This document shows positions 1 through 54,002 of a stretch of DNA of 54,002 nucleotides, one piece after another. The notes under the pieces were generated by a model that saw only the letters and a program-made list of their open reading frames with translations, did not search any database and was not told the origin of the DNA. A program made the position numbers and the translations under genes. Where the stretch lies: NCBI GenBank assembly GCA_020832225.1, contig JAFIFA010000018.1:1-54002 (forward strand), written 5' to 3'. The first letter of the stretch is position 1; each line of letters begins with the position of its first letter. The stretch comes from Balneolaceae bacterium. Lineage in GTDB: Bacteria > Bacteroidota > Rhodothermia > Balneolales > Balneolaceae.

Positions 1-1
1 A

Positions 2-1316
2 TCAGTAGTGTCCGGTTAAAAGTCAAAGAGTCCCAACTGGTTACGGTCATGGGTCTCTAACTGCGTGAGTGTTTCACCGGAAAATAGCTGTTTAAGCGTC
101 ATACGCTCCAATATGGCTACACTCAGAACTTGCATCATCGTGTGTAATGTAACGTTAAATTGATTGGTTCTATGGCAAATTATCATGATCAAATAGGTAC
201 AGATAGCGGTCCAGATCTGTGTTTTCACAGCATTGATATTTTGCCCGTAGAACGCTTTGATTCTCAAGTTCTGTTTGATCCATTTGAAGAACAGCTCAAT
301 CTGCCAGCGACTTTTATAATAGTCGGCAATTTGTTCGGCATCGCAATGGATTATGTTGGTCAACAGAACGATATCCTGATGGTTCTCCTGGTCAATCAAA
401 CGGACACGTCGCAAGAACTCCGGATAGCGATGTTTGGTCTTTTGTCCTGTCAACCGGATGATCTGGTCGCATTGCAATCCGCCCGAGGAGTCCACCAGTG
501 TGGAGGATTTTCGATAAAACTGCAGATTCTTTTTGGCTCGTATGACAAACCGGCCACCTTGTCTGTGCAGGTGATACAGCCGCTCGAAATCCAGATATCC
601 TCGGTCCATAATGTAGATACTCCCTGCCAGAATCGGGATCATATCCAGGATGTTCACATCATGCATTTTGCCATCGGAAATATGGATAAATGTGGGAATA
701 GCACCTTGCAGGTCCATTATTGTGTGAAGTTTGATGGCAGCTTTGTGTTCCCTGAACTCTGCCCACTGGAACAACGACAGACACAAATCGATGGTCGAGG
801 AGTCCAGGATTTTAATCGATTCGGTCAGTTCATCTTTGCCATACAATTCCTGAGCATGAGCGATCAATACGACGGCCAGATCCTGATAAATTTCCCATGG
901 CCGAGAAGCATTGGCATCGGAGATTGTACTCAGGGGTACACGTTGCTTGATGCCCATGTGATAGCGACGAGTTCCGAGTGCATTAAGTGTAGAGGTCAGA
1001 TCCCGAAGGCTGTCACGAAAGGTGAGTTGCCCAAAGCACATACACAGGAATTGATCCCAACATTTGAATTGCCGTACACGGTAATCCCCCTTGTGATGGT
1101 TAACAATCTTTCTAAATTCGTATTTGGGAAAAATATCCATAAGTTGAGAAAAGATGATCCGGCCAGTGTTCATAAAACGTATATGATTAAGACAATTGAA
1201 CTGCGTGAACACTGGCAAACTACAAGTTCAAATCGATAAAAATTTTAATAGCACTTAATTTACTGTGTAGCAATCGGTTAGAGAAATACCAAAATAGCTT
1301 AACCGGACACTACTGA
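2..1316 (-). mobile_element. IS4-family insertion sequence (complete)
   Basis: A perfect 18-bp terminal inverted repeat bounds the element: positions 2-19 and 1299-1316 are reverse complements, with core GTCCGGTTAA. The 1315-bp interval contains one transposase gene on the minus strand. The transposase stop codon (16-18) lies inside the left repeat, so almost no non-coding DNA is left on that side. A target-site duplication cannot be tested because only one base precedes the left end. The element sits just downstream of the terminator of the S9 peptidase gene and breaks no visible gene in this window. Both repeats and the reading frame are intact, so it could be active. Confidence 0.9.
16..1173 (-). 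CDS. IS4-family transposase (DUF4372 N-terminus, DDE)
   Basis: This is the transposase that would cut and paste the surrounding element. From the start chosen here it is 385 aa. The N-terminal 70 residues resemble the DUF4372 domain typical of this IS4 subgroup (FSQLMD, then FRDSLRDL). A DDE catalytic core follows: D124 in ILDSSTID, D190 in IMDRGYLD, and the IS4 YREK signature with Y286, R289, E293 and K300 in the correct 2-3-6 spacing. The frame also opens 15 codons earlier (1218), but family members normally begin a few residues before the FSQLM motif, so the ATG at 1173 is preferred. No strong ribosome binding site is visible at either start. No frameshift or stop interrupts it. Confidence 0.92.
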   Translation of the reverse strand: MNTGRIIFSQLMDIFPKYEFRKIVNHHKGDYRVRQFKCWDQFLCMCFGQLTFRDSLRDLTSTLNALGTRRYHMGIKQRVPLSTISDANASRPWEIYQDLAVVLIAHAQELYGKDELTESIKILDSSTIDLCLSLFQWAEFREHKAAIKLHTIMDLQGAIPTFIHISDGKMHDVNILDMIPILAGSIYIMDRGYLDFERLYHLHRQGGRFVIRAKKNLQFYRKSSTLVDSSGGLQCDQIIRLTGQKTKHRYPEFLRRVRLIDQENHQDIVLLTNIIHCDAEQIADYYKSRWQIELFFKWIKQNLRIKAFYGQNINAVKTQIWTAICTYLIMIICHRTNQFNVTLHTMMQVLSVAILERMTLKQLFSGETLTQLETHDRNQLGLFDF

Positions 1317-1349
1317 GTTTGCATAATAGTCAGTAATACACCCGTTAAA

Positions 1350-1383
1350 TTAAAAAGCGGCTATCGCTTTCGCAACAGCCGCT
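1350..1383 (-). terminator. Rho-independent terminator of the S9 peptidase gene
   Basis: A 7-bp GC-rich stem pairs AGCGGCT (1356-1362) with AGCCGCT (1377-1383) around a 14-nt loop. Read on the minus strand the stem is followed by a T-rich run. It lies about 30 bases after the stop codon of the peptidase gene and between that gene and the IS4 element, so the element inserted beyond the transcription unit. Confidence 0.75.
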
Positions 1384-1412
1384 CTTGAAACTTAAAGCAT
1401 GTCAGTGGATCA

Positions 1413-3881
1413 TCACTTCACATGGTAATCCAGCCACTCTGCCCAGCGGGTCCACATATCGAGAAGGGTCTCTTCGGCTGCCGGTCCATGACCTTCGTGT
1501 GGATACATATAGAGCACAGCTTCTTTATCGAGCCCATTCAAGGCATGAAAGAGGCGCTCTGAGTTTGTTGGCCAGGTTCCCACGTTCTGATCTTCAGCAC
1601 CGTGATACATCAGAAGCGCACCATCCATACGGTCGGCCCAGAAGATTGGGGACATCTGCAGGTAGCGGTCCATCCCTCTCCAGAGATCGCTTCGCTCTCG
1701 CTGGAAGCCCATTGGCGTGAGTGTCCTGTTGAAGTTACCCGCGCCGGCAATTCCTGCCTTAAAGAAGGATGTGTGGATCATTGCATTCACGGTTCCGAAA
1801 GCGCCGTAGCTATGTCCGCCCATTGCCATTCGGTGGCGGTCTACATAACCTCTTGCATCCACGCTATCGATAACTGCTGTACTGTTCTGCACGATACTCC
1901 AGACGAAACCGTCGTTGGCTGTGCCTCGATCACCCGCTATTGGCCAGTCGGGTTGAATGACGGCATACCCTTTCTTCACCATAAAGTCGGATGATCTCGC
2001 CCCAACTCGCGGATAGCGGTTGATGTTGTAGTTTCTCAAACCATCATCATACTCTTCCTGGTCGTCAAACTCCCGCGGGTAGTGCCACAGGAATCCCGGA
2101 AGACGCTCGCCATCCCAGTCGGCAGGAAGTATAACATCCACCCAAAACTCAAATCCATCGGCACGCTTCACCTTGAATCGCTCACGTTGAGCCTGCGTCA
2201 CCGCTTCATTGTAATCGGTGTTATCGGTCAGTTTGGTGAGGTTACCAGAGTTGAGATCCATCAGCCATGAATCGGGCAGCATGTCGCGCGACTCACGGTT
2301 CAACACAACCCGGTCGATATTGTTATCGAGCACGGCAGTAACCTGCTCATAGACATCAGACGAACTTTCAAAAATCCGCTCGGTTTCACCGCTCTCTATT
2401 TCAACGCGATCAAGAAATGGCTGTGGCGCATTCTCCTGATGATCTTCATGCCTTTTGATACCTGACAGGAATACGTGATCGCCGGATGTTGAGGTCCGCA
2501 CGGTATTCACGCCCATACTGTTTCGCTCCATCATCAGGTTTCCGGGATTGTCATAATAGTCCCTGTGATCCCTTTCGTAGATGGTAAAGGTGGTGTCCGG
2601 CTGAGTTGTATCGTAAGCAAACAGAGTCTCTGTGCCGCCTCTGCGCTGCGTAATAAAGAGCATCTCTGCGTCAGCATTGTAGGATACCGACCGCATTTCA
2701 CGGGATGATTCATAAATCACCTCTTTGTCATCTTCACCAAAAGGAGGCATCCACTGTACAATCCTGTATTTGTCGCTACCGCTATTGCCATTATCGTTAT
2801 CACCGTTCTCTTCCTCTTCATCCGGTTTCAGCATCAGGCTGAGTCCGTTTCCATCCGGCCTCCACTGTACCATGCTTCGTCCAAAATCTTCCATGATGTC
2901 CTGTCCGGGCACGCCCATTCTGGCATCACTGATACGCACTTCGGCCAGTTTTTCACCATTCAAGTCCCAGATCTCTTCGGTCCAGCCATACCAGCTTACG
3001 GGCACTACATTGGAAAACTCTTTGTCCATCAGCTGCACCATAACATAGTCTCCGGATGGAGCCGCATTGACATTTCTGATCTTGGCCGGCTCGCCAATCC
3101 GTTCGTAATCGCCGCTCGTCAGGTCAATCTTAACAAGCTGACCTGTTGTGTAGTACCTCAGCAAATTCTCTTCGTGGCGATTCTCAATAAGTGTTGGGAA
3201 GGTCCGGAGCCTGTTCTCACCCTCTGTTGTCTTTTTCACAGACAGATGTTTTGGTGTGTGTGGCTTGATTGGCTTTCGGCCTCTGTCTTCAGGAATCAGT
3301 ACGGTAAAAATGGCATTGCCATCACCTGTCCACTCCAGTACCGTTGCAGACGTTGCAAGGAGCGGTTTTGGTGTTACCTTTTCCGTTGATCCGGATGAGA
3401 CATCGGTCACGTAGATATGGCTCTCCCGAGTATGGTGACCAATCCACGCAATTCGATCACCTGATGGTGACCAGTTCATATGAGTGATATGGTCTACGGA
3501 TGGGATATCGAGATCGCGTACATCACCGCTTTCTGCGCTGATCAACTGCAATCCGTTAGCGGGATTCTGAGTGGTCCATGTTCGGCTTCGGTTCGCCACT
3601 TTATCGATCTGAAGGCCTGCAATGTTATAATACGGTTTGGCGTATGCAGATAGTGGTGACAATCCGGTGCCCACACGGTTCAGAAAATAGTCTCCCGCCG
3701 GACTCAAATTGTTCAGGGATACATTCAGATGGCGGGGTGCAAGAATCTCCTCCGCCAGCGATTCGGGCGCTGAGATGTAGCTGTCGCTAAAATCAGGCCC
3801 ATCCTGCGCATTGAGGGCACCTCCCGTTGCAATGAGCAGTGCAAATAGAAATAGTAGTGGTTTACGTAACGTTTTGGTCAT
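1413..3881 (-). CDS. Secreted S9-family (S9D-like) prolyl-oligopeptidase-type serine peptidase
   Basis: This 822-aa protein begins with a signal peptide (two basic residues, a hydrophobic stretch, then ALNAQ near residue 25), so it should act in the periplasm or outside the cell. The middle has WD/beta-propeller-like segments (for example MNWSPSGDRIAWIG), and the C-terminal quarter is an alpha/beta-hydrolase. The catalytic triad is readable: S691 in GGHSYGAF, D764 in HGAEDQNVG and H798 in HEGHGP. The stretch NRTLTPMGFQRER after the nucleophile resembles the S9D subgroup, which includes plant chloroplast glutamyl endopeptidase; that comparison is from memory. Likely role: breakdown of peptides after larger proteases. 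It appears monocistronic, with its own terminator. Substrate specificity cannot be read from sequence. Confidence 0.88.
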   Translation of the reverse strand: MTKTLRKPLLFLFALLIATGGALNAQDGPDFSDSYISAPESLAEEILAPRHLNVSLNNLSPAGDYFLNRVGTGLSPLSAYAKPYYNIAGLQIDKVANRSRTWTTQNPANGLQLISAESGDVRDLDIPSVDHITHMNWSPSGDRIAWIGHHTRESHIYVTDVSSGSTEKVTPKPLLATSATVLEWTGDGNAIFTVLIPEDRGRKPIKPHTPKHLSVKKTTEGENRLRTFPTLIENRHEENLLRYYTTGQLVKIDLTSGDYERIGEPAKIRNVNAAPSGDYVMVQLMDKEFSNVVPVSWYGWTEEIWDLNGEKLAEVRISDARMGVPGQDIMEDFGRSMVQWRPDGNGLSLMLKPDEEEENGDNDNGNSGSDKYRIVQWMPPFGEDDKEVIYESSREMRSVSYNADAEMLFITQRRGGTETLFAYDTTQPDTTFTIYERDHRDYYDNPGNLMMERNSMGVNTVRTSTSGDHVFLSGIKRHEDHQENAPQPFLDRVEIESGETERIFESSSDVYEQVTAVLDNNIDRVVLNRESRDMLPDSWLMDLNSGNLTKLTDNTDYNEAVTQAQRERFKVKRADGFEFWVDVILPADWDGERLPGFLWHYPREFDDQEEYDDGLRNYNINRYPRVGARSSDFMVKKGYAVIQPDWPIAGDRGTANDGFVWSIVQNSTAVIDSVDARGYVDRHRMAMGGHSYGAFGTVNAMIHTSFFKAGIAGAGNFNRTLTPMGFQRERSDLWRGMDRYLQMSPIFWADRMDGALLMYHGAEDQNVGTWPTNSERLFHALNGLDKEAVLYMYPHEGHGPAAEETLLDMWTRWAEWLDYHVK

Positions 3882-4031
3882 GTCTATCGGTTTTTAAGTC
3901 GTACTTATTTGGATGAGCAGTCCATGTTTTAGATAAAAAGCCCCTGGCTGCCTGTAGACTATTCAGATAAGAATTGTAAATCAGTATGGCAAACCGCTTC
4001 CTAAAACCTGTAAATTTTTTACAATGGCAGT

Positions 4032-4874
4032 TTAGCGCTCTTCCAATTGATTTTTCGACAGTTCTGCGCCAAGAATGATTCGTTTCCGTTCACTGCCCCA
4101 GCGGTACTCCCCAATTGCTCCTGTTGATCGAATCACCCTGTGGCAGGGAATCAGCCAGGCCACCGGGTTCTTTCCCGTTGCGGATCCGGCAGCCCGGACT
4201 GCGCTGGGCCGGCCTGCCGATTCTGCAAGGCCTGAGTAAGAGATTACACGTCCTTCCGGAATACGCAATAGTGCCCGCCAGATCTGGAGCTGAAACGGTG
4301 TGCCTTTGAGATGAAGACTGAGCGGTTCACCCGTCTCACTATTTTTATTAATGATTGATGCTGCCCGTTTGTGAAATGGCGTGCCCCCTTCCTGAATTTC
4401 GGCGGATGGGTAGCGACTCTTCAGCTCTGACGCCACCCTCTCTATATCTGACGTAAAGTGGAGATCACATAATCCCCGCTGCGTGGAGGCTGCAACAAAA
4501 GCACCAAAACGTGAGTCGTTGATGGAGTAGCGAATCGTGAGCCCCTCCGCACCCTTTTTAATCTCTCCGGGCGTCATCGCCTCCACTTTTACAAAGAGGT
4601 CGTGAAGCCGTCCCGTGCCGGAGAGTCCGGCGGCTTCCGCAGCCTCATTCAGAGTGCGGTTTTTTCTCAAAAATTCACCGGCACGATTGGCGGTGGTCAT
4701 CTGCAGAAAGGTTTTTGGGCTCACCCCTGCCCAGCGAGTAAAGGTTCGTTGAAAGTGAAACGGGCTCATGTTAACCACCTCTGCAAGCTCTTCCAGATTC
4801 GGCTGCTCCGAAGTGAACTCATCCAGGTAGCGGATTGCCCGCGCCATTTTTTGATAGATCTCTGACTGCTCCAT
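4032..4874 (-). CDS. Ada-like fusion: AraC-type HTH plus O6-methylguanine-DNA methyltransferase
   Basis: The protein has 280 aa. Residues 1-100 form an AraC-type DNA-binding domain (LEELAEVVNMSPFHFQRTF is a typical first recognition helix). The rest is a suicide alkyltransferase with the active-site PCHRVIR, acceptor cysteine C244. It transfers methyl groups from O6-methylguanine to itself and may also regulate transcription. Unlike E. coli Ada (about 354 aa), it lacks the N-terminal zinc/cysteine domain that takes methyl from phosphotriesters and switches Ada on; translation starts directly at the HTH domain. How it is activated is therefore open. The gene stands alone between the peptidase gene and an intergenic repeat. 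Confidence 0.9.
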   Translation of the reverse strand: MEQSEIYQKMARAIRYLDEFTSEQPNLEELAEVVNMSPFHFQRTFTRWAGVSPKTFLQMTTANRAGEFLRKNRTLNEAAEAAGLSGTGRLHDLFVKVEAMTPGEIKKGAEGLTIRYSINDSRFGAFVAASTQRGLCDLHFTSDIERVASELKSRYPSAEIQEGGTPFHKRAASIINKNSETGEPLSLHLKGTPFQLQIWRALLRIPEGRVISYSGLAESAGRPSAVRAAGSATGKNPVAWLIPCHRVIRSTGAIGEYRWGSERKRIILGAELSKNQLEER

Positions 4875-4962
4875 TGTCAGAAAGTAAGATTCAGCAGTGT
4901 TAACATAAACCCGATTCTTGCGGAAGATTAGGTAAAACGTGAGACGAAAGACGTAAAACGGT

Positions 4963-5180
4963 TTCCTCTGCGTTCTCCGCGCCTACTCCGCGGTCGCGGC
5001 GGTAAAAACAGGTTAGATATGTTTTAGGCTCACTACTTAAGAACTGGGTGTACTTATAGATCGGGATGTTTTAACCTCAATAGACGCAGGGAAGTCACAG
5101 AGGAACGCGGCGGTTTATTCCCAAATTCACAGTAATATATCCCTGCTCTTCGTATCCTGCTTTGTGTTCATCGTGGTTAA
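4963..5180. repeat. Fragments of the modular intergenic repeat (GC-rich CTGCG block plus GTGGTTAA block)
   Basis: Positions 4963-5008 read CTCTGCG followed by CTCCGCG- and CGCGGCGGTAAAA-type words, the same block found at 6298, 29975, 30128, 38541 and 38944 and inverted near 48740 and 49200. Around 5075-5125 a second, degenerate block carries CGCAGGGAAGTCACAGAGG, and 5150-5180 has a TTGTGTTCATCGTGGTTAAG end block like that of the full copies. No ORF is supported in this 345-bp gap before the methylmalonyl-CoA epimerase gene. Confidence 0.6.
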
Positions 5181-5225
5181 GTTTTCCTATCTTTTCCCCG
5201 GAAACTCAATCAACCTGTAGTGATT

Positions 5226-5624
5226 ATGAAAATTGACCATATCGGTATCGCCGTATCCAACCTTGAAGAGGCTATTCAGACCTACGAAACCGTTTTAAAC
5301 ACCCCCTGCTACAAGCGGGAAGTAGTTGAGGGCGAAAAGGTGGATACTGCATTTTTCAAAACCGGTGAGTCAAAGGTTGAGCTTTTGGGCGGTACATCAG
5401 CCGATTCGGTGATCTCGAAATATATCAGCAAGCGTGGTGAAGGGATTCACCACATCGCCTTTGAGGTTGATGATATCCGCAAGGAGATGGCACGGCTCGA
5501 ATCGGAGGGATTCACACTACTTAATAGTGAGCCAAAATCGGGTGCAGACAACAAACTGGTCGCTTTTCTGCACCCTAAGGAGCAGCATGGCGTGCTGGTG
5601 GAGCTGTGTCAATCCCGGAAGTGA
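5226..5624 (+). CDS. mce: Methylmalonyl-CoA epimerase
   Basis: A 132-aa protein of the glyoxalase/VOC fold. It interconverts the (S)- and (R)-epimers of methylmalonyl-CoA in the propionyl-CoA/succinyl-CoA route. The N-terminal HIGIAVSNLEEAI, the central GIHHIAFEVDDI and the C-terminal HGVLVEL give the usual metal-binding His/His/Glu pattern, and the length matches the family. A GTG two codons upstream (5220) is also in frame; the ATG at 5226 is preferred because homologues begin MxxIDHIGIAV. No methylmalonyl-CoA mutase or carboxylase gene lies nearby, so the pathway partners must be elsewhere. The small membrane protein gene follows after 67 bases. Confidence 0.9.
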   Translation: MKIDHIGIAVSNLEEAIQTYETVLNTPCYKREVVEGEKVDTAFFKTGESKVELLGGTSADSVISKYISKRGEGIHHIAFEVDDIRKEMARLESEGFTLLNSEPKSGADNKLVAFLHPKEQHGVLVELCQSRK

Positions 5625-5691
5625 TATTTCACCTCTGCCGAAACTCCCTTACCTTTCACGTTCATCCTTTTTTTGAATTTAACACCTGCTC

Positions 5692-6186
5692 ATGCAAGAC
5701 GGAGCCCGATTTTTTGCCTACTCAACATGGTCGCTGATGATATCACTGGCCATCATTGTTACAACCCAAGGATTTCTCAGCTACATCTATGAACCAGGCT
5801 GGGTTGGGACACTTGTTCTACTCGGTTTTGGTTTTCTCTACCTCAATCTCGCCTATGCAGCTGTGAAGCGCTACATCCGAAAAGTGCCCGCTCCTACCAA
5901 TATGCATGTTGGACTGGGTATCATCATTGCATTACCCCCATCAGTTTGGGTCTATGTATCCGCCGATCCTGCCGTTGGTACGACAGACATTCTGATCATC
6001 CTGGTTCTCATCCTCTCATGCGGCCTCGGTGTTTTTTACGGTAACCGTGCCGGCATAAAGGCTCGTTATGAGTATATACAGGCGCTCAAAGAGCATCAGA
6101 AGAAGATGGAGAAGGCTGCGGAAGAAATGGAAGGCGGAAGCCGGAAGTCTGAAGCGGGTAGCTCAAAGCGAGAAGCTGAAAGCTGA
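5692..6186 (+). CDS. Small four-helix membrane protein of unknown function with a repeat-derived tail
   Basis: I do not recognise a family for this 164-aa protein. Four hydrophobic segments are visible (about residues 8-30, 36-58, 72-90 and 97-117), followed by a charged, probably cytoplasmic coiled-coil-like tail (EYIQALKEHQKKMEKAAEEM). The last 17 residues are low complexity (GGSRKSEAGSSKREAES). They are encoded by purine-rich direct repeats (GAAGC, GAAAGCTGAAAG) of the type that also border the intergenic element starting just downstream, so the natural C-terminus may have been extended when repeat DNA expanded into the gene. It may be co-transcribed with mce. Confidence 0.65.
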   Translation: MQDGARFFAYSTWSLMISLAIIVTTQGFLSYIYEPGWVGTLVLLGFGFLYLNLAYAAVKRYIRKVPAPTNMHVGLGIIIALPPSVWVYVSADPAVGTTDILIILVLILSCGLGVFYGNRAGIKARYEYIQALKEHQKKMEKAAEEMEGGSRKSEAGSSKREAES

Positions 6187-6204
6187 AAGGGATAAGCTAA
6201 ATGG

Positions 6205-6868
6205 AGGACCTGCCACCGTGCGCAGCTCGTGGCAGCGTCTGTTAGAAGTTGAATCGTTGATGTGCGGGAAGCTCAAAGGAGGTGAGATTTAAGTAATAGT
6301 CTCGCAGCGCTCTCCGCGCCTTCTCTGTGTCCGCAGCGGTAAAACCTCCCAAATTTTAATTGCAGCCCAAATCTACTTGTAACGGAAAAATGAAAAACAG
6401 GTCCGCAACAACTCGCAGCCACGGAACCCGTAACTCGCAACACCCTTGTCCAAAACCCTTCCAACTGCGCCTCGATGAACCCTTTTCCTTTTCAAAAATC
6501 TCTCCTCGGCGCGGGGTGGCATGGATCTTATATATCTACCCATATGTAGTCCCTGACGGGATAAGTTTTGCTCACAAATCTTAGTTGCCCTGGCTGGAAT
6601 GGTGTGCCCCTTCAGGGCTGGGGATGGAGGCCACCGATTTTATGCGGGGCGTTGCACCTTGCTATATTCGGCCGCCGCTTCGGGACTTGGGATTTGGGCA
6701 AACGTGAAAAGTTACCCTTAGTGACCTTTGTGCCTGCTTAGCATCCATTGTGGTTAAAAAACCCGCAACCCGCAACGCAAAGAGACGCTGCAAGATCCTC
6801 CGCTACGCTCCGGTGCTTGCAGGTCTGATCCGAAGCCCAAACCCACAACTCGAAACCTGTAACCCGCA
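6205..6868 (+). repeat. Modular intergenic repeat element, copy 1 (plus orientation)
   Basis: This 690-bp gap has no convincing gene and is filled by one nearly full-length copy. Order of blocks: GTGCGCAGCTCGTGGCAGCG (6218 onward); AGCTCAAAGGAGG (about 6270); the CTCGCAGCGCTCTCCGCG block (6300); a GCAGCCCAAATC block (6362); CTGCGCCTCGATGAACCC to CTCGGCGCGGGGTGG (6465-6530); TCTACCCATATGTAGTCCCT (6535); TTGCCCTGGCTGG and GCCCCTTCAGGGC (6588-6620); CTTAGTGACCTTTGTGCC (6717); GTGGTTAAAAAACCCGCAAC (6750); and an end block with GCTACGCTCCGG (6802). Positions 6765-6843 match 48040-48118 in inverted orientation at 78 of 79 bases. Confidence 0.8.
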
Positions 6869-6875
6869 ACTCAAC

Positions 6876-8294
6876 TTAGGCATCATCAAAATCCCCCCTA
6901 TTCTTCCGTGCGAAGTAATCTTTTGTGGCGTTCATCACTTTCGGAGCGAGGAGTATGGTGGCCGTCATAGTTGGAATTGCCATCAGGGCGAACATTCCGT
7001 CAATCAGGTTGATCACCATATCAATCGTGGTAATGGATCCTACAAAGATGGTGAAGATGTAGAAGTAGTTGTAGTAGTGCTTATTGTGCGCACCGCCAAG
7101 GAAGTTGAGGCACTTGGTGCCGTAATAGGAGTAGGTGAACATTGTGGTGATGCTGAAGATCAGAACACAGATCAGTAATAGATAGCTTCCAACCACCGGA
7201 ACACCCGTTTCAAAAGCGAGCGCTGTCATTGTAATACCATCCACCTCGGTGTTGGTCCATGCGCCGGTCATTAGCAGCGCAAGTGCGGTCATTGTACAGA
7301 TCAGCAGTGTATCGATTGCAGGCTCAAGCATCGCAACAAGCCCTTCACGAACGGGCTCACGGGTTTTGGCCGCGCCGTGCGCCATCGCTTCCATACCGAT
7401 ACCGGCTTCATTGGAGAAGGCGCCACGTCGAATACCGTTGGAGATCACAACACCCACAGCACCACCTGCTGCCGCCTGACCGGTAAAAGCGTCTGTAACG
7501 ATCAGCGTGAGGTAGTAAGGCACATCAACGATGTTGTTTACGATGATGTAGACCACGGTAAGTACATAGATAACCACCATCAGCGGAACCAGACGAGCGG
7601 CAACATGACCAATTCTGCGAATTCCACCGAAAATAACCATCGAAACAAGCCCTACAAGCACCAGTCCCATGATGATATCAGACAGCCTGAAACCTGTTTC
7701 CGTCAGAAAAGAGTCGGCCATCAACATGGTGTTGTAACCGAGATATCCGTTTTCAGCCAGCATGGTATCCCGCACAATTTGCGTTAGCTGGTTCGACTGG
7801 AACATCGGTGTACACCCAATCAAGCCGGCAATAGAGAAGAAAACAGCCAGAGGCTTCCACTTTTTCCCAAGTCCTTCGGTGATGAAGTACATCGGTCCAC
7901 CCTGAATCTTTCCGCTGGTATCCTTTCCGCGGTACATGATGGCGAGCGTACAGGTAAAAAACTTTGTTGCCATTCCGACAAGAGCGGTAATCCACATCCA
8001 GAAGATCGCTCCGGGGCCACCCACTCCAAGCGCAATGGCCACACCGCTGATGTTACCCATCCCGACGGTTGCCGCCAGTGCACTCGAAAGAGCCTGAAAG
8101 TGGTTGATATCGCCCGGCGCTGTGGGATCCTCATACTTCCCGGTAAGTACTTCAACACCATGGAAAAAGTGCCTGTATGGTGCAAATCGACAGTAGATGA
8201 GAAAGAAGACGCCACCGCCAACCAGCAGCACCAATAGCGGAGTTCCCCAGGCATAGTTCGCAAAATTGACAAGTAACTGTTCTAAATACTCCAG
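6876..8294 (-). CDS. Sodium:alanine/glycine symporter, AGCS family
   Basis: An inner-membrane amino-acid:sodium symporter of about 470 aa, rich in hydrophobic helices. The conserved GMGNISGVAIALGVGGPGAIFWMW segment (from about residue 75) and GIRRGAFSNEAGIGMEAMAHG are AGCS hallmarks. The first TTG/GTG in frame (8234-8229) would remove about 20 N-terminal residues that fit the family (EYLEQLLVNFANYAWGTP). Upstream of them no ATG, GTG or TTG exists before the in-frame stop. A CTG at 8294 has GAGG 7 bases before it and is proposed as the start; this is inference. The gene follows dinB- and marC-like genes on the same strand and its 3' end abuts repeat copy 1. Confidence 0.9.
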   Translation of the reverse strand: MEYLEQLLVNFANYAWGTPLLVLLVGGGVFFLIYCRFAPYRHFFHGVEVLTGKYEDPTAPGDINHFQALSSALAATVGMGNISGVAIALGVGGPGAIFWMWITALVGMATKFFTCTLAIMYRGKDTSGKIQGGPMYFITEGLGKKWKPLAVFFSIAGLIGCTPMFQSNQLTQIVRDTMLAENGYLGYNTMLMADSFLTETGFRLSDIIMGLVLVGLVSMVIFGGIRRIGHVAARLVPLMVVIYVLTVVYIIVNNIVDVPYYLTLIVTDAFTGQAAAGGAVGVVISNGIRRGAFSNEAGIGMEAMAHGAAKTREPVREGLVAMLEPAIDTLLICTMTALALLMTGAWTNTEVDGITMTALAFETGVPVVGSYLLLICVLIFSITTMFTYSYYGTKCLNFLGGAHNKHYYNYFYIFTIFVGSITTIDMVINLIDGMFALMAIPTMTATILLAPKVMNATKDYFARKNRGDFDDA

Positions 8295-8332
8295 TGGTAT
8301 ACCTCGTGCAGGTTCGTTTTACTTTAATCCCA

Positions 8333-8806
8333 TTATGAAGCCGCTAATCGGGAGTAGCCGGAAAAATCCTTAAGCGGCGTGTTAATATCACAATTTCTGA
8401 GAAAAAGTAAAATTTGTGCTCGATGATGTTCACCATGTTCCACCAGGTGCCGGCAGATACGGCTGATTGAGGCCTTTCTGTTTACCCCTTTTTCCGTCTC
8501 AAAATAGATCTCCGTTTCAAGGGCCACCTCGTGGTCGCCAATCAGGTCTATCCACTTCTGATGAGCCTCTTTTGCCCGAACCCGGATCTCATCAGGCGGG
8601 TACTCCTCCCATCGATCCGTATCCATATCCGGAAACTGAATCACCCTCTCAAACCAGTACTCCTGTACATTAACAATATGCGCCAGAAAGGCGGTAACGG
8701 CCGGACGATTCTGAAAGTGATCACGCTCTGTGAGCAGATCACAGAGTTTTCGTGTGCACCATAAATCGTAGCATAACAGGCGCTGATAGTTCTGCCGCTG
8801 ATCCAT
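8333..8806 (-). CDS. DinB-family protein
   Basis: A 157-aa four-helix-bundle protein of the DinB/YfiT type. Histidines that normally bind a metal are present: H43 (HIVNVQEYW) and the cluster H120/H124/H128 in RHLVEHGEHHRAQ. Family members are metal-dependent, thiol-using transferases or uncharacterised stress proteins; no substrate can be assigned here. It lies 13 bases after marC and 38 bases before the proposed start of the symporter gene, so the three are probably co-transcribed. Confidence 0.8.
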   Translation of the reverse strand: MDQRQNYQRLLCYDLWCTRKLCDLLTERDHFQNRPAVTAFLAHIVNVQEYWFERVIQFPDMDTDRWEEYPPDEIRVRAKEAHQKWIDLIGDHEVALETEIYFETEKGVNRKASISRICRHLVEHGEHHRAQILLFLRNCDINTPLKDFSGYSRLAAS

Positions 8807-8819
8807 TTTTATAACTGCT

Positions 8820-9494
8820 TTAGATTCCGAAATATCTTGAAATACCGCTCAGAATAAACTGAACACTAATTGCAAGCGCAATGAAGCCCATCAAACGAGT
8901 CATTACATTGAGTCCCGTAGGGCCGATGTATTTGGCAGAAATTGGTGCAAGCCTGAGCAGAATGTAGGTGCTCACAACCACCAAAAAGATTGAGATACCG
9001 TTCACAACAAAATGGGAAATACCTTCAGCCTGTGTAGCGAAACCGATCACCACCGCAATACTTCCGGGCCCCGAGAGCAGTGGCAGAGCCAGCGGACTAA
9101 AAGAGATATCCTCTTTTTCGAGAGCGGCTGCCTCATCTTCATCAGTCAATTTTTTGCCTCCCTTTTCAGGGTTGAGCATCGAGTAGGCCGCGCGCATAAT
9201 AATCAATCCACCTGCAATTCGGATACCCGCCAAAGAGATTCCGAAAAAACTCAGGATATAGGTACCCAATAGTAGAAAAACGATCAAAACCCCAAACATG
9301 TATACAGAGGCCCTCTTTGCGGTCTGGATGCGCTCTCTCTCATCAAACCGATCCGTTAGGGAGAGAAATAGAGGCATGGCCGCCAATGGGTTTACAACTG
9401 AAAACAGGGAGGTAAAGCTAGCGAAAAGTAGTGCGCCTGCGCCAATGAGATAGGAACTCTGCTCAGGCATTGATTCTGCGATAATTTCAAACAT
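8820..9494 (-). CDS. MarC-family integral membrane protein
   Basis: A 224-aa inner-membrane protein with about six hydrophobic helices. The opening FTSLFSVVNPLAAMPLFLSLTDRF, the GxxIxxFFGISLAGIRIAGG region and LPLLSGPGSIAVVIGFA are typical of MarC (UPF0056). The name comes from the marC locus of E. coli, but a role in drug resistance has not held up and the family's function is unknown. A cytoplasmic acidic loop (DEDEAAALEKED, about residues 118-129) separates the halves. It is the first gene of the likely marC-dinB-symporter operon and is divergent from the GAF gene across about 150 bp. Confidence 0.85.
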   Translation of the reverse strand: MFEIIAESMPEQSSYLIGAGALLFASFTSLFSVVNPLAAMPLFLSLTDRFDERERIQTAKRASVYMFGVLIVFLLLGTYILSFFGISLAGIRIAGGLIIMRAAYSMLNPEKGGKKLTDEDEAAALEKEDISFSPLALPLLSGPGSIAVVIGFATQAEGISHFVVNGISIFLVVVSTYILLRLAPISAKYIGPTGLNVMTRLMGFIALAISVQFILSGISRYFGI

Positions 9495-9647
9495 AGCCCT
9501 AAAGTTAAGGATGATTTCATAGATAAGGAATGATCATTTGAAGGATATTCTTCTCTACCGAAACTTTTCTTAACTTTGGGACCGAATTTTCTGCTGCACG
9601 GATACGTTGTCCGAATAAGCTTAATCAACCAATCCCAAATACCCCCG

Positions 9648-10103
9648 ATGAACACCGAGTCTATCCTCAAAAAAGCCAAAGAAATTATTCACGGAGAAGG
9701 AAGCCGAGATGAGAAGCTTCAGTCCGTATGCGAACTTCTGGACCGGGAAGTGGAACTGTTCGACTGGACAGGCTTCTACCTCTCCGACCCGAACGAAGAG
9801 CGGATGCTTGAATTAGGACCATTCGTAGGCGAAGCAACCGATCATACACGTATACCATACGGTATAGGTATTTGCGGCCAGGCCGCAGAAACCCATGAGA
9901 CATTCGTGGTTCAGGATGTATCAAAGGCTGATAACTATCTCGCCTGCAGCGTTGACGTTAAATCGGAAATTGTTGTGCCCATAATGAAGAATGGAGAGTT
10001 TTTGGGCGAGTTGGATATAGACTCCAATACCAAAAATGCGATCTCACCCGAACTTACCCGGCTGTGTGAGGAGATCTGCGAAGAGCTGGCCCATATTTTC
10101 TGA
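9648..10103 (+). CDS. msrC: GAF-domain protein, probable free methionine-(R)-sulfoxide reductase
   Basis: 151 aa from the ATG at 9648; the frame opens earlier at 9576, but that extension is atypical. The single GAF domain resembles fRMsr (YebR/MsrC), which reduces free methionine-(R)-sulfoxide. From memory of E. coli MsrC, the key cysteines are C94 and C118, 24 residues apart. Here C76 (GICGQA) and C100 (YLACS) have the same spacing, followed by the matching SEIVVPI strand. The third cysteine (C84 in E. coli) is replaced by H66. The sequence supports fRMsr activity with an altered regeneration step, but a GAF sensor role is not excluded. Transcribed divergently from marC. Confidence 0.8.
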   Translation: MNTESILKKAKEIIHGEGSRDEKLQSVCELLDREVELFDWTGFYLSDPNEERMLELGPFVGEATDHTRIPYGIGICGQAAETHETFVVQDVSKADNYLACSVDVKSEIVVPIMKNGEFLGELDIDSNTKNAISPELTRLCEEICEELAHIF

Positions 10104-10277
10104 TCTATTTTTGATTTTGACCCCTCCCTCAGAACGCATTAAGGCCCAACTTTGTAATAAGTTTTAAAATCGGCACTATTTCTTGTCATTTATTGTATCA
10201 ATGAAGGTGAAATTCACGTAGTGCTTTGTACATTCTCCGATTAATACGGACTCACAAACAATCAAAATTCTATAGGG

Positions 10278-11516
10278 TTGAAAAAGATACTATTTAGTTC
10301 CGGGGCGATTCTATCACTACTGCTTGTAATCTCTTGCGGCTCTGACAATTCAGATCAGCGCCAGGGGCAATGGCCCGGAGGTCAACGCGGCGGACAAGCC
10401 ACCAGCGTTGAAGTTGTACCCGTACAGGCAGAGGCTATTTCAGAGCAGGTTCGCTCCTACGGCACCATTCGTGCACGCGATATGGTCACCATTACCCCCC
10501 AAATCTCAAACCGCGTTGTGCGTATTCATGTGGATCTGGGCGACAACGTAACTCAGGGACAACTGATGGCCGAACTCTACGACACTCCCTACAGGGATGC
10601 TATGGAACAGGCTCAGGCTCAGATTCGTCAGGCCCGCGCCACACTTGAACGAGATAGTACCCAGTTTGCACGTCAACAACAGCTCTACGATCGCGAATTA
10701 ATAAGCAGTTCCGAGTTTGACGAATTTCGAACCAACTACCTGAATAGCCGCTCACAGTATGAGTCGGCACGTGCGAGCCTCACTCAGAGCCGGGAAGACC
10801 TTGAAAACACCCGAATCAAATCTCCGGTTGATGGTGTGATTCTGAATCGTATGATATCTGAAGGCGATGTAGCCTCAACCGGTACCGCCATCTTTGAAGT
10901 AGCAAACCTTGTAGGTTTTGAAACCCGTGTTTTTCTGCCAATGTCTGATTGGGAACGCGTTCAGGTTGGCCAGGAGGTTTCGATGTCATTATCGAGCCGA
11001 AGCAGTGAGATTGCTACCGGTGTGGTATCCAGAAAGAGCCCCCAACTCAACGCCTCATCAGGGCTTGGTGAGGTTGTAGTTACCCTCACAGAGGCCGCAT
11101 CTTCCGTTCATCAGGGCGCCTTGGTTCAGTCCAGAATTAACCTGGAGACTCGCGAAGGTGTTGTAGTAATTCCACGCTCGGCGATGGTTGAGAAGGTTGA
11201 TACATATATCGAACCCGAAACCGGAACGATTGAGCTTGAGCGAACCTATTCAGCTTTTGTGAATCAGGGCGACTCCATTGCGGTTCGCAGAACCCTTACC
11301 TTGGGCATTCAGCAGGGCGACAGAATTGAGATCCGTGATGGCCTTGAGCCGGGTGAAGGGCTCATTGTAACCGGTCACAGAAATCTTGAAGATGGTGCCA
11401 GAATCCGTGTAGCTGGCAGTGAAAGAAACAGACCGGAGAACATCTCCGGAGAACAGATTGAACAGATGCGACAACAGCGCGGCGGCCAAGGTGGCGGACG
11501 TTCCAGTAGCAATTAG
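10278..11516 (+). CDS. RND efflux periplasmic adaptor (membrane fusion) lipoprotein
   Basis: The 412-aa adaptor starts with TTG at 10278 and a lipoprotein signal peptide ending LLLVIS-C20, so it is anchored by lipid. A barrel-sandwich half motif (VVRIHVDLGDNVTQGQLMAEL), a long alpha-hairpin (about residues 105-170, rich in Q, A and R), the second half motif (IKSPVDGVILNRMISEGDVAS) and a beta-barrel follow, as in AcrA/MdtA. The tail is Gly/Arg/Gln rich (MRQQRGGQGGGRSSSN). It would link the two RND pumps encoded downstream to an outer-membrane channel. The first pump gene starts 32 bases after its stop. The start codon and the missing strong ribosome binding site suggest modest expression. Confidence 0.9.
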   Translation: MKKILFSSGAILSLLLVISCGSDNSDQRQGQWPGGQRGGQATSVEVVPVQAEAISEQVRSYGTIRARDMVTITPQISNRVVRIHVDLGDNVTQGQLMAELYDTPYRDAMEQAQAQIRQARATLERDSTQFARQQQLYDRELISSSEFDEFRTNYLNSRSQYESARASLTQSREDLENTRIKSPVDGVILNRMISEGDVASTGTAIFEVANLVGFETRVFLPMSDWERVQVGQEVSMSLSSRSSEIATGVVSRKSPQLNASSGLGEVVVTLTEAASSVHQGALVQSRINLETREGVVVIPRSAMVEKVDTYIEPETGTIELERTYSAFVNQGDSIAVRRTLTLGIQQGDRIEIRDGLEPGEGLIVTGHRNLEDGARIRVAGSERNRPENISGEQIEQMRQQRGGQGGGRSSSN

Positions 11517-11548
11517 TCATCTCTGCACCGATCTCAATCTGATTCACC

Positions 11549-14500
11549 ATGAAAAATCTCCCAAAATTAGCGGTAAACAGGCCCATCACCTTTATGATGC
11601 TGAGTCTCATCCTGATCGGCTTTGGCCTCTATGGACTCAACAACCTTCGCCTGAATCTATATCCTGACGTAACCTTCCCTACGATTACCGTCTACACTAC
11701 CTATGAAGGTGTGGCTCCGGAGGATATGGAGGCGCTCATTACCCGTCAGGTTGAGGAGCAGGTGGGCAGTATTTCAGGGGTACGACGTGTTCGTTCCCTG
11801 TCAAGCCAGGGAGCCTCTGTCGTCAAACTCAATTTCAACTGGGGTACCGATCTCTTTGTGGCTGAAACAGAGGTTCGTAAGCAGCTCGATATGATTCGTC
11901 GCGGTCTGCCTGATGAGGTGGATCAACCCATTGTCTTCTCCTACGATCCCAATGATGAACCGGTGGTTGTGCTGGCGCTCACGTCCGACAACCGCAGTCC
12001 CAGGGAGCTTCGAACCATCGCTACAAGGCAGCTGGAGCAGCGTATTGAACGCCTACCCGGTATCGCCTCAGCTGAAACAGCGGGAGGTTTCGATCGTCAG
12101 ATAAATGTACGGGTAAGCAATGCCCAGATGCGCTCCTACAATCTGGATGTAAGCGACATCTCCAATCGAATACAGCAAGAAAATGTACAGGTACCGGCCG
12201 GTGAGCTCACCGAGGGGGAAACCGTCTTCTCGCTGAGAACCATCGGCGATTTCCGGAATATCGAGGAGATCAGGAACAGCATCGTCGCCGTAACCGATGA
12301 CGGGGCCCCGGTCTACCTGAAGGATGTAGCCTGGGTAGAGGATGGCATCGCACAGCCAATCGGCAATGTACGTGTTCAGGGCAGCGATGGCGTTATCATG
12401 AATATCTACAAACAGAGCGACAGCAACGTGGTGGGTGCCGCAAATGGCGTGGTTGACAACCTCGACGACATGCGCTCTATCTTGCCCTCCGATGTGAGCC
12501 TGGAGGTACTCACCAACCGTGCCGACTTCATCAGCATGTCGATCAATAACCTGATCATGACAGGGCTGCAGGCGGTATTTTTGGTGATCCTAATGCTTCT
12601 GCTTTTTCTCAGAAGCGGGCGTTCGGCCCTGGTGGTGGCAATCACCATACCGATCTCGATTATCGCCACCTTCAGTATCATGGATTTCTCCAATGTGAGT
12701 CTCAACATTATCTCACTCAGTGGTCTTACACTGGCCGTGGGATTGGTGGTGGATAACGCCGTTGTGGTACTCGAAAATATATTCCGCTTTAAGGAGGATG
12801 GTGCCAGCGGTAAAGATGCCGCCATACAGGGCGCCCAGGAGGTGGCCACGCCGGTTATCGTATCCACCCTGACTACACTGGTGGTCTTCCTGCCGATACT
12901 ATTTGTACCCGGTATTGCCGGTCTGCTCTTTGGGGATCTGGCACTTACCATTTCATTTGCGCTGATTGTATCCGTACTGGTTGCCATTACATTGATCCCT
13001 GTGCTCAGTTCAAGATTTTTTGAGAGCGAGCTGATCACGGCCGACAAAAAAGATCCGGCCGCAAACCTCTTTAAAAAACTACTGGTCTGGAGACGCCAAA
13101 ATGTCTATACCCGGATTGCTTCACTCCCACTTTTTGCTCTCTATTTCATTATCTGGCCCTTTCTAAAGCTCTATGCATGGCTGGCTAAATCGACCAAGTC
13201 GGTTTTTGCCGACAGAGTAGGACCTGCCCTTGGACGACAGTTCGACAGGCTTGAAAATGGCTATAAGTCAATGCTCGACAAGAGCCTTAAGAAGAGTGGA
13301 TTAATCGTATTGGGAGCATTTCTGCTGCTGGTGGGATCTATACCGATCTTCTATGTACTTGGCGGCGAGTTTTTCCCTCAGGTCGACGAAAACTTTATCA
13401 TCCTGGAGGTTCAGCGTGAACCGGGCGTAAGTCTGATGGAGCTTGAACGATCAATCATTCAGGTCGAAGATAAAATCAGGCAAGAGGTACCGGAAGCAAG
13501 GCTTGTCGTTTCTGATTATGGTGATAAAATAGGAATTGAGGGTGCCGACAATCCGGGTGGTAACCACGGCCGGGTTCGCATCGAACTGGTGCCTGTTGAA
13601 CAGCGCTCACGCAGCCAGATGCAGATCACAGCTTCCCTGCTTGAAAGAATGGATGACATTCCCGGAGCCAACATCAGGGAGGTTCAGGAAGATCCGCTCA
13701 GCCCGGATGGTGAAACCGGCCTTATCGTGCAGATCTACGGTTTTGATCAGCAGGTAAAACAGACTCTGGCCAACGGTGTAATGGAGCGGCTGCGAAGTAT
13801 TGACGGAATTGTGAATGTATTCAGTACAGCAGATCAGGGAAGGCCTGAACTACGTGTTGAGATGGATCGTGAACGGATTGCACGCGTGGGCATGAACACC
13901 TCACAGGTGGCTTCTGCACTTAGCAATGCGGTTCAGGGCTCGGTTGCCACCTCATTTGTAGATCAGGGGCTTGAGTTTCAGGTTCTGGTTGAGGTAGACC
14001 CAATCGATCGCGCCCAATCCACAGCACTTGAGGATCTTCAGATCAAAACCCCGAACGGAGAGTGGATGCCGCTCAGAAACCTGGCCCGTATAGAGCGCTT
14101 TACCGGGCCATCCAACATTCTGCGTGTTAACCAGGAGCGGATGGTTGAAGTGGAAGCCGATCTGGGTAATTTGGACCTCCGATCTGCAACAGAGCTCGCC
14201 GAAGCTGCACTCTTGGGGATAGACTGGCCGGAGGGGTATCGGTTTGAACTTGGTGGTTCATCAGAGGAGCAGCGCGAATCGTTCTACTTCCTGATGATCG
14301 CCTTTTTGGTGGCCGGTGTCTTGACCTACATGGTGATGGCCTCACAATTTGAGAGCCTGGTTGAACCGTTTATTATTATTGTAACGATCCCTCTCGCCCT
14401 CACAGGTGTACTGTTGATGCTTTGGATCACATCAACACCGGTTAGCGTGACGGCGATGGTTGGGTTGGTGCTCCTTACCGGTATCGTGGTGAACAACGGT

Positions 14501-14824
14501 ATTGTGATGATTGACTATATTAAGATATTGCAGTCGCGCGGACAGAATCGCCATGAAGCGATCGTGAATGGAGCCGGACGTCGTCTGCGACCTATTTTGA
14601 TGACCGCTTTTACCACCATCCTCGCGATGGTACCGCTGGCGCTTCAACTTGGAGCCGGCGCTGAAACATGGAGTCCGATGGCACGAGCCGTTATCGGTGG
14701 CCTCACAATGAGTACGATACTGATGCTTTTTGCAGTGCCGTGTATGTACTACATCATAAACGGCTGGGTTGAACGAGCCGGTTTTGATGCGGTACACAAG
14801 GAAGATCCGCTACTTGAGAAGTAG
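11549..14824 (+). CDS. RND-family efflux pump, inner-membrane subunit 1
   Basis: A 1091-aa proton-driven exporter of the AcrB/HAE1 type, with one N-terminal helix, two large periplasmic loops and two blocks of helices. The proton-relay segment of TM4 reads GLVVDNAVVVLENI with D402. The second aspartate of AcrB is asparagine here, as in SwrC-like pumps. The periplasmic entry region carries the usual PDVTFPTITVYTTYEGVAPEDME. A cytoplasmic insert around residues 500-560 (including KKLLVWRRQNVYTRI) accounts for the extra length over AcrB (about 1049 aa). Second gene of a tightly spaced adaptor-pump-pump operon. Substrate is unknown. Confidence 0.92.
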   Translation: MKNLPKLAVNRPITFMMLSLILIGFGLYGLNNLRLNLYPDVTFPTITVYTTYEGVAPEDMEALITRQVEEQVGSISGVRRVRSLSSQGASVVKLNFNWGTDLFVAETEVRKQLDMIRRGLPDEVDQPIVFSYDPNDEPVVVLALTSDNRSPRELRTIATRQLEQRIERLPGIASAETAGGFDRQINVRVSNAQMRSYNLDVSDISNRIQQENVQVPAGELTEGETVFSLRTIGDFRNIEEIRNSIVAVTDDGAPVYLKDVAWVEDGIAQPIGNVRVQGSDGVIMNIYKQSDSNVVGAANGVVDNLDDMRSILPSDVSLEVLTNRADFISMSINNLIMTGLQAVFLVILMLLLFLRSGRSALVVAITIPISIIATFSIMDFSNVSLNIISLSGLTLAVGLVVDNAVVVLENIFRFKEDGASGKDAAIQGAQEVATPVIVSTLTTLVVFLPILFVPGIAGLLFGDLALTISFALIVSVLVAITLIPVLSSRFFESELITADKKDPAANLFKKLLVWRRQNVYTRIASLPLFALYFIIWPFLKLYAWLAKSTKSVFADRVGPALGRQFDRLENGYKSMLDKSLKKSGLIVLGAFLLLVGSIPIFYVLGGEFFPQVDENFIILEVQREPGVSLMELERSIIQVEDKIRQEVPEARLVVSDYGDKIGIEGADNPGGNHGRVRIELVPVEQRSRSQMQITASLLERMDDIPGANIREVQEDPLSPDGETGLIVQIYGFDQQVKQTLANGVMERLRSIDGIVNVFSTADQGRPELRVEMDRERIARVGMNTSQVASALSNAVQGSVATSFVDQGLEFQVLVEVDPIDRAQSTALEDLQIKTPNGEWMPLRNLARIERFTGPSNILRVNQERMVEVEADLGNLDLRSATELAEAALLGIDWPEGYRFELGGSSEEQRESFYFLMIAFLVAGVLTYMVMASQFESLVEPFIIIVTIPLALTGVLLMLWITSTPVSVTAMVGLVLLTGIVVNNGIVMIDYIKILQSRGQNRHEAIVNGAGRRLRPILMTAFTTILAMVPLALQLGAGAETWSPMARAVIGGLTMSTILMLFAVPCMYYIINGWVERAGFDAVHKEDPLLEK

Positions 14825-14909
14825 ATAGCCAGGGTGCGGGATCACAAATGAACCTGCACCGCTGATTTTATTTACCGGCCCTCGTGGCCTCAACAAAAAC
14901 CGGTTTGTC

Positions 14910-17900
14910 ATGAAAAAAATTACCATCACGGAAAAGATCCTGAAAAGGCCCGTAACAGCGATTATGATGTCGCTGCTTGTGATCGGCTTTGGAGTCTTCT
15001 CCCTGCTAAACCTGAAGGTAAACCTCTACCCCTCCTTCAATATTCCCGTGATGGCTGTTTCGGTGAACTACTCCAATGTAGCGCCGGACGATATGCTTCG
15101 TCTTGTGGTTGAACCGATTGAAGCCGTGGTGATGGGGGTTGAGGGTGTGGAATCGCTCGATTCCAATGTACGCCGTGGTGGTGCCTTCATGATTCTCCGA
15201 CTGGCACCCGATACCGACATCATGGTTACCGAACAGAAAGTGAGGGAAGCCGTTGAACGAATTCGCGGACAGCTCCCCACCGAGGCCAATGAACCCTTTA
15301 TCTTTCAGTTTGATCCCGATCGAGCCCCAATTATGCGGCTTAGCGTTGAGTCTGAACAGCTCGGCCTTGATGAACTGCGTCAGCTCTCACTCGAATTTAT
15401 TGAACCCCGTTTTGAACGTATTCCAGGTGTAGCCTCAGCGGAGACCAGGGGCGGACTCGATCGTAATGTCTACGTCGATCTCCTTCCGCAGTCGATGGCC
15501 CAGCACCGCCTGTTGCCCAATCAGGTACTCAGTGCTATTCAGGGAAATAATGTTCAGCAGCCGGTTGGCAGCCTCGTTGCCGACCGTACCAGCTACAGCA
15601 TCCGCGCTCAGTCTATGTACACCAGCGTGGATCAGATTGGTGAGACCATTGTAAGAATGAACGACGACGGTGTTCCGGTACGCGTCAGCGATGTCGCGAT
15701 TGTGAGGGACGACTACGATGAGATCCGAAATATCGTTGAGATCAACGGAAGGAACAGCGTCACGGTTGAGGTTCAGAAGCAGTCTGATGCAAACACTCTC
15801 GAGGTGGCACAGTCGGTAATTCGAACCATGCAGGAGTTCGCCCCCAACCTCCCCTCCGGCGTTACCATGCAGGTGCTGAACAACGAAGGGCAGTTTATTG
15901 AGGACTCCATCTCTAATCTGGCGCAATCGGCGCTGATCGCCCTTGTTGTTGTTATTCTGATTCTGCTGCTCTTTATGGGTGGATGGCGAATCGCTTTTGT
16001 GGTTGCGATGAGTATTCCGGTCTCTCTCACTGCCACCTTCGCATTCATGTACTTCCTCGATATCACCCTGAACATTATCTCCATTACCGGACTGGCACTG
16101 GCTATAGGACTTTTGGTTGATAACTCCATTGTGGTTTCGGAGAGCATCGCACATCAGCTTGAAAAGGGAAAAAACAGATTCCAGGCAGCGCTCGACGGCA
16201 CCAACGAAGTGGGCGGTGCCCTGCTCGGATCCACGCTCACCACACTGGCGGTATTTATTCCGCTGATGGGTCTCTCCGGCTTTCAGGGCTCCGTTGCGCG
16301 TGATCTGTCGCTAACGATCTCCATCGCCATTACAAGCTCATTCCTTGCCTCCATCATTCTGATTCCGGTTCTCGCATCCCTGGTTCTGAAACGGGATGAA
16401 TTTCTGAAACGAAACTTTACCTTCGCTTGGATTAAGAGCCTCGAGGAGAACTACATCTCCATTCTGAACTGGATTCTGAGAAGAAAGTATGTGATTACGG
16501 TCACCGTTATCGCCATCATCTTTGGTGCAGGCTGGCTCTTCTCCGATATTGAAAAGGAGTTCTTCCCCGAAACCGACGAAGGACAATTTGACCTGCGGGT
16601 TGAACTGCCAGCGGGAACCAATCTGGCTACCACAGCAGAGACCCTGCGCGACTACACGCAGAAGCTGCTTGAATCATCCGACGTGCAGACCGTGATTACC
16701 AATATCGGCCGACGTGGTCGTAGCACCCTCACCAATGCCGGTACGCTCAGCATCACACTTGTGGATGAACGTGAGCGTGAAGAGACTACGGTTGATATCG
16801 CTTCCCGTCTTCAGGATGAGCTGAAGGAACCGGACATCGAAATTGAAATCGCCAATCTGGGCGGCGGTGGTGGTATACCAATGGGACGAGGTGGCTGGGG
16901 CGGCCGTGGCATCCGTGTGAGCCTGATCGGCCCCGATGTGGAGATGCTGCAGCGGCTTACACTCGAACTGGAAGAGGAGCTTAGCGACGATCCAATGGTC
17001 ATTAACGTAAGTAACCCAAGGTCGCGCCCAATGCCGGAGCTGATCTATCAGCTCGACAGAAATCGTATTAGCCGAACCGGTGTTACCACGCAAAGCATTG
17101 CAAGTAACCTAGGTACGCAGGCACGCGGAAACCGGGCCGGTTTCTTTCGTGAAGATGGTCGAGAAATTCCGATTCAGGTTCGTAATGAGCGTGAACAGTT
17201 TCAGAACAGGGATGACCTGTTCTCCCTTGAGCTGGCGCAGTTTGAAGATCAGCGAATCCAGGTTTCCGGATTGGGTGAATTTGTACCGATTGAAGGGCTC
17301 AGTACAATCACCCGACGTGATCGTGAAACCCTTCTCGATGTGATGGTGATGGTACGTGGCGATATGGCCGAATATCAGGAGAAGGTGGAAAACATCCTTC
17401 AGAACCAAATCAATATGCCCGATGGCTATCGCTATGAGTTTGGCGGATCCGTATTTGCTCAGCAGGAGAGCTCGAATGAGGTGATGATTGCGGTCTTCCT
17501 TGCGCTGCTGCTCACCTATATGGTAATGGCATCGGTTTTTGAAAATCTCCGCGACCCATTCATTGTGATGTTCTCTGTACCACTCGCTTTCTTTGGGTCA
17601 CTCCTCTTTCTCTATATAACGGGAACACCACTCAGTGTACCGGCCTATATCGGTATTGTGATTCTGATTGGTATTGTGGTGAATAACGGGATTGTATTGG
17701 TAGACTATATTCATCAAAACACCAGTGGGCGTGATGATTCCGATGACTATCTCGCACTCTTTCTGGAGGCGTGTAAGAGAAGAATGCGGCCGATTATTCT
17801 CACCGCACTTACCACCATCTTCTCGATGATTCCTCTGGCGCTTGAGTTTGGTGCAGGATCCGAAACCTGGAGCCCGCTTGCCCGATCGGTAATCGGCGGC

Positions 17901-18005
17901 CTTGCATTCGCTACCATCCTCACACTATTTGTGATCCCAACCGTGGTGATCGGAATCTCCGGTAAGCGTCGCAAGAAGATCAACAAGGTATTGAGCGGTA
18001 AGTAA
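14910..18005 (+). CDS. RND-family efflux pump, inner-membrane subunit 2
   Basis: A 1031-aa second RND pump, clearly diverged from the one just upstream rather than a recent duplicate. TM4 reads AIGLLVDNSIVVSESI with the relay aspartate D404, again followed by Asn. The porter domain holds a glycine-rich stretch (about residues 651-670, LGGGGGIPMGRGGWGGRG) not seen in the first pump. Two different pumps behind one adaptor recall MdtABC, where MdtB and MdtC form a mixed trimer; a mixed trimer here is inference. No TolC-like gene follows; the IS3 element begins 87 bases later. Confidence 0.92.
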   Translation: MKKITITEKILKRPVTAIMMSLLVIGFGVFSLLNLKVNLYPSFNIPVMAVSVNYSNVAPDDMLRLVVEPIEAVVMGVEGVESLDSNVRRGGAFMILRLAPDTDIMVTEQKVREAVERIRGQLPTEANEPFIFQFDPDRAPIMRLSVESEQLGLDELRQLSLEFIEPRFERIPGVASAETRGGLDRNVYVDLLPQSMAQHRLLPNQVLSAIQGNNVQQPVGSLVADRTSYSIRAQSMYTSVDQIGETIVRMNDDGVPVRVSDVAIVRDDYDEIRNIVEINGRNSVTVEVQKQSDANTLEVAQSVIRTMQEFAPNLPSGVTMQVLNNEGQFIEDSISNLAQSALIALVVVILILLLFMGGWRIAFVVAMSIPVSLTATFAFMYFLDITLNIISITGLALAIGLLVDNSIVVSESIAHQLEKGKNRFQAALDGTNEVGGALLGSTLTTLAVFIPLMGLSGFQGSVARDLSLTISIAITSSFLASIILIPVLASLVLKRDEFLKRNFTFAWIKSLEENYISILNWILRRKYVITVTVIAIIFGAGWLFSDIEKEFFPETDEGQFDLRVELPAGTNLATTAETLRDYTQKLLESSDVQTVITNIGRRGRSTLTNAGTLSITLVDEREREETTVDIASRLQDELKEPDIEIEIANLGGGGGIPMGRGGWGGRGIRVSLIGPDVEMLQRLTLELEEELSDDPMVINVSNPRSRPMPELIYQLDRNRISRTGVTTQSIASNLGTQARGNRAGFFREDGREIPIQVRNEREQFQNRDDLFSLELAQFEDQRIQVSGLGEFVPIEGLSTITRRDRETLLDVMVMVRGDMAEYQEKVENILQNQINMPDGYRYEFGGSVFAQQESSNEVMIAVFLALLLTYMVMASVFENLRDPFIVMFSVPLAFFGSLLFLYITGTPLSVPAYIGIVILIGIVVNNGIVLVDYIHQNTSGRDDSDDYLALFLEACKRRMRPIILTALTTIFSMIPLALEFGAGSETWSPLARSVIGGLAFATILTLFVIPTVVIGISGKRRKKINKVLSGK

Positions 18006-18054
18006 GAGGCTGGAAAGAATTATGGGGAGTGATTTATAGTTTCAGGACTCACCC

Positions 18055-18070
18055 TCCCGACGTCTCGGGA
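18055..18070. other. Short perfect inverted repeat after the RND operon
   Basis: TCCCGA (18055-18060) and TCGGGA (18065-18070) can form a small hairpin 50 bases after the stop codon of the second RND gene. There is no T-run, so it is at most a weak terminator. It lies just outside the left end of the IS3 element. Confidence 0.3.
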
Positions 18071-18166
18071 CAGGCTCTGCCCGGTCTGTTCCTGATTTAG
18101 GTTGACAGTTTTTGTGATTATTTACTGCTATTCCTGAAAGAGGTTAACAGTTTTCTGTTAAACAAG

Positions 18167-19042
18167 CTATTGGTTCTTTGGGCATGGGTATGATGGCGTT
18201 CGTTGTTGCCACAGCTTCTTCGGTAAACCTACCCCGTCATGGATTTGTGACGGATATCCATTATCACAACTCATGTGGGGCCGGTGCTCATTGTAATGAC
18301 GGATATATTCCGGCAGGTCCTGTTTAATCTGCTCAAAACTCTTCTCGGCTGCATCACACAAATATTCCTGTTTAAAGGTTAAGTTGATCCGTTCTGCAAC
18401 TGGATTCCGGTCCGGTCGCCCGGGTGGACTCCAGCTAACCTCTGCTTGTGCTTGTTTTAACAGCAGTTGGTAGGCTTTACTACCATAAATGCTACCATTA
18501 TCACTGTGGTGAATCAAGGTCATAGGTCCATGAACATGACCGGTCAGCGCCATTGCCAATGCTTGCTCCACATGGCTGCTTGTGGCTCGTTTTGACCAAC
18601 TGTACCCGAGTACCTTTCGGCTGTAGGCATCGGTCGATAACGCAAGGTGCGCCTTGCCATCGGTTGTGACCACTTCAGTGTCATCATGTACCCAAAGGTG
18701 ACCCGGTCCGGCTACGGAGAGTTTATGCGCAAGATCCCGGCGGCCCTCCCGCTCAGCTGCGCTAGAAGAAGCTCCTTTGCGGGCTCGTTTTCGCCGAAGC
18801 AACAGGTTTGCCCCTCGCAGAACATCCAAAAAGCGGTCGCGGCCAATCCGATCCATGGGGTAGTCCCTGGCGAAACATTGATGCAGCTTTACACCGCCAA
18901 TGGTCTTATTGATCAACCGTTGAGCCTGAACATAACGGACAATCTTGCCACGCAAATCCCCGCGCAAGTCGAATTGTTTTTGTGATTTATAGACCGCTGC
19001 CCGGCTCACACCAATCCATTCAGCAATCAGGCGCATATGCAC
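18167..19042 (-). CDS. IS3-family transposase OrfB (integrase core)
   Basis: The 291-aa reading frame holds an HTH_21-like region followed by an rve integrase core. The catalytic residues are visible in HDDTEVVTTDGKAHLALSTD (first Asp), HHSDNGSIYGSK (second Asp) and RNPVAERINLTFKQEYL (Glu). The apparent start at 19042 is a GTG and is probably not used much alone. The frame is open upstream into the -1 position relative to orfA, so the functional product should be an OrfAB fusion made by ribosomal frameshifting. The C-terminal YIRHYNEHRPHMSCDNGYPSQ matches the usual end of IS3 integrases. Confidence 0.9.
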   Translation of the reverse strand: MHMRLIAEWIGVSRAAVYKSQKQFDLRGDLRGKIVRYVQAQRLINKTIGGVKLHQCFARDYPMDRIGRDRFLDVLRGANLLLRRKRARKGASSSAAEREGRRDLAHKLSVAGPGHLWVHDDTEVVTTDGKAHLALSTDAYSRKVLGYSWSKRATSSHVEQALAMALTGHVHGPMTLIHHSDNGSIYGSKAYQLLLKQAQAEVSWSPPGRPDRNPVAERINLTFKQEYLCDAAEKSFEQIKQDLPEYIRHYNEHRPHMSCDNGYPSQIHDGVGLPKKLWQQRTPSYPCPKNQ

Positions 19043-19059
19043 CCGATAGCTGCGGCGTA

Positions 19060-19431
19060 TTAATCGGATGGATTGGTGTCGGACTTTTTTCGGATGGAAA
19101 TACCCAGTTCACGCTCGGCAACATCAATCATCGTTTGGTAAAACTCAGATCGGATGCGTTCGTGTTGAAGCTGTTTTTCTAACTGGCGGACCTTCTTTTT
19201 AAGCTGTTCAGGGTCCGTTTTATTGTGAGATTTTGCCATAGGTAAGTGGATGTCTGGATCACTGTAATATCCGAATTTTTTCATCCATTCGAGAATCGAA
19301 CTATTGCCACCAATTTTATACTCCACCCGGGCTTGTTCTTTGGTTAATTCACCGGCGGCTACGCGCCTGACGACTCCTAATTTAAAACTATCACTGTAAT
19401 TAGGTTGTGGTTTGCGAGGTTTATTCTTCAT
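19060..19431 (-). CDS. IS3-family transposase OrfA (HTH/leucine-zipper subunit)
   Basis: The 123-aa protein has an N-terminal helix-turn-helix of the HTH_Tnp type (YSDSFKLGVVRRVAAGELTK, then a WMKKF segment), and a C-terminal coiled coil (DPEQLKKKVRQLEKQLQHER) that mediates multimerisation. Alone it would bind the element ends and act as a regulator. Its last sense codons contain the A-AAA-AAG slippery site that puts part of the ribosomes into the orfB frame. Confidence 0.88.
   Translation of the reverse strand: MKNKPRKPQPNYSDSFKLGVVRRVAAGELTKEQARVEYKIGGNSSILEWMKKFGYYSDPDIHLPMAKSHNKTDPEQLKKKVRQLEKQLQHERIRSEFYQTMIDVAERELGISIRKKSDTNPSD
19084..19090 (-). promoter_or_regulatory. Programmed -1 ribosomal frameshift site (A6G) of the IS3 element
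   Basis: On the minus strand the heptamer A AAA AAG occurs in the correct zero-frame phase near the end of orfA (codons CGA AAA AAG). Moving back one base continues without a stop through GTC CGA CAC and on into orfB. This is the arrangement known from IS911 and IS3 relatives, where it produces the OrfAB transposase. Confidence 0.85.
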
Positions 19432-19466
19432 CGGTTGACTCCTTAAATTGTGTCAACCTATTTCAG

Positions 19467-20011
19467 TATAAGACCAGATCAAGGCGGTCCCCGAGTGATC
19501 GGGGTTGGCGGCGGGTGCTGCAGGGCGACGGAAAAATTTCAAGGCCGATTTGATTTAAATTCCTTCTTAGCATTCATTTCCGGCTGATGAAATTTTTCTA
19601 TTCGTCACCCGCCAGCCCCCTTTTCCCGCCAATTGATTCAAGGCCGGGTCAAGCTCAATCGAAAACTTTAGTTATGCCAAAAATTTATTTGGGTAATGTC
19701 AGCCTTGAGGGGAGTGGATAGTTAGCAGCAATAGCGGAGGCAGACGAGGGGTGTATTCGCAGAGATTTGAACCTAATTGTAAGTTAAATATTGTATTAAC
19801 GACCGGACAACCTCCTGAGTACGGCGAGTAATCGCTAAAAAATTAAGGCCGTCTATTTCCCGGAAAACTTAGGATAGAAATCAAGGTAACGGGTCAGCGT
19901 TTAACCGGCTTGGTTATTTCGGGCTAACCGAGTGATGAAAGTCTGGTTTTACTGCAACTTTTAAACTCTTCTTAAATGCAATGAGCGGCCAGGTTTGCGT
20001 TAAAACGCTTG
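19467..20011. other. Non-coding 545-bp region with a long imperfect hairpin
   Basis: No ORF with family features is visible here. Positions 19504-19544 and 19582-19619 form a long imperfect inverted repeat: GGCGGGTG / CACCCGCC outside and GGAAAAATTTCA / TGAAATTTTTC inside, with a loop of about 40 bases. A smaller hairpin pairs CTTGGTTA (19909) with TAACCGAG (19924). The rest has no recognised feature. It could be a structured RNA, a decayed small mobile element, or a relic of the insertion history next to the IS3 element. Confidence 0.5.
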
Positions 20012-20020
20012 TTAACGCAA
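19995..20020. repeat. 8-bp inverted repeat overlapping the toxin stop codon
   Basis: TTGCGTTA (19995-20002) and TAACGCAA (20013-20020) are perfect reverse complements around a 10-nt loop. The right arm covers the last codons and stop of the RelE/ParE gene. There is no T-run on the minus side, so a terminator role is only possible, not shown. Confidence 0.4.
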
Positions 20021-20317
20021 CCCCATACTCGATTTAGGTGGATCCTGCCTGACATGCCACACAGTCTGAATATAGATCGTGTTCTCTTCTTTACGTATCC
20101 GGTAGATTACCCGATAGTTTCCGAATATCAATTCACGCAAATTCGGTTCGTTAAACTCAGGCACAATACGCCCTGATTCTGGCTGCTCAATAAGCTGATC
20201 AGTTTTCTTGATTACTTTCAGTGCCCATTTTTCAGCAGTTGCAACATCATCCCGGGCGATATAGTCGACAAACTTATTGAACTTTTGTAGTGCCTGATTG
20301 GTCCAGACTATTTCCAC
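20012..20317 (-). CDS. RelE/ParE-family toxin
   Basis: The 101-aa protein matches the small RelE/ParE fold: WTNQALQKFNKFVDYIARDD near the start, LIEQPESGRIVPEFNEPNLRELIFGNYRVIYRI in the middle and a C-terminal IYIQTVWHVRQDPP. In this family such proteins either cleave mRNA on the ribosome or inhibit gyrase; which applies cannot be told here. The start overlaps the antitoxin gene by 10 bases, a typical coupled toxin-antitoxin arrangement. Being next to an IS3 element and unexplained DNA suggests an accessory locus. Confidence 0.85.
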   Translation of the reverse strand: MEIVWTNQALQKFNKFVDYIARDDVATAEKWALKVIKKTDQLIEQPESGRIVPEFNEPNLRELIFGNYRVIYRIRKEENTIYIQTVWHVRQDPPKSSMGLR

Positions 20318-20601
20318 TTGGTGAGGTTTTCTTTAATCAGTTTTTTCGCTTCCTCATGAGAAACGACATCACCTCTGGCAATTTGTCGTTCAGCTTCTAT
20401 CAGCTCTTCCATTAAGTCGATCTTGTCAACCATGCGCTGATATTCAGACACATCCACTAAAACCGCAGCACTTCTCCCGTGCTGTGTTAAAACAATGGAT
20501 CGTTTCTGTTTTTTGATCCTGTCTATGAAATCAGCCGCATGTTTTCGGAATTCAGATAGTGGCTGGATATCCTGGTCTATTTCAATTCGTGCTGTGGTCA
20601 T
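20308..20601 (-). CDS. Phd/YefM-family antitoxin
   Basis: The 97-aa protein has the Phd/YefM N-terminal DNA-binding domain (PLSEFRKHAADFIDRIKKQKRSIVLTQHGRSAAVLVDVSEYQRMV) and an acidic, probably disordered C-terminus that would wrap the toxin. It is the first gene of the pair and should repress its own promoter, in line with the inverted repeat just upstream. Confidence 0.88.
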   Translation of the reverse strand: MTTARIEIDQDIQPLSEFRKHAADFIDRIKKQKRSIVLTQHGRSAAVLVDVSEYQRMVDKIDLMEELIEAERQIARGDVVSHEEAKKLIKENLTKWK

Positions 20602-20620
20602 AATAGTCAGTATTTTTTAA

Positions 20621-20650
20621 ACGTATTTATAATGTACAAAACTAATACGT
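20621..20650. promoter_or_regulatory. Candidate autoregulatory operator of the toxin-antitoxin pair
   Basis: ACGTATT (20621-20627) and AATACGT (20644-20650) form a 7-bp interrupted palindrome in an AT-rich stretch, 20-50 bases upstream of the antitoxin start. Phd/YefM antitoxins bind such palindromes with the toxin as co-repressor. The assignment is from position and symmetry only. Confidence 0.45.
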
Positions 20651-20707
20651 AATGAGATAACGAAAAGAAGAGACTAAAGCTATGTGAGAAGGGCGCGTTA
20701 ACTAAAA

Positions 20708-21469
20708 CTATGGGGATGATGGAATAAACTGCTTTTCCATCTTCTCCTTCAGTTTTTCTGCCAGCTCTTTACGATCACTCTCCTGAACCGGCTCTTCCCC
20801 AAATCGGATCACACACTCTACCCTGTTGTTCTTCGCCATTTTCCAGAGATGACTTCCGAACGACTTTCCTCCAAACCAACAAACGCTCTCCCTGGCGGGC
20901 ATATCATTTTCTGACGTTTTATAGTGGATCGTTGCATAGTGAACCGGTGTATTGGTCGATGCCGGAATCTCAAGAAGGGAGGCTTTAAAAGGCAGCAACT
21001 TCTCTCCGGGTGATGCGGTACCTTCAGGAAAGAGTACAATTCCCTGATGGCGATCCATCGCTTCGGTTATGATTTCATTCACACGCTTCACATCCCGTTT
21101 CCTGGAACGGTCGATGAAGATGACATCCATCATCATCACCACAAAACCGAGCAACGGCCACCCCCTCACCTCTTTTTTTGCCACAAAGGTGCACTTCAGA
21201 GCTCGATAGAGCGGCAGTATATCGATATAGCTGAGATGATTGCTCACCAGAAAGAAAGGTGGTTCAGGCGGTGTTCCCTCCACTTTCACCTTCATATTGA
21301 AACCGATACCGGCCGCGCGCGACCAGCTTCGCATATAGAAGTTGCGAATGGGCCCTGTTGAGAAGCCGAACAGTTTAATGAGCCAGTAAATGGGGACGTA
21401 GATCAAAAATGCTACTGCCGTGTAGAGTATCAGCAGAGCCAGCCGGATAAATGCACGTATAGATTTCAT
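20708..21469 (-). CDS. PlsC-like lysophospholipid acyltransferase
   Basis: The 253-aa protein has one or two N-terminal membrane helices (about residues 8-35) and the acyltransferase motifs NHLSYID (H-X4-D) and FPEGTAS. Family members acylate lysophosphatidic acid or related lipids at the inner membrane. The ATG at 21469 is chosen over the in-frame GTG five codons upstream. It follows the ABC exporter ATPase by about 50 bases on the same strand, so it may be the last gene of that operon. A second, different acyltransferase lies at 44503-45288. Confidence 0.85.
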   Translation of the reverse strand: MKSIRAFIRLALLILYTAVAFLIYVPIYWLIKLFGFSTGPIRNFYMRSWSRAAGIGFNMKVKVEGTPPEPPFFLVSNHLSYIDILPLYRALKCTFVAKKEVRGWPLLGFVVMMMDVIFIDRSRKRDVKRVNEIITEAMDRHQGIVLFPEGTASPGEKLLPFKASLLEIPASTNTPVHYATIHYKTSENDMPARESVCWFGGKSFGSHLWKMAKNNRVECVIRFGEEPVQESDRKELAEKLKEKMEKQFIPSSP

Positions 21470-21519
21470 GAAGTGAATGTACACTTTATCCGGGACGTGA
21501 TAAAGTGCCTTACAACCAC

Positions 21520-22281
21520 TTACATCCAGCTCAATAAATCTTCACCTCGGGTATCAGACTCCACATACTGTTCAAAGATCTCACTAAGGTTGGAATCTTT
21601 CTGAAGTTCTTTGCGGCTCTCAGAGTCGAGATAGGCGAGAATTTTTCCCTGATGCAGGATGGCGATATCATCACACAGATTTTCTACCACTTCCAGGATA
21701 TGGCTTGTAATAAAGATCGTGGTTCCCCTCTCCTTCAACTTCCTGATCACCGACTTCATCCGCCCGATCGATATCACATCCACACTTTCAAACGGCTCAT
21801 CCAGAAAGAGGAGCTTTGGTTCGGTCAGAATTGCGGCACAGAATGCGAGCTTTTTTCGGCTACCTGACGAGAGCTGCTTGGTCTTCACATGGATAAACTC
21901 ATCAATTTCGAAATAGCTGAATAGCGAATTGATCCGCGAGCTAAGCTCCACGATCTCCTTTCCATACATTTCGCAGACGTAGGTGACAAACTCGTAGCTC
22001 GTAAAGTTTTCAAAGAGCAGAGGGGGCTGAAGCACGGACGCCACATTGCGCTTAATCTCAATCTCATTTGCAGAGTTGTAGGGAAGTCCATTCACCTCGA
22101 TAGAGCCGGTGCCATAGTCCAGCAGCCCGGTCAAAATTCCGATCAATGTACTCTTTCCTGCGCCGTTAGGGCCAATAAGGCCAAAGATGTTGCCTGATGG
22201 TACTTCAAGGTTTAACTCCTTGAGAACAGGAGTCATATCATACGCTTTGGTCAGTTCCCTGATAATTAAAGCTCGTTCCAT
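21520..22281 (-). CDS. ABC transporter ATP-binding protein
   Basis: The 253-aa ATPase has Walker A GPNGAGKS (37-44), signature LSSGS (137-141), Walker B LLFLDEP (157-163) and the switch histidine H194 (TSHILEVVE), so it is complete. It should power the two membrane proteins encoded immediately upstream; its start overlaps the preceding permease gene by 16 bases, implying translational coupling. Sequence type is that of ABC-2-like exporters. No substrate can be assigned. Confidence 0.92.
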   Translation of the reverse strand: MERALIIRELTKAYDMTPVLKELNLEVPSGNIFGLIGPNGAGKSTLIGILTGLLDYGTGSIEVNGLPYNSANEIEIKRNVASVLQPPLLFENFTSYEFVTYVCEMYGKEIVELSSRINSLFSYFEIDEFIHVKTKQLSSGSRKKLAFCAAILTEPKLLFLDEPFESVDVISIGRMKSVIRKLKERGTTIFITSHILEVVENLCDDIAILHQGKILAYLDSESRKELQKDSNLSEIFEQYVESDTRGEDLLSWM

Positions 22282-23840
22282 AATTTGGGTATCAGTTTTC
22301 GGGTTATCAGGTTTCCGGCCGTTTTGAATCGATTTATAAGCAGACGGAGCAGCACCAGATTCAGAATAAATAGCACCAGCACATGGATGATCTGAAAGCT
22401 CTCAAAGACCGGAAACGAAAGAAGCCCCGCAAAGAGGACCACAAAGAAGCTGGTAAAAGAGACTGAGCTGGGCACCACCGGATTTGAGATCGACATCAGG
22501 CTAACCTGCTCAATTTTCTTGTAGTTTTCAAAAGAACTCCATGAGATAAAATAGAGAAAAGTGAAGCAAATGAGCAGTACCCCAAACAGCATCTGAATCA
22601 TCGTGAGCCACTCGCTAACCAGAAAAGGAATTAATACAAAAATAAAGGCTGATCCGGTTGCTGATATTGCAAGGGCAGAGAAGATTCGCCTTAAAAAAAT
22701 CTGCTTCTTTTCAGCAGGAAACTGAAGTGAAAGCAGCAGTTCACGATTCTCAAATCCAAAAGTGTTGGAGAGCATCACCATCAGGTAAGTAACGGGTATC
22801 AGGGTGAACATGATCATCGCAAAAGATGGGCTGATCAATCCTTCCTCTGTAGTAAGCATCAAAACGAGGTAGATCGCTACAAAAAAGTAGATAAAAAGAA
22901 CTTGTGTACGGCAGTAGACATGGTTCCATACTGAGTAGAGGTATTTCCCTCCCTCCTTTCCGAACCATCGCTTCAGCATCTTTAGAGTCCACCTGCTGCC
23001 TGTAAGGCGTTTGCTCTGCTCCATCGGCTGCTGAAGCGCACTTCGGGTGTCCGACCTTAATACCATCCAGAGCCCAATCAGCACCATAACCATACCAGCA
23101 GCAGAACCCCCTCCTTTGAGCGTAAAGCCTGCCCCCTCACCAAAATAGATCATCAGCATGCCGGGCGACCATACCAGCCAGCTGAGAAGGGATTCAACCC
23201 ACTCCTGAGAAAATGTAAACTCACTCCTTGCAATAATCTGAGGCCCAATCAGAATCCAGACAAAGATAAAAAGCATCAGGCCTGCATTTACCCACTGCTG
23301 CTTATCGGAGCCCGTTTTAAACCGGGATTTCACCATACTGATTACTCCATAGTTGGTGAGAACCAGCATAACCACCACAATCACACCAAACAGATCGCTT
23401 GCCAGAGGGATGAAGTAGAAGAGCCAGATTAGATGAAAAAAGAGGTTCATGGGGTGCATCAAAGCGGCCAGATTCAGAAAACGGACCACTTTATTCATCG
23501 AGAACCCGAGGGCGATCAGCTTTCTGTTCTCTGAAAACTGCATCCGGCTGGCTCTGGTAAAAAAGAGCTGTCCCAGCCAGACCGAATTCAGAAAGGCGAG
23601 CTGTATCAAAAGGCCAACTTCAGCTGTGTACCAGCTATAGACCTCTTTCAGCTGAGCCGAGTCGGATGTAAAGATGATCGCAATTGCCGTTGCCGCAAAC
23701 TGGGCAAAAACAATCAGCACAAAAAGAGTGTAGAGCACGATGGCGGCAACTTCGATTGAGCTCACCGATCGCCACCAGATCTTCGCATTGATGGTGAGAA
23801 ACAGCCTGAATTCCTGAAGTGTACCTCCGTTCACCAACAT
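22266..23840 (-). CDS. ABC exporter membrane subunit (permease B)
   Basis: The 524-aa protein has about ten or more hydrophobic helices and no ATPase domain. The start at 23840 has a strong Shine-Dalgarno sequence (GGAGGGAG about 10 bases upstream) and lies 4 bases after the stop of permease A; a longer frame from 23897 would overlap that gene and is rejected. It is a paralogue of permease A: both share an ENRKL-(I/L)-A-(L/F)-G segment after helix 3 and a Y/F-ENRE-(L/F)-LL segment after a later helix. I do not recognise a named family, so the role as an export permease is from context. Confidence 0.78.
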   Translation of the reverse strand: MLVNGGTLQEFRLFLTINAKIWWRSVSSIEVAAIVLYTLFVLIVFAQFAATAIAIIFTSDSAQLKEVYSWYTAEVGLLIQLAFLNSVWLGQLFFTRASRMQFSENRKLIALGFSMNKVVRFLNLAALMHPMNLFFHLIWLFYFIPLASDLFGVIVVVMLVLTNYGVISMVKSRFKTGSDKQQWVNAGLMLFIFVWILIGPQIIARSEFTFSQEWVESLLSWLVWSPGMLMIYFGEGAGFTLKGGGSAAGMVMVLIGLWMVLRSDTRSALQQPMEQSKRLTGSRWTLKMLKRWFGKEGGKYLYSVWNHVYCRTQVLFIYFFVAIYLVLMLTTEEGLISPSFAMIMFTLIPVTYLMVMLSNTFGFENRELLLSLQFPAEKKQIFLRRIFSALAISATGSAFIFVLIPFLVSEWLTMIQMLFGVLLICFTFLYFISWSSFENYKKIEQVSLMSISNPVVPSSVSFTSFFVVLFAGLLSFPVFESFQIIHVLVLFILNLVLLRLLINRFKTAGNLITRKLIPKLWNEL

Positions 23841-23844
23841 TTCT

Positions 23845-25395
23845 TTAAAACTCCCTCCAAATCTGTTCAAGTATACGTGCTCTGAAGGCTTTTGCAAGCA
23901 GGTCGAAATTTCTCCAGATATAGATGGTTATCGCCAGAATTAGCGCTGCCATAACCCAAAGTCTGTAGGGCTGCCATTCGCCCAAGGGCACAAATACGGC
24001 GTAACCAAGAATAAAGATCACGGCCGACATCGTAAAGGTTACTTTCTGAGAGATAATTGGGTGTTTGAAACTGAACGAACTGTAGCTAACTCTTTGGTAG
24101 TGATAGAATGAGCTCCATAGAAAGACCATCATAAAACAGGTAAAGAAGAAGGTGTTCGCGATGTAGATCGAAAAGACCGAACCCAGTTGAGGCAGCATTA
24201 GCAGTTCAAAAATGGTGATGCCGTAGAAGATAAAGAGAGGTATGAGGATGATCCCGAGGAACCGCTCCTTTAACTGTTTTTCAAGCGGTACCGGCAGCTG
24301 CATGTGAAGAAGAAATTCGCGGTTTTCATAGCCAAACATATTGGCCATCACCATACCGAGCAGCGCGACCGGAATTGCCGCCAGAACGATCGCAATCAGG
24401 GTGGTTGAGACCGCTCCAAGATCTACAATCAACAGCAGCGGTACGTATACGAGTGGGATCAGCGCGATTGCCAGAAGCTGCAGCTTGTTGTAAGAGTGAG
24501 TGGCCACATAGAAGTAGTACTTCCCCGCATTCGCGCCCAACCACCGTTTCAAAAAGCCAAAAAGCCTCCCCTGCTCCCTCACCACCGATTGCTGATTTGG
24601 CGTCATCAGCCCCTCTTTCGTTTTATAGAAGTGATCGCGGAAGATCAAAAATGTCAGAACCACGAGAAAAAAGAAGATCGTACCGGCAAGAATTGGCGTC
24701 ATCGTTTCAAACGTACTTTGATAGAGAAGACCGCCCGGCAGCCAAATCAGCACATCCATCAAAGCAGAGGGCTCAATGGTGATCTGCCCCATATCTGCCT
24801 GATAGCGCCGGGAGAAGATGGCAATTACCGATGCTACCCCAAATATGATGAAGAGACCGCTAAAGACGATGATCTTAAAGCGGCGCTCTACCATTCTGAG
24901 AAACCGGTGCTTAATGGAGTAGATGATGCCGTAGTTCAAAAGCACTGCCGCAACCACTACAGGGATATTGATACCACCCTGAATCTGAAGTACAAGAAAG
25001 ATGATCCATGTGATATTGTAGATCACGTTTACCGGATGGTAAAGACACATCAGGTTAAGATGCCAGGTGAGCTTCCTAACGGGATAGCCGAATGCCAACA
25101 ACTTCCGGTTCTCCTCCATATTGAGCAGGCGGGTACTTGTAAAGGCAAAGTGAAAAATCCAGAATACATTGGCAAACGTCACCAGAATCAGCTGGTGAAT
25201 CTCCGGGGTAAGCCAGGGTAGTTCCACGTCGATTGCGGAGGTGCTGTCGAGAAAAATAACGATCAGTGCACTACCTGCAAGATTGACCATCATCACCAAA
25301 AGGAAAAGCGAATAGCCCACCAAAAGAAGAGTCTGCAGGCGGGTCATCCTTGCAAGAAATAGCTTCCAGTTAAGATAGAGAAGCCTTCCAATCAT
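23845..25395 (-). CDS. ABC exporter membrane subunit (permease A)
   Basis: The 516-aa polytopic membrane protein is the first gene of the export operon. Shared blocks with permease B (MEENRKLLAFGYPVRKL; FGYENREFLLHMQLP) show an ancient duplication. The order permease A, permease B, ATPase, acyltransferase suggests a heterodimeric exporter acting on an envelope component. Cargo is unknown. The upstream 80-bp gap separates it from the beta-barrel genes on the same strand. Confidence 0.78.
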   Translation of the reverse strand: MIGRLLYLNWKLFLARMTRLQTLLLVGYSLFLLVMMVNLAGSALIVIFLDSTSAIDVELPWLTPEIHQLILVTFANVFWIFHFAFTSTRLLNMEENRKLLAFGYPVRKLTWHLNLMCLYHPVNVIYNITWIIFLVLQIQGGINIPVVVAAVLLNYGIIYSIKHRFLRMVERRFKIIVFSGLFIIFGVASVIAIFSRRYQADMGQITIEPSALMDVLIWLPGGLLYQSTFETMTPILAGTIFFFLVVLTFLIFRDHFYKTKEGLMTPNQQSVVREQGRLFGFLKRWLGANAGKYYFYVATHSYNKLQLLAIALIPLVYVPLLLIVDLGAVSTTLIAIVLAAIPVALLGMVMANMFGYENREFLLHMQLPVPLEKQLKERFLGIILIPLFIFYGITIFELLMLPQLGSVFSIYIANTFFFTCFMMVFLWSSFYHYQRVSYSSFSFKHPIISQKVTFTMSAVIFILGYAVFVPLGEWQPYRLWVMAALILAITIYIWRNFDLLAKAFRARILEQIWREF

Positions 25396-25475
25396 ATGCC
25401 AACCTCCCCGACTCTGCCGGTGATTTCTCTTGTTTCTCTCACCTTTTGGTCAGATAAGCACATACCGTCAACCCC

Positions 25476-26123
25476 TCAGAAGGTGAAGCCGGTTACAACT
25501 GAAAAAACACGGCTCTGTCCGTCGGCAAATGTAAACATACCTCTAACCCCATAGCTATAACGGGTCTGAAGATTGAAAGTAGCGTCACCGACTTTAAGGT
25601 CAAGCCCAAGGCCCCCAATGAGCCCTGTATCTAGCGTGTTCACGGTGTGGCTGATGTCGAAGAAATCGAACGGCCCCAGATCATCACGGTAGGGTTCCAC
25701 CTCTGCATTGAGAAGAATCCCCAAATAGGGACCGAAAATGGCGTGCGGTGTAAGAGAACCATAGGATCGAAACGGATACTTTGCAAGAATCGGAATCTCA
25801 AGAAAATCGAGCTTCGTCATCTTGTTCCCTTCCGAACCCTGGCCAAATACAGGCAGATCGGTAAACATCTCCGCTCCTTTCTCTGAATAGTAGATACCTG
25901 TCTCCAGGTCAACCGGCAGAAATGGAATCACCACCTCCACCACTGTACCGAAATGAATACCACGCCTGGAACCCTGCCCATCCAGATAACCGCCGCTAAC
26001 ATCGGCTACATTCAACCCTCCTTTCATACCAATAGAAATTCCTGACTGCGCCTGGCTATCGTTGGGTGAGATCAGAAAAAGGGAAAAGCAAAAAGGTATA
26101 ACTATCCAAAAAGCGCGGTTCAT
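25476..26123 (-). CDS. Outer-membrane beta-barrel protein (OMP_b-brl_2 type)
   Basis: The 215-aa protein has a signal peptide ending near SQAQS and starts its mature part with GISIGMKGGLNVADVSGG, the usual first strand of PorT-like small barrels. Alternating strands follow, and it ends in a phenylalanine (VVTGFTF), the C-terminal signal for BAM-dependent outer-membrane insertion. Function is unknown; such barrels are abundant in Bacteroidota. It is a paralogue of the neighbouring gene at 26185, and both are probably co-transcribed. Confidence 0.85.
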   Translation of the reverse strand: MNRAFWIVIPFCFSLFLISPNDSQAQSGISIGMKGGLNVADVSGGYLDGQGSRRGIHFGTVVEVVIPFLPVDLETGIYYSEKGAEMFTDLPVFGQGSEGNKMTKLDFLEIPILAKYPFRSYGSLTPHAIFGPYLGILLNAEVEPYRDDLGPFDFFDISHTVNTLDTGLIGGLGLDLKVGDATFNLQTRYSYGVRGMFTFADGQSRVFSVVTGFTF

Positions 26124-26184
26124 GTAATCTGGCTGCTGCGGTTTATGTTGATGAATGATTCACTACTGTTATAAAGATTCCGGA

Positions 26185-26829
26185 TTAGAACGTAAAACCG
26201 GCAACCAGGGAGAACACACGGCTTTTGGCATCACTCTCTTCAAATAGATCGCTGAGCCCGTATGAGTATCGGCCCTGAAGCGAAAAACGCGACAGGCCAA
26301 AATTAAAATCTACTCCTACTCCACCGATGATACCGAAATCGTAGTCGTTCACTTCGTCAGATATATCAACCGTGCCCTCGGAACTGCCCGCTATCTCAGA
26401 ATTGATATTATAGGAACCATAGGGACCAAGGAGAATATGTGGCTCAACAAGCCCGGGACTGCCAAACCAGAATTTAGCCAGAACGGGCACCTTTACATAG
26501 TCGAGTCGATAGGTAAGGTCGCCGGAGAGCCCTCCATTCGATACCTGATCAGGCGTCGCTACGGAGATCGACGTTCCTTTTTGAGAGTAGTAGATGCCGG
26601 TCTCAAAGCCTACAGGAAGCATCGGGAAAGAGAATTCAGCAACTGCCCCAACCTCCACTCCGTTTCTGCGGTCAAAAGCGCTGAAATTCGCGCTGCCATC
26701 GATATTGGCAAAATTGAGCCCCCCTTTGATACCGAAACTAACCGGACTTTGTGCATCCGCTGCAGGAGCAGAGAGGGCTGTGAAGATGAATAGGATAAGT
26801 GGAACAGTGAGTAGCTTTTTGTACATCAT
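26185..26829 (-). CDS. Outer-membrane beta-barrel protein (paralogue of the next gene)
   Basis: This is a 214-aa barrel with a signal peptide (ending DAQS) and the same architecture as the protein at 25476. Shared words include FGIKGGLNFANIDG, ETGIYYSQKG, KFWFGSPG/KYPFRSYG, HxILGPYxxYN/GILLNAE and SRVFSLVAGFTF. Similar length and a 61-bp spacing point to a tandem duplication with substantial divergence. Specific function unknown. Confidence 0.85.
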   Translation of the reverse strand: MMYKKLLTVPLILFIFTALSAPAADAQSPVSFGIKGGLNFANIDGSANFSAFDRRNGVEVGAVAEFSFPMLPVGFETGIYYSQKGTSISVATPDQVSNGGLSGDLTYRLDYVKVPVLAKFWFGSPGLVEPHILLGPYGSYNINSEIAGSSEGTVDISDEVNDYDFGIIGGVGVDFNFGLSRFSLQGRYSYGLSDLFEESDAKSRVFSLVAGFTF

Positions 26830-26911
26830 CCGGGTGGTTTGAGGTTGAATGAAATATTTATGTAACTGAAATGAAATCCTTTTCTCTCAGAATCACAAGC
26901 GGTTACGGTTG

Positions 26912-29734
26912 TTACAACAGATCCTTTAGAAAATGGCCGGTATGGCTCCCTTCTGTATTCATCACATCTTCGGGAGTTCCTGCAGCCACAATCTGTCCCC
27001 CGCCAAAACCTCCTTCAGGCCCCACATCGATCAGCCAGTCGGCCGATTTGATCACATCCAGGTTATGCTCAATGATAATCACAGAGTGGCCCTGATCCAC
27101 CAGCTCATTGAAAGAGTTGAGCAGTTTTGAGATATCCTCAAAATGGAGTCCGGTAGTTGGCTCATCAAAGAAGTAGAGCGTATGATCGTTGTTGGTTTTC
27201 GAAAGAAATTTAGCCAGTTTCACACGCTGTGCTTCACCGCCGGAGAGCGTGGTGGCGCTCTGGCCCAATTTCAGATAACCGAGCCCTACATCTTCAAGCG
27301 GCTGCAGCTTATTGATGATACTATTCTCATCCACGAAAAACTCAATCGCATCGCTTACGCTCATGTCGAGCACATCGTGAATGCTCTTCCCGCGATACTT
27401 CACCTGCAGAATCTCTTTGCGGAAGCGGGTGCCGCCACACTCTTCGCAAACCAGTTCGATGTCGGCCATAAACTGCATCTCAATCTTCTGCAGACCCTCA
27501 CCCTGACAGCTTTCGCAGCGCCCTCCCGGTACGTTGAAGGAGAAGTGGCCGGGTGTATATCCCATAATTTTGGACTGCCGGGTGTTTGAAAAGAGATCTC
27601 GGATTCCGTCGAATGCCTTTGTGTAAGTGGCAGGATTGGATCTGGTTGATCGCCCAATCGGGCTTTGGTCCACCATCTCCACCGCCCCTACATGCTTCAT
27701 GCCGGAGATACCCCTGTTTCGGCCCACCTTCTCATTCCAGGTTCCCAGCTCCTTCTGTATGTGGGCATAGAGTGTATCGTGAACCAGGGTCGACTTCCCG
27801 GACCCCGAAACGCCGGTTACGCAGACCATCATCCCAAGCGGAAACTTCACATCCACGCTTTTCAGATTGTGTTCGGTTGCACCGGTGATCTCCAGAAACT
27901 TGCCGCTTCCCTTTCTCCGCTTGGCAGGAACGGGTATCTCGGCAGCGCCGCTCAGGTATTTTCCGGTCAATGTTTTCGACTTCAACAACACTTCGTACGG
28001 GCCACTGAAGACTATTTCACCTCCATGTGTTCCCGCAAAGGGGCCAATGTCGATAATATTATCTGCTGCCTTAATCATCTCGGGATCGTGCTCCACAACC
28101 AGTACGGTATTGCCGATATCTCTCAGCGACTTCAGTATGGTGATCAGCCTATCGTTATCGCGGGGGTGCAGTCCAATGGTCGGTTCATCCAATACATAGA
28201 GGCTCCCTATCAGGGAACTGCCGAGCGAGTTGGCCAGGCTTATTCTCTGCGACTCACCACCACTCAGCGTGTTGGTGAGACGGTCGAGCGTGAGATAGTC
28301 GAGCCCTACCTCATCCAGATACTTCAGCCGCTTTCTGATCTCATAGAGAATCTGGCCGGCTACCTCTGCTTCAAAGGGAGTCAGCTTCAGGTCATCAAAA
28401 AATTCACGGGCATACCCGATGGTCATCTCCGTTACTTCACCGATATGGAGTCCGCCCACCTTCACATAGAGAGCATCCTTCCGAACCCTGTACCCTTCGC
28501 AATCGGGGCAGCGGCTGTAACCGCGGTATCGGGAGTAGAAGACCCTCATATGCACTTTATAGAACTGCTTCTTCACCTCCTCAAAAAACTTACGGATCCC
28601 GATATATTTGCCTCTCCCGTTCCAGAGAACATTGATCGTCTCTTTATCGAGCTCTTTGTAAGGCACGTCGATAGCAAGCTGATCTTTCGCCGCCTCTCTC
28701 ACAAAATCCCTCAGGTGCTGGCTGAATTTGGGCGAGTCGAAAGGAGCAACAGCTCCACCCCGAATCGTCTTATCGGGATCGGGAATCACCAGGTCCTCAT
28801 CGATACCTGCAACTTTGCCAAAACCCTCGCAGGTATCGCATGCACCAAAGGGATTGTTGAATGAGAACATCTGTGGAGTGGGTTCCAGAAACTCCATGCC
28901 GTCTCGCTCAAAGAGTTCACTATAGACGCGCTCTTCACCATTTCTGATCTTGATGCTGCAGCGTCCTCCACCTTCACGAAACGCTGTCTCAATAGAGTCG
29001 GCAATCCGGCTTCGTGTATCTTCATCATCTTTCAGAGCGAGCCGGTCCACCACAACACGATGGGTTTTCTGCTTGATCTTTGAAAGCTCTGCTGAATCGT
29101 CGTTGAGGTCCAGCATCGACTCATCGCTCAGCTTCAGTATTCGGGTCAGCCCTTTCTCCTTGAGAACATTGAGCTGATCTTTCATCTTACGGCCCTCTCT
29201 CAGGTCGATCGGGAAAAGCACATAGAAACGGGCCTTCTCTTCCAGTTCTTCGTACAGCTCCGGGATAATTGTGGCGGTGGAGTCTTTTTTTACCTGCTTG
29301 CCCGATTTGGGTGAAATGGTTCGTCCCACACGGGCAAAGAGCAGCCGTACGTAGTCGTAAATCTCTGTTGAGGTACCAACCGTGGAGCGAGGGTTGCTGC
29401 TGGTTGTCTTCTGCTGGATAGCCATAGCCGGAGAGATGCCCTGCATAAAGTCGACATCCGGTTTATCCATCCGCTCGAGGAACTGCCTTGCGTAGCTGGA
29501 GAGGCTCTCCACATATCGACGTTGACCCTCTGCGTAGATTGTATCGAAGGCAAGGCTCGACTTTCCCGATCCCGACACGCCGGTCACCACCGTCAGCTTA
29601 TTGCGGGGGATTTCGACGTCGATATTCTTCAGGTTGTGAACACGGGCTCCCTTAACGATAATGGGTCGATCAGACGCCATCGATCTACCGTTGCTTGATG
29701 AGGTCCCTCTACTTGTCTGTTCGGTTTCCGGCAT
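26912..29734 (-). CDS. uvrA: Excinuclease ABC subunit A
   Basis: The 940-aa UvrA finds DNA damage in nucleotide excision repair and loads UvrB. Two ABC ATPase modules are seen: Walker [15 protein letters not shown] (52-65) and [16 protein letters not shown], with two LSGGE signatures ([31 protein letters not shown]). Zinc-binding cysteine sites are present ([31 protein letters not shown]), as is the UvrB-binding region. Length matches the family. The first 20 residues ([15 protein letters not shown]) look non-conserved; the ATG 18 codons in is an alternative start. It stands alone; uvrB and uvrC are not nearby. Confidence 0.97.
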
Positions 29735-29968
29735 GAATTCAGGTTCGGTTCAAATCTTTCAAAATAACAATTTCGTCGGCTAAAATCGCCTGCGGGCTTG
29801 TGGTTAGTTCCTGAGGATTCAGGGCAGAAGATTAGAACAGAGTCTGAGGGGAGGGCGTTCTTTGTTTGGAGTGAAAAGTCCCCGAGGTTTCGGGGCTGCT
29901 GACGCAGGAGAAGTGAGAGGTAAGACGTGAGACGTTCGCTTTGCGATAAGCGCTGAGCGCATGGCATT
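29735..29968. other. Upstream region of uvrA
   Basis: About 230 bp without a gene lies between uvrA and the tandem repeat. It contains a small perfect hairpin (CCCCGA / TCGGGG, near 29880-29896) and purine-rich words (GTGAGAGGTAAGACGTGAGACG, 29911) resembling those at 4939, next to another repeat block. The uvrA promoter should lie here; no convincing SOS box was found by eye. Confidence 0.3.
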
Positions 29969-30260
29969 TTTAACCTCTGCGTTCGCTGCGGCTCCTCGGC
30001 GGTCTTTGCGGTTTACCCAAGCCTGAACTCGATTTTTGGGTTATTTCCGGCTTCACGGACCTTTTAAACCGCGGCGGGCGCGGCGTAGGCGCTGGGGGGC
30101 GCAGCGGGTTTGCGGGCTAAATTAAGACTCTGCGTTCTCTGCGACTCCCCGGCGGTCTTTGCGGTTAACCCGGGCCTGAAATCTATTTTTGGGCTATTCA
30201 CGGGTTCACGGATCTTTTAAACCGCGGCGGGCGCGGCGTAGGCGCTGGGGGCGCGGTGTT
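29969..30260. repeat. 153-bp tandem repeat built from the CTGCG block
   Basis: Two direct copies are offset by 153 bases: 29975-30127 and 30128-30260. Both begin with CTCTGCGTTC, continue through CGGCGGTCTTTGCGGTT and a GGGTTATT/GGGCTATT word, and end in TTTTAAACCGCGGCGGGCG and CGGCGTAGGCGCTGGGGG. They share the GC-rich block of the modular repeat family but carry a unit end not seen elsewhere in the window. The region fills the gap between uvrA and the amidohydrolase pair. Confidence 0.8.
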
Positions 30261-30270
30261 TTTCTCAGGA

Positions 30271-30310
30271 AAAAAAGGGCCCGCTTACCATTGGTTAACG
30301 GGCCCTTTTA
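30271..30310. terminator. Bidirectional rho-independent terminator
   Basis: A 7-bp stem GGGCCCG (30277-30283) / CGGGCCC (30299-30305) is flanked by an A-run on the left and a T-run on the right, so it can work on both strands. On the minus strand it ends the amidohydrolase operon, whose last stop codon is 30 bases away. Confidence 0.85.
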
Positions 30311-30339
30311 ATCTGTTTCAATCGTCTTTGATTACCGGT

Positions 30340-31596
30340 TTAATCGCCGTCGCCAGCATAGTGCTCGCCATCGATGAAGACCGCTTCTACCCTGGTCAGG
30401 TATTCAAAAGGGTCTCCATCAAAAAGAACCAGATCGGCGTCCATTCCACGTTCAATCGATCCAACACGATCGCTGATGCCGAGGATCTCTGCCGCTCCTT
30501 TGGTCATTGCGTAGAGCGCATTCTCCATCCCAAGACCGTTCGCTGCAGCGATCGCCGCCTCGTAACGTGCAATTCGGGATTTGGGCACATACGCTTCATA
30601 CCCACTCTGAAATGCGATGGGAACGCCTGCCTCATGAAGCTTACCGGCGGTTTCAAAACTGGAGTTTTTCGCCTCGCCGGATGGACGTACCATGGTTGGA
30701 TGGATCACAACGGGAACACCTGCCTCCTTTATCTCGTCAAGAACAAGGTATGCTTCCGCGGCTCCTTCCAGAACCATATCAAAACCAAACTCACGCTGAA
30801 TGCGCAGTGCGGTCATGATATCGTGTGCTGTCTGAGCGTAGACCAGCGCTGTCACCTCTCCATCAATCAAATCAGCCAGTTTCTCCATCTTGAGATCGGT
30901 GCCGTTGGTTTCGCCTTCAGCGCGTTTGGCCGCATAGTCCTCAGCGCGAACCAGCTCCTGCCGAAGAACCGAAACGGTTTTTGACCGTGTTCCGGGCGAA
31001 CTGAAATTACCGCGCACCATCGATCCAAGCGTCATAGAAAGCATCTTTGTATCAACGATGGAAGCCTGCTCCACGGTTGTGCCCTTGGTTTTCACGATCA
31101 TGGTCTGACCACTTATCACCGCTCCCGGGCCATGTCCGGTATGGATTGTCGTCATTCCCTTTCCGCGAAGGTACTCAACCAGAAACTCACGGGCGTTGTA
31201 GGAGTCGTAGGCCCTCAGTTCCGGCTGAACCGCATCAGAAGTTTCGAGCTGATCCTGATCGTGATTCTGATTGTAGTAGCCGGCAAGCCCCACTACGGAG
31301 CGGGCATCGATCATACCCGGAGTAACCACCTTTGCCTCATAAACTTCGTAACCATCTGGGATATTTACCCGGTTTTGGGTTCCAACCTGCTCGATCACAC
31401 CGTTATTGATCAACACAACCCCATTTGAAATCGGGTTGCCGTTCATCGTGTAGACCGTTTCACCTTTCACAGCCACCTGTGCAGAAACCCTCTCTACAGG
31501 GAGCATAACCAACATCAGCAGCACTGCTGCAGAGACAAGGGCTGTACCGATACGCTTCTTCATTTTAACTGCTCTTTTCATTTTCATGGTATTCAT
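30340..31596 (-). CDS. Secreted amidohydrolase-fold protein lacking metal ligands (probable pseudoenzyme)
   Basis: The 418-aa protein has an N-terminal signal sequence (hydrophobic stretch to VERVSAQ, residue 40) and aligns along its length with the amidohydrolase encoded 12 bases upstream. Every metal-site motif is degraded: PGMIDARSVVG replaces PGLVDTHSHIG (R99 and V101 in place of the HxH), YAQTAHDI replaces HNHTHRHDD, LEGAAEA replaces LQHVSEG, and FQSGYEA replaces FHTDDP. The fold-stabilising features and the C-terminal EYLTRVEAVFIDGEHY end are kept. It is therefore probably non-catalytic; a partner or regulator of the neighbouring active enzyme is the natural guess. Confidence 0.8.
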   Translation of the reverse strand: MNTMKMKRAVKMKKRIGTALVSAAVLLMLVMLPVERVSAQVAVKGETVYTMNGNPISNGVVLINNGVIEQVGTQNRVNIPDGYEVYEAKVVTPGMIDARSVVGLAGYYNQNHDQDQLETSDAVQPELRAYDSYNAREFLVEYLRGKGMTTIHTGHGPGAVISGQTMIVKTKGTTVEQASIVDTKMLSMTLGSMVRGNFSSPGTRSKTVSVLRQELVRAEDYAAKRAEGETNGTDLKMEKLADLIDGEVTALVYAQTAHDIMTALRIQREFGFDMVLEGAAEAYLVLDEIKEAGVPVVIHPTMVRPSGEAKNSSFETAGKLHEAGVPIAFQSGYEAYVPKSRIARYEAAIAAANGLGMENALYAMTKGAAEILGISDRVGSIERGMDADLVLFDGDPFEYLTRVEAVFIDGEHYAGDGD

Positions 31597-31608
31597 ATCC
31601 GTATCCCC

Positions 31609-32901
31609 TTAATGATGTGAATGGTTGCTGCTCATACGGAAGATTTCGTAGCCGCCAGTGGCATACTCACGATCTTCCGGATTGCTACGATCCCACGCCT
31701 TTTCACCATCAATCCAGGTCTGTTCGATATGGGTATATACACTAAACGGATCTCCGGAGAGAATCAGGAAGTCGGCATCTTTCCCCTCTTCAAGGGAACC
31801 AACTCGATCCTCGAGATCCATCATTTTCGCTCCGTTAATAGTAAGGGCTTCGAGTGCAGTTTGGCGGCTCATTCCCTCTTTCACTCCCATTGCGGCCATT
31901 CGGAGGAAAAACCGGGAGTCTACAATCGGGTCATCCGTATGAAATGCCACCAGCGCACCTGCCTGCTCCAGTTCGCGACCGTTAATGTTCAGAAGATTGA
32001 TCGCCTCCATCTTTCCGCCCGGAGAGTCGAGTCCGATAATGGACGACCCCAAGATATCTGCATTCGCAATCTCTTCGGCCACTTTCCACCCTTCGCTAAC
32101 GTGCTGCAATACCAAACGATAGCCAAACTCATCGGCGAGACGGATAGCGGTCAGAATGTCGTCGTGGCGGTGAGTGTGATTGTGCACAATTCGCTTCCCT
32201 TCGAGCACTTCAACCAGTGTCTCCATCTGAAGGTCACGCGCCGGCATCTTTTCGGGATCGCCATCAGCTTCCTCTACCCTGCGCTGGTAATCCTGTGCCT
32301 GCACAAAAAGATTTCGCACAATTGCAGCCGACTTTGCCCTTGTGCCGGGAGTGCCGCCTGCCCGAAGCGGATTTGTACCGTTTGCCATTTTGATTCCGCC
32401 ATAAATTCCTGCCTCTTCATCCACCATAATCAGCATCTGCTCGATCGTGTTGGCAGGGCGTGTTTTCAGGTAGACGGTCTGACCGCTCATCAGAAGTCCC
32501 GAACCTGGCATCACGTTGGCAGTGGTGATACCACCCGCCATCGCTTTTTTGAAGGTGCTGCTTTGCGGATCGATGGTGTCCATAATCCGAACATCGGGAT
32601 GCATGGTTGCCGAACGATCTCCGCCATCTCCCTCTCCGATGTGCGAATGGGTATCAACCAGTCCCGGCATAATCACCTTGTCGGAAACATCGTGACGCTC
32701 CGCGTTTCGGGGAATCGAGACGTCTCCGCTCCGCCCTACGGCAGTAATTTTTCCATTTTCAACAATCAGAACACCATTTGATATGGGTTCACCGGTTATG
32801 GGGATGATGGTGGCCCCCTCAAAAACCTGGGCGCGATCTTGTGCCGTGAGCGCCATGCTCCAGCATAAAACCATCACCGTCAACGTCAGCAATTTTTTCA
32901 T
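31609..32901 (-). CDS. Secreted metal-dependent amidohydrolase
   Basis: The 430-aa protein starts at the ATG at 32901 with a signal peptide (KKLLTLTVMVLCWSMALTAQ, residues 2-21); the frame opens upstream but that stretch is not signal-like. The amidohydrolase/imidazolonepropionase-like metal site is intact: H85 and H87 in PGLVDTHSHIG, further histidines in VHNHTHRHDD and LQHVSEG, and FHTDDP near the end. It should hydrolyse an amide or cyclic amide outside the cytoplasm; substrate unknown. First gene of a two-gene operon with the degenerate paralogue downstream. Confidence 0.85.
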   Translation of the reverse strand: MKKLLTLTVMVLCWSMALTAQDRAQVFEGATIIPITGEPISNGVLIVENGKITAVGRSGDVSIPRNAERHDVSDKVIMPGLVDTHSHIGEGDGGDRSATMHPDVRIMDTIDPQSSTFKKAMAGGITTANVMPGSGLLMSGQTVYLKTRPANTIEQMLIMVDEEAGIYGGIKMANGTNPLRAGGTPGTRAKSAAIVRNLFVQAQDYQRRVEEADGDPEKMPARDLQMETLVEVLEGKRIVHNHTHRHDDILTAIRLADEFGYRLVLQHVSEGWKVAEEIANADILGSSIIGLDSPGGKMEAINLLNINGRELEQAGALVAFHTDDPIVDSRFFLRMAAMGVKEGMSRQTALEALTINGAKMMDLEDRVGSLEEGKDADFLILSGDPFSVYTHIEQTWIDGEKAWDRSNPEDREYATGGYEIFRMSSNHSHH

Positions 32902-32990
32902 AAATCTCTGTTTTTGGATTGAACTGTTAAAGCCTGAAATAACGTACATAAATCAAGGCTTTTTGTAAAAAATTGTGTCTATAAACAGAG

Positions 32991-33032
32991 ACACCCGTCC
33001 GGATGGCTTTCAAAAGCCTCCCAAACGGGTGT
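32991..33032. terminator. Strong two-part stem-loop between metK and the amidohydrolase operon
   Basis: An outer stem ACACCCGT (32991-32998) / ACGGGTGT (33025-33032) encloses an inner hairpin GGCTTT / AAAGCC. It starts 33 bases after the metK stop on the minus strand. The T-run on the minus side is weak (TCTCTGTTTA), so it may act as an imperfect terminator or as an RNA-stabilising stem. It also lies in the leader of the amidohydrolase operon. Confidence 0.6.
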
Positions 33033-33064
33033 TTATACTCTACGTTCTGTTATCTAAATGGGGC

Positions 33065-34216
33065 TTATTTTACCGCATCAGAAATTTTATCCACATAATC
33101 GAGCTGCTCCCATGTGAATTCGTCGCGACCAAAATGGCCATACGCAGCCGTTCTTCTGAATCCAGGCTCTTTCAGCTTCAGCCTGGAGATAATTCCGGCG
33201 GGCGTCATATCAAACGTTTTATTCACAGCCTCGGCCAGTTTGATGTCGCTCACTTTCCCGGTTCCGTAACTGTTCACGTTAATTGAAACCGGGTCTGCTA
33301 CGCCGATCGCATAGGCAACCTGTACGAGGCACTCCTCGGCTAGCCCGGCAGCAACGATGTTCTTGGCGATGTGTCGGGTTGCATAGGCTGCACTTCGATC
33401 TACTTTGGAGGCATCCTTGCCGGAAAATGCTCCTCCACCATGTGCGCCACGTCCGCCGTAGGTGTCCACAATAATTTTTCGCCCCGTGAGACCAGTGTCG
33501 CCATGCGGTCCGCCAATCACAAACTTACCGGTCGGGTTTACGTGGAGAATGGTATCGGCATCGATCAGTTCAGCCGGAATTACGGTAGAGATGAGGTGCT
33601 TTTTGATATCCTGACGAATTTCTGACTGCTCCACACCCTCATCGTGCTGCGTGGAGATCACAATGGTATCCACACGCTTCGGGTTTCCATCATCTCCATA
33701 CTCAACGGTTACCTGGCTCTTGCTGTCCGGACCGAGATAGGGCATCAGCGCCGTCTCTTTCCGGATATGGGCCAGCTTCTTCAGCAGTTCATGGGAGAAC
33801 TGCAGCGTCATTGGCATGTAGGCATCCGTTTCGCTGTTCGCATAGCCAAACATCATCCCCTGATCTCCGGCACCCTGCTTTTTGTATCCCTTCTCGTCTA
33901 CACCCTGTGCAATTTCAGGGCTTTGCTGATGGATGGATGAAAGTACACCGCAGGAATCTGAATCGAATCGGTAGCTCGCCTTTGTGTAACCGATATCGCG
34001 AATCACACCACGCACGATCTCCTGAATGTCCACGTAAGCTTCGGTATTCACTTCTCCGGAAACCACCGCAAGTCCGGTAGTTACGAGTGTTTCAACCGCA
34101 ACCCGTGAGTCGGGATCTTTCGTGAGCATTGCATCTAAAATGGCATCGGAAATCTGGTCGGCAACTTTATCAGGATGCCCTTCTGAAACCGACTCTGAAG
34201 TAAATAGATTTTTCAT
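33065..34216 (-). CDS. metK: S-adenosylmethionine synthetase
   Basis: This 383-aa cytosolic enzyme makes SAM from methionine and ATP. It carries the family hexapeptide GAGDQG and the phosphate loop GGGAFSGKD, with the N-terminal [23 protein letters not shown]. Length matches the family. It lies 95 bp downstream of ruvB on the same strand. No SAM riboswitch structure was recognised in its 95-bp leader. Confidence 0.97.
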
Positions 34217-34311
34217 GAAATAATTTGTTCAATCTGTAGAGAGTAGGGTGTTGTTAAAAAACAGCCTGAAGGTACAAAAAAAATGATTCCGAATCATCGC
34301 ATCTGGAAAGC

Positions 34312-35334
34312 TCAATCGTCGAACAGAGACTTATTTTCCCTTGATGAGTGGTGCTTTAACCCCAGATATTCGTACGCCCTGGCTGCGGCCACGCGCCCTT
34401 TCGGTGTTCGCTGCATAAACCCTTCTTTGATCAAAAATGGCTCGTAAACCTCCTCGATTGTCCCCTTGTCTTCGCCTACGGCCACTCCCAGCGTCCCGAG
34501 CCCAACGGGCCCGCCATCGTAATTTTCGATAATCGCCTTCAGGATTCGAATATCCATGTCGTCGAGACCGTTGCGATCGACATCAAGGGCGTTGAGTGCC
34601 TTGTCGGCAATTAATTCGTCGATAGCATCGAGCCCGTCTACCTGGGCAAAATCCCGGGTTCTCCTCAGCAGCTTATTTACTATACGGGGTGTACCGCGGC
34701 TTCTGCGGGCAATTTCGTGAGCACCCGCTTCCGTAATTCCGAAGTTAATGATGTGGGCCGTGCGAAGTGCGATTCGCTGCAGAAGCTCCGTATCGTAGTA
34801 GTCCAGCCTCATATCGATTCCAAACCGGGCGCGAAGAGGTGCCGTTAATAGTCCCTTCCGGGTTGTGGCGCCAACCAGCGTAAAACGGTTGAGATCGATC
34901 TGAACGCTTCTCGCGTTGGGGCCGGAGTCGATCACGATATCAAGCTTGTAATCCTCCATTGCGGAGTAGAGATACTCCTCAATTACCGGGTTGAGGCGGT
35001 GGATCTCGTCGATGAAGAGAACATCCCCCTCCTCAAGATTGGTGAGAAGCCCGGCAAGATCACCCGGTTTTTCGAGAACCGGGCCCGTGGTCGGTTTAAT
35101 CGAAACGCCCATCTCCTGACCAATAATGTAGGCCAGTGTTGTCTTACCGAGTCCCGGAGGGCCTGAAAGAATAACATGATCAAGGGCTTCTCCCCTTTTT
35201 TTGGCGGCCTGGATAAAGACATTCAGGTTGTTGATCACCTTCTGCTGCCCCACAAACTCATTCAGAGATGAAGGGCGCAGGTTCTCTTCGAAATTCTGTT
35301 CTCTGTCTTCAGGATCTAACAGGGGGTTTTGCAC
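34312..35334 (-). CDS. ruvB: Holliday junction branch-migration helicase RuvB
   Basis: The 340-aa hexameric AAA+ motor drives branch migration with RuvA. Walker A GPPGLGKT (58-65), Walker B DEIH (109-112), sensor-1 region [20 protein letters not shown] and the C-terminal winged helix ([17 protein letters not shown]) are all present. Length is standard. ruvA and ruvC are not adjacent. It is divergent from ppk1 across 84 bp. Confidence 0.97.
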
Positions 35335-35418
35335 TGGATCGCCTTTGATGTTTGTTTAAACTATGTTAATACTATAATAGCTAACTTCAATTTCAATTGC
35401 ATAGAACGGAGATCCGTC

Positions 35419-37668
35419 ATGCCGGAGTCGTCACTTTCACCCGACCATTTCCTGACTAACAAGACCACAACGAGCAAAACCGGTTCTAATCGAACATATC
35501 GAGGCCCGATGAAGGAATTAAAGAGACTCTCAAAAAAAGAGCTGAACAGTCTGTTACAGGGAGACAGTCTGAATATATCCGGCGAAGAGTTTTTTCTCAA
35601 TTATGAAATCAGCTGGCTGAAGTTCAACCGGAGGGTTCTGAGTGAAGCTGAAGATACGGATAATCCGCTTCTCGAAAGAGTGAAGTTCATCGGCATCGTC
35701 TGTTCAAACCTGGATGAATTTTTCCAGAAACGGGTTGGAGGGCTCAAACGGCAGCTTCATGCCGGGGTTTCAGAAAGCTCTGTGGATGGCAAAACACCCC
35801 GCGAGCAGCTGGCCCTTATCCGCAAAAATGTTCAGAAGATGATCCGCGACTATCGCGACTGCTACTTCAAGGATCTTTTGCCCGCACTTGAGAAGGAAGG
35901 GATTCGAATTCTACTTTATGAGGAGCTGAACAAAGATCAGAAGGCAAAAGCGGACAACTATTTCCGTGACATGCTCTACCCCATCATCACCCCCCTGGCG
36001 GTAGATGAGGCACACCCATTCCCCTTTATATCAAACAAGAGCCGCTCACTTGCCGTGAAACTTCGTGAGCCAAAAAGCGGAGAGAAGCGGTTTGCCAGAA
36101 TCAAGATTCCGTCCAACCGGCCCCGCTGGATAGAGATTAACCGGGATGAAGACCAGCTCCTGTTACTATCAACCAGCGAACTGATTCGGGAGAAGATCGG
36201 GGATTTCTTCCCGGGAATGGATATCGAATCTGCCAACATATTCAGGGTTACCAGAAATGCCGACCTGGAGCGCAATGAAGAGGAGGCTGATGACCTGATT
36301 GAACTGATTGAGGAGGAGCTTCGTGAGCGCCGTTTTGCTGAGATTGTTCGCCTTGAGATCGACAGCAGAATGCCGGCCGATGTGAAAGCCTATCTCCTTG
36401 AGCACCTGAACGTGGAAAAAGAGGATCTGTTTGAAATGAATGGTCCGCTTGGCCTGGCCGATGCTGTTCAACTATACAATATTGAGGGATATCCGGACCT
36501 CCGCTTCTCCCCATGGACCCCATCCCTCCACCCCGCTTTTCGTCATGAGATAGATCAGGAGGCGCCAAGTATCTTCTCCGTGATCCGAAAGGGAGATTTC
36601 ATGGTTCACCATCCGTACCACAGTTTCGAATCCTCCACTCAGCGATTTGTGGCCGAGGCTGCGCGAGACCCGAATGTTTTGGCCATCAAGCAGACTCTTT
36701 ACCGTACTTCAAGTGACTCCCCCATCATGCACTCCATGATTCGTGCCGCAGAGGATGGGAAGCAGGTTGCCGTTCTCGTTGAGCTGAAGGCAAGGTTTGA
36801 TGAGGAGCGAAATATCAGCTGGGCCAATCGGCTGGAGAAGGCCGGTGTGCATGTCTCTTATGGAATTTCAGGGCTTAAAATTCACACCAAGCTGACCATT
36901 GTGATCCGTGAGGAGGGAGAAGGTTTGAAGCGGTACGTCCATATCGGAACCGGCAACTACCATCCAGATACGGCACAGCTCTATGAGGATCTGGGATATT
37001 TTACCTGCCGCGATGATATTGGCTCGGATGTGACGGACGTCTTCAATCTCCTGACCGGATATGCCCCGAATCAAAAATACAGGAAGCTTCTCGTAGCCCC
37101 GAAGCACCTGAGAGCCCAAGTCATCGACCGTATTAACTTTGAGATTAGCGAGGCGAAAAAGGGTCGTGAAGGGCGAATCATCGCCAAAATGAATAATCTT
37201 GAAGATCCGTTGATCATTCAGAAACTTTATGAGGCTTCCAATGCCGGGGTTCGAATCGACCTCATTGTGCGGAGCGTCTGCCGGTTGATTCCAGGCAAAA
37301 AGGGCCTGAGTGAAAATATTCAGGTACACGCCATTGTAGGTCGCTTTCTTGAACACTCCCGATGCTACTACTTCGGCGCCGGTGGTGAAGATCTCTACTA
37401 CATCGGCTCAGCCGACTGGATGCACCGAAACCTGGATGCCCGGGTAGAAGTTTTATCTCCCGTGGATGACTACGAACTGAAACGCTACCTGCAATTTATT
37501 CTGAACCTTGCTATGCGGGATAACCGACAGCGATGGGTTTTGAATGAAAAAGGGAACTTCAAGCGGATTAAACGAAAGAAAGATGAAGAGGAGATTGCCA
37601 TACACAAAGAGCTGATGCAACACGCCAAAGAGAGTCAAGATCCCGTTCCGCGGTCATCAGGCAAGTAA
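35419..37668 (+). CDS. ppk1: Polyphosphate kinase 1
   Basis: This enzyme reversibly polymerises the gamma-phosphate of ATP into polyphosphate. 749 aa from the ATG at 35419, which has CGGAG 8 bases upstream; a second plausible start is the ATG at 35509 (after CGAGG), which would give a length closer to E. coli Ppk (688 aa). The phospho-accepting histidine motif YVHIGTGNYHPDTAQLY (H508) and second histidine FLEHSRCYYF (H646) are present, with SADWMHRNLDARVEV following. It probably stands alone; an exopolyphosphatase gene is not nearby. Confidence 0.95.
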   Translation: MPESSLSPDHFLTNKTTTSKTGSNRTYRGPMKELKRLSKKELNSLLQGDSLNISGEEFFLNYEISWLKFNRRVLSEAEDTDNPLLERVKFIGIVCSNLDEFFQKRVGGLKRQLHAGVSESSVDGKTPREQLALIRKNVQKMIRDYRDCYFKDLLPALEKEGIRILLYEELNKDQKAKADNYFRDMLYPIITPLAVDEAHPFPFISNKSRSLAVKLREPKSGEKRFARIKIPSNRPRWIEINRDEDQLLLLSTSELIREKIGDFFPGMDIESANIFRVTRNADLERNEEEADDLIELIEEELRERRFAEIVRLEIDSRMPADVKAYLLEHLNVEKEDLFEMNGPLGLADAVQLYNIEGYPDLRFSPWTPSLHPAFRHEIDQEAPSIFSVIRKGDFMVHHPYHSFESSTQRFVAEAARDPNVLAIKQTLYRTSSDSPIMHSMIRAAEDGKQVAVLVELKARFDEERNISWANRLEKAGVHVSYGISGLKIHTKLTIVIREEGEGLKRYVHIGTGNYHPDTAQLYEDLGYFTCRDDIGSDVTDVFNLLTGYAPNQKYRKLLVAPKHLRAQVIDRINFEISEAKKGREGRIIAKMNNLEDPLIIQKLYEASNAGVRIDLIVRSVCRLIPGKKGLSENIQVHAIVGRFLEHSRCYYFGAGGEDLYYIGSADWMHRNLDARVEVLSPVDDYELKRYLQFILNLAMRDNRQRWVLNEKGNFKRIKRKKDEEEIAIHKELMQHAKESQDPVPRSSGK

Positions 37669-37735
37669 GCACTACTCCGTTTCCCAATCCATTCCTGTTT
37701 TCTTACATTGAGCGCAAACCTTTTTAAATCCGGGA

Positions 37736-38395
37736 ATGCTCTCAAAACTTGTCAACAAATTCAGCAATAACCGAGACGGAAGTTCGGTAAGCTCATCCAT
37801 GAGGGAGAGGCGTTTTCACCTCTTTGTGCATACACTGGATGTTACCCCCGATCACTCCATTCTGGATTTGGGTGGAGACAGCGCAACATGGCTGGGCAGC
37901 GGACTTGAACAGAACGTTACCCTTCTCAACGTAACCAACCCGAAACAGCGCGACCTCGATGCCGGATTCACCTGTATTAAGGGCGATGCATGTGATCTGA
38001 GTCTCTTTGCCAATCAGCAGTTTGATGTGGTCTACTCCAACAGCGTGATCGAGCATGTAGGTGACTTCGATCGCCAGAAGCAGTTCGCAGCTGAGGCAGT
38101 GCGCGTTTCAAAAAAGTACTGGATACAGACACCAAACCGATTTTTCCCGGTTGAACCCCATTTCCTGTTCCCCTTCTTTCAACATCTGCCATCATCCCTT
38201 CAAAAACTCGTAGCCCTGAAGTGGCCCTACTCCCATCTAAAAAAGTGGAATCAAAGCGATGAGGCGATCCTCGACGAACTCTCCCGCATCCGGCTCATCA
38301 CCCACATTGAGATGAAAACCCTCTTTCCTGATGCCCACATTATGAGGGAAAAGTTTTACGGGCTTACAAAGAGTTTTGTGGCGTGGAAGAGTTGA
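37736..38395 (+). CDS. Class I SAM-dependent methyltransferase (type 11)
   Basis: The 219-aa protein has the nucleotide-binding motif ILDLGGDSA (42-50), a second acidic strand (VTLLNVTNP) and the FDVVYSNSVIEHVGDF segment typical of Methyltransf_11 enzymes. Target is unknown. The stretch after the core (RFFPVEPHFLFPFFQHLP) resembles methyltransferases that act on envelope sugars or lipids, but this is not conclusive. It follows ppk1 by 67 bases on the same strand and may be co-transcribed. A block of repeats begins at its 3' end. Confidence 0.82.
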   Translation: MLSKLVNKFSNNRDGSSVSSSMRERRFHLFVHTLDVTPDHSILDLGGDSATWLGSGLEQNVTLLNVTNPKQRDLDAGFTCIKGDACDLSLFANQQFDVVYSNSVIEHVGDFDRQKQFAAEAVRVSKKYWIQTPNRFFPVEPHFLFPFFQHLPSSLQKLVALKWPYSHLKKWNQSDEAILDELSRIRLITHIEMKTLFPDAHIMREKFYGLTKSFVAWKS

Positions 38396-38424
38396 GACAG
38401 GGAACCTCAAAGGGAGAGATCAGG

Positions 38425-38865
38425 ATCAGCGTGCGAAGCTCCTGGCAGGTACTGTTTATTGGTTGAACCGTAGAACTGTTGAATCGTTGAGGGGCGAAAG
38501 GGGGAAGCGGGAAGCTCAAAGGAGGAGGCATTTAAGCAATAGTCTCGCAGCGCTCTCTGCGCCTTCTCTAGGTCCGCAGCGGTAAAAAACGCCCCCAAAA
38601 TCTATTTATTACTCATATCGCCTTGAAACGGAAAAATGAAAAACAGGGCCGCAAAACCCATAACCGGTAACCCGATCACCACCTTGCTGATTCCTTCCCG
38701 CTGCGCCTCGGTGAACTCCGTTCCTTTTCAAAAACCTCTCCTCGGCGCGGGGTGGGAGGCACTTTCTATTTCTACCCATATGTAGTCCCTAACGGGACAA
38801 GTTTTGGTTCACAAATCGAATTGCCCTGGTTGGGATGGGGCGCCCCTTCGGGGCTGGGGAGGAGA
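38425..38865 (+). repeat. Modular intergenic repeat element, copy 2 (plus orientation)
   Basis: This copy starts with CGTGCGAAGCTCCTGGCAGG, then GTTGAATCGTTGAGG, AGCTCAAAGGAGG (38514) and the CTCGCAGCGCTCTCTGCG block (38544). CGGAAAAATGAAAAACAGG (38628), CTGCGCCTCGGTGAACTCCG (38701) and CTCGGCGCGGGGTGGGAGGC (38740) follow, then TCTACCCATATGTAGTCCCT with the CCCTAACGGG hairpin (38771) and TTGCCCTGGTTGGG with GCCCCTTCGGGGC (38822-38860). Block order is the same as copy 1. No gene is supported in this stretch. Confidence 0.82.
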
Positions 38866-39345
38866 GCTGAAAGGGTGAAGCTGATCCACCTTCGCAAATG
38901 CTTCGGAGGACAAGAAGCTCAAAGGAGGCGGCATTTAAGCAATAGTCTCGCAGCGCTCTCTGCGCCTACTCAGCGTACTCTGCGGTAAAAAAATGACCCC
39001 AATTTTATTTACAACCCGTAACTCGAAATTCCCTTCACCAATTCTTTCCCGTTGCGCCTCGATAAACCCCTTCCTTTTCAAGAATCTCTCCTCGGCGCGG
39101 TGTGGGAGGCACCTTATATTTCTACCCATATGTAGTCCCTAACGGGACAAGTTTTGGTTCACAAATCTTCTTTGCCCTGGCTGGGTTGGTTCGCCCCTTC
39201 GGGGCTTGGGATTGGGAAAATTTGAGAAATATCCCTTAGTGATCTTTGTACCTGCTTAGCGTCCATTGTGGTTAAATAACCCGCAACACTCACCCCGTTC
39301 CAGGCGCTGCCAGAACCTCCGCTTCGCTCCGAATGCTACCAGGCC
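38866..39345 (+). repeat. Modular intergenic repeat element, copy 3 (plus orientation, tandem with copy 2)
   Basis: The copy begins with GCTGAAAGGGTGAAGCTGAT and CACCTTCGCAAATGCTTCGG, then repeats the blocks of copy 2 at an offset of 403 bases in the CTGCG block and 350 bases in the TCTACCCATA block, so the spacer between them is shorter. It extends further than copy 2 at its right end, with CTTAGTGATCTTTGTACC (39235), CCATTGTGGTTAAATAACCC (39265) and an end block with CTCCGCTTCGCTCCG (39318). Copies 2 and 3 together fill the 1-kb gap between the methyltransferase and a small membrane protein gene. Confidence 0.82.
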
Positions 39346-39404
39346 TTCCACTCAACCTCTCTCCCACACCCCCTCTCACGAACTACCACTCATCCACTCA
39401 CAAA

Positions 39405-39797
39405 TCACTTCTTCTTTTTCCCGGCACTCTTTCCAAAACTGCTCCAAACCAGGGAGCCAATTCCGCCCGTTGCAATTCCAAACCCGATCGCTACAGCCAG
39501 AGAGAGTATAAACTGACTATGAATCACATTGGCAATCAGAATCCGGCTTACAAAGTAGATCACAACAGCAATGATGTAGCCTATGATAAACCCACCAATC
39601 ATATCGCGCGGTTGCAGGTTGGTAACAAAACGGGTTACAAATGAGCCCGCCAGTCCGATTAAGAACCATTGAACCAAGAAGCCTGTAGAGGTAAAATCGA
39701 CCTGACCCGTAGTTTGAGTCCAAAGAGGTAGGCCGGCTGCAATGGTGGCAATCGTTATCGCAATCAGTTTATAGTTCTGTCTGGTAGTCTCTAACAT
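39405..39797 (-). CDS. Small hydrophobic membrane protein, unknown
   Basis: I do not recognise this 130-aa protein. Four hydrophobic segments are visible (about residues 9-24, 39-58, 66-86 and 94-116), then a short basic tail (SSFGKSAGKKKK). Start ATG at 39797. The gene's 3' end lies 60 bases from the end of repeat copy 3, and its upstream side faces an AT-rich 280-bp region shared with the divergent 83-aa gene. It is probably a real gene, given consistent helices, but no function can be proposed. Confidence 0.6.
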   Translation of the reverse strand: MLETTRQNYKLIAITIATIAAGLPLWTQTTGQVDFTSTGFLVQWFLIGLAGSFVTRFVTNLQPRDMIGGFIIGYIIAVVIYFVSRILIANVIHSQFILSLAVAIGFGIATGGIGSLVWSSFGKSAGKKKK

Positions 39798-40076
39798 ATG
39801 AAGTTCGGATTATTAAGTTGATTACTGACAATCATGTTTATCAAAAGTAACACTTTCCGCGATCTGATGGGAATTCATAGTTACGTCTGAAAATTGGTGT
39901 AGTTTTAAAAAAAACTGTAGAGTCAATCTCAAAAAAACGTTTTGGCCATAATAGTGTGGAGTTGGATTGTGAGATTAAAAAAATAATGGGTCAGTAAAAT
40001 ATTTTAAAAAAGATCGAAAAATATTATAATATATACTATCTTTTTCAAAGCAATTCCAATCACTATTAGTCAAGCT
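39798..40076. other. AT-rich divergent intergenic region
   Basis: These 279 bp contain no ORF with support. They are strikingly AT-rich compared with the neighbours, with several A-runs (39908, 39931, 39977) and the sequence TATTATAATATATACTATC about 40 bases before the 83-aa gene. Promoters for the two divergent genes are expected here; no specific box is assigned. Confidence 0.4.
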
Positions 40077-40328
40077 ATGGATATAAAATTCGTAAAAAGA
40101 AATCAGATCAAATCGAGTAAGAGAAGATCTTCTAAATTCAAGCCTTTAATGGATGCCCTGGACAAACTTGAGCCGGGCGGGCAGGCTGTTGAGGTAGCTT
40201 ACTCCAATGAAAAGAGCGTTAACTCCATGAGAACGGCTGTTTATCAGTACAATCAGGAAAACAACGTTAAGATCAAAAGCGGTAAAGATGCCAACAATAA
40301 GAAGATCTATTTTTACCGTGAAAAATAG
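40077..40328 (+). CDS. Small basic protein, unknown, probably nucleic-acid binding
   Basis: This 83-aa protein is rich in lysine and arginine, especially at the N-terminus (KFVKRNQIKSSKRRSSKF). It has a helix-like middle (PLMDALDKLEPGGQAVEV), then NSMRTAVYQYNQENNVKIKSGKD and a C-terminal strand KKIYFYREK. The pattern of a basic arm plus a compact alpha/beta domain suggests DNA or RNA binding, but no family was recognised. It is well isolated: an AT-rich upstream region and a strong terminator 32 bases after the stop argue that it is a separately transcribed, real gene. Confidence 0.7.
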   Translation: MDIKFVKRNQIKSSKRRSSKFKPLMDALDKLEPGGQAVEVAYSNEKSVNSMRTAVYQYNQENNVKIKSGKDANNKKIYFYREK

Positions 40329-40359
40329 GCGCTTTTAATCTACCCCGGTACAATTTTAG

Positions 40360-40394
40360 CCGGCACTCTGAATCTCTCAGGTGCCGGTTTTTTT
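40360..40394 (+). terminator. Rho-independent terminator after the small basic protein gene
   Basis: A 7-bp stem CCGGCAC (40360-40366) / GTGCCGG (40381-40387) is followed by seven T residues. It ends transcription of the 83-aa gene and separates it from the convergent GH13 gene, whose stop codon at 40393 touches the T-run. Confidence 0.9.
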
Positions 40395-42750
40395 ATTCCG
40401 GGTTTCTCTCAAATAGAATGGCCTGACCAGCCGAAAGACGAATTGGTTTCTGCACATCCCGGCTTCTGAGTGATGGAGTCTTCAATACCGCTTTAAACCC
40501 CGAAAGATCAGTAATGGGCAGACCAAGATCCTTAAAGCCCGGCTGTCTGGTGTGCCCCTCCATATTGGCCAGAAAGAGAATCTCTTTGTTGCTTTCATGA
40601 GCCTTTCTGTATCCGTAATAGATTACGGAGCCATCAACCGGTTCCCGGTAGCGCATCATATCACTCCCCGAAAAGTTTTCAATCAACCAGGGATTGTTGT
40701 GCCTGTATCGCCGGGTTAAAAGATTAAACTCAGCCTTGTTCGGATCCACGAACTCACTATGCCTGTCCGCATTGCAATAGTGGTATATGTCGGCCGTCCA
40801 GGTCTCCGCATAGCGATCGAGTTTATCCGGATCCCAATCCATCACCTCAAAGGGTGGTTCAAATTGGTTCAGTAGCTTTGCGATCAGTTCGTGATTGTCA
40901 TCCGTTGCCTTGAGCAGCCTCAACAGCACCTGACTAAAGCGGCGCAGCCCACCAACTGAAGAGAACCCCATCTCTTTCAATCCACGAAAGAAACGGCTTC
41001 TGCGAAAATCAACATCTGTAATCTGCCACTCAGTGAAATAGGCCTCCTCGGCTGCCACCTTCAGGGCATAGGTGGTATCTGTATTCCTCATAAAGGTCCA
41101 CGGTGTGTGAGCAAGCGCCTGCACAAAGTCCATGGGTGTACCTGGCAAAAAGCAGTTCATCAGCAGCGTCGTGGCGGGGTTGTTGTAGGCGTTGTCCATC
41201 ACCATCCGCAGAGAGTTGCCAAGCCGGGTATTGATGTTGATGGTGGACGGATCGGCCTGGGTGCCACGCCTCATGGTGTCGTGATTGGCATATCCTGTGA
41301 TCCACTTATCACCAAAATCGAAGATCTCCTTCAGTCGCCACCATTTGGACACCCAATAGGTGTAGTTGTATGGTGTGTTATAGGCAAAGATCATCGATGC
41401 CCACTGCTGTGGGTGTCCCTGCTGCTCTGTGATCTCCCGGTATGTAGAAGAGAGCTCCCAGTCATCTGCCGGCCAGGGTCGGCCATCTTCAAAAATCATC
41501 CAGGGTCTGTACTCGATGCCACCCACATTCTGCGCCACATCACTCATCCGCTGGAGATAGTCATCATCGTGATACATCACATCCTGCTCTGCATCGTAGT
41601 ATTTAAAGTCCTGAGCTCCGTCAACGCGAACCCCATCAAACCCCCAGTCAATCTTTCGGCGCTGCATCTCGAGTATGATCTCGCGGATCAGGGGATGTCG
41701 GAAATTGATATTCTTGCCGTACATATTATCACCGGCAAAAAAGGGATCGGGTAACACGTTAACCCCCTGATTGTCTGCATGCCCGTAAACCACATCAAGT
41801 ACAACTTTAATCGGTCCATCCGGGAAGTTGTGAAGGGTTTCAATCAGCTCAAGCAGTTCATGCGGCCGTCCGGTTGATAACAGAGACGGATTGACTGCCG
41901 CCGAGCCGAATATCACAATATCGTAGCCCCAGTTAATTACCGAGGGTTTTCGCAAATGAACCGTAATCTCCTCGCCTTCGTCAGGCTCTCCCTGAAACGG
42001 CTCCCAGAAGCGATGCTTTTCGGGATGTTCAATCACGGGTTCAATCGGCATCAACTCAATCCCGTCAAAACCTATGAGGTTCTTCTCATCGGGTGACAGG
42101 TCCTCACCTGCCTTAATCGCAGCCGCGATCTGCTTGTACCGCTTGGTGAGCGAGTGTAGGGTCCCCTCACGTGTTGTCGAGCCAGGGTGAACTTCAAGCA
42201 GGTTTACAGAGGGAGCAATGCGCCCGTCGCTGGTATTGATCTCGGCCTGAAGTTTTTTAAAGTAGTCCAGATCCTTGCGGCTCTCCCGCACGGTCTCCGC
42301 ATCGTAGAGCTCTGCAGGGGCGTAGATCCCGTAGGGCATCGACCAGGCCATTGGATCGCGAATGATCTTGCTTTCACTACCGCTGAACACCCTGAATTCA
42401 TAAAACACCCCAAACTGTTTGCGGTTACCCGCAGGAAGCCCATCAAAAACGGCACAGGCAAATGAGTCGTGGGTTTCAATTTCAAAGCTTCGATACTTAA
42501 AACCGGCATGTTGATCGGGCTTGTCAAAATTGATCTCGGCAAGAGGTATGTAGAGATCGATGGTGACCCTGTCGGCCTTTTCGATATCTGAGTGCCAGAT
42601 CAGAAAGGTGGAGCGGTCTCCCTCCACATGTGAGCCGAGTCTTCTTGCCACCCATTCTGAGGAGGCTCGGGTATACCCATGCTTCATCTCCTGTTTAAGG
42701 TCAGCAGCTAATTCACGTGCAGCCGTTTTGTTGTAGTGAATGGAACTCAT
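40393..42750 (-). CDS. GH13 (alpha-amylase family) glycoside hydrolase, cytoplasmic
   Basis: The 785-aa protein has no signal peptide, so it acts in the cytoplasm. An N-terminal beta-sandwich (about residues 40-170) precedes a TIM barrel. Catalytic residues: nucleophile D377 in GFDGVRVDGAQDF, acid E421 in IFEDGRPW and transition-state D491 in YANHDTMRRG; KVVLDVVYGHAD is conserved region I. The substrate is an alpha-glucoside. Because the gene follows an SGLT-like symporter by 30 bases on the same strand, the likely role is hydrolysis of an imported sugar or compatible solute. Glucosylglycerol hydrolase is one possibility I can name, but at low confidence. Confidence 0.85.
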   Translation of the reverse strand: MSSIHYNKTAARELAADLKQEMKHGYTRASSEWVARRLGSHVEGDRSTFLIWHSDIEKADRVTIDLYIPLAEINFDKPDQHAGFKYRSFEIETHDSFACAVFDGLPAGNRKQFGVFYEFRVFSGSESKIIRDPMAWSMPYGIYAPAELYDAETVRESRKDLDYFKKLQAEINTSDGRIAPSVNLLEVHPGSTTREGTLHSLTKRYKQIAAAIKAGEDLSPDEKNLIGFDGIELMPIEPVIEHPEKHRFWEPFQGEPDEGEEITVHLRKPSVINWGYDIVIFGSAAVNPSLLSTGRPHELLELIETLHNFPDGPIKVVLDVVYGHADNQGVNVLPDPFFAGDNMYGKNINFRHPLIREIILEMQRRKIDWGFDGVRVDGAQDFKYYDAEQDVMYHDDDYLQRMSDVAQNVGGIEYRPWMIFEDGRPWPADDWELSSTYREITEQQGHPQQWASMIFAYNTPYNYTYWVSKWWRLKEIFDFGDKWITGYANHDTMRRGTQADPSTININTRLGNSLRMVMDNAYNNPATTLLMNCFLPGTPMDFVQALAHTPWTFMRNTDTTYALKVAAEEAYFTEWQITDVDFRRSRFFRGLKEMGFSSVGGLRRFSQVLLRLLKATDDNHELIAKLLNQFEPPFEVMDWDPDKLDRYAETWTADIYHYCNADRHSEFVDPNKAEFNLLTRRYRHNNPWLIENFSGSDMMRYREPVDGSVIYYGYRKAHESNKEILFLANMEGHTRQPGFKDLGLPITDLSGFKAVLKTPSLRSRDVQKPIRLSAGQAILFERNPE

Positions 42751-42780
42751 GAGTAAGGTGGTGATTTAAAAGGTCGGTAC

Positions 42781-44355
42781 TTACCAGAAAGCGATGATGA
42801 TCGAAACAGTAATCAGGATCACAATCACGGAGTGAACTCGGTAATCCTTATACCACGGAGTATCAGGATCTTCCGGCTTCATATCATCTTTTTTCCAGAT
42901 AATTCCCTCGGTCTTCTCCTTTGGTGGCTTTTCGCCTGTAAGGCTCACAACCGTGAAGATGATCACACTGATCAGTGTAAGCAAACCGGCGGTAATCGTG
43001 AAATGGATATTCACCACGTTAAGCTGAACCAGAATAAAGATCACCAGAGAAAGTGAGTGACCGCCCAAAAGCGTCCAGAAGGCGGCGTGCCGGTTTCCTC
43101 GTCTCCAGAACATCCCCATGATGAAAATGGCAACTACTGGAGGAACAACATAGGCAAATGCCTCCTGAATATACTGAAACATTCCGGGGAACTGCTGAAT
43201 CATAGGTGCCCATGCGGCGGCAACAACCATCAGGATGAGTGTGGTCCACCGACCGATCTTCGCCACCTGCTTGCTGGTGAGGTTCGGATTCTTCGGCTTC
43301 ACAAAATCCATGGTGATCAGCGTGGAAGCAGAGTTAAGCGTCGAGTCGATACTCGACATGATGGCAGCAATCAAACCTGCCAGTACAATCCCCACAACGC
43401 CCACCGGCAGCAGATTGGCCACCATGGTAGGGAAGACCATGTCGGGATCGGTAAGCTCCGGGAAAACGGCAAAAGCCATCACCCCGGGTATAACCATGAT
43501 GAAAAGAACCGGCAGCTTGAGCAGACCACCAAGGAGTGCACCCCACCTCGCATTTTTGATGTCGCGGGCACCAAGTATACGCTGGGTAATATATTGATTG
43601 GTGGCCCAGTAGTAGAACCCGAGAACAGGTACACCGATCAATGTACCCAGCCAGGGAAGGGCAGGATCGTCAATCGGCTTAATCATATTGAGATTACCTT
43701 CAGGAGCTGCAGCTACCACGGCAGACCATGAAAAATCAAACTCAGCAAACATCAGGTAGGCAATCGTTGTGGAGCCGATAAGCAGCACGATGGCCTGAAG
43801 CACATCCGTATAGACCACCGCTTTCAGTCCACCCGCTGCCGTATAAAGCCCGGCAAAAATTCCAAGAACCAGAATGGTCTGCCAGATCGCAATCTCAGGG
43901 AAGAAGACGTTTACGACAATGGCTCCGGCATAGAGTCCGCCGGCCGTATCAACCACAATGCTCAGAAAGATGGTAACCACCGAAAAGTACTTTCTCGAGC
44001 GGACATCAAATCGCTCTTCAAGAAACTGAGGGATGGTATCGATCTTCGATCGAATATAAAACGGAATAAAGAAGACGGCCATAAATACCAGAACGATGGC
44101 GGCCATCCATTCATAGTTGGCAACGGAGATTCCGGTTTGATAGGCCTGCCCGGAGAGACCGATCAGTGTGGTGCTGGAGATGTTGGAGGCAAATAGAGAG
44201 AAACCGATTGCGGCCCATCCGAGACTTCGGCCCGCAAGAAAGAGGTCTTCCCCGGTCTTGGTTCGCTTTGTTACCCAGATACCGATCAGAATGATGAAAA
44301 CGAAATACCCGACGATGATGGCAATGTCGAGATTACTTAGTGAGATTTCCGTCAT
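42781..44355 (-). CDS. Sodium:solute symporter, SSS family (SGLT-like)
   Basis: The 524-aa inner-membrane protein has about 13-14 helices. The opening NLDIAIIVGYFVFIILIGIW, DLFLAGRSLGWAAIGFSLFA, SNISSTTLIGLSGQAY and GGLKAVVYTDVLQA segments are those of the SSS/SGLT family, and the pattern resembles sodium/sugar transporters more than proline or pantothenate carriers. It is the first gene of a two-gene operon with the GH13 hydrolase, so it probably imports the hydrolase's alpha-glucoside. Regulation is not visible. Confidence 0.88.
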   Translation of the reverse strand: MTEISLSNLDIAIIVGYFVFIILIGIWVTKRTKTGEDLFLAGRSLGWAAIGFSLFASNISSTTLIGLSGQAYQTGISVANYEWMAAIVLVFMAVFFIPFYIRSKIDTIPQFLEERFDVRSRKYFSVVTIFLSIVVDTAGGLYAGAIVVNVFFPEIAIWQTILVLGIFAGLYTAAGGLKAVVYTDVLQAIVLLIGSTTIAYLMFAEFDFSWSAVVAAAPEGNLNMIKPIDDPALPWLGTLIGVPVLGFYYWATNQYITQRILGARDIKNARWGALLGGLLKLPVLFIMVIPGVMAFAVFPELTDPDMVFPTMVANLLPVGVVGIVLAGLIAAIMSSIDSTLNSASTLITMDFVKPKNPNLTSKQVAKIGRWTTLILMVVAAAWAPMIQQFPGMFQYIQEAFAYVVPPVVAIFIMGMFWRRGNRHAAFWTLLGGHSLSLVIFILVQLNVVNIHFTITAGLLTLISVIIFTVVSLTGEKPPKEKTEGIIWKKDDMKPEDPDTPWYKDYRVHSVIVILITVSIIIAFW

Positions 44356-44502
44356 GGCAGAGAGTCTGTTTGATAAGTGCCCCTGTTAGTTACTGCAGCT
44401 CGATGCAGGCTGTACCACAACTGCCCTGGTCAGCATTTATACCTATGCGAATGATGCATCAGTCAATTAAGCAAAAAGGGGCAAAAAACAACAGAATATT
44501 TT

Positions 44503-45288
44503 TCAGGATGGACTCTCTTGTGGAACTGATTGGGCATCAACGGGTACGCCGGCCCATTCGAGATAGAGTGCTCTCACAGACGCTATATGTTTATCCAGAT
44601 CTTCGAGCGCCCAGTCGGAGATATCTATGGGCGGATGGACATGAGCTTTAAGCTCTCCCTGATGTGTAAAGAGGAGTCCTCCTTCACTCAGCTCCCTGTT
44701 CCCTTCGAAGTAGACGGGCACGATTGGATAGCCAAGATCAAGGGCCATACGGAACGGCCCCTTCTTGAACGGGCCGATGACGCCGGGATGTTTTCGTGAA
44801 CCTTCAGGGGCCAGCATCACGGATAGCTGATCGCGTTTTAACCGGGCAACTGCTCGCTTCAGCGTTTGGATGGCACGGTCCGACTTTTCACGCCGGATAA
44901 AAACCTGTCCCGTAAGCCTGCCCAAAATGAGAAAGATCGGGTTGTACTGAAACTGCCATTTGGCAACAAACCGAACCCGGGGCAGCCCCAGGGCGAGGAT
45001 CGTAAGAATATCGAGTGTGGAGCTGTGGTTTATGATAAAAACGGCGGGATATGGAATGGGTTCCACATGACGCACTTCCCGGAATTTTAATCCCATCACG
45101 GGGAAAACCGGCTTCGCAATTAATGGTGCGATCTTCTCCACAATGAAGCTGCTCAGTTTGCCAAGAGAGATAATCAGCAGAAAGAGGATAACGGGTGTCA
45201 TCAGAAGCAGAATCAGAAAAAAGACAAGAATCCCTGCCAGACTTCTGATTTTCTGGAAGAGCGAGATATTTTTGGCCTTTTTCTTCAA
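44503..45288 (-). CDS. 1-acyl-sn-glycerol-3-phosphate acyltransferase (PlsC family)
   Basis: The 261-aa protein starts with TTG at 45288 (KKKAKNISLF follows), then a hydrophobic segment (about residues 16-45), the catalytic NHSSTLD (H-X4-D) and the substrate motif APEGSRK. It should make phosphatidic acid at the inner membrane. It is distinct from the acyltransferase at 20708 (different motifs around NHxS and PEG). The gene is separate from the symporter operon by 147 bases. Confidence 0.85.
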   Translation of the reverse strand: MKKKAKNISLFQKIRSLAGILVFFLILLLMTPVILFLLIISLGKLSSFIVEKIAPLIAKPVFPVMGLKFREVRHVEPIPYPAVFIINHSSTLDILTILALGLPRVRFVAKWQFQYNPIFLILGRLTGQVFIRREKSDRAIQTLKRAVARLKRDQLSVMLAPEGSRKHPGVIGPFKKGPFRMALDLGYPIVPVYFEGNRELSEGGLLFTHQGELKAHVHPPIDISDWALEDLDKHIASVRALYLEWAGVPVDAQSVPQESPS

Positions 45289-45418
45289 AATGGTTGCTGA
45301 ACCTGTCTGTTCTTTTTGGTTGAACCAACTCTCAGGCCAAATAACGCCTGAGGCGGACTCTACTGCAATAGTACAAAATTATTGGGGAATTGCATCTATC
45401 CTGCTGCAGCGCAGTGAA

Positions 45419-45781
45419 TCACCGAAAGGCGTCTTTGAAGTGGGTAATTTGAGGCGCATCATTTCCTTTCTGAACGATGGAGATCACGTCAAACCGGGCA
45501 ATGGCGGTCTCCATTTTACGCTCGTAGAGCCAGGCTTCGGCTGCTTTTCTGATATTGGCCTCTTTTTTCGGGGTGATGTAATCTTCAGGCTGGCCGAAGT
45601 GGGTGTCGGAGCGAAATTTCACCTCAACAAAGATGATGTAGTTGCGGTCTGTTGCCACGATATCGACCTCCGCTTTTTCGAAGGCGTAGTTGCGATCAAA
45701 AATCAGCCAATCCTTCGATTCAAGGTAGGCTGCTGCAATATCTTCACCGTGGTCTCCGATCTCTTTGGTTGTTCTGCTCAT
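45419..45781 (-). CDS. YraN-family (UPF0102) putative endonuclease
   Basis: This 120-aa protein has the conserved restriction-endonuclease-like core: E13 in HGEDIAAAYL, D40 in KAEVDIVA, and E53-x-K55 in FVEVKFRS. Family members resemble Holliday-junction resolvase folds, but the biological role is unsettled. It overlaps the regulator gene by 4 bases, so the pair is translationally coupled. Confidence 0.88.
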   Translation of the reverse strand: MSRTTKEIGDHGEDIAAAYLESKDWLIFDRNYAFEKAEVDIVATDRNYIIFVEVKFRSDTHFGQPEDYITPKKEANIRKAAEAWLYERKMETAIARFDVISIVQKGNDAPQITHFKDAFR

Positions 45782-46380
45782 TGGCCGGAATTGGAATTGT
45801 CGTCTGATGAAGCGGGTCGGCTCCCCTTCAGTGTTTGATGAGCCTCAGCCAGTTTCACCAGGTGTTTGAGAAATTTCAGATTTTTCTTGTTGATGTAGGG
45901 CAGCAGGGCCTGGGTGAAGCGGTCAAACATCTCCAGGAATTCAATAAAGCTCTCAATTCGCTCCCGAAACTCCTGTTCATCCTCGCTCCCTTCGCTGTTC
46001 TCATCAAAGTTTGCCAGACACTCCTGCAGGCTCTCTTTAATGGGGGCAACTTCGCGAAGCTGGCGCTCACGAATCACTACCGATACGATATTCCAGACAT
46101 CCTTTTCTGCGGTGTAGTAATCCTTTCTCTGCCCTTTAAAATGCACTTTCTGAATCAGCTGCCACTGAATCAGGCTGCGCAGGTTCATATTGGCATTTCC
46201 CCGACTGATGTTGAGCTGTTCCATGATCGCATCGGTATCGAGCGGTTCGCTTTCTGCGTAGAGCAGGGCATGGATCTGCGCCATGGTTCGGTTGATTCCC
46301 CATGCAGAAGCCATCTCTCCCCAGAGCAGAATAAACTGTTCAATAGCCTGATTGTGATTCTCTGATCTGGGTTTGCTCAT
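45778..46380 (-). CDS. GbsR/MarR-type transcriptional regulator
   Basis: The 200-aa protein has a winged helix-turn-helix (HALLYAESEPLDTDAIMEQLNISRGNANMNLRSLIQWQLI) and a long C-terminal helical arm, as in GbsR regulators of osmoprotectant and glycine-betaine genes. The start at 46380 avoids a 31-residue non-conserved extension that would overlap the upstream gene. It sits second in the fmdB-like/gbsR-like/yraN operon with gaps of 4 or fewer bases. Target genes are unknown; the nearby GH13/SSS operon is an obvious candidate but this is only a guess. Confidence 0.85.
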   Translation of the reverse strand: MSKPRSENHNQAIEQFILLWGEMASAWGINRTMAQIHALLYAESEPLDTDAIMEQLNISRGNANMNLRSLIQWQLIQKVHFKGQRKDYYTAEKDVWNIVSVVIRERQLREVAPIKESLQECLANFDENSEGSEDEQEFRERIESFIEFLEMFDRFTQALLPYINKKNLKFLKHLVKLAEAHQTLKGSRPASSDDNSNSGQ

Positions 46381-46384
46381 CCGA

Positions 46385-46648
46385 TTAGTCGCTCTTTCCG
46401 TTGCTTGAGGCAGAGGCGCTCTCTTTTGCGCTGCTTTCCGATTTGCTTTCAGAAGAGCCGTTTTTGCCCCCATTTTTGTAGTCGGTCACATAAAAACCGG
46501 TACCTTTATAGACCACGCCCCCGCCACCGGAGATCATCCGCTTTACAGGCTGACCTGTATCGGGGCAAACCTTCAGGGGCTCATCGTTCATCCCCTGGAT
46601 CTTTTCAAAAACGGTTCCGTCTTCTCGTCTGTATTCGTAGGTAGGCAT
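46385..46648 (-). CDS. FmdB-like regulatory/zinc-ribbon protein with degraded zinc site
   Basis: The 87-aa protein has the FmdB start MPTYEYR and a C-terminal SEKS/SAS-rich tail. The zinc-binding cysteines are mostly lost: the usual CxxCG after MPTYEY is REDGTVFE, and the later CPxCG is CPDTGQP. The GGGGVVYKGTGFYVTDY end is normal for the family. It is the first gene of the operon with the GbsR-like regulator and YraN. A metal-free variant of the family is the simplest reading. Confidence 0.75.
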   Translation of the reverse strand: MPTYEYRREDGTVFEKIQGMNDEPLKVCPDTGQPVKRMISGGGGVVYKGTGFYVTDYKNGGKNGSSESKSESSAKESASASSNGKSD

Positions 46649-46764
46649 TGCTGCGTTGATAATTAAGTTTTCGGTAAAAAATCGATTCTGATTGCTGACA
46701 GTCAGCTCTCATTGGTTAGCAGAAAGTGTGCCAAAGTGATTTTTGAAACAACTTGACAGGTTAA

Positions 46765-47958
46765 CTACCCGAGAGCCTTGAGTCCTTTTCGAAGGCGCTT
46801 CACGGCCTCTTTCAGGTTCTCCATAGAGGCGGCATAGCTCAGGCGGAGTCCGTCCGGTTCACCAAAGGCATCACCGGGTACAGCCGCAACGCCGTGAGAT
46901 TCCAGCAGGTAGAGAGCAAGATCTGTAGAGTTCTGAATCGTGCTTCCATCGGGTGCCGTTTTACCAAAGTAGTGATGCACATCGGGGAATACGTAGAAGG
47001 CACCACCCGGCTTGAAGCACTCCACACCCTTGATCTCATTGAGCTCTTTAACAAGATAGTCTCTGCGTTCGCGGAACGCTTTTTTCATCTCCTCGATCGG
47101 CTTCATGGAGCCGGTATAGGCGGCAAGCCCCGCTTTTTGAGAGATGGAGGAGGGGGCTGATGTCTCCTGACTCTGAATTTTGGCCACGGCATCCGCAATC
47201 TTTTTGGGACCGGCCATGTAGCCAAGCCGCCAGCCGGTCATCGCAAACCCTTTTGAAAATCCGTTGATGATTACGGTTCGGTCTGCCAGTTCGGGTGCTG
47301 CATTAAGGATGCTCACGTGGTCCTGATCGAAAATGATATACTCATAAATTTCATCAGAGAAGATGATAACGTCGGGATATTTTTTCAGCACATCCCCCAG
47401 CTCTTTCAGCTCCTGACGAGTGTAGCAGGCGCCTGTTGGGTTGGATGGAGAGCAGAGGATGATGGCCCGCGTCTTTTTGGTGATCGCCTCTTCCAGTTGA
47501 GTGGCGGTCAGCTTATAGTTGTTGCCAAAGGTGGTTTTGATCACTTTCGGGATACCGAGCGCCATCTTCACCATCTCCGGGTAGGAGACCCAGTAGGGCG
47601 ATGGAATCAGTACTTCATCACCGGGATCGATGGTAGCCAGAATGGAGAAGCCGATCGACTGCTTGGCACCGTTGGATAGAACAATTTGGTCAGGTGAAAA
47701 ATCCAAGCCGTTATCCCTCTTCAGTTTTGCTGAAACTGCTTCACGAAGCTCGGGCATGCCCGTGTTCATGGTGTAGCCGTGAAAGCCATCGGTAATCGCC
47801 TGTATGGCGGCATTACAGATGTGGGGCGGAGTCTTGAAGTCGGGCTCTCCGGCACTTAACGAGATAACCGATTTACCTTCTCTTGCAAGCTCTTTCGCTT
47901 TTGCAGTGATTTTCAGTGTCTCTGATGGGGAGAGTAGTTGTGCTCTTTTTGAGATCAT
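46765..47958 (-). CDS. aspC: Aspartate aminotransferase (class I, PLP)
   Basis: The 397-aa cytoplasmic enzyme has the fold type I active site: PSNPTG (171-176), SDEIYEY (D202), and the PLP lysine K236 in NGFSKGFAMTGWRLGYMAGP. The start at 47958 (MISKRAQLLSPSETL) is typical; the frame opens 12 codons earlier. It transfers amino groups between aspartate and 2-oxoglutarate. Substrate could extend to prephenate or tyrosine in this subfamily. Stands alone; its upstream side is the large repeat array. Confidence 0.92.
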   Translation of the reverse strand: MISKRAQLLSPSETLKITAKAKELAREGKSVISLSAGEPDFKTPPHICNAAIQAITDGFHGYTMNTGMPELREAVSAKLKRDNGLDFSPDQIVLSNGAKQSIGFSILATIDPGDEVLIPSPYWVSYPEMVKMALGIPKVIKTTFGNNYKLTATQLEEAITKKTRAIILCSPSNPTGACYTRQELKELGDVLKKYPDVIIFSDEIYEYIIFDQDHVSILNAAPELADRTVIINGFSKGFAMTGWRLGYMAGPKKIADAVAKIQSQETSAPSSISQKAGLAAYTGSMKPIEEMKKAFRERRDYLVKELNEIKGVECFKPGGAFYVFPDVHHYFGKTAPDGSTIQNSTDLALYLLESHGVAAVPGDAFGEPDGLRLSYAASMENLKEAVKRLRKGLKALG

Positions 47959-48024
47959 AATCGGGAAAGTTTGATTGAGCGCAAAAGTTACCAAAAAGGG
48001 GTGGGGAATTCTATTGGTTTTTGG

Positions 48025-48394
48025 AGATTATGTGTTGCAGGTTTGGGCTTCGGAACAGACCTGCAAGCACCGGAGCGTAGCGGAGGATCTTGCAGCGTCT
48101 CTTTGCGTTGCGGGTTGCGTGATTCGGGTTGCGGGTTTCGGGTTTTTTAACCACAATGGACACTAAGCAGGCACAAAGGTCACTAAGGGTAACTTTTCAC
48201 GTTTGCCCAAATCCCAAGCCCCGAAGGGGCGCACCAACCCAGCCAGGGCAACTAAGAATTGTGAACGCAACCTGTCCCGTTAGGGACTACATGTGGGTAG
48301 ATATATAAAGTACATTCCACCCCGCGCCGAGGAAAGATTATTGAAAAGGAACGGGGTTCATCGAGGCGCAGTGGGAAGGGTTTCGTGTTTCGTG
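48025..48394 (-). repeat. Modular intergenic repeat element, copy 4 (minus orientation)
   Basis: Read on the minus strand this copy has, in order, the CTGCGCCTCGATGAACCCCG and CTCGGCGCGGGGTGG blocks, TCTACCCACATGTAGTCCCT with the GTCCCTAACGGGAC hairpin, TTGCCCTGGCTGGG, GCGCCCCTTCGGGGC, the CTTAGTGACCTTTGTGCC block and GTGGTTAAAAAACCC, then CGCAAC repeats and the CTCCGCTACGCTCCGG end block. It lacks the CTGCG block at its start. The final 79 bases (48118-48040) match copy 1 in inverted orientation with a single mismatch. Confidence 0.85.
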
Positions 48395-48752
48395 TTCCGG
48401 GTTTTTTAACCACAACGAACTTTAAGCAGGTAAAAAGATCACTAAGGGATATTTCTCATATTTTCCCCACTCCCAAGCCCCGAAGGGGCGCACCAACCCA
48501 GCCCGGAGCAACGCTCCGGGATCAAGGTGGCTCCGCCACCCCGCACCGAGGAGAGGTTTTTGAAAAGGAAAGCGGTTTATCGAGGCGCAGTGGGAAGGGT
48601 TTTGGACAAGGGTGTCGCGAGTTAAGGGTTCCGGGGCTGCGAGTTGTTGCGGCCCTATTTTTTATTTTTCCAATTCAAGACGATTTGGGCTGCAATTAAA
48701 ATTTGGGAGGTTTTACCGCGGCGGACCCAGAGAAGGCGCGGAGAGCGCTGAA
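48395..48752 (-). repeat. Modular intergenic repeat element, copy 5 (minus orientation, with swapped hairpin block)
   Basis: The blocks run from the CTGCG block (48752) through GCAGCCCAAATC, CGCCTCGATAAACC and CTCGGTGCGGGG. Then, in place of the TCTACCCATA/GTCCC hairpin, a GTGGCGGAGCCACC word and a CCCGGAGC / GCTCCGGG hairpin (48512-48530) appear. GCCCCTTCGGGGC, CTTAGTGATCTTTTTACC and GTGGTTAAAAAACCC follow. Positions 48476-48752 repeat 48927-49203 at an offset of 451 bases. Confidence 0.85.
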
Positions 48753-48895
48753 GGGAGTTTCTCAAACCTTCCCCAATCCCCAGCCCTGAAGGGACGCTAC
48801 ATACCAACCAGGGCAACTAAGAATTGTGAACGCAACCTGTCCCGTTAGGGACTAAATATGGGTAGAGATATAAGATCCCTCCCACCCCTCACAGA
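48749..48895 (-). repeat. Partial modular repeat, copy 6 (minus orientation)
   Basis: Only the middle of the element is present: TATCTCTACCCATATTTAGT with CCCTAACGGGACAGG, GTTGCGTTCACAATTC, TTGCCCTGGTTGG and GTCCCTTCAGGGC, then a short AAACTCCCTTCAGCGC junction into copy 5. The block edges suggest internal deletion or nested insertion within the array. Confidence 0.7.
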
Positions 48896-48898
48896 GGG

Positions 48899-49445
48899 AA
48901 ATAATCTGAAAATTTACCCATTTTTCAGCCCCGAAGGGGCGCACCAACCCAGCCCGGAGCAACGCTCCGGGTTCATGGTGGCACCGCCACCCCGCGCCGA
49001 GGAGTGGTTTATGAAAAGGAACGGAATTTACCGAGGCGCAGTGGGAAGTGTTTTGGACAAGGGTTTCGCGAGTTACGGGTTCCGGGGCTGCGAGTTGTTG
49101 CGGCCCTATTTTTTATTTTTCCAATTCAAGACGATTTGGGCTGCAATTAAAATTTGGGAGGTTTTACCGCGGCGGACCCAGATAAGGCGCAGAGAGCGCT
49201 GCGAGACTATTACTTAAATCTCGCCTCCTTTAAGCTTCTTGTCCTCCGAAGCTTCCTTGGTCTACGGAGCTTTCTTGGTCATCGAAGCTTCAGCGTAGTA
49301 GATAGCGAAGGTGGATCAGCTTCTCGCTTTGAGCTTACCGCACACCAACGTTCTACAGTTCAACTTCCAACAGACGCTGCCACGAGCTGCGCACGGTGGC
49401 AGGTCCTACTTTCAGCTTCACACACCGCAAGATCCCCTAATTCTT
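48899..49445 (-). repeat. Modular intergenic repeat element, copy 7 (minus orientation, longest copy)
   Basis: From its start at the right: GTGCGCAGCTCGTGGCAGCG (49395 downward), GTTGGAAGTTGAACTGTAG, a CAAGAAAGCTCCGTAGACC direct-repeat run, the CTCAAAGGAGG-like word, the CTGCG block (49205-49165), GCAGCCCAAATC, CGCCTCGGTAAATTCC, CTCGGCGCGGGG, GTGGCGGTGCCACC and the CCCGGAGC / GCTCCGGG hairpin (48952-48970), then GCCCCTTCGGGGC. The 1.6-kb gap between aspC and radC is entirely filled by copies 4-7; apparent ORFs inside it are repeat translations. Confidence 0.85.
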
Positions 49446-49593
49446 TCCCGTTTCAGCTCCATAACTTCAAAATGGCAATAAGTTAACGCTCTCGGATATT
49501 GACATTTTTGGCCGGCAATATGTTCTTTATGTCAGGTTTTAAAAAGAGACGTACAAGAGAATCTAAAACGAGAATACTTGAAATGACGTGGAT

Positions 49594-50292
49594 ATGTCGG
49601 AAATTGCGCTGAATAGGTACAGGATGAAAGATTTAAGAAGAGAGGAGCAACCCAGAGAGCGGCTAGAGTGGGTGGGCGCTGACAGCCTTACTGATGCCGA
49701 ACTGCTTGCCATACTCCTTCGGACCGGTACATCACGAATGAATGTTGTGGAGACATCGAGGCATCTCATCGACCATTTTGACGGCCTTCGGAATCTGATG
49801 AAGCAGGAGTGGCAATCTTTAATGGTGATTCCGGGAATTGCAAAAGTTAAGGCCCTCACGTTGAAGGCAGCTTTTGAACTGGCACGAAGAGCTGAGGCAG
49901 CGCAGATCGGTGAGCAGGTACATATTTGTTCCCCCGATGATGCAGCGGCCTACTTCAGGCCACGGCTCAGGGATCTGATGCACGAGGAGTTCCATGTGAT
50001 GCATCTTAACCACGCAAAGGTGGTGACAGGCTGCCGAAAGATCAGTATGGGGAACAGCCACTCCACAGTTGTTGACATCCCTGAAGTGATCAGGTCGGCC
50101 CTGATCGGAGGCGCGGCCTCAATCATCGTCGCTCACAACCATCCATCCGGCACGGCAAAGGAGTCAACCGCTGATGTGCAGCTCACAAAAAGAATCCGTG
50201 AGGCCTGCAGACTGGTTGGAATCGACCTGGATGATCACATTATTATTACGGGCGATACTTTTGTTAGCATGCGCAGCAAAAACCTGGTTTGA
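49594..50292 (+). CDS. radC: RadC-family (JAB1/MPN) DNA repair-associated protein
   Basis: The 232-aa protein has an N-terminal UPF0758 region with a helix-hairpin-helix (LMVIPGIAKVKALTL) and a C-terminal JAB/MPN metalloprotease-like domain with the metal motif HNHPSG (181-186) followed by D194. It is widely annotated as a DNA repair protein, though that link is weak in E. coli. The start could be 49588 (GTG), 49594 (ATG) or an internal ATG 10 codons later (before KDLRREEQPRERL); the middle is chosen. It directly follows the repeat array. Confidence 0.9.
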   Translation: MSEIALNRYRMKDLRREEQPRERLEWVGADSLTDAELLAILLRTGTSRMNVVETSRHLIDHFDGLRNLMKQEWQSLMVIPGIAKVKALTLKAAFELARRAEAAQIGEQVHICSPDDAAAYFRPRLRDLMHEEFHVMHLNHAKVVTGCRKISMGNSHSTVVDIPEVIRSALIGGAASIIVAHNHPSGTAKESTADVQLTKRIREACRLVGIDLDDHIIITGDTFVSMRSKNLV

Positions 50293-50453
50293 TTGATTTC
50301 CGGCAGAGCACATAATTGCTTAAAATAGCAGTCCCTTATAAGTTGCGGTTTCGAAACCTGCAGGAATGTCTCTCTGCTCAATTCAATGAATAACTGGTAT
50401 CCATTGATTGTCTTTAACGTGTACAGTATAAATAATCGTAATACGGTGGCTTT

Positions 50454-50993
50454 ATGAACTATTCGGAACTTGTCCGGGCCGTTCAGGAGGGGGATGACCG
50501 GACCGCCAGCAAGCTTTGTGCGGAGGCTCTAATCATACTCAAAAGATACCTGATCGCAAACTATAACGCATCCCCGGAGGATGCCGAGGATGCCGTTCAG
50601 AAGATGTTTGAATATGTGATTCCCAAAATAAGGAATGATGAGATCACAAATCCGTCAGGACTGCTCTCCTATATGCTGAGTGGCGTTAAGCATGCCTACT
50701 TCAAAAACCTTCGGAAATATGAAAACGATGAAGTAGACAGCCTTGACGAAGAACCGGAATCAGAGGGATTGCAGCTCTGGAGGTTGATCAGTGATGAGCG
50801 CAAGCGAATACTGGAAGAGTGCATCACCTATCTAAAGCTCCACTATCGCTCTCTGGCGGAGTTCATCTTTGACCATCCCGAAGCAGATTCGTACGATATA
50901 GCAGAGCAGTTTGAGATCTCAGTGAACAATGCATGGATTCGTAAGCACCGAGTCATCAAGCAGTTAAGTGAATGCGCACAAAAGAAGAGTTAG
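50454..50993 (+). CDS. ECF-like RNA polymerase sigma factor
   Basis: The 179-aa protein resembles a short ECF sigma factor: region 2 (SPEDAEDAVQKMFEYVIPKI, then NPSGLLSYMLSGVKHAYFKNLRKYE) and region 4-like helices near the end (SYDIAEQFEISVNNAWIRKHRVIKQL). The match is not strong in the -10 and -35 recognition residues, so a divergent sigma or a DNA-binding relative is possible. The gene is followed 99 bases later by a membrane TPR protein that looks like its regulator. Confidence 0.7.
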   Translation: MNYSELVRAVQEGDDRTASKLCAEALIILKRYLIANYNASPEDAEDAVQKMFEYVIPKIRNDEITNPSGLLSYMLSGVKHAYFKNLRKYENDEVDSLDEEPESEGLQLWRLISDERKRILEECITYLKLHYRSLAEFIFDHPEADSYDIAEQFEISVNNAWIRKHRVIKQLSECAQKKS

Positions 50994-51092
50994 GAAAGTG
51001 AAAAGTTTTGTAAGGAAATCGCAAAAACCGGTTCATACATATAAGGGAAACTCAAAGAGAAAGAGCCGTTTACAAGAATCCATATTAATTCA

Positions 51093-51905
51093 ATGAGTGA
51101 AAAAGAGATTTTAAAAGAGATAGAGCGATACATCAAGGGAGAGCTCTCTCAACCGGAAATAGATGCTCTCTGGATGGAGTTTCTGAAAAACCCGGATTAC
51201 TACCACCTCTTTGAAACCGATCTGCATTTCAGGCAGCTTGCCAAAGAGTCGAAATCGAAGGGCAGGAATCCATTTAAAAATCCGAAAAGTGCCCAAGCCA
51301 ACGATGAGGCCCTAAGCACCCAGAGAACCGGGTTCACAAACCGCGTCTCTCTCTGGTTTGGGGCACTTGCCGCGATCGTGATCATCGGTTTTGGAATCCA
51401 CTTCTCACTGATCGATAAAGATTCGACATTTGCGGCCTACTCAATGAGTCAGATCGATGTGAATGAGATGACCGGAACCGACATTTTTCGATCTGAAGAA
51501 GATGTTGCGGGTCCGCTCGATATAGCAATTAACCAGGGGCTGGCTTATGCCTATTCCGGTAATGATAATCGCGCAAAATCAATATTCGAGAGAGTGCTGG
51601 ATCGCAACCCCAACCCTGAACAGAGAGCGCGGGCTGAGATGAATCTCGGAATTCTTCTCTACAATCAGGGCGAATATGAGTTGGCTTCAGACTACCTGAG
51701 ACGGGCAGCTGATGAATCAGAAATCTCGGAGTTCTTTGAAGAGAGAGCCCTTTGGTTCCTGGCCAACACCTATCTGAAACGGGATATGCCTGAAGAGTCG
51801 AAAATAGCCCTATCAAGAGCTATTGAAATCGATGGCCGCTTCCGCACTGATGCCGAACGCCTTCTTGATAAAATTGACGATCGTCTTGCCCTGAACGATT
51901 ATTAA
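51093..51905 (+). CDS. Single-span membrane protein with extracytoplasmic TPR repeats, probable anti-sigma-type regulator
   Basis: The 270-aa protein has a cytoplasmic N-terminus (EILKEIERYIKGELSQPEIDALWMEFLKNPDYYHLFE, similar to zinc-free anti-sigma starts in Bacteroidota), one transmembrane helix (86-107) and TPR-like repeats outside (ARAEMNLGILLYNQGEYELASDYLRRA and a second repeat). This topology, next to a sigma gene, suggests it senses an envelope signal and releases or activates the sigma. No RseA/FecR domain was recognised, so the pairing is inference from adjacency and topology. Confidence 0.65.
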   Translation: MSEKEILKEIERYIKGELSQPEIDALWMEFLKNPDYYHLFETDLHFRQLAKESKSKGRNPFKNPKSAQANDEALSTQRTGFTNRVSLWFGALAAIVIIGFGIHFSLIDKDSTFAAYSMSQIDVNEMTGTDIFRSEEDVAGPLDIAINQGLAYAYSGNDNRAKSIFERVLDRNPNPEQRARAEMNLGILLYNQGEYELASDYLRRAADESEISEFFEERALWFLANTYLKRDMPEESKIALSRAIEIDGRFRTDAERLLDKIDDRLALNDY

Positions 51906-51960
51906 TACAGTTCAGTCTTTTTTGTTCTGTCAATTAAACCGTAGATGAAGTCCCTGTAAC

Positions 51961-53139
51961 TTATTCAGGACCACCCATCAGCGGCTCATTGATCGCCCGA
52001 ATACTTGAATTCGGAAGCCCCTCCGGATTGTGCTCCTTACTCATCTCCAGTGCTTCCATAACGATCTTAAGATGGAGCTCCTTTGAGTTTTCGTAGAAAC
52101 TCTGCGCATCACCGGTGAGCTTAGGTTTACCGTGCAGAGGCTTGTCGCTTACGCATAGAAGCGTTGCAAAAGGAACACGATAACGGTATCCGTTTGTCGC
52201 AACAGTTGCCGACTCCATATCCACTGCGAGGCTCCTGCTAATGTGGATGTCCTGAACGGTCTGTCGCTTCATGAACTCCCAGTTTCGGTTTGCGGTAGTA
52301 AAGACCGTTCCCAGTCGATAGGATCGTTCATATTTGTCCAGCACCTCTTTTAAAAAGACGTTCAGGAGGTGATTTGGTGTGATCGGTATGTTGAGTGGCA
52401 GCACATCATCAAGAACACGGTCTGCGCGCATAAAACCGGTTGCGAGAACAAAGTCACCGATCTCCTGATGATTCCTGAGTCCGCCGCAATGGCCAACCAT
52501 CACCATGGCGTCGGGTCGCAATACGGCAACATGGTCGGAGATGGTTTTGGCATTCGAGGGGCCCACTCCCATGTTGATCAGTGTAAACCCTTTGTTGTTA
52601 GGGAGTTTATGGTGGTAGGCCGGCATCTGCACGGAACGTGATGGTTTCACACAGTCCGGGTAGAGTGAATTGAACACCTCAACATGCATATCGTAGTTGG
52701 TGAAGAGGATATATCTCTGAAAATCCTCAGGCCGGGTACCGGTATAGTGCTCGAGGCGATCGAGTGAGATATCGATCCGCTCTGGCGTAAACAGGAATAG
52801 TTTCTTCTGTGTAATATCCCACTCATCCTCATCTGCATTATCGAAAAGTGCGGGGTCGTTGAGCGCAACCTTGGGTCTGGATGGGAATATTTTTACTTCT
52901 GCACCCTTAGTAACCAATTTCCGGATCTCCCTGGAGAGGTACCAGCGGTAGGCATCCGGCCTGGCCATTTCACCAGTAATGATGGGATTGTGCTCAGACC
53001 AGGTTCGTTTGATCATCAGCTTTGGATAATCGCCATCGCTGTAAATCTGCTCCATCAGATCACAGGCTCTGGCAACCAGCTGCTCAATCTCTTTTTCATT
53101 GCTGAATGACTCTTTCGTAATTTCTAACCGTTTTCCCAT
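51961..53139 (-). CDS. amn: AMP nucleosidase
   Basis: The 392-aa enzyme hydrolyses AMP to adenine and ribose 5-phosphate, helping to control adenylate levels. The C-terminal half is a nucleoside-phosphorylase-like fold: NMGVGPSNAKTISDHVAVLRPDAMVMVGHCGGLRNHQEIGDFVLA and the SLAVDMESATVATNG motif. It is shorter than E. coli Amn (484 aa) but in the range seen in Bacteroidota. The gene is divergent from the NUDIX gene with only 15 bases between starts. Confidence 0.92.
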   Translation of the reverse strand: MGKRLEITKESFSNEKEIEQLVARACDLMEQIYSDGDYPKLMIKRTWSEHNPIITGEMARPDAYRWYLSREIRKLVTKGAEVKIFPSRPKVALNDPALFDNADEDEWDITQKKLFLFTPERIDISLDRLEHYTGTRPEDFQRYILFTNYDMHVEVFNSLYPDCVKPSRSVQMPAYHHKLPNNKGFTLINMGVGPSNAKTISDHVAVLRPDAMVMVGHCGGLRNHQEIGDFVLATGFMRADRVLDDVLPLNIPITPNHLLNVFLKEVLDKYERSYRLGTVFTTANRNWEFMKRQTVQDIHISRSLAVDMESATVATNGYRYRVPFATLLCVSDKPLHGKPKLTGDAQSFYENSKELHLKIVMEALEMSKEHNPEGLPNSSIRAINEPLMGGPE

Positions 53140-53154
53140 AAATGATAAATGCTG

Positions 53155-53724
53155 ATGTCCGAATCTTTTTCTTTTACTAAATCCAAGTGGGAAGTGCTCA
53201 AAGATAAGAAACTCTATGAAACTCCCATTTTTTCTCTACACGAAAAAACTGTAAAGACAGCGGAGGGTCCGGCAAATCATCCTTTTTATGTTTTGAATGC
53301 ACCCGAATGGATCAATATGATCGCACTTACCCCTGATGAGGAGATCATTTTAGTTGAACAGTACCGAATTGGCGTGGACGAAGTGACGCTGGAGCTGCCT
53401 GGCGGAATGGTTGACGATGGCGAGGAGCCGTTGGAAGCAGCAATGAGGGAACTTTGGGAGGAGACCGGCTATAAATCTGAGGAGTGGGAAAAAACCGGGT
53501 TTGTGAGTTCGAACCCTGCCATTATGAATAATTATACCCATCTCTACATAGCAAAAAACTGCTGGTTGGATGGCCCGCAGAAGCTGGACGGACATGAAGA
53601 CATCGACGTACACCTGATGCCGATGAAAAGATTTATGGATTTGGTGAGAAGTGGTGAGGTTCATCACACGATTGTGGTTGCAGCCGTTGCGCACTATTTG
53701 CTGAGCGGAGCGCATAGCGCTTAG
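53155..53724 (+). CDS. NUDIX hydrolase, ADP-ribose pyrophosphatase-like
   Basis: The 189-aa protein has a perfect NUDIX box G84-x5-E-x7-REUxEExGU (residues 84-106: GMVDDGEEPLEAAMREL, then WEETGY) and an N-terminal half typical of ADP-ribose pyrophosphatases. ATG at 53155 is chosen over the one at 53149. Its C-terminal codons (GAHSA) are encoded by a palindromic AGCGCATAGCGCTTAGCGC sequence, so the end of the protein is repeat-derived. Proximity to amn suggests a shared role in nucleotide recycling. Confidence 0.88.
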   Translation: MSESFSFTKSKWEVLKDKKLYETPIFSLHEKTVKTAEGPANHPFYVLNAPEWINMIALTPDEEIILVEQYRIGVDEVTLELPGGMVDDGEEPLEAAMRELWEETGYKSEEWEKTGFVSSNPAIMNNYTHLYIAKNCWLDGPQKLDGHEDIDVHLMPMKRFMDLVRSGEVHHTIVVAAVAHYLLSGAHSA

Positions 53725-53746
53725 CGCGAAGGGTGAAAAAGAGCGA

Positions 53747-53906
53747 CCGACGGGGGAAACCGACAAGGGGAAACCGACGGGTAAAACCGACGAACAGAAT
53801 AACCGACGAATTTTAAACAGAAAAAGTGAAATGCCCCCCCAGATTTTCAATAAAGCCCATCACCAACACTTTCTCTGTTTCACTGTTCCTCTGTTCGTCG
53901 GTTTTA
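53747..53906. repeat. AACCGACG tandem words and 16-bp inverted repeat after the NUDIX gene
   Basis: Five copies of an (A)AACCGAC word start at 53747, 53760, 53774, 53787 and 53803 (spacing 13, 14, 13 and 16 bases). One unit, TAAAACCGACGAACAG (53782-53797), is the exact reverse complement of CTGTTCGTCGGTTTTA (53891-53906). The arms could pair across a 93-base loop. No gene is seen here. Confidence 0.75.
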
Positions 53907-53968
53907 TTGGTTTCACTGTTTGTCTACCGGTAACAAATACGCGCGCCGCACCTTTCAATAACGCGAAC

Positions 53969-54002
53969 ATGTCATCCCGACCGAACTGAGTGTAGCAAAC
54001 GG
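53969..54002 (+). repeat. Start of a common GTCATCCCGACCGA-type repeat, cut by the window end
   Basis: TGTCATCCCGACCGAACTGA followed by GTGTAGCAAACGG resembles, from memory, a GTCATCCCGACCGA repeat common in intergenic regions of Bacteroidota genomes. The window ends inside it, so the assignment is tentative. Confidence 0.4.

Follow-up and report, generated by a model that had tools for sequence, protein, structure and literature searches.

The window analysed here is a 54,002-nucleotide stretch of a contig from a Balneolaceae bacterium, and it contains two genes of the amidohydrolase superfamily, referred to below as B and A. The genes lie head to tail on the same minus strand, with B upstream of A, and the features of the locus are as follows, in the order of transcription.

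31609–32901, minus strand: gene B, intact amidohydrolase, probably exported, 430 aa; ligand columns H85, H87, H242, H267 and D323, with the conserved His 240 and His 244 flanking ligand columns
31597–31608, minus strand: intergenic gap of 12 bases between the B stop and the A start; an AAGGGG motif, ribosome-site-like as read from the sequence, overlaps the B stop
30340–31596, minus strand: gene A, ligand-less paralogue, 418 aa; R, V, Y, G and E at the ligand columns; A-specific conserved residues include D113, Q114, L139, G154, E334, Y336, V337, P338, K339, E346 and E398
30270–30310, minus strand: candidate intrinsic terminator of the two-gene unit, a strong hairpin with a T run downstream of it, some 30 bases 3′ of the A stop

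The length given for B is counted from an inner ATG; the mechanical ORF list uses an upstream ATG, which yields 446 aa. BLASTP aligned A with B at 127 identities over 408 positions (31 %; 178 bits, 28 gaps, E 7e-56), and a hydrophobic stretch can be read at the N-terminus of both, bearing out the claim of the initial annotation that the two adjacent secreted proteins align along their length. By a crude hydropathy window, which is not a signal-peptide predictor, such a stretch was present in 111 of 113 B and 106 of 115 A proteins from a thinned set of pairs, and both A and B are probably exported. The segment downstream of A (30266–30339) was predicted to fold at −29.5 kcal/mol (z −5.3), with none of 200 shuffles equally stable. 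The hairpin and its T run are likely to be the terminator of the B–A unit, judging from this fold; a consensus terminator scan did not pick up the hairpin.

Both proteins belong to the amidohydrolase superfamily by Pfam gathering cut-offs, with scores of 42.7 bits (A) and 61.6 bits (B) against a cut-off of 25 for PF01979, and of 35.3 and 66.1 bits against 29.7 for PF07969. The best sub-threshold models of B came from a group comprising Xaa-Pro dipeptidase, Arg carboxypeptidase and imidazolonepropionase: B scored 75 and A 54.9 bits with the Xaa-Pro dipeptidase model NF051886 (cut-off 500), and 66 and 37.9 bits, respectively, with the imidazolonepropionase HutI model TIGR01224 (cut-off 298.15). 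As none of the 25 NCBIfam models listed gives B a score anywhere near its curated cut-off (best 75 of 500 bits), no substrate name is justified, and naming a substrate for B from these models was rejected. The best solved relative of both proteins, over nearly their full length, is the Thermotoga maritima amidohydrolase 3ooq (E 8.2e-54 for A, E 7.7e-65 for B), an identifier for which we found no paper in the one open-access library searched. It differs from A in that His and Asp are kept at the ligand columns (HSH, HAH, EHG and D in the alignment).

Loss of the metal site and conservation of the A lineage

Catalytic members of the amidohydrolase superfamily carry an HxH motif on strand 1, His residues on strands 5 and 6, and an Asp on strand 8. 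From this superfamily pattern, we take H85, H87, H242, H267 and D323 of B to be the metal-binding residues. B has the complete catalytic ligand set, and A does not show the same pattern: in a profile alignment, the columns occupied by H, H, H, H and D in B hold R, V, Y, G and E in A. The canonical residue was found at each of these columns in 51–52 of 54 deduplicated B sequences, the remainder being gaps (two to three) and a single Gln at position 267, where the B protein of one locus (L061) has Gln in place of the strand-6 His. The strand-8 Asp of B lies opposite Glu334 of A in the profile alignment, in a region where A has two extra residues, whereas BLASTP puts the gap at another place. The earlier statement that A has lost all metal ligands therefore stands for the five columns, but one of the residue pairings given for it, HNHTH to YAQTA, was wrong: it is two residues out of register, and BLASTP aligns the HNHTH of B 240–244 with LVYAQ.

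The ligand-less state is widespread and stable among relatives. We scored 481 domain matches with one profile, of which 444 covered at least 280 of its 409 positions and 330 of those were unique; domains with lower coverage were left out of the ligand counts and trees. The distribution among the 330 distinct domains had two peaks, with 157 carrying all five ligands, 167 carrying none or one, and just six lying between the peaks; three or more of these six are truncated domains or duplicates (L019 is a truncated intact domain, and L004 and L213 represent the same protein). All 152 distinct A-type domains kept none or one of the five ligands and had Glu at the strand-8 column; the A-type set was chosen by this Glu, and the A clade in the tree includes no domain without it. 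The first His was kept in 75 of the 152, the strand-5 His in two, and the second His and the strand-6 His in none, the remaining ligand columns being mostly V/T, T/S/N and G/S. Positions that are conserved in the A clade (116 tips, support 0.999) and not in B are mainly 113–114, 139, 154, 334–339, 346 and 398, and no new conserved His/Cys set was found among the 49 positions conserved at 95 % in A.

A is also maintained as a coding gene. None of the 67 A matches in a sample of the phylum contained an internal stop; three A matches outside this sample (in G036, G405 and G418) were listed with one stop codon, yet in each a single open frame covers the domain. The median dN/dS within the genus was 0.063 for A (85 usable pairs, 23 genomes, range 0.019–0.149) and 0.055 for B (93 pairs), single ratios being rough because many synonymous distances are high. 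Purifying selection on A is nearly as strong as on B. The initial annotation had named a decaying second gene or a restored metal site in relatives as the observations that would refute its reading, and neither was seen, with 152 of 152 A-type domains ligand-poor and 67 of 67 matches free of stops.

Gene order, spacing and co-occurrence

Conservation of the pair in relatives, also suggested earlier as a check, proved to be strict. Each of the 195 fetched loci that contain a single B and a single A, repeat fetches included, has B ahead of A in the same orientation, and the number of unique B/A pairs was 142. The genes are closely coupled: with the start of A chosen by rule, a median of −1 base separated the stop of B from the ATG of A, the two genes overlapped in 62 of 106 cases, and 100 of 106 lay within 60 bases. 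The identity matrices of A and B correlated across 115 thinned pairs (rho 0.75, against 0.15 for the best of 200 permutations), as is expected of any two co-inherited genes.

Among 296 genomes of the phylum, 67 had both A and B, one more (G020) had B only, and 228 had neither gene at E 1e-70. In G020, the sole genome with B alone, B is cut by a contig end, and in a further genome (G264) A and B fall on two contigs, each match lying near a contig end or start. A without a visible B was seen in the fetched loci L055, L062 and L069 and in the copies of L069 (L116, L118 and L232), all of which begin at or near the upstream contig end. The pair is not confined to the window's own group, which is Bacteroidota in the wide sense: the phylum of locus L071, presumably Planctomycetota through its assignment to the Phycisphaerales, had A matches at E 1e-90 or better in 31 of 199 genomes, and that of L069, taken as Acidobacteriota, in 22 of 199.

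One genome (G237) departs from this pattern. It carries a single gene (L201:4429-5775) that joins the N-terminal half of B to the C-terminal half of A, with HHHGE at the ligand columns; the protein is B-like to about position 261 (best 40-residue identities 0.72–0.90) and A-like beyond (0.72–0.90). This gene is a deletion chimera of B and A rather than a case of a restored metal site. No normal B/A pair was found in the G237 genome, which was counted for both A and B through the chimera. As G237 keeps only the chimera, at least one genome can dispense with the B/A pair.

Fusions, tandem loci and lone relatives in the wider subfamily

The association of intact and ligand-less domains extends beyond the A/B pairs. 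With B as the query, 33 of 60 genomes of the phylum gave matches at E 1e-30, and all 47 intact-domain loci in those 33 genomes had at least one ligand-less paralogue fused or nearby, the unfused partners lying no more than about 0.7 kb (745 bases) away. These loci comprise 15 B/A pairs, 31 other loci and a second locus of the window genome. In several of the 47, the alignment of the dead domain leaves out its first ligand columns, and its state is judged from the others.

In many loci, the two types of domain are joined. One-frame fusions link an intact domain to an A-type domain in L194–L198 and to another ligand-less domain in L187, L199, L200, L239–L243, L245–L247 and L252, and a ligand-less domain followed by an intact one in a single frame was found in 16 of the 31 other loci from the B-query sample. 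Many loci fetched from the two other phyla likewise had intact and ligand-less domains in one open frame. The second locus of the window genome (L213; G000:C213:20000-36000, 5976–10306) encodes a ligand-less domain and an intact one within a single 992-aa frame and, after that frame, a 465-aa ligand-less protein. The other amidohydrolases of the window genome served as a control: of its 16 Amidohydro_1 matches in all, five belong to the two clusters and none of the remaining 11 is a neighbour of another, with contig ends and weak matches possibly hiding partners among the 11. In one locus (L200; G550:C4:11000-20000), three successive intact/ligand-less pairs lie within 9 kb, the last of them in one frame.

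In addition to the loci above, 20 weaker loci were hand-picked from searches with A as the query, and 18 of them have a partner, in a choice that favoured loci with partners; the other two are L237 and L236. Lone intact relatives were represented by L237, four records from Bacillota and Actinomycetota, and possibly L236, which lies about 1 kb from a contig end; their existence indicates that in some proteins the catalytic fold can do without a partner. By the same crude measure as above, five of these six lack a hydrophobic N-terminal stretch, and that of L236 seems to precede its probable start. In the wider set, a hydrophobic N-terminal stretch was seen in 60 of 77 ORFs with the dead domain first and 26 of 30 with the intact domain first, many of the misses being partly aligned domains. 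A link between pairing and export is at this stage a lead rather than a finding.

A tree of 293 domains placed all 126 intact domains in one group (support 0.844), with just three ligand-less tips among them, and required three changes between the intact and ligand-less states, as against at least 80 in 200 shuffles. On balance, we lean slightly towards a reading in which the whole exported subfamily would consist of obligate active/dead heteromers, an intact domain almost never occurring without one or two ligand-less paralogues in tandem, fused or flanking, and in which the dead lineages would be old. For annotation, these findings carry a warning, as many proteins that match amidohydrolase models in these phyla cannot be usual metal hydrolases.

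Candidate roles of A and surroundings of the pair

Retention of A beside B had been taken, in the initial annotation, to argue for a non-catalytic function, a view that gains support from the conservation of the pair, the selection on A and the persistence of its ligand-less state. Our data are consistent with a model, which we consider the likely one, where A is a constitutive dead subunit, structural or activating, of an exported heteromeric amidohydrolase formed with B. Such a subunit would account for the fact that A and B are so strictly paired, that their genes overlap, that fusions occur and that A is under selection. An ancient duplication may have given rise to a copy that lost the metal site and kept the barrel, although both the age and the order of the duplication are only proposed here. 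A and B, made from overlapping or abutting genes, would be exported and assembled as a hetero-oligomer, an arrangement favoured by the gene overlaps, the natural one-frame fusions and the coupling in all 47 loci. Within this hetero-oligomer, B alone would hydrolyse the substrate, which might be of the peptide or amide type. A would stabilize B, keep it active, or both, if regulation runs in that direction, and the former active-site mouth of A, with its invariant Glu and Tyr and nearly invariant Lys, may bind a ligand or dock on B.

Structure prediction, in the form of the co-folding that the initial annotation had proposed, speaks to the fold of A. When B and A were modelled as one read-through chain with 33 alignment rows, both halves were well formed (mean pLDDT 81.2, pTM 0.61); the same joint chain with seven paired rows gave a pLDDT of 45.2 and a pTM of 0.32. 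A keeps the barrel in the model, as its half finds its best solved relative by fold in 3ooq_F, with a Z of 50.2 (371 aligned residues, rmsd 2.1), and the B half matches the same three-enzyme group as the sub-threshold family models (Z 25–27). The pTM of 0.61 is compatible with the presence or the absence of a defined A:B interface, and the model neither shows nor excludes one. The 33-row alignment (A4) was the one used for the joint fold; another (A3) is in register but smaller, and two mixed alignments, with A rows on the B half (A1) and B rows on the A half (A5), were set aside because their identities and invariant columns pointed to misplaced rows.

Alternatively, A could be a separate exported binding protein, such as a scavenger, a sensor or an inhibitor sink, that shares the operon with B and never touches it. 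Gene overlap and co-inheritance need only a joint demand for both products, and A has invariant residues of its own; however, intact and ligand-less domains are naturally fused in one frame in both orders, which makes an independent role for A unlikely. It is likewise improbable that A has become an enzyme with a new, metal-free or differently liganded chemistry, acting through Glu334, Tyr336, Lys339 and Glu346 at the old strand-8 site. The clustering of A-specific residues at 334–346, the first His retained in about half of the A-type domains, and the Glu that faces the old catalytic Asp throughout that set, itself chosen by this Glu, would suit such a change, but the V/T, T/S/N and G/S residues that mostly fill the other ligand columns and the lack of a new conserved His/Cys set among the conserved positions of A speak against it. 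Finally, although the complete metal site is lost, a decaying pseudogene is so improbable, given a dN/dS close to that of B, stop-free matches and clade-wide invariant positions, that purifying selection and clade-wide conservation rule it out, together with a sequencing artefact.

The preferred reading of A as a dead subunit has parallels among other enzymes. The Pseudomonas protein pDHO is reported to be an inactive dihydroorotase homologue required for the activity of aspartate transcarbamoylase (PMC7053772). The role proposed for A is comparable, but pDHO serves the unrelated ATCase, whereas the likely partner of A is the active paralogue itself and the A/B pair appears to be exported. In trypanosomatids, a dead paralogue of deoxyhypusine synthase and the prozyme of AdoMet decarboxylase are each reported to activate the active copy through a complex (PMC3663545, PMC5201418). 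These cases concern other enzymes and eukaryotes, whereas A and B occur in bacteria of several phyla, as tandem genes and natural fusions. The active/dead pairs cited are single cases, and the A-type clade is common to at least three phyla and stays beside the active copy. We found no description of such active/dead amidohydrolase pairs in the one open-access library searched, which takes in few subscription papers. If the heteromer is confirmed, the A/B system would offer a direct test case of how a dead subunit becomes indispensable, with natural fusions, a deletion chimera and lone relatives all at hand for comparison.

The surroundings of the pair were compared across 27 loci of more than 8 kb and the window. 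Neighbours recurring in four to seven of them included uvrA-, metK- and ruvB-like genes (identified by eye) and others, some of the neighbour families being ORFs antisense to A and B. The recurrence looks like local synteny of near relatives, and a function derived from neighbours was rejected. Within the window, an intergenic 124-base direct repeat, 90 % identical, lies downstream of A (29975–30098 and 30128–30251). Further along, a 516-aa protein (23845–25395), membrane-like by eye and with no Pfam match at E 0.001, clusters with the neighbouring ORF at about 22269–23927, and the segments 25476–26123 and 26185–26829 encode two tandem outer-membrane beta-barrel paralogues (PF13568).
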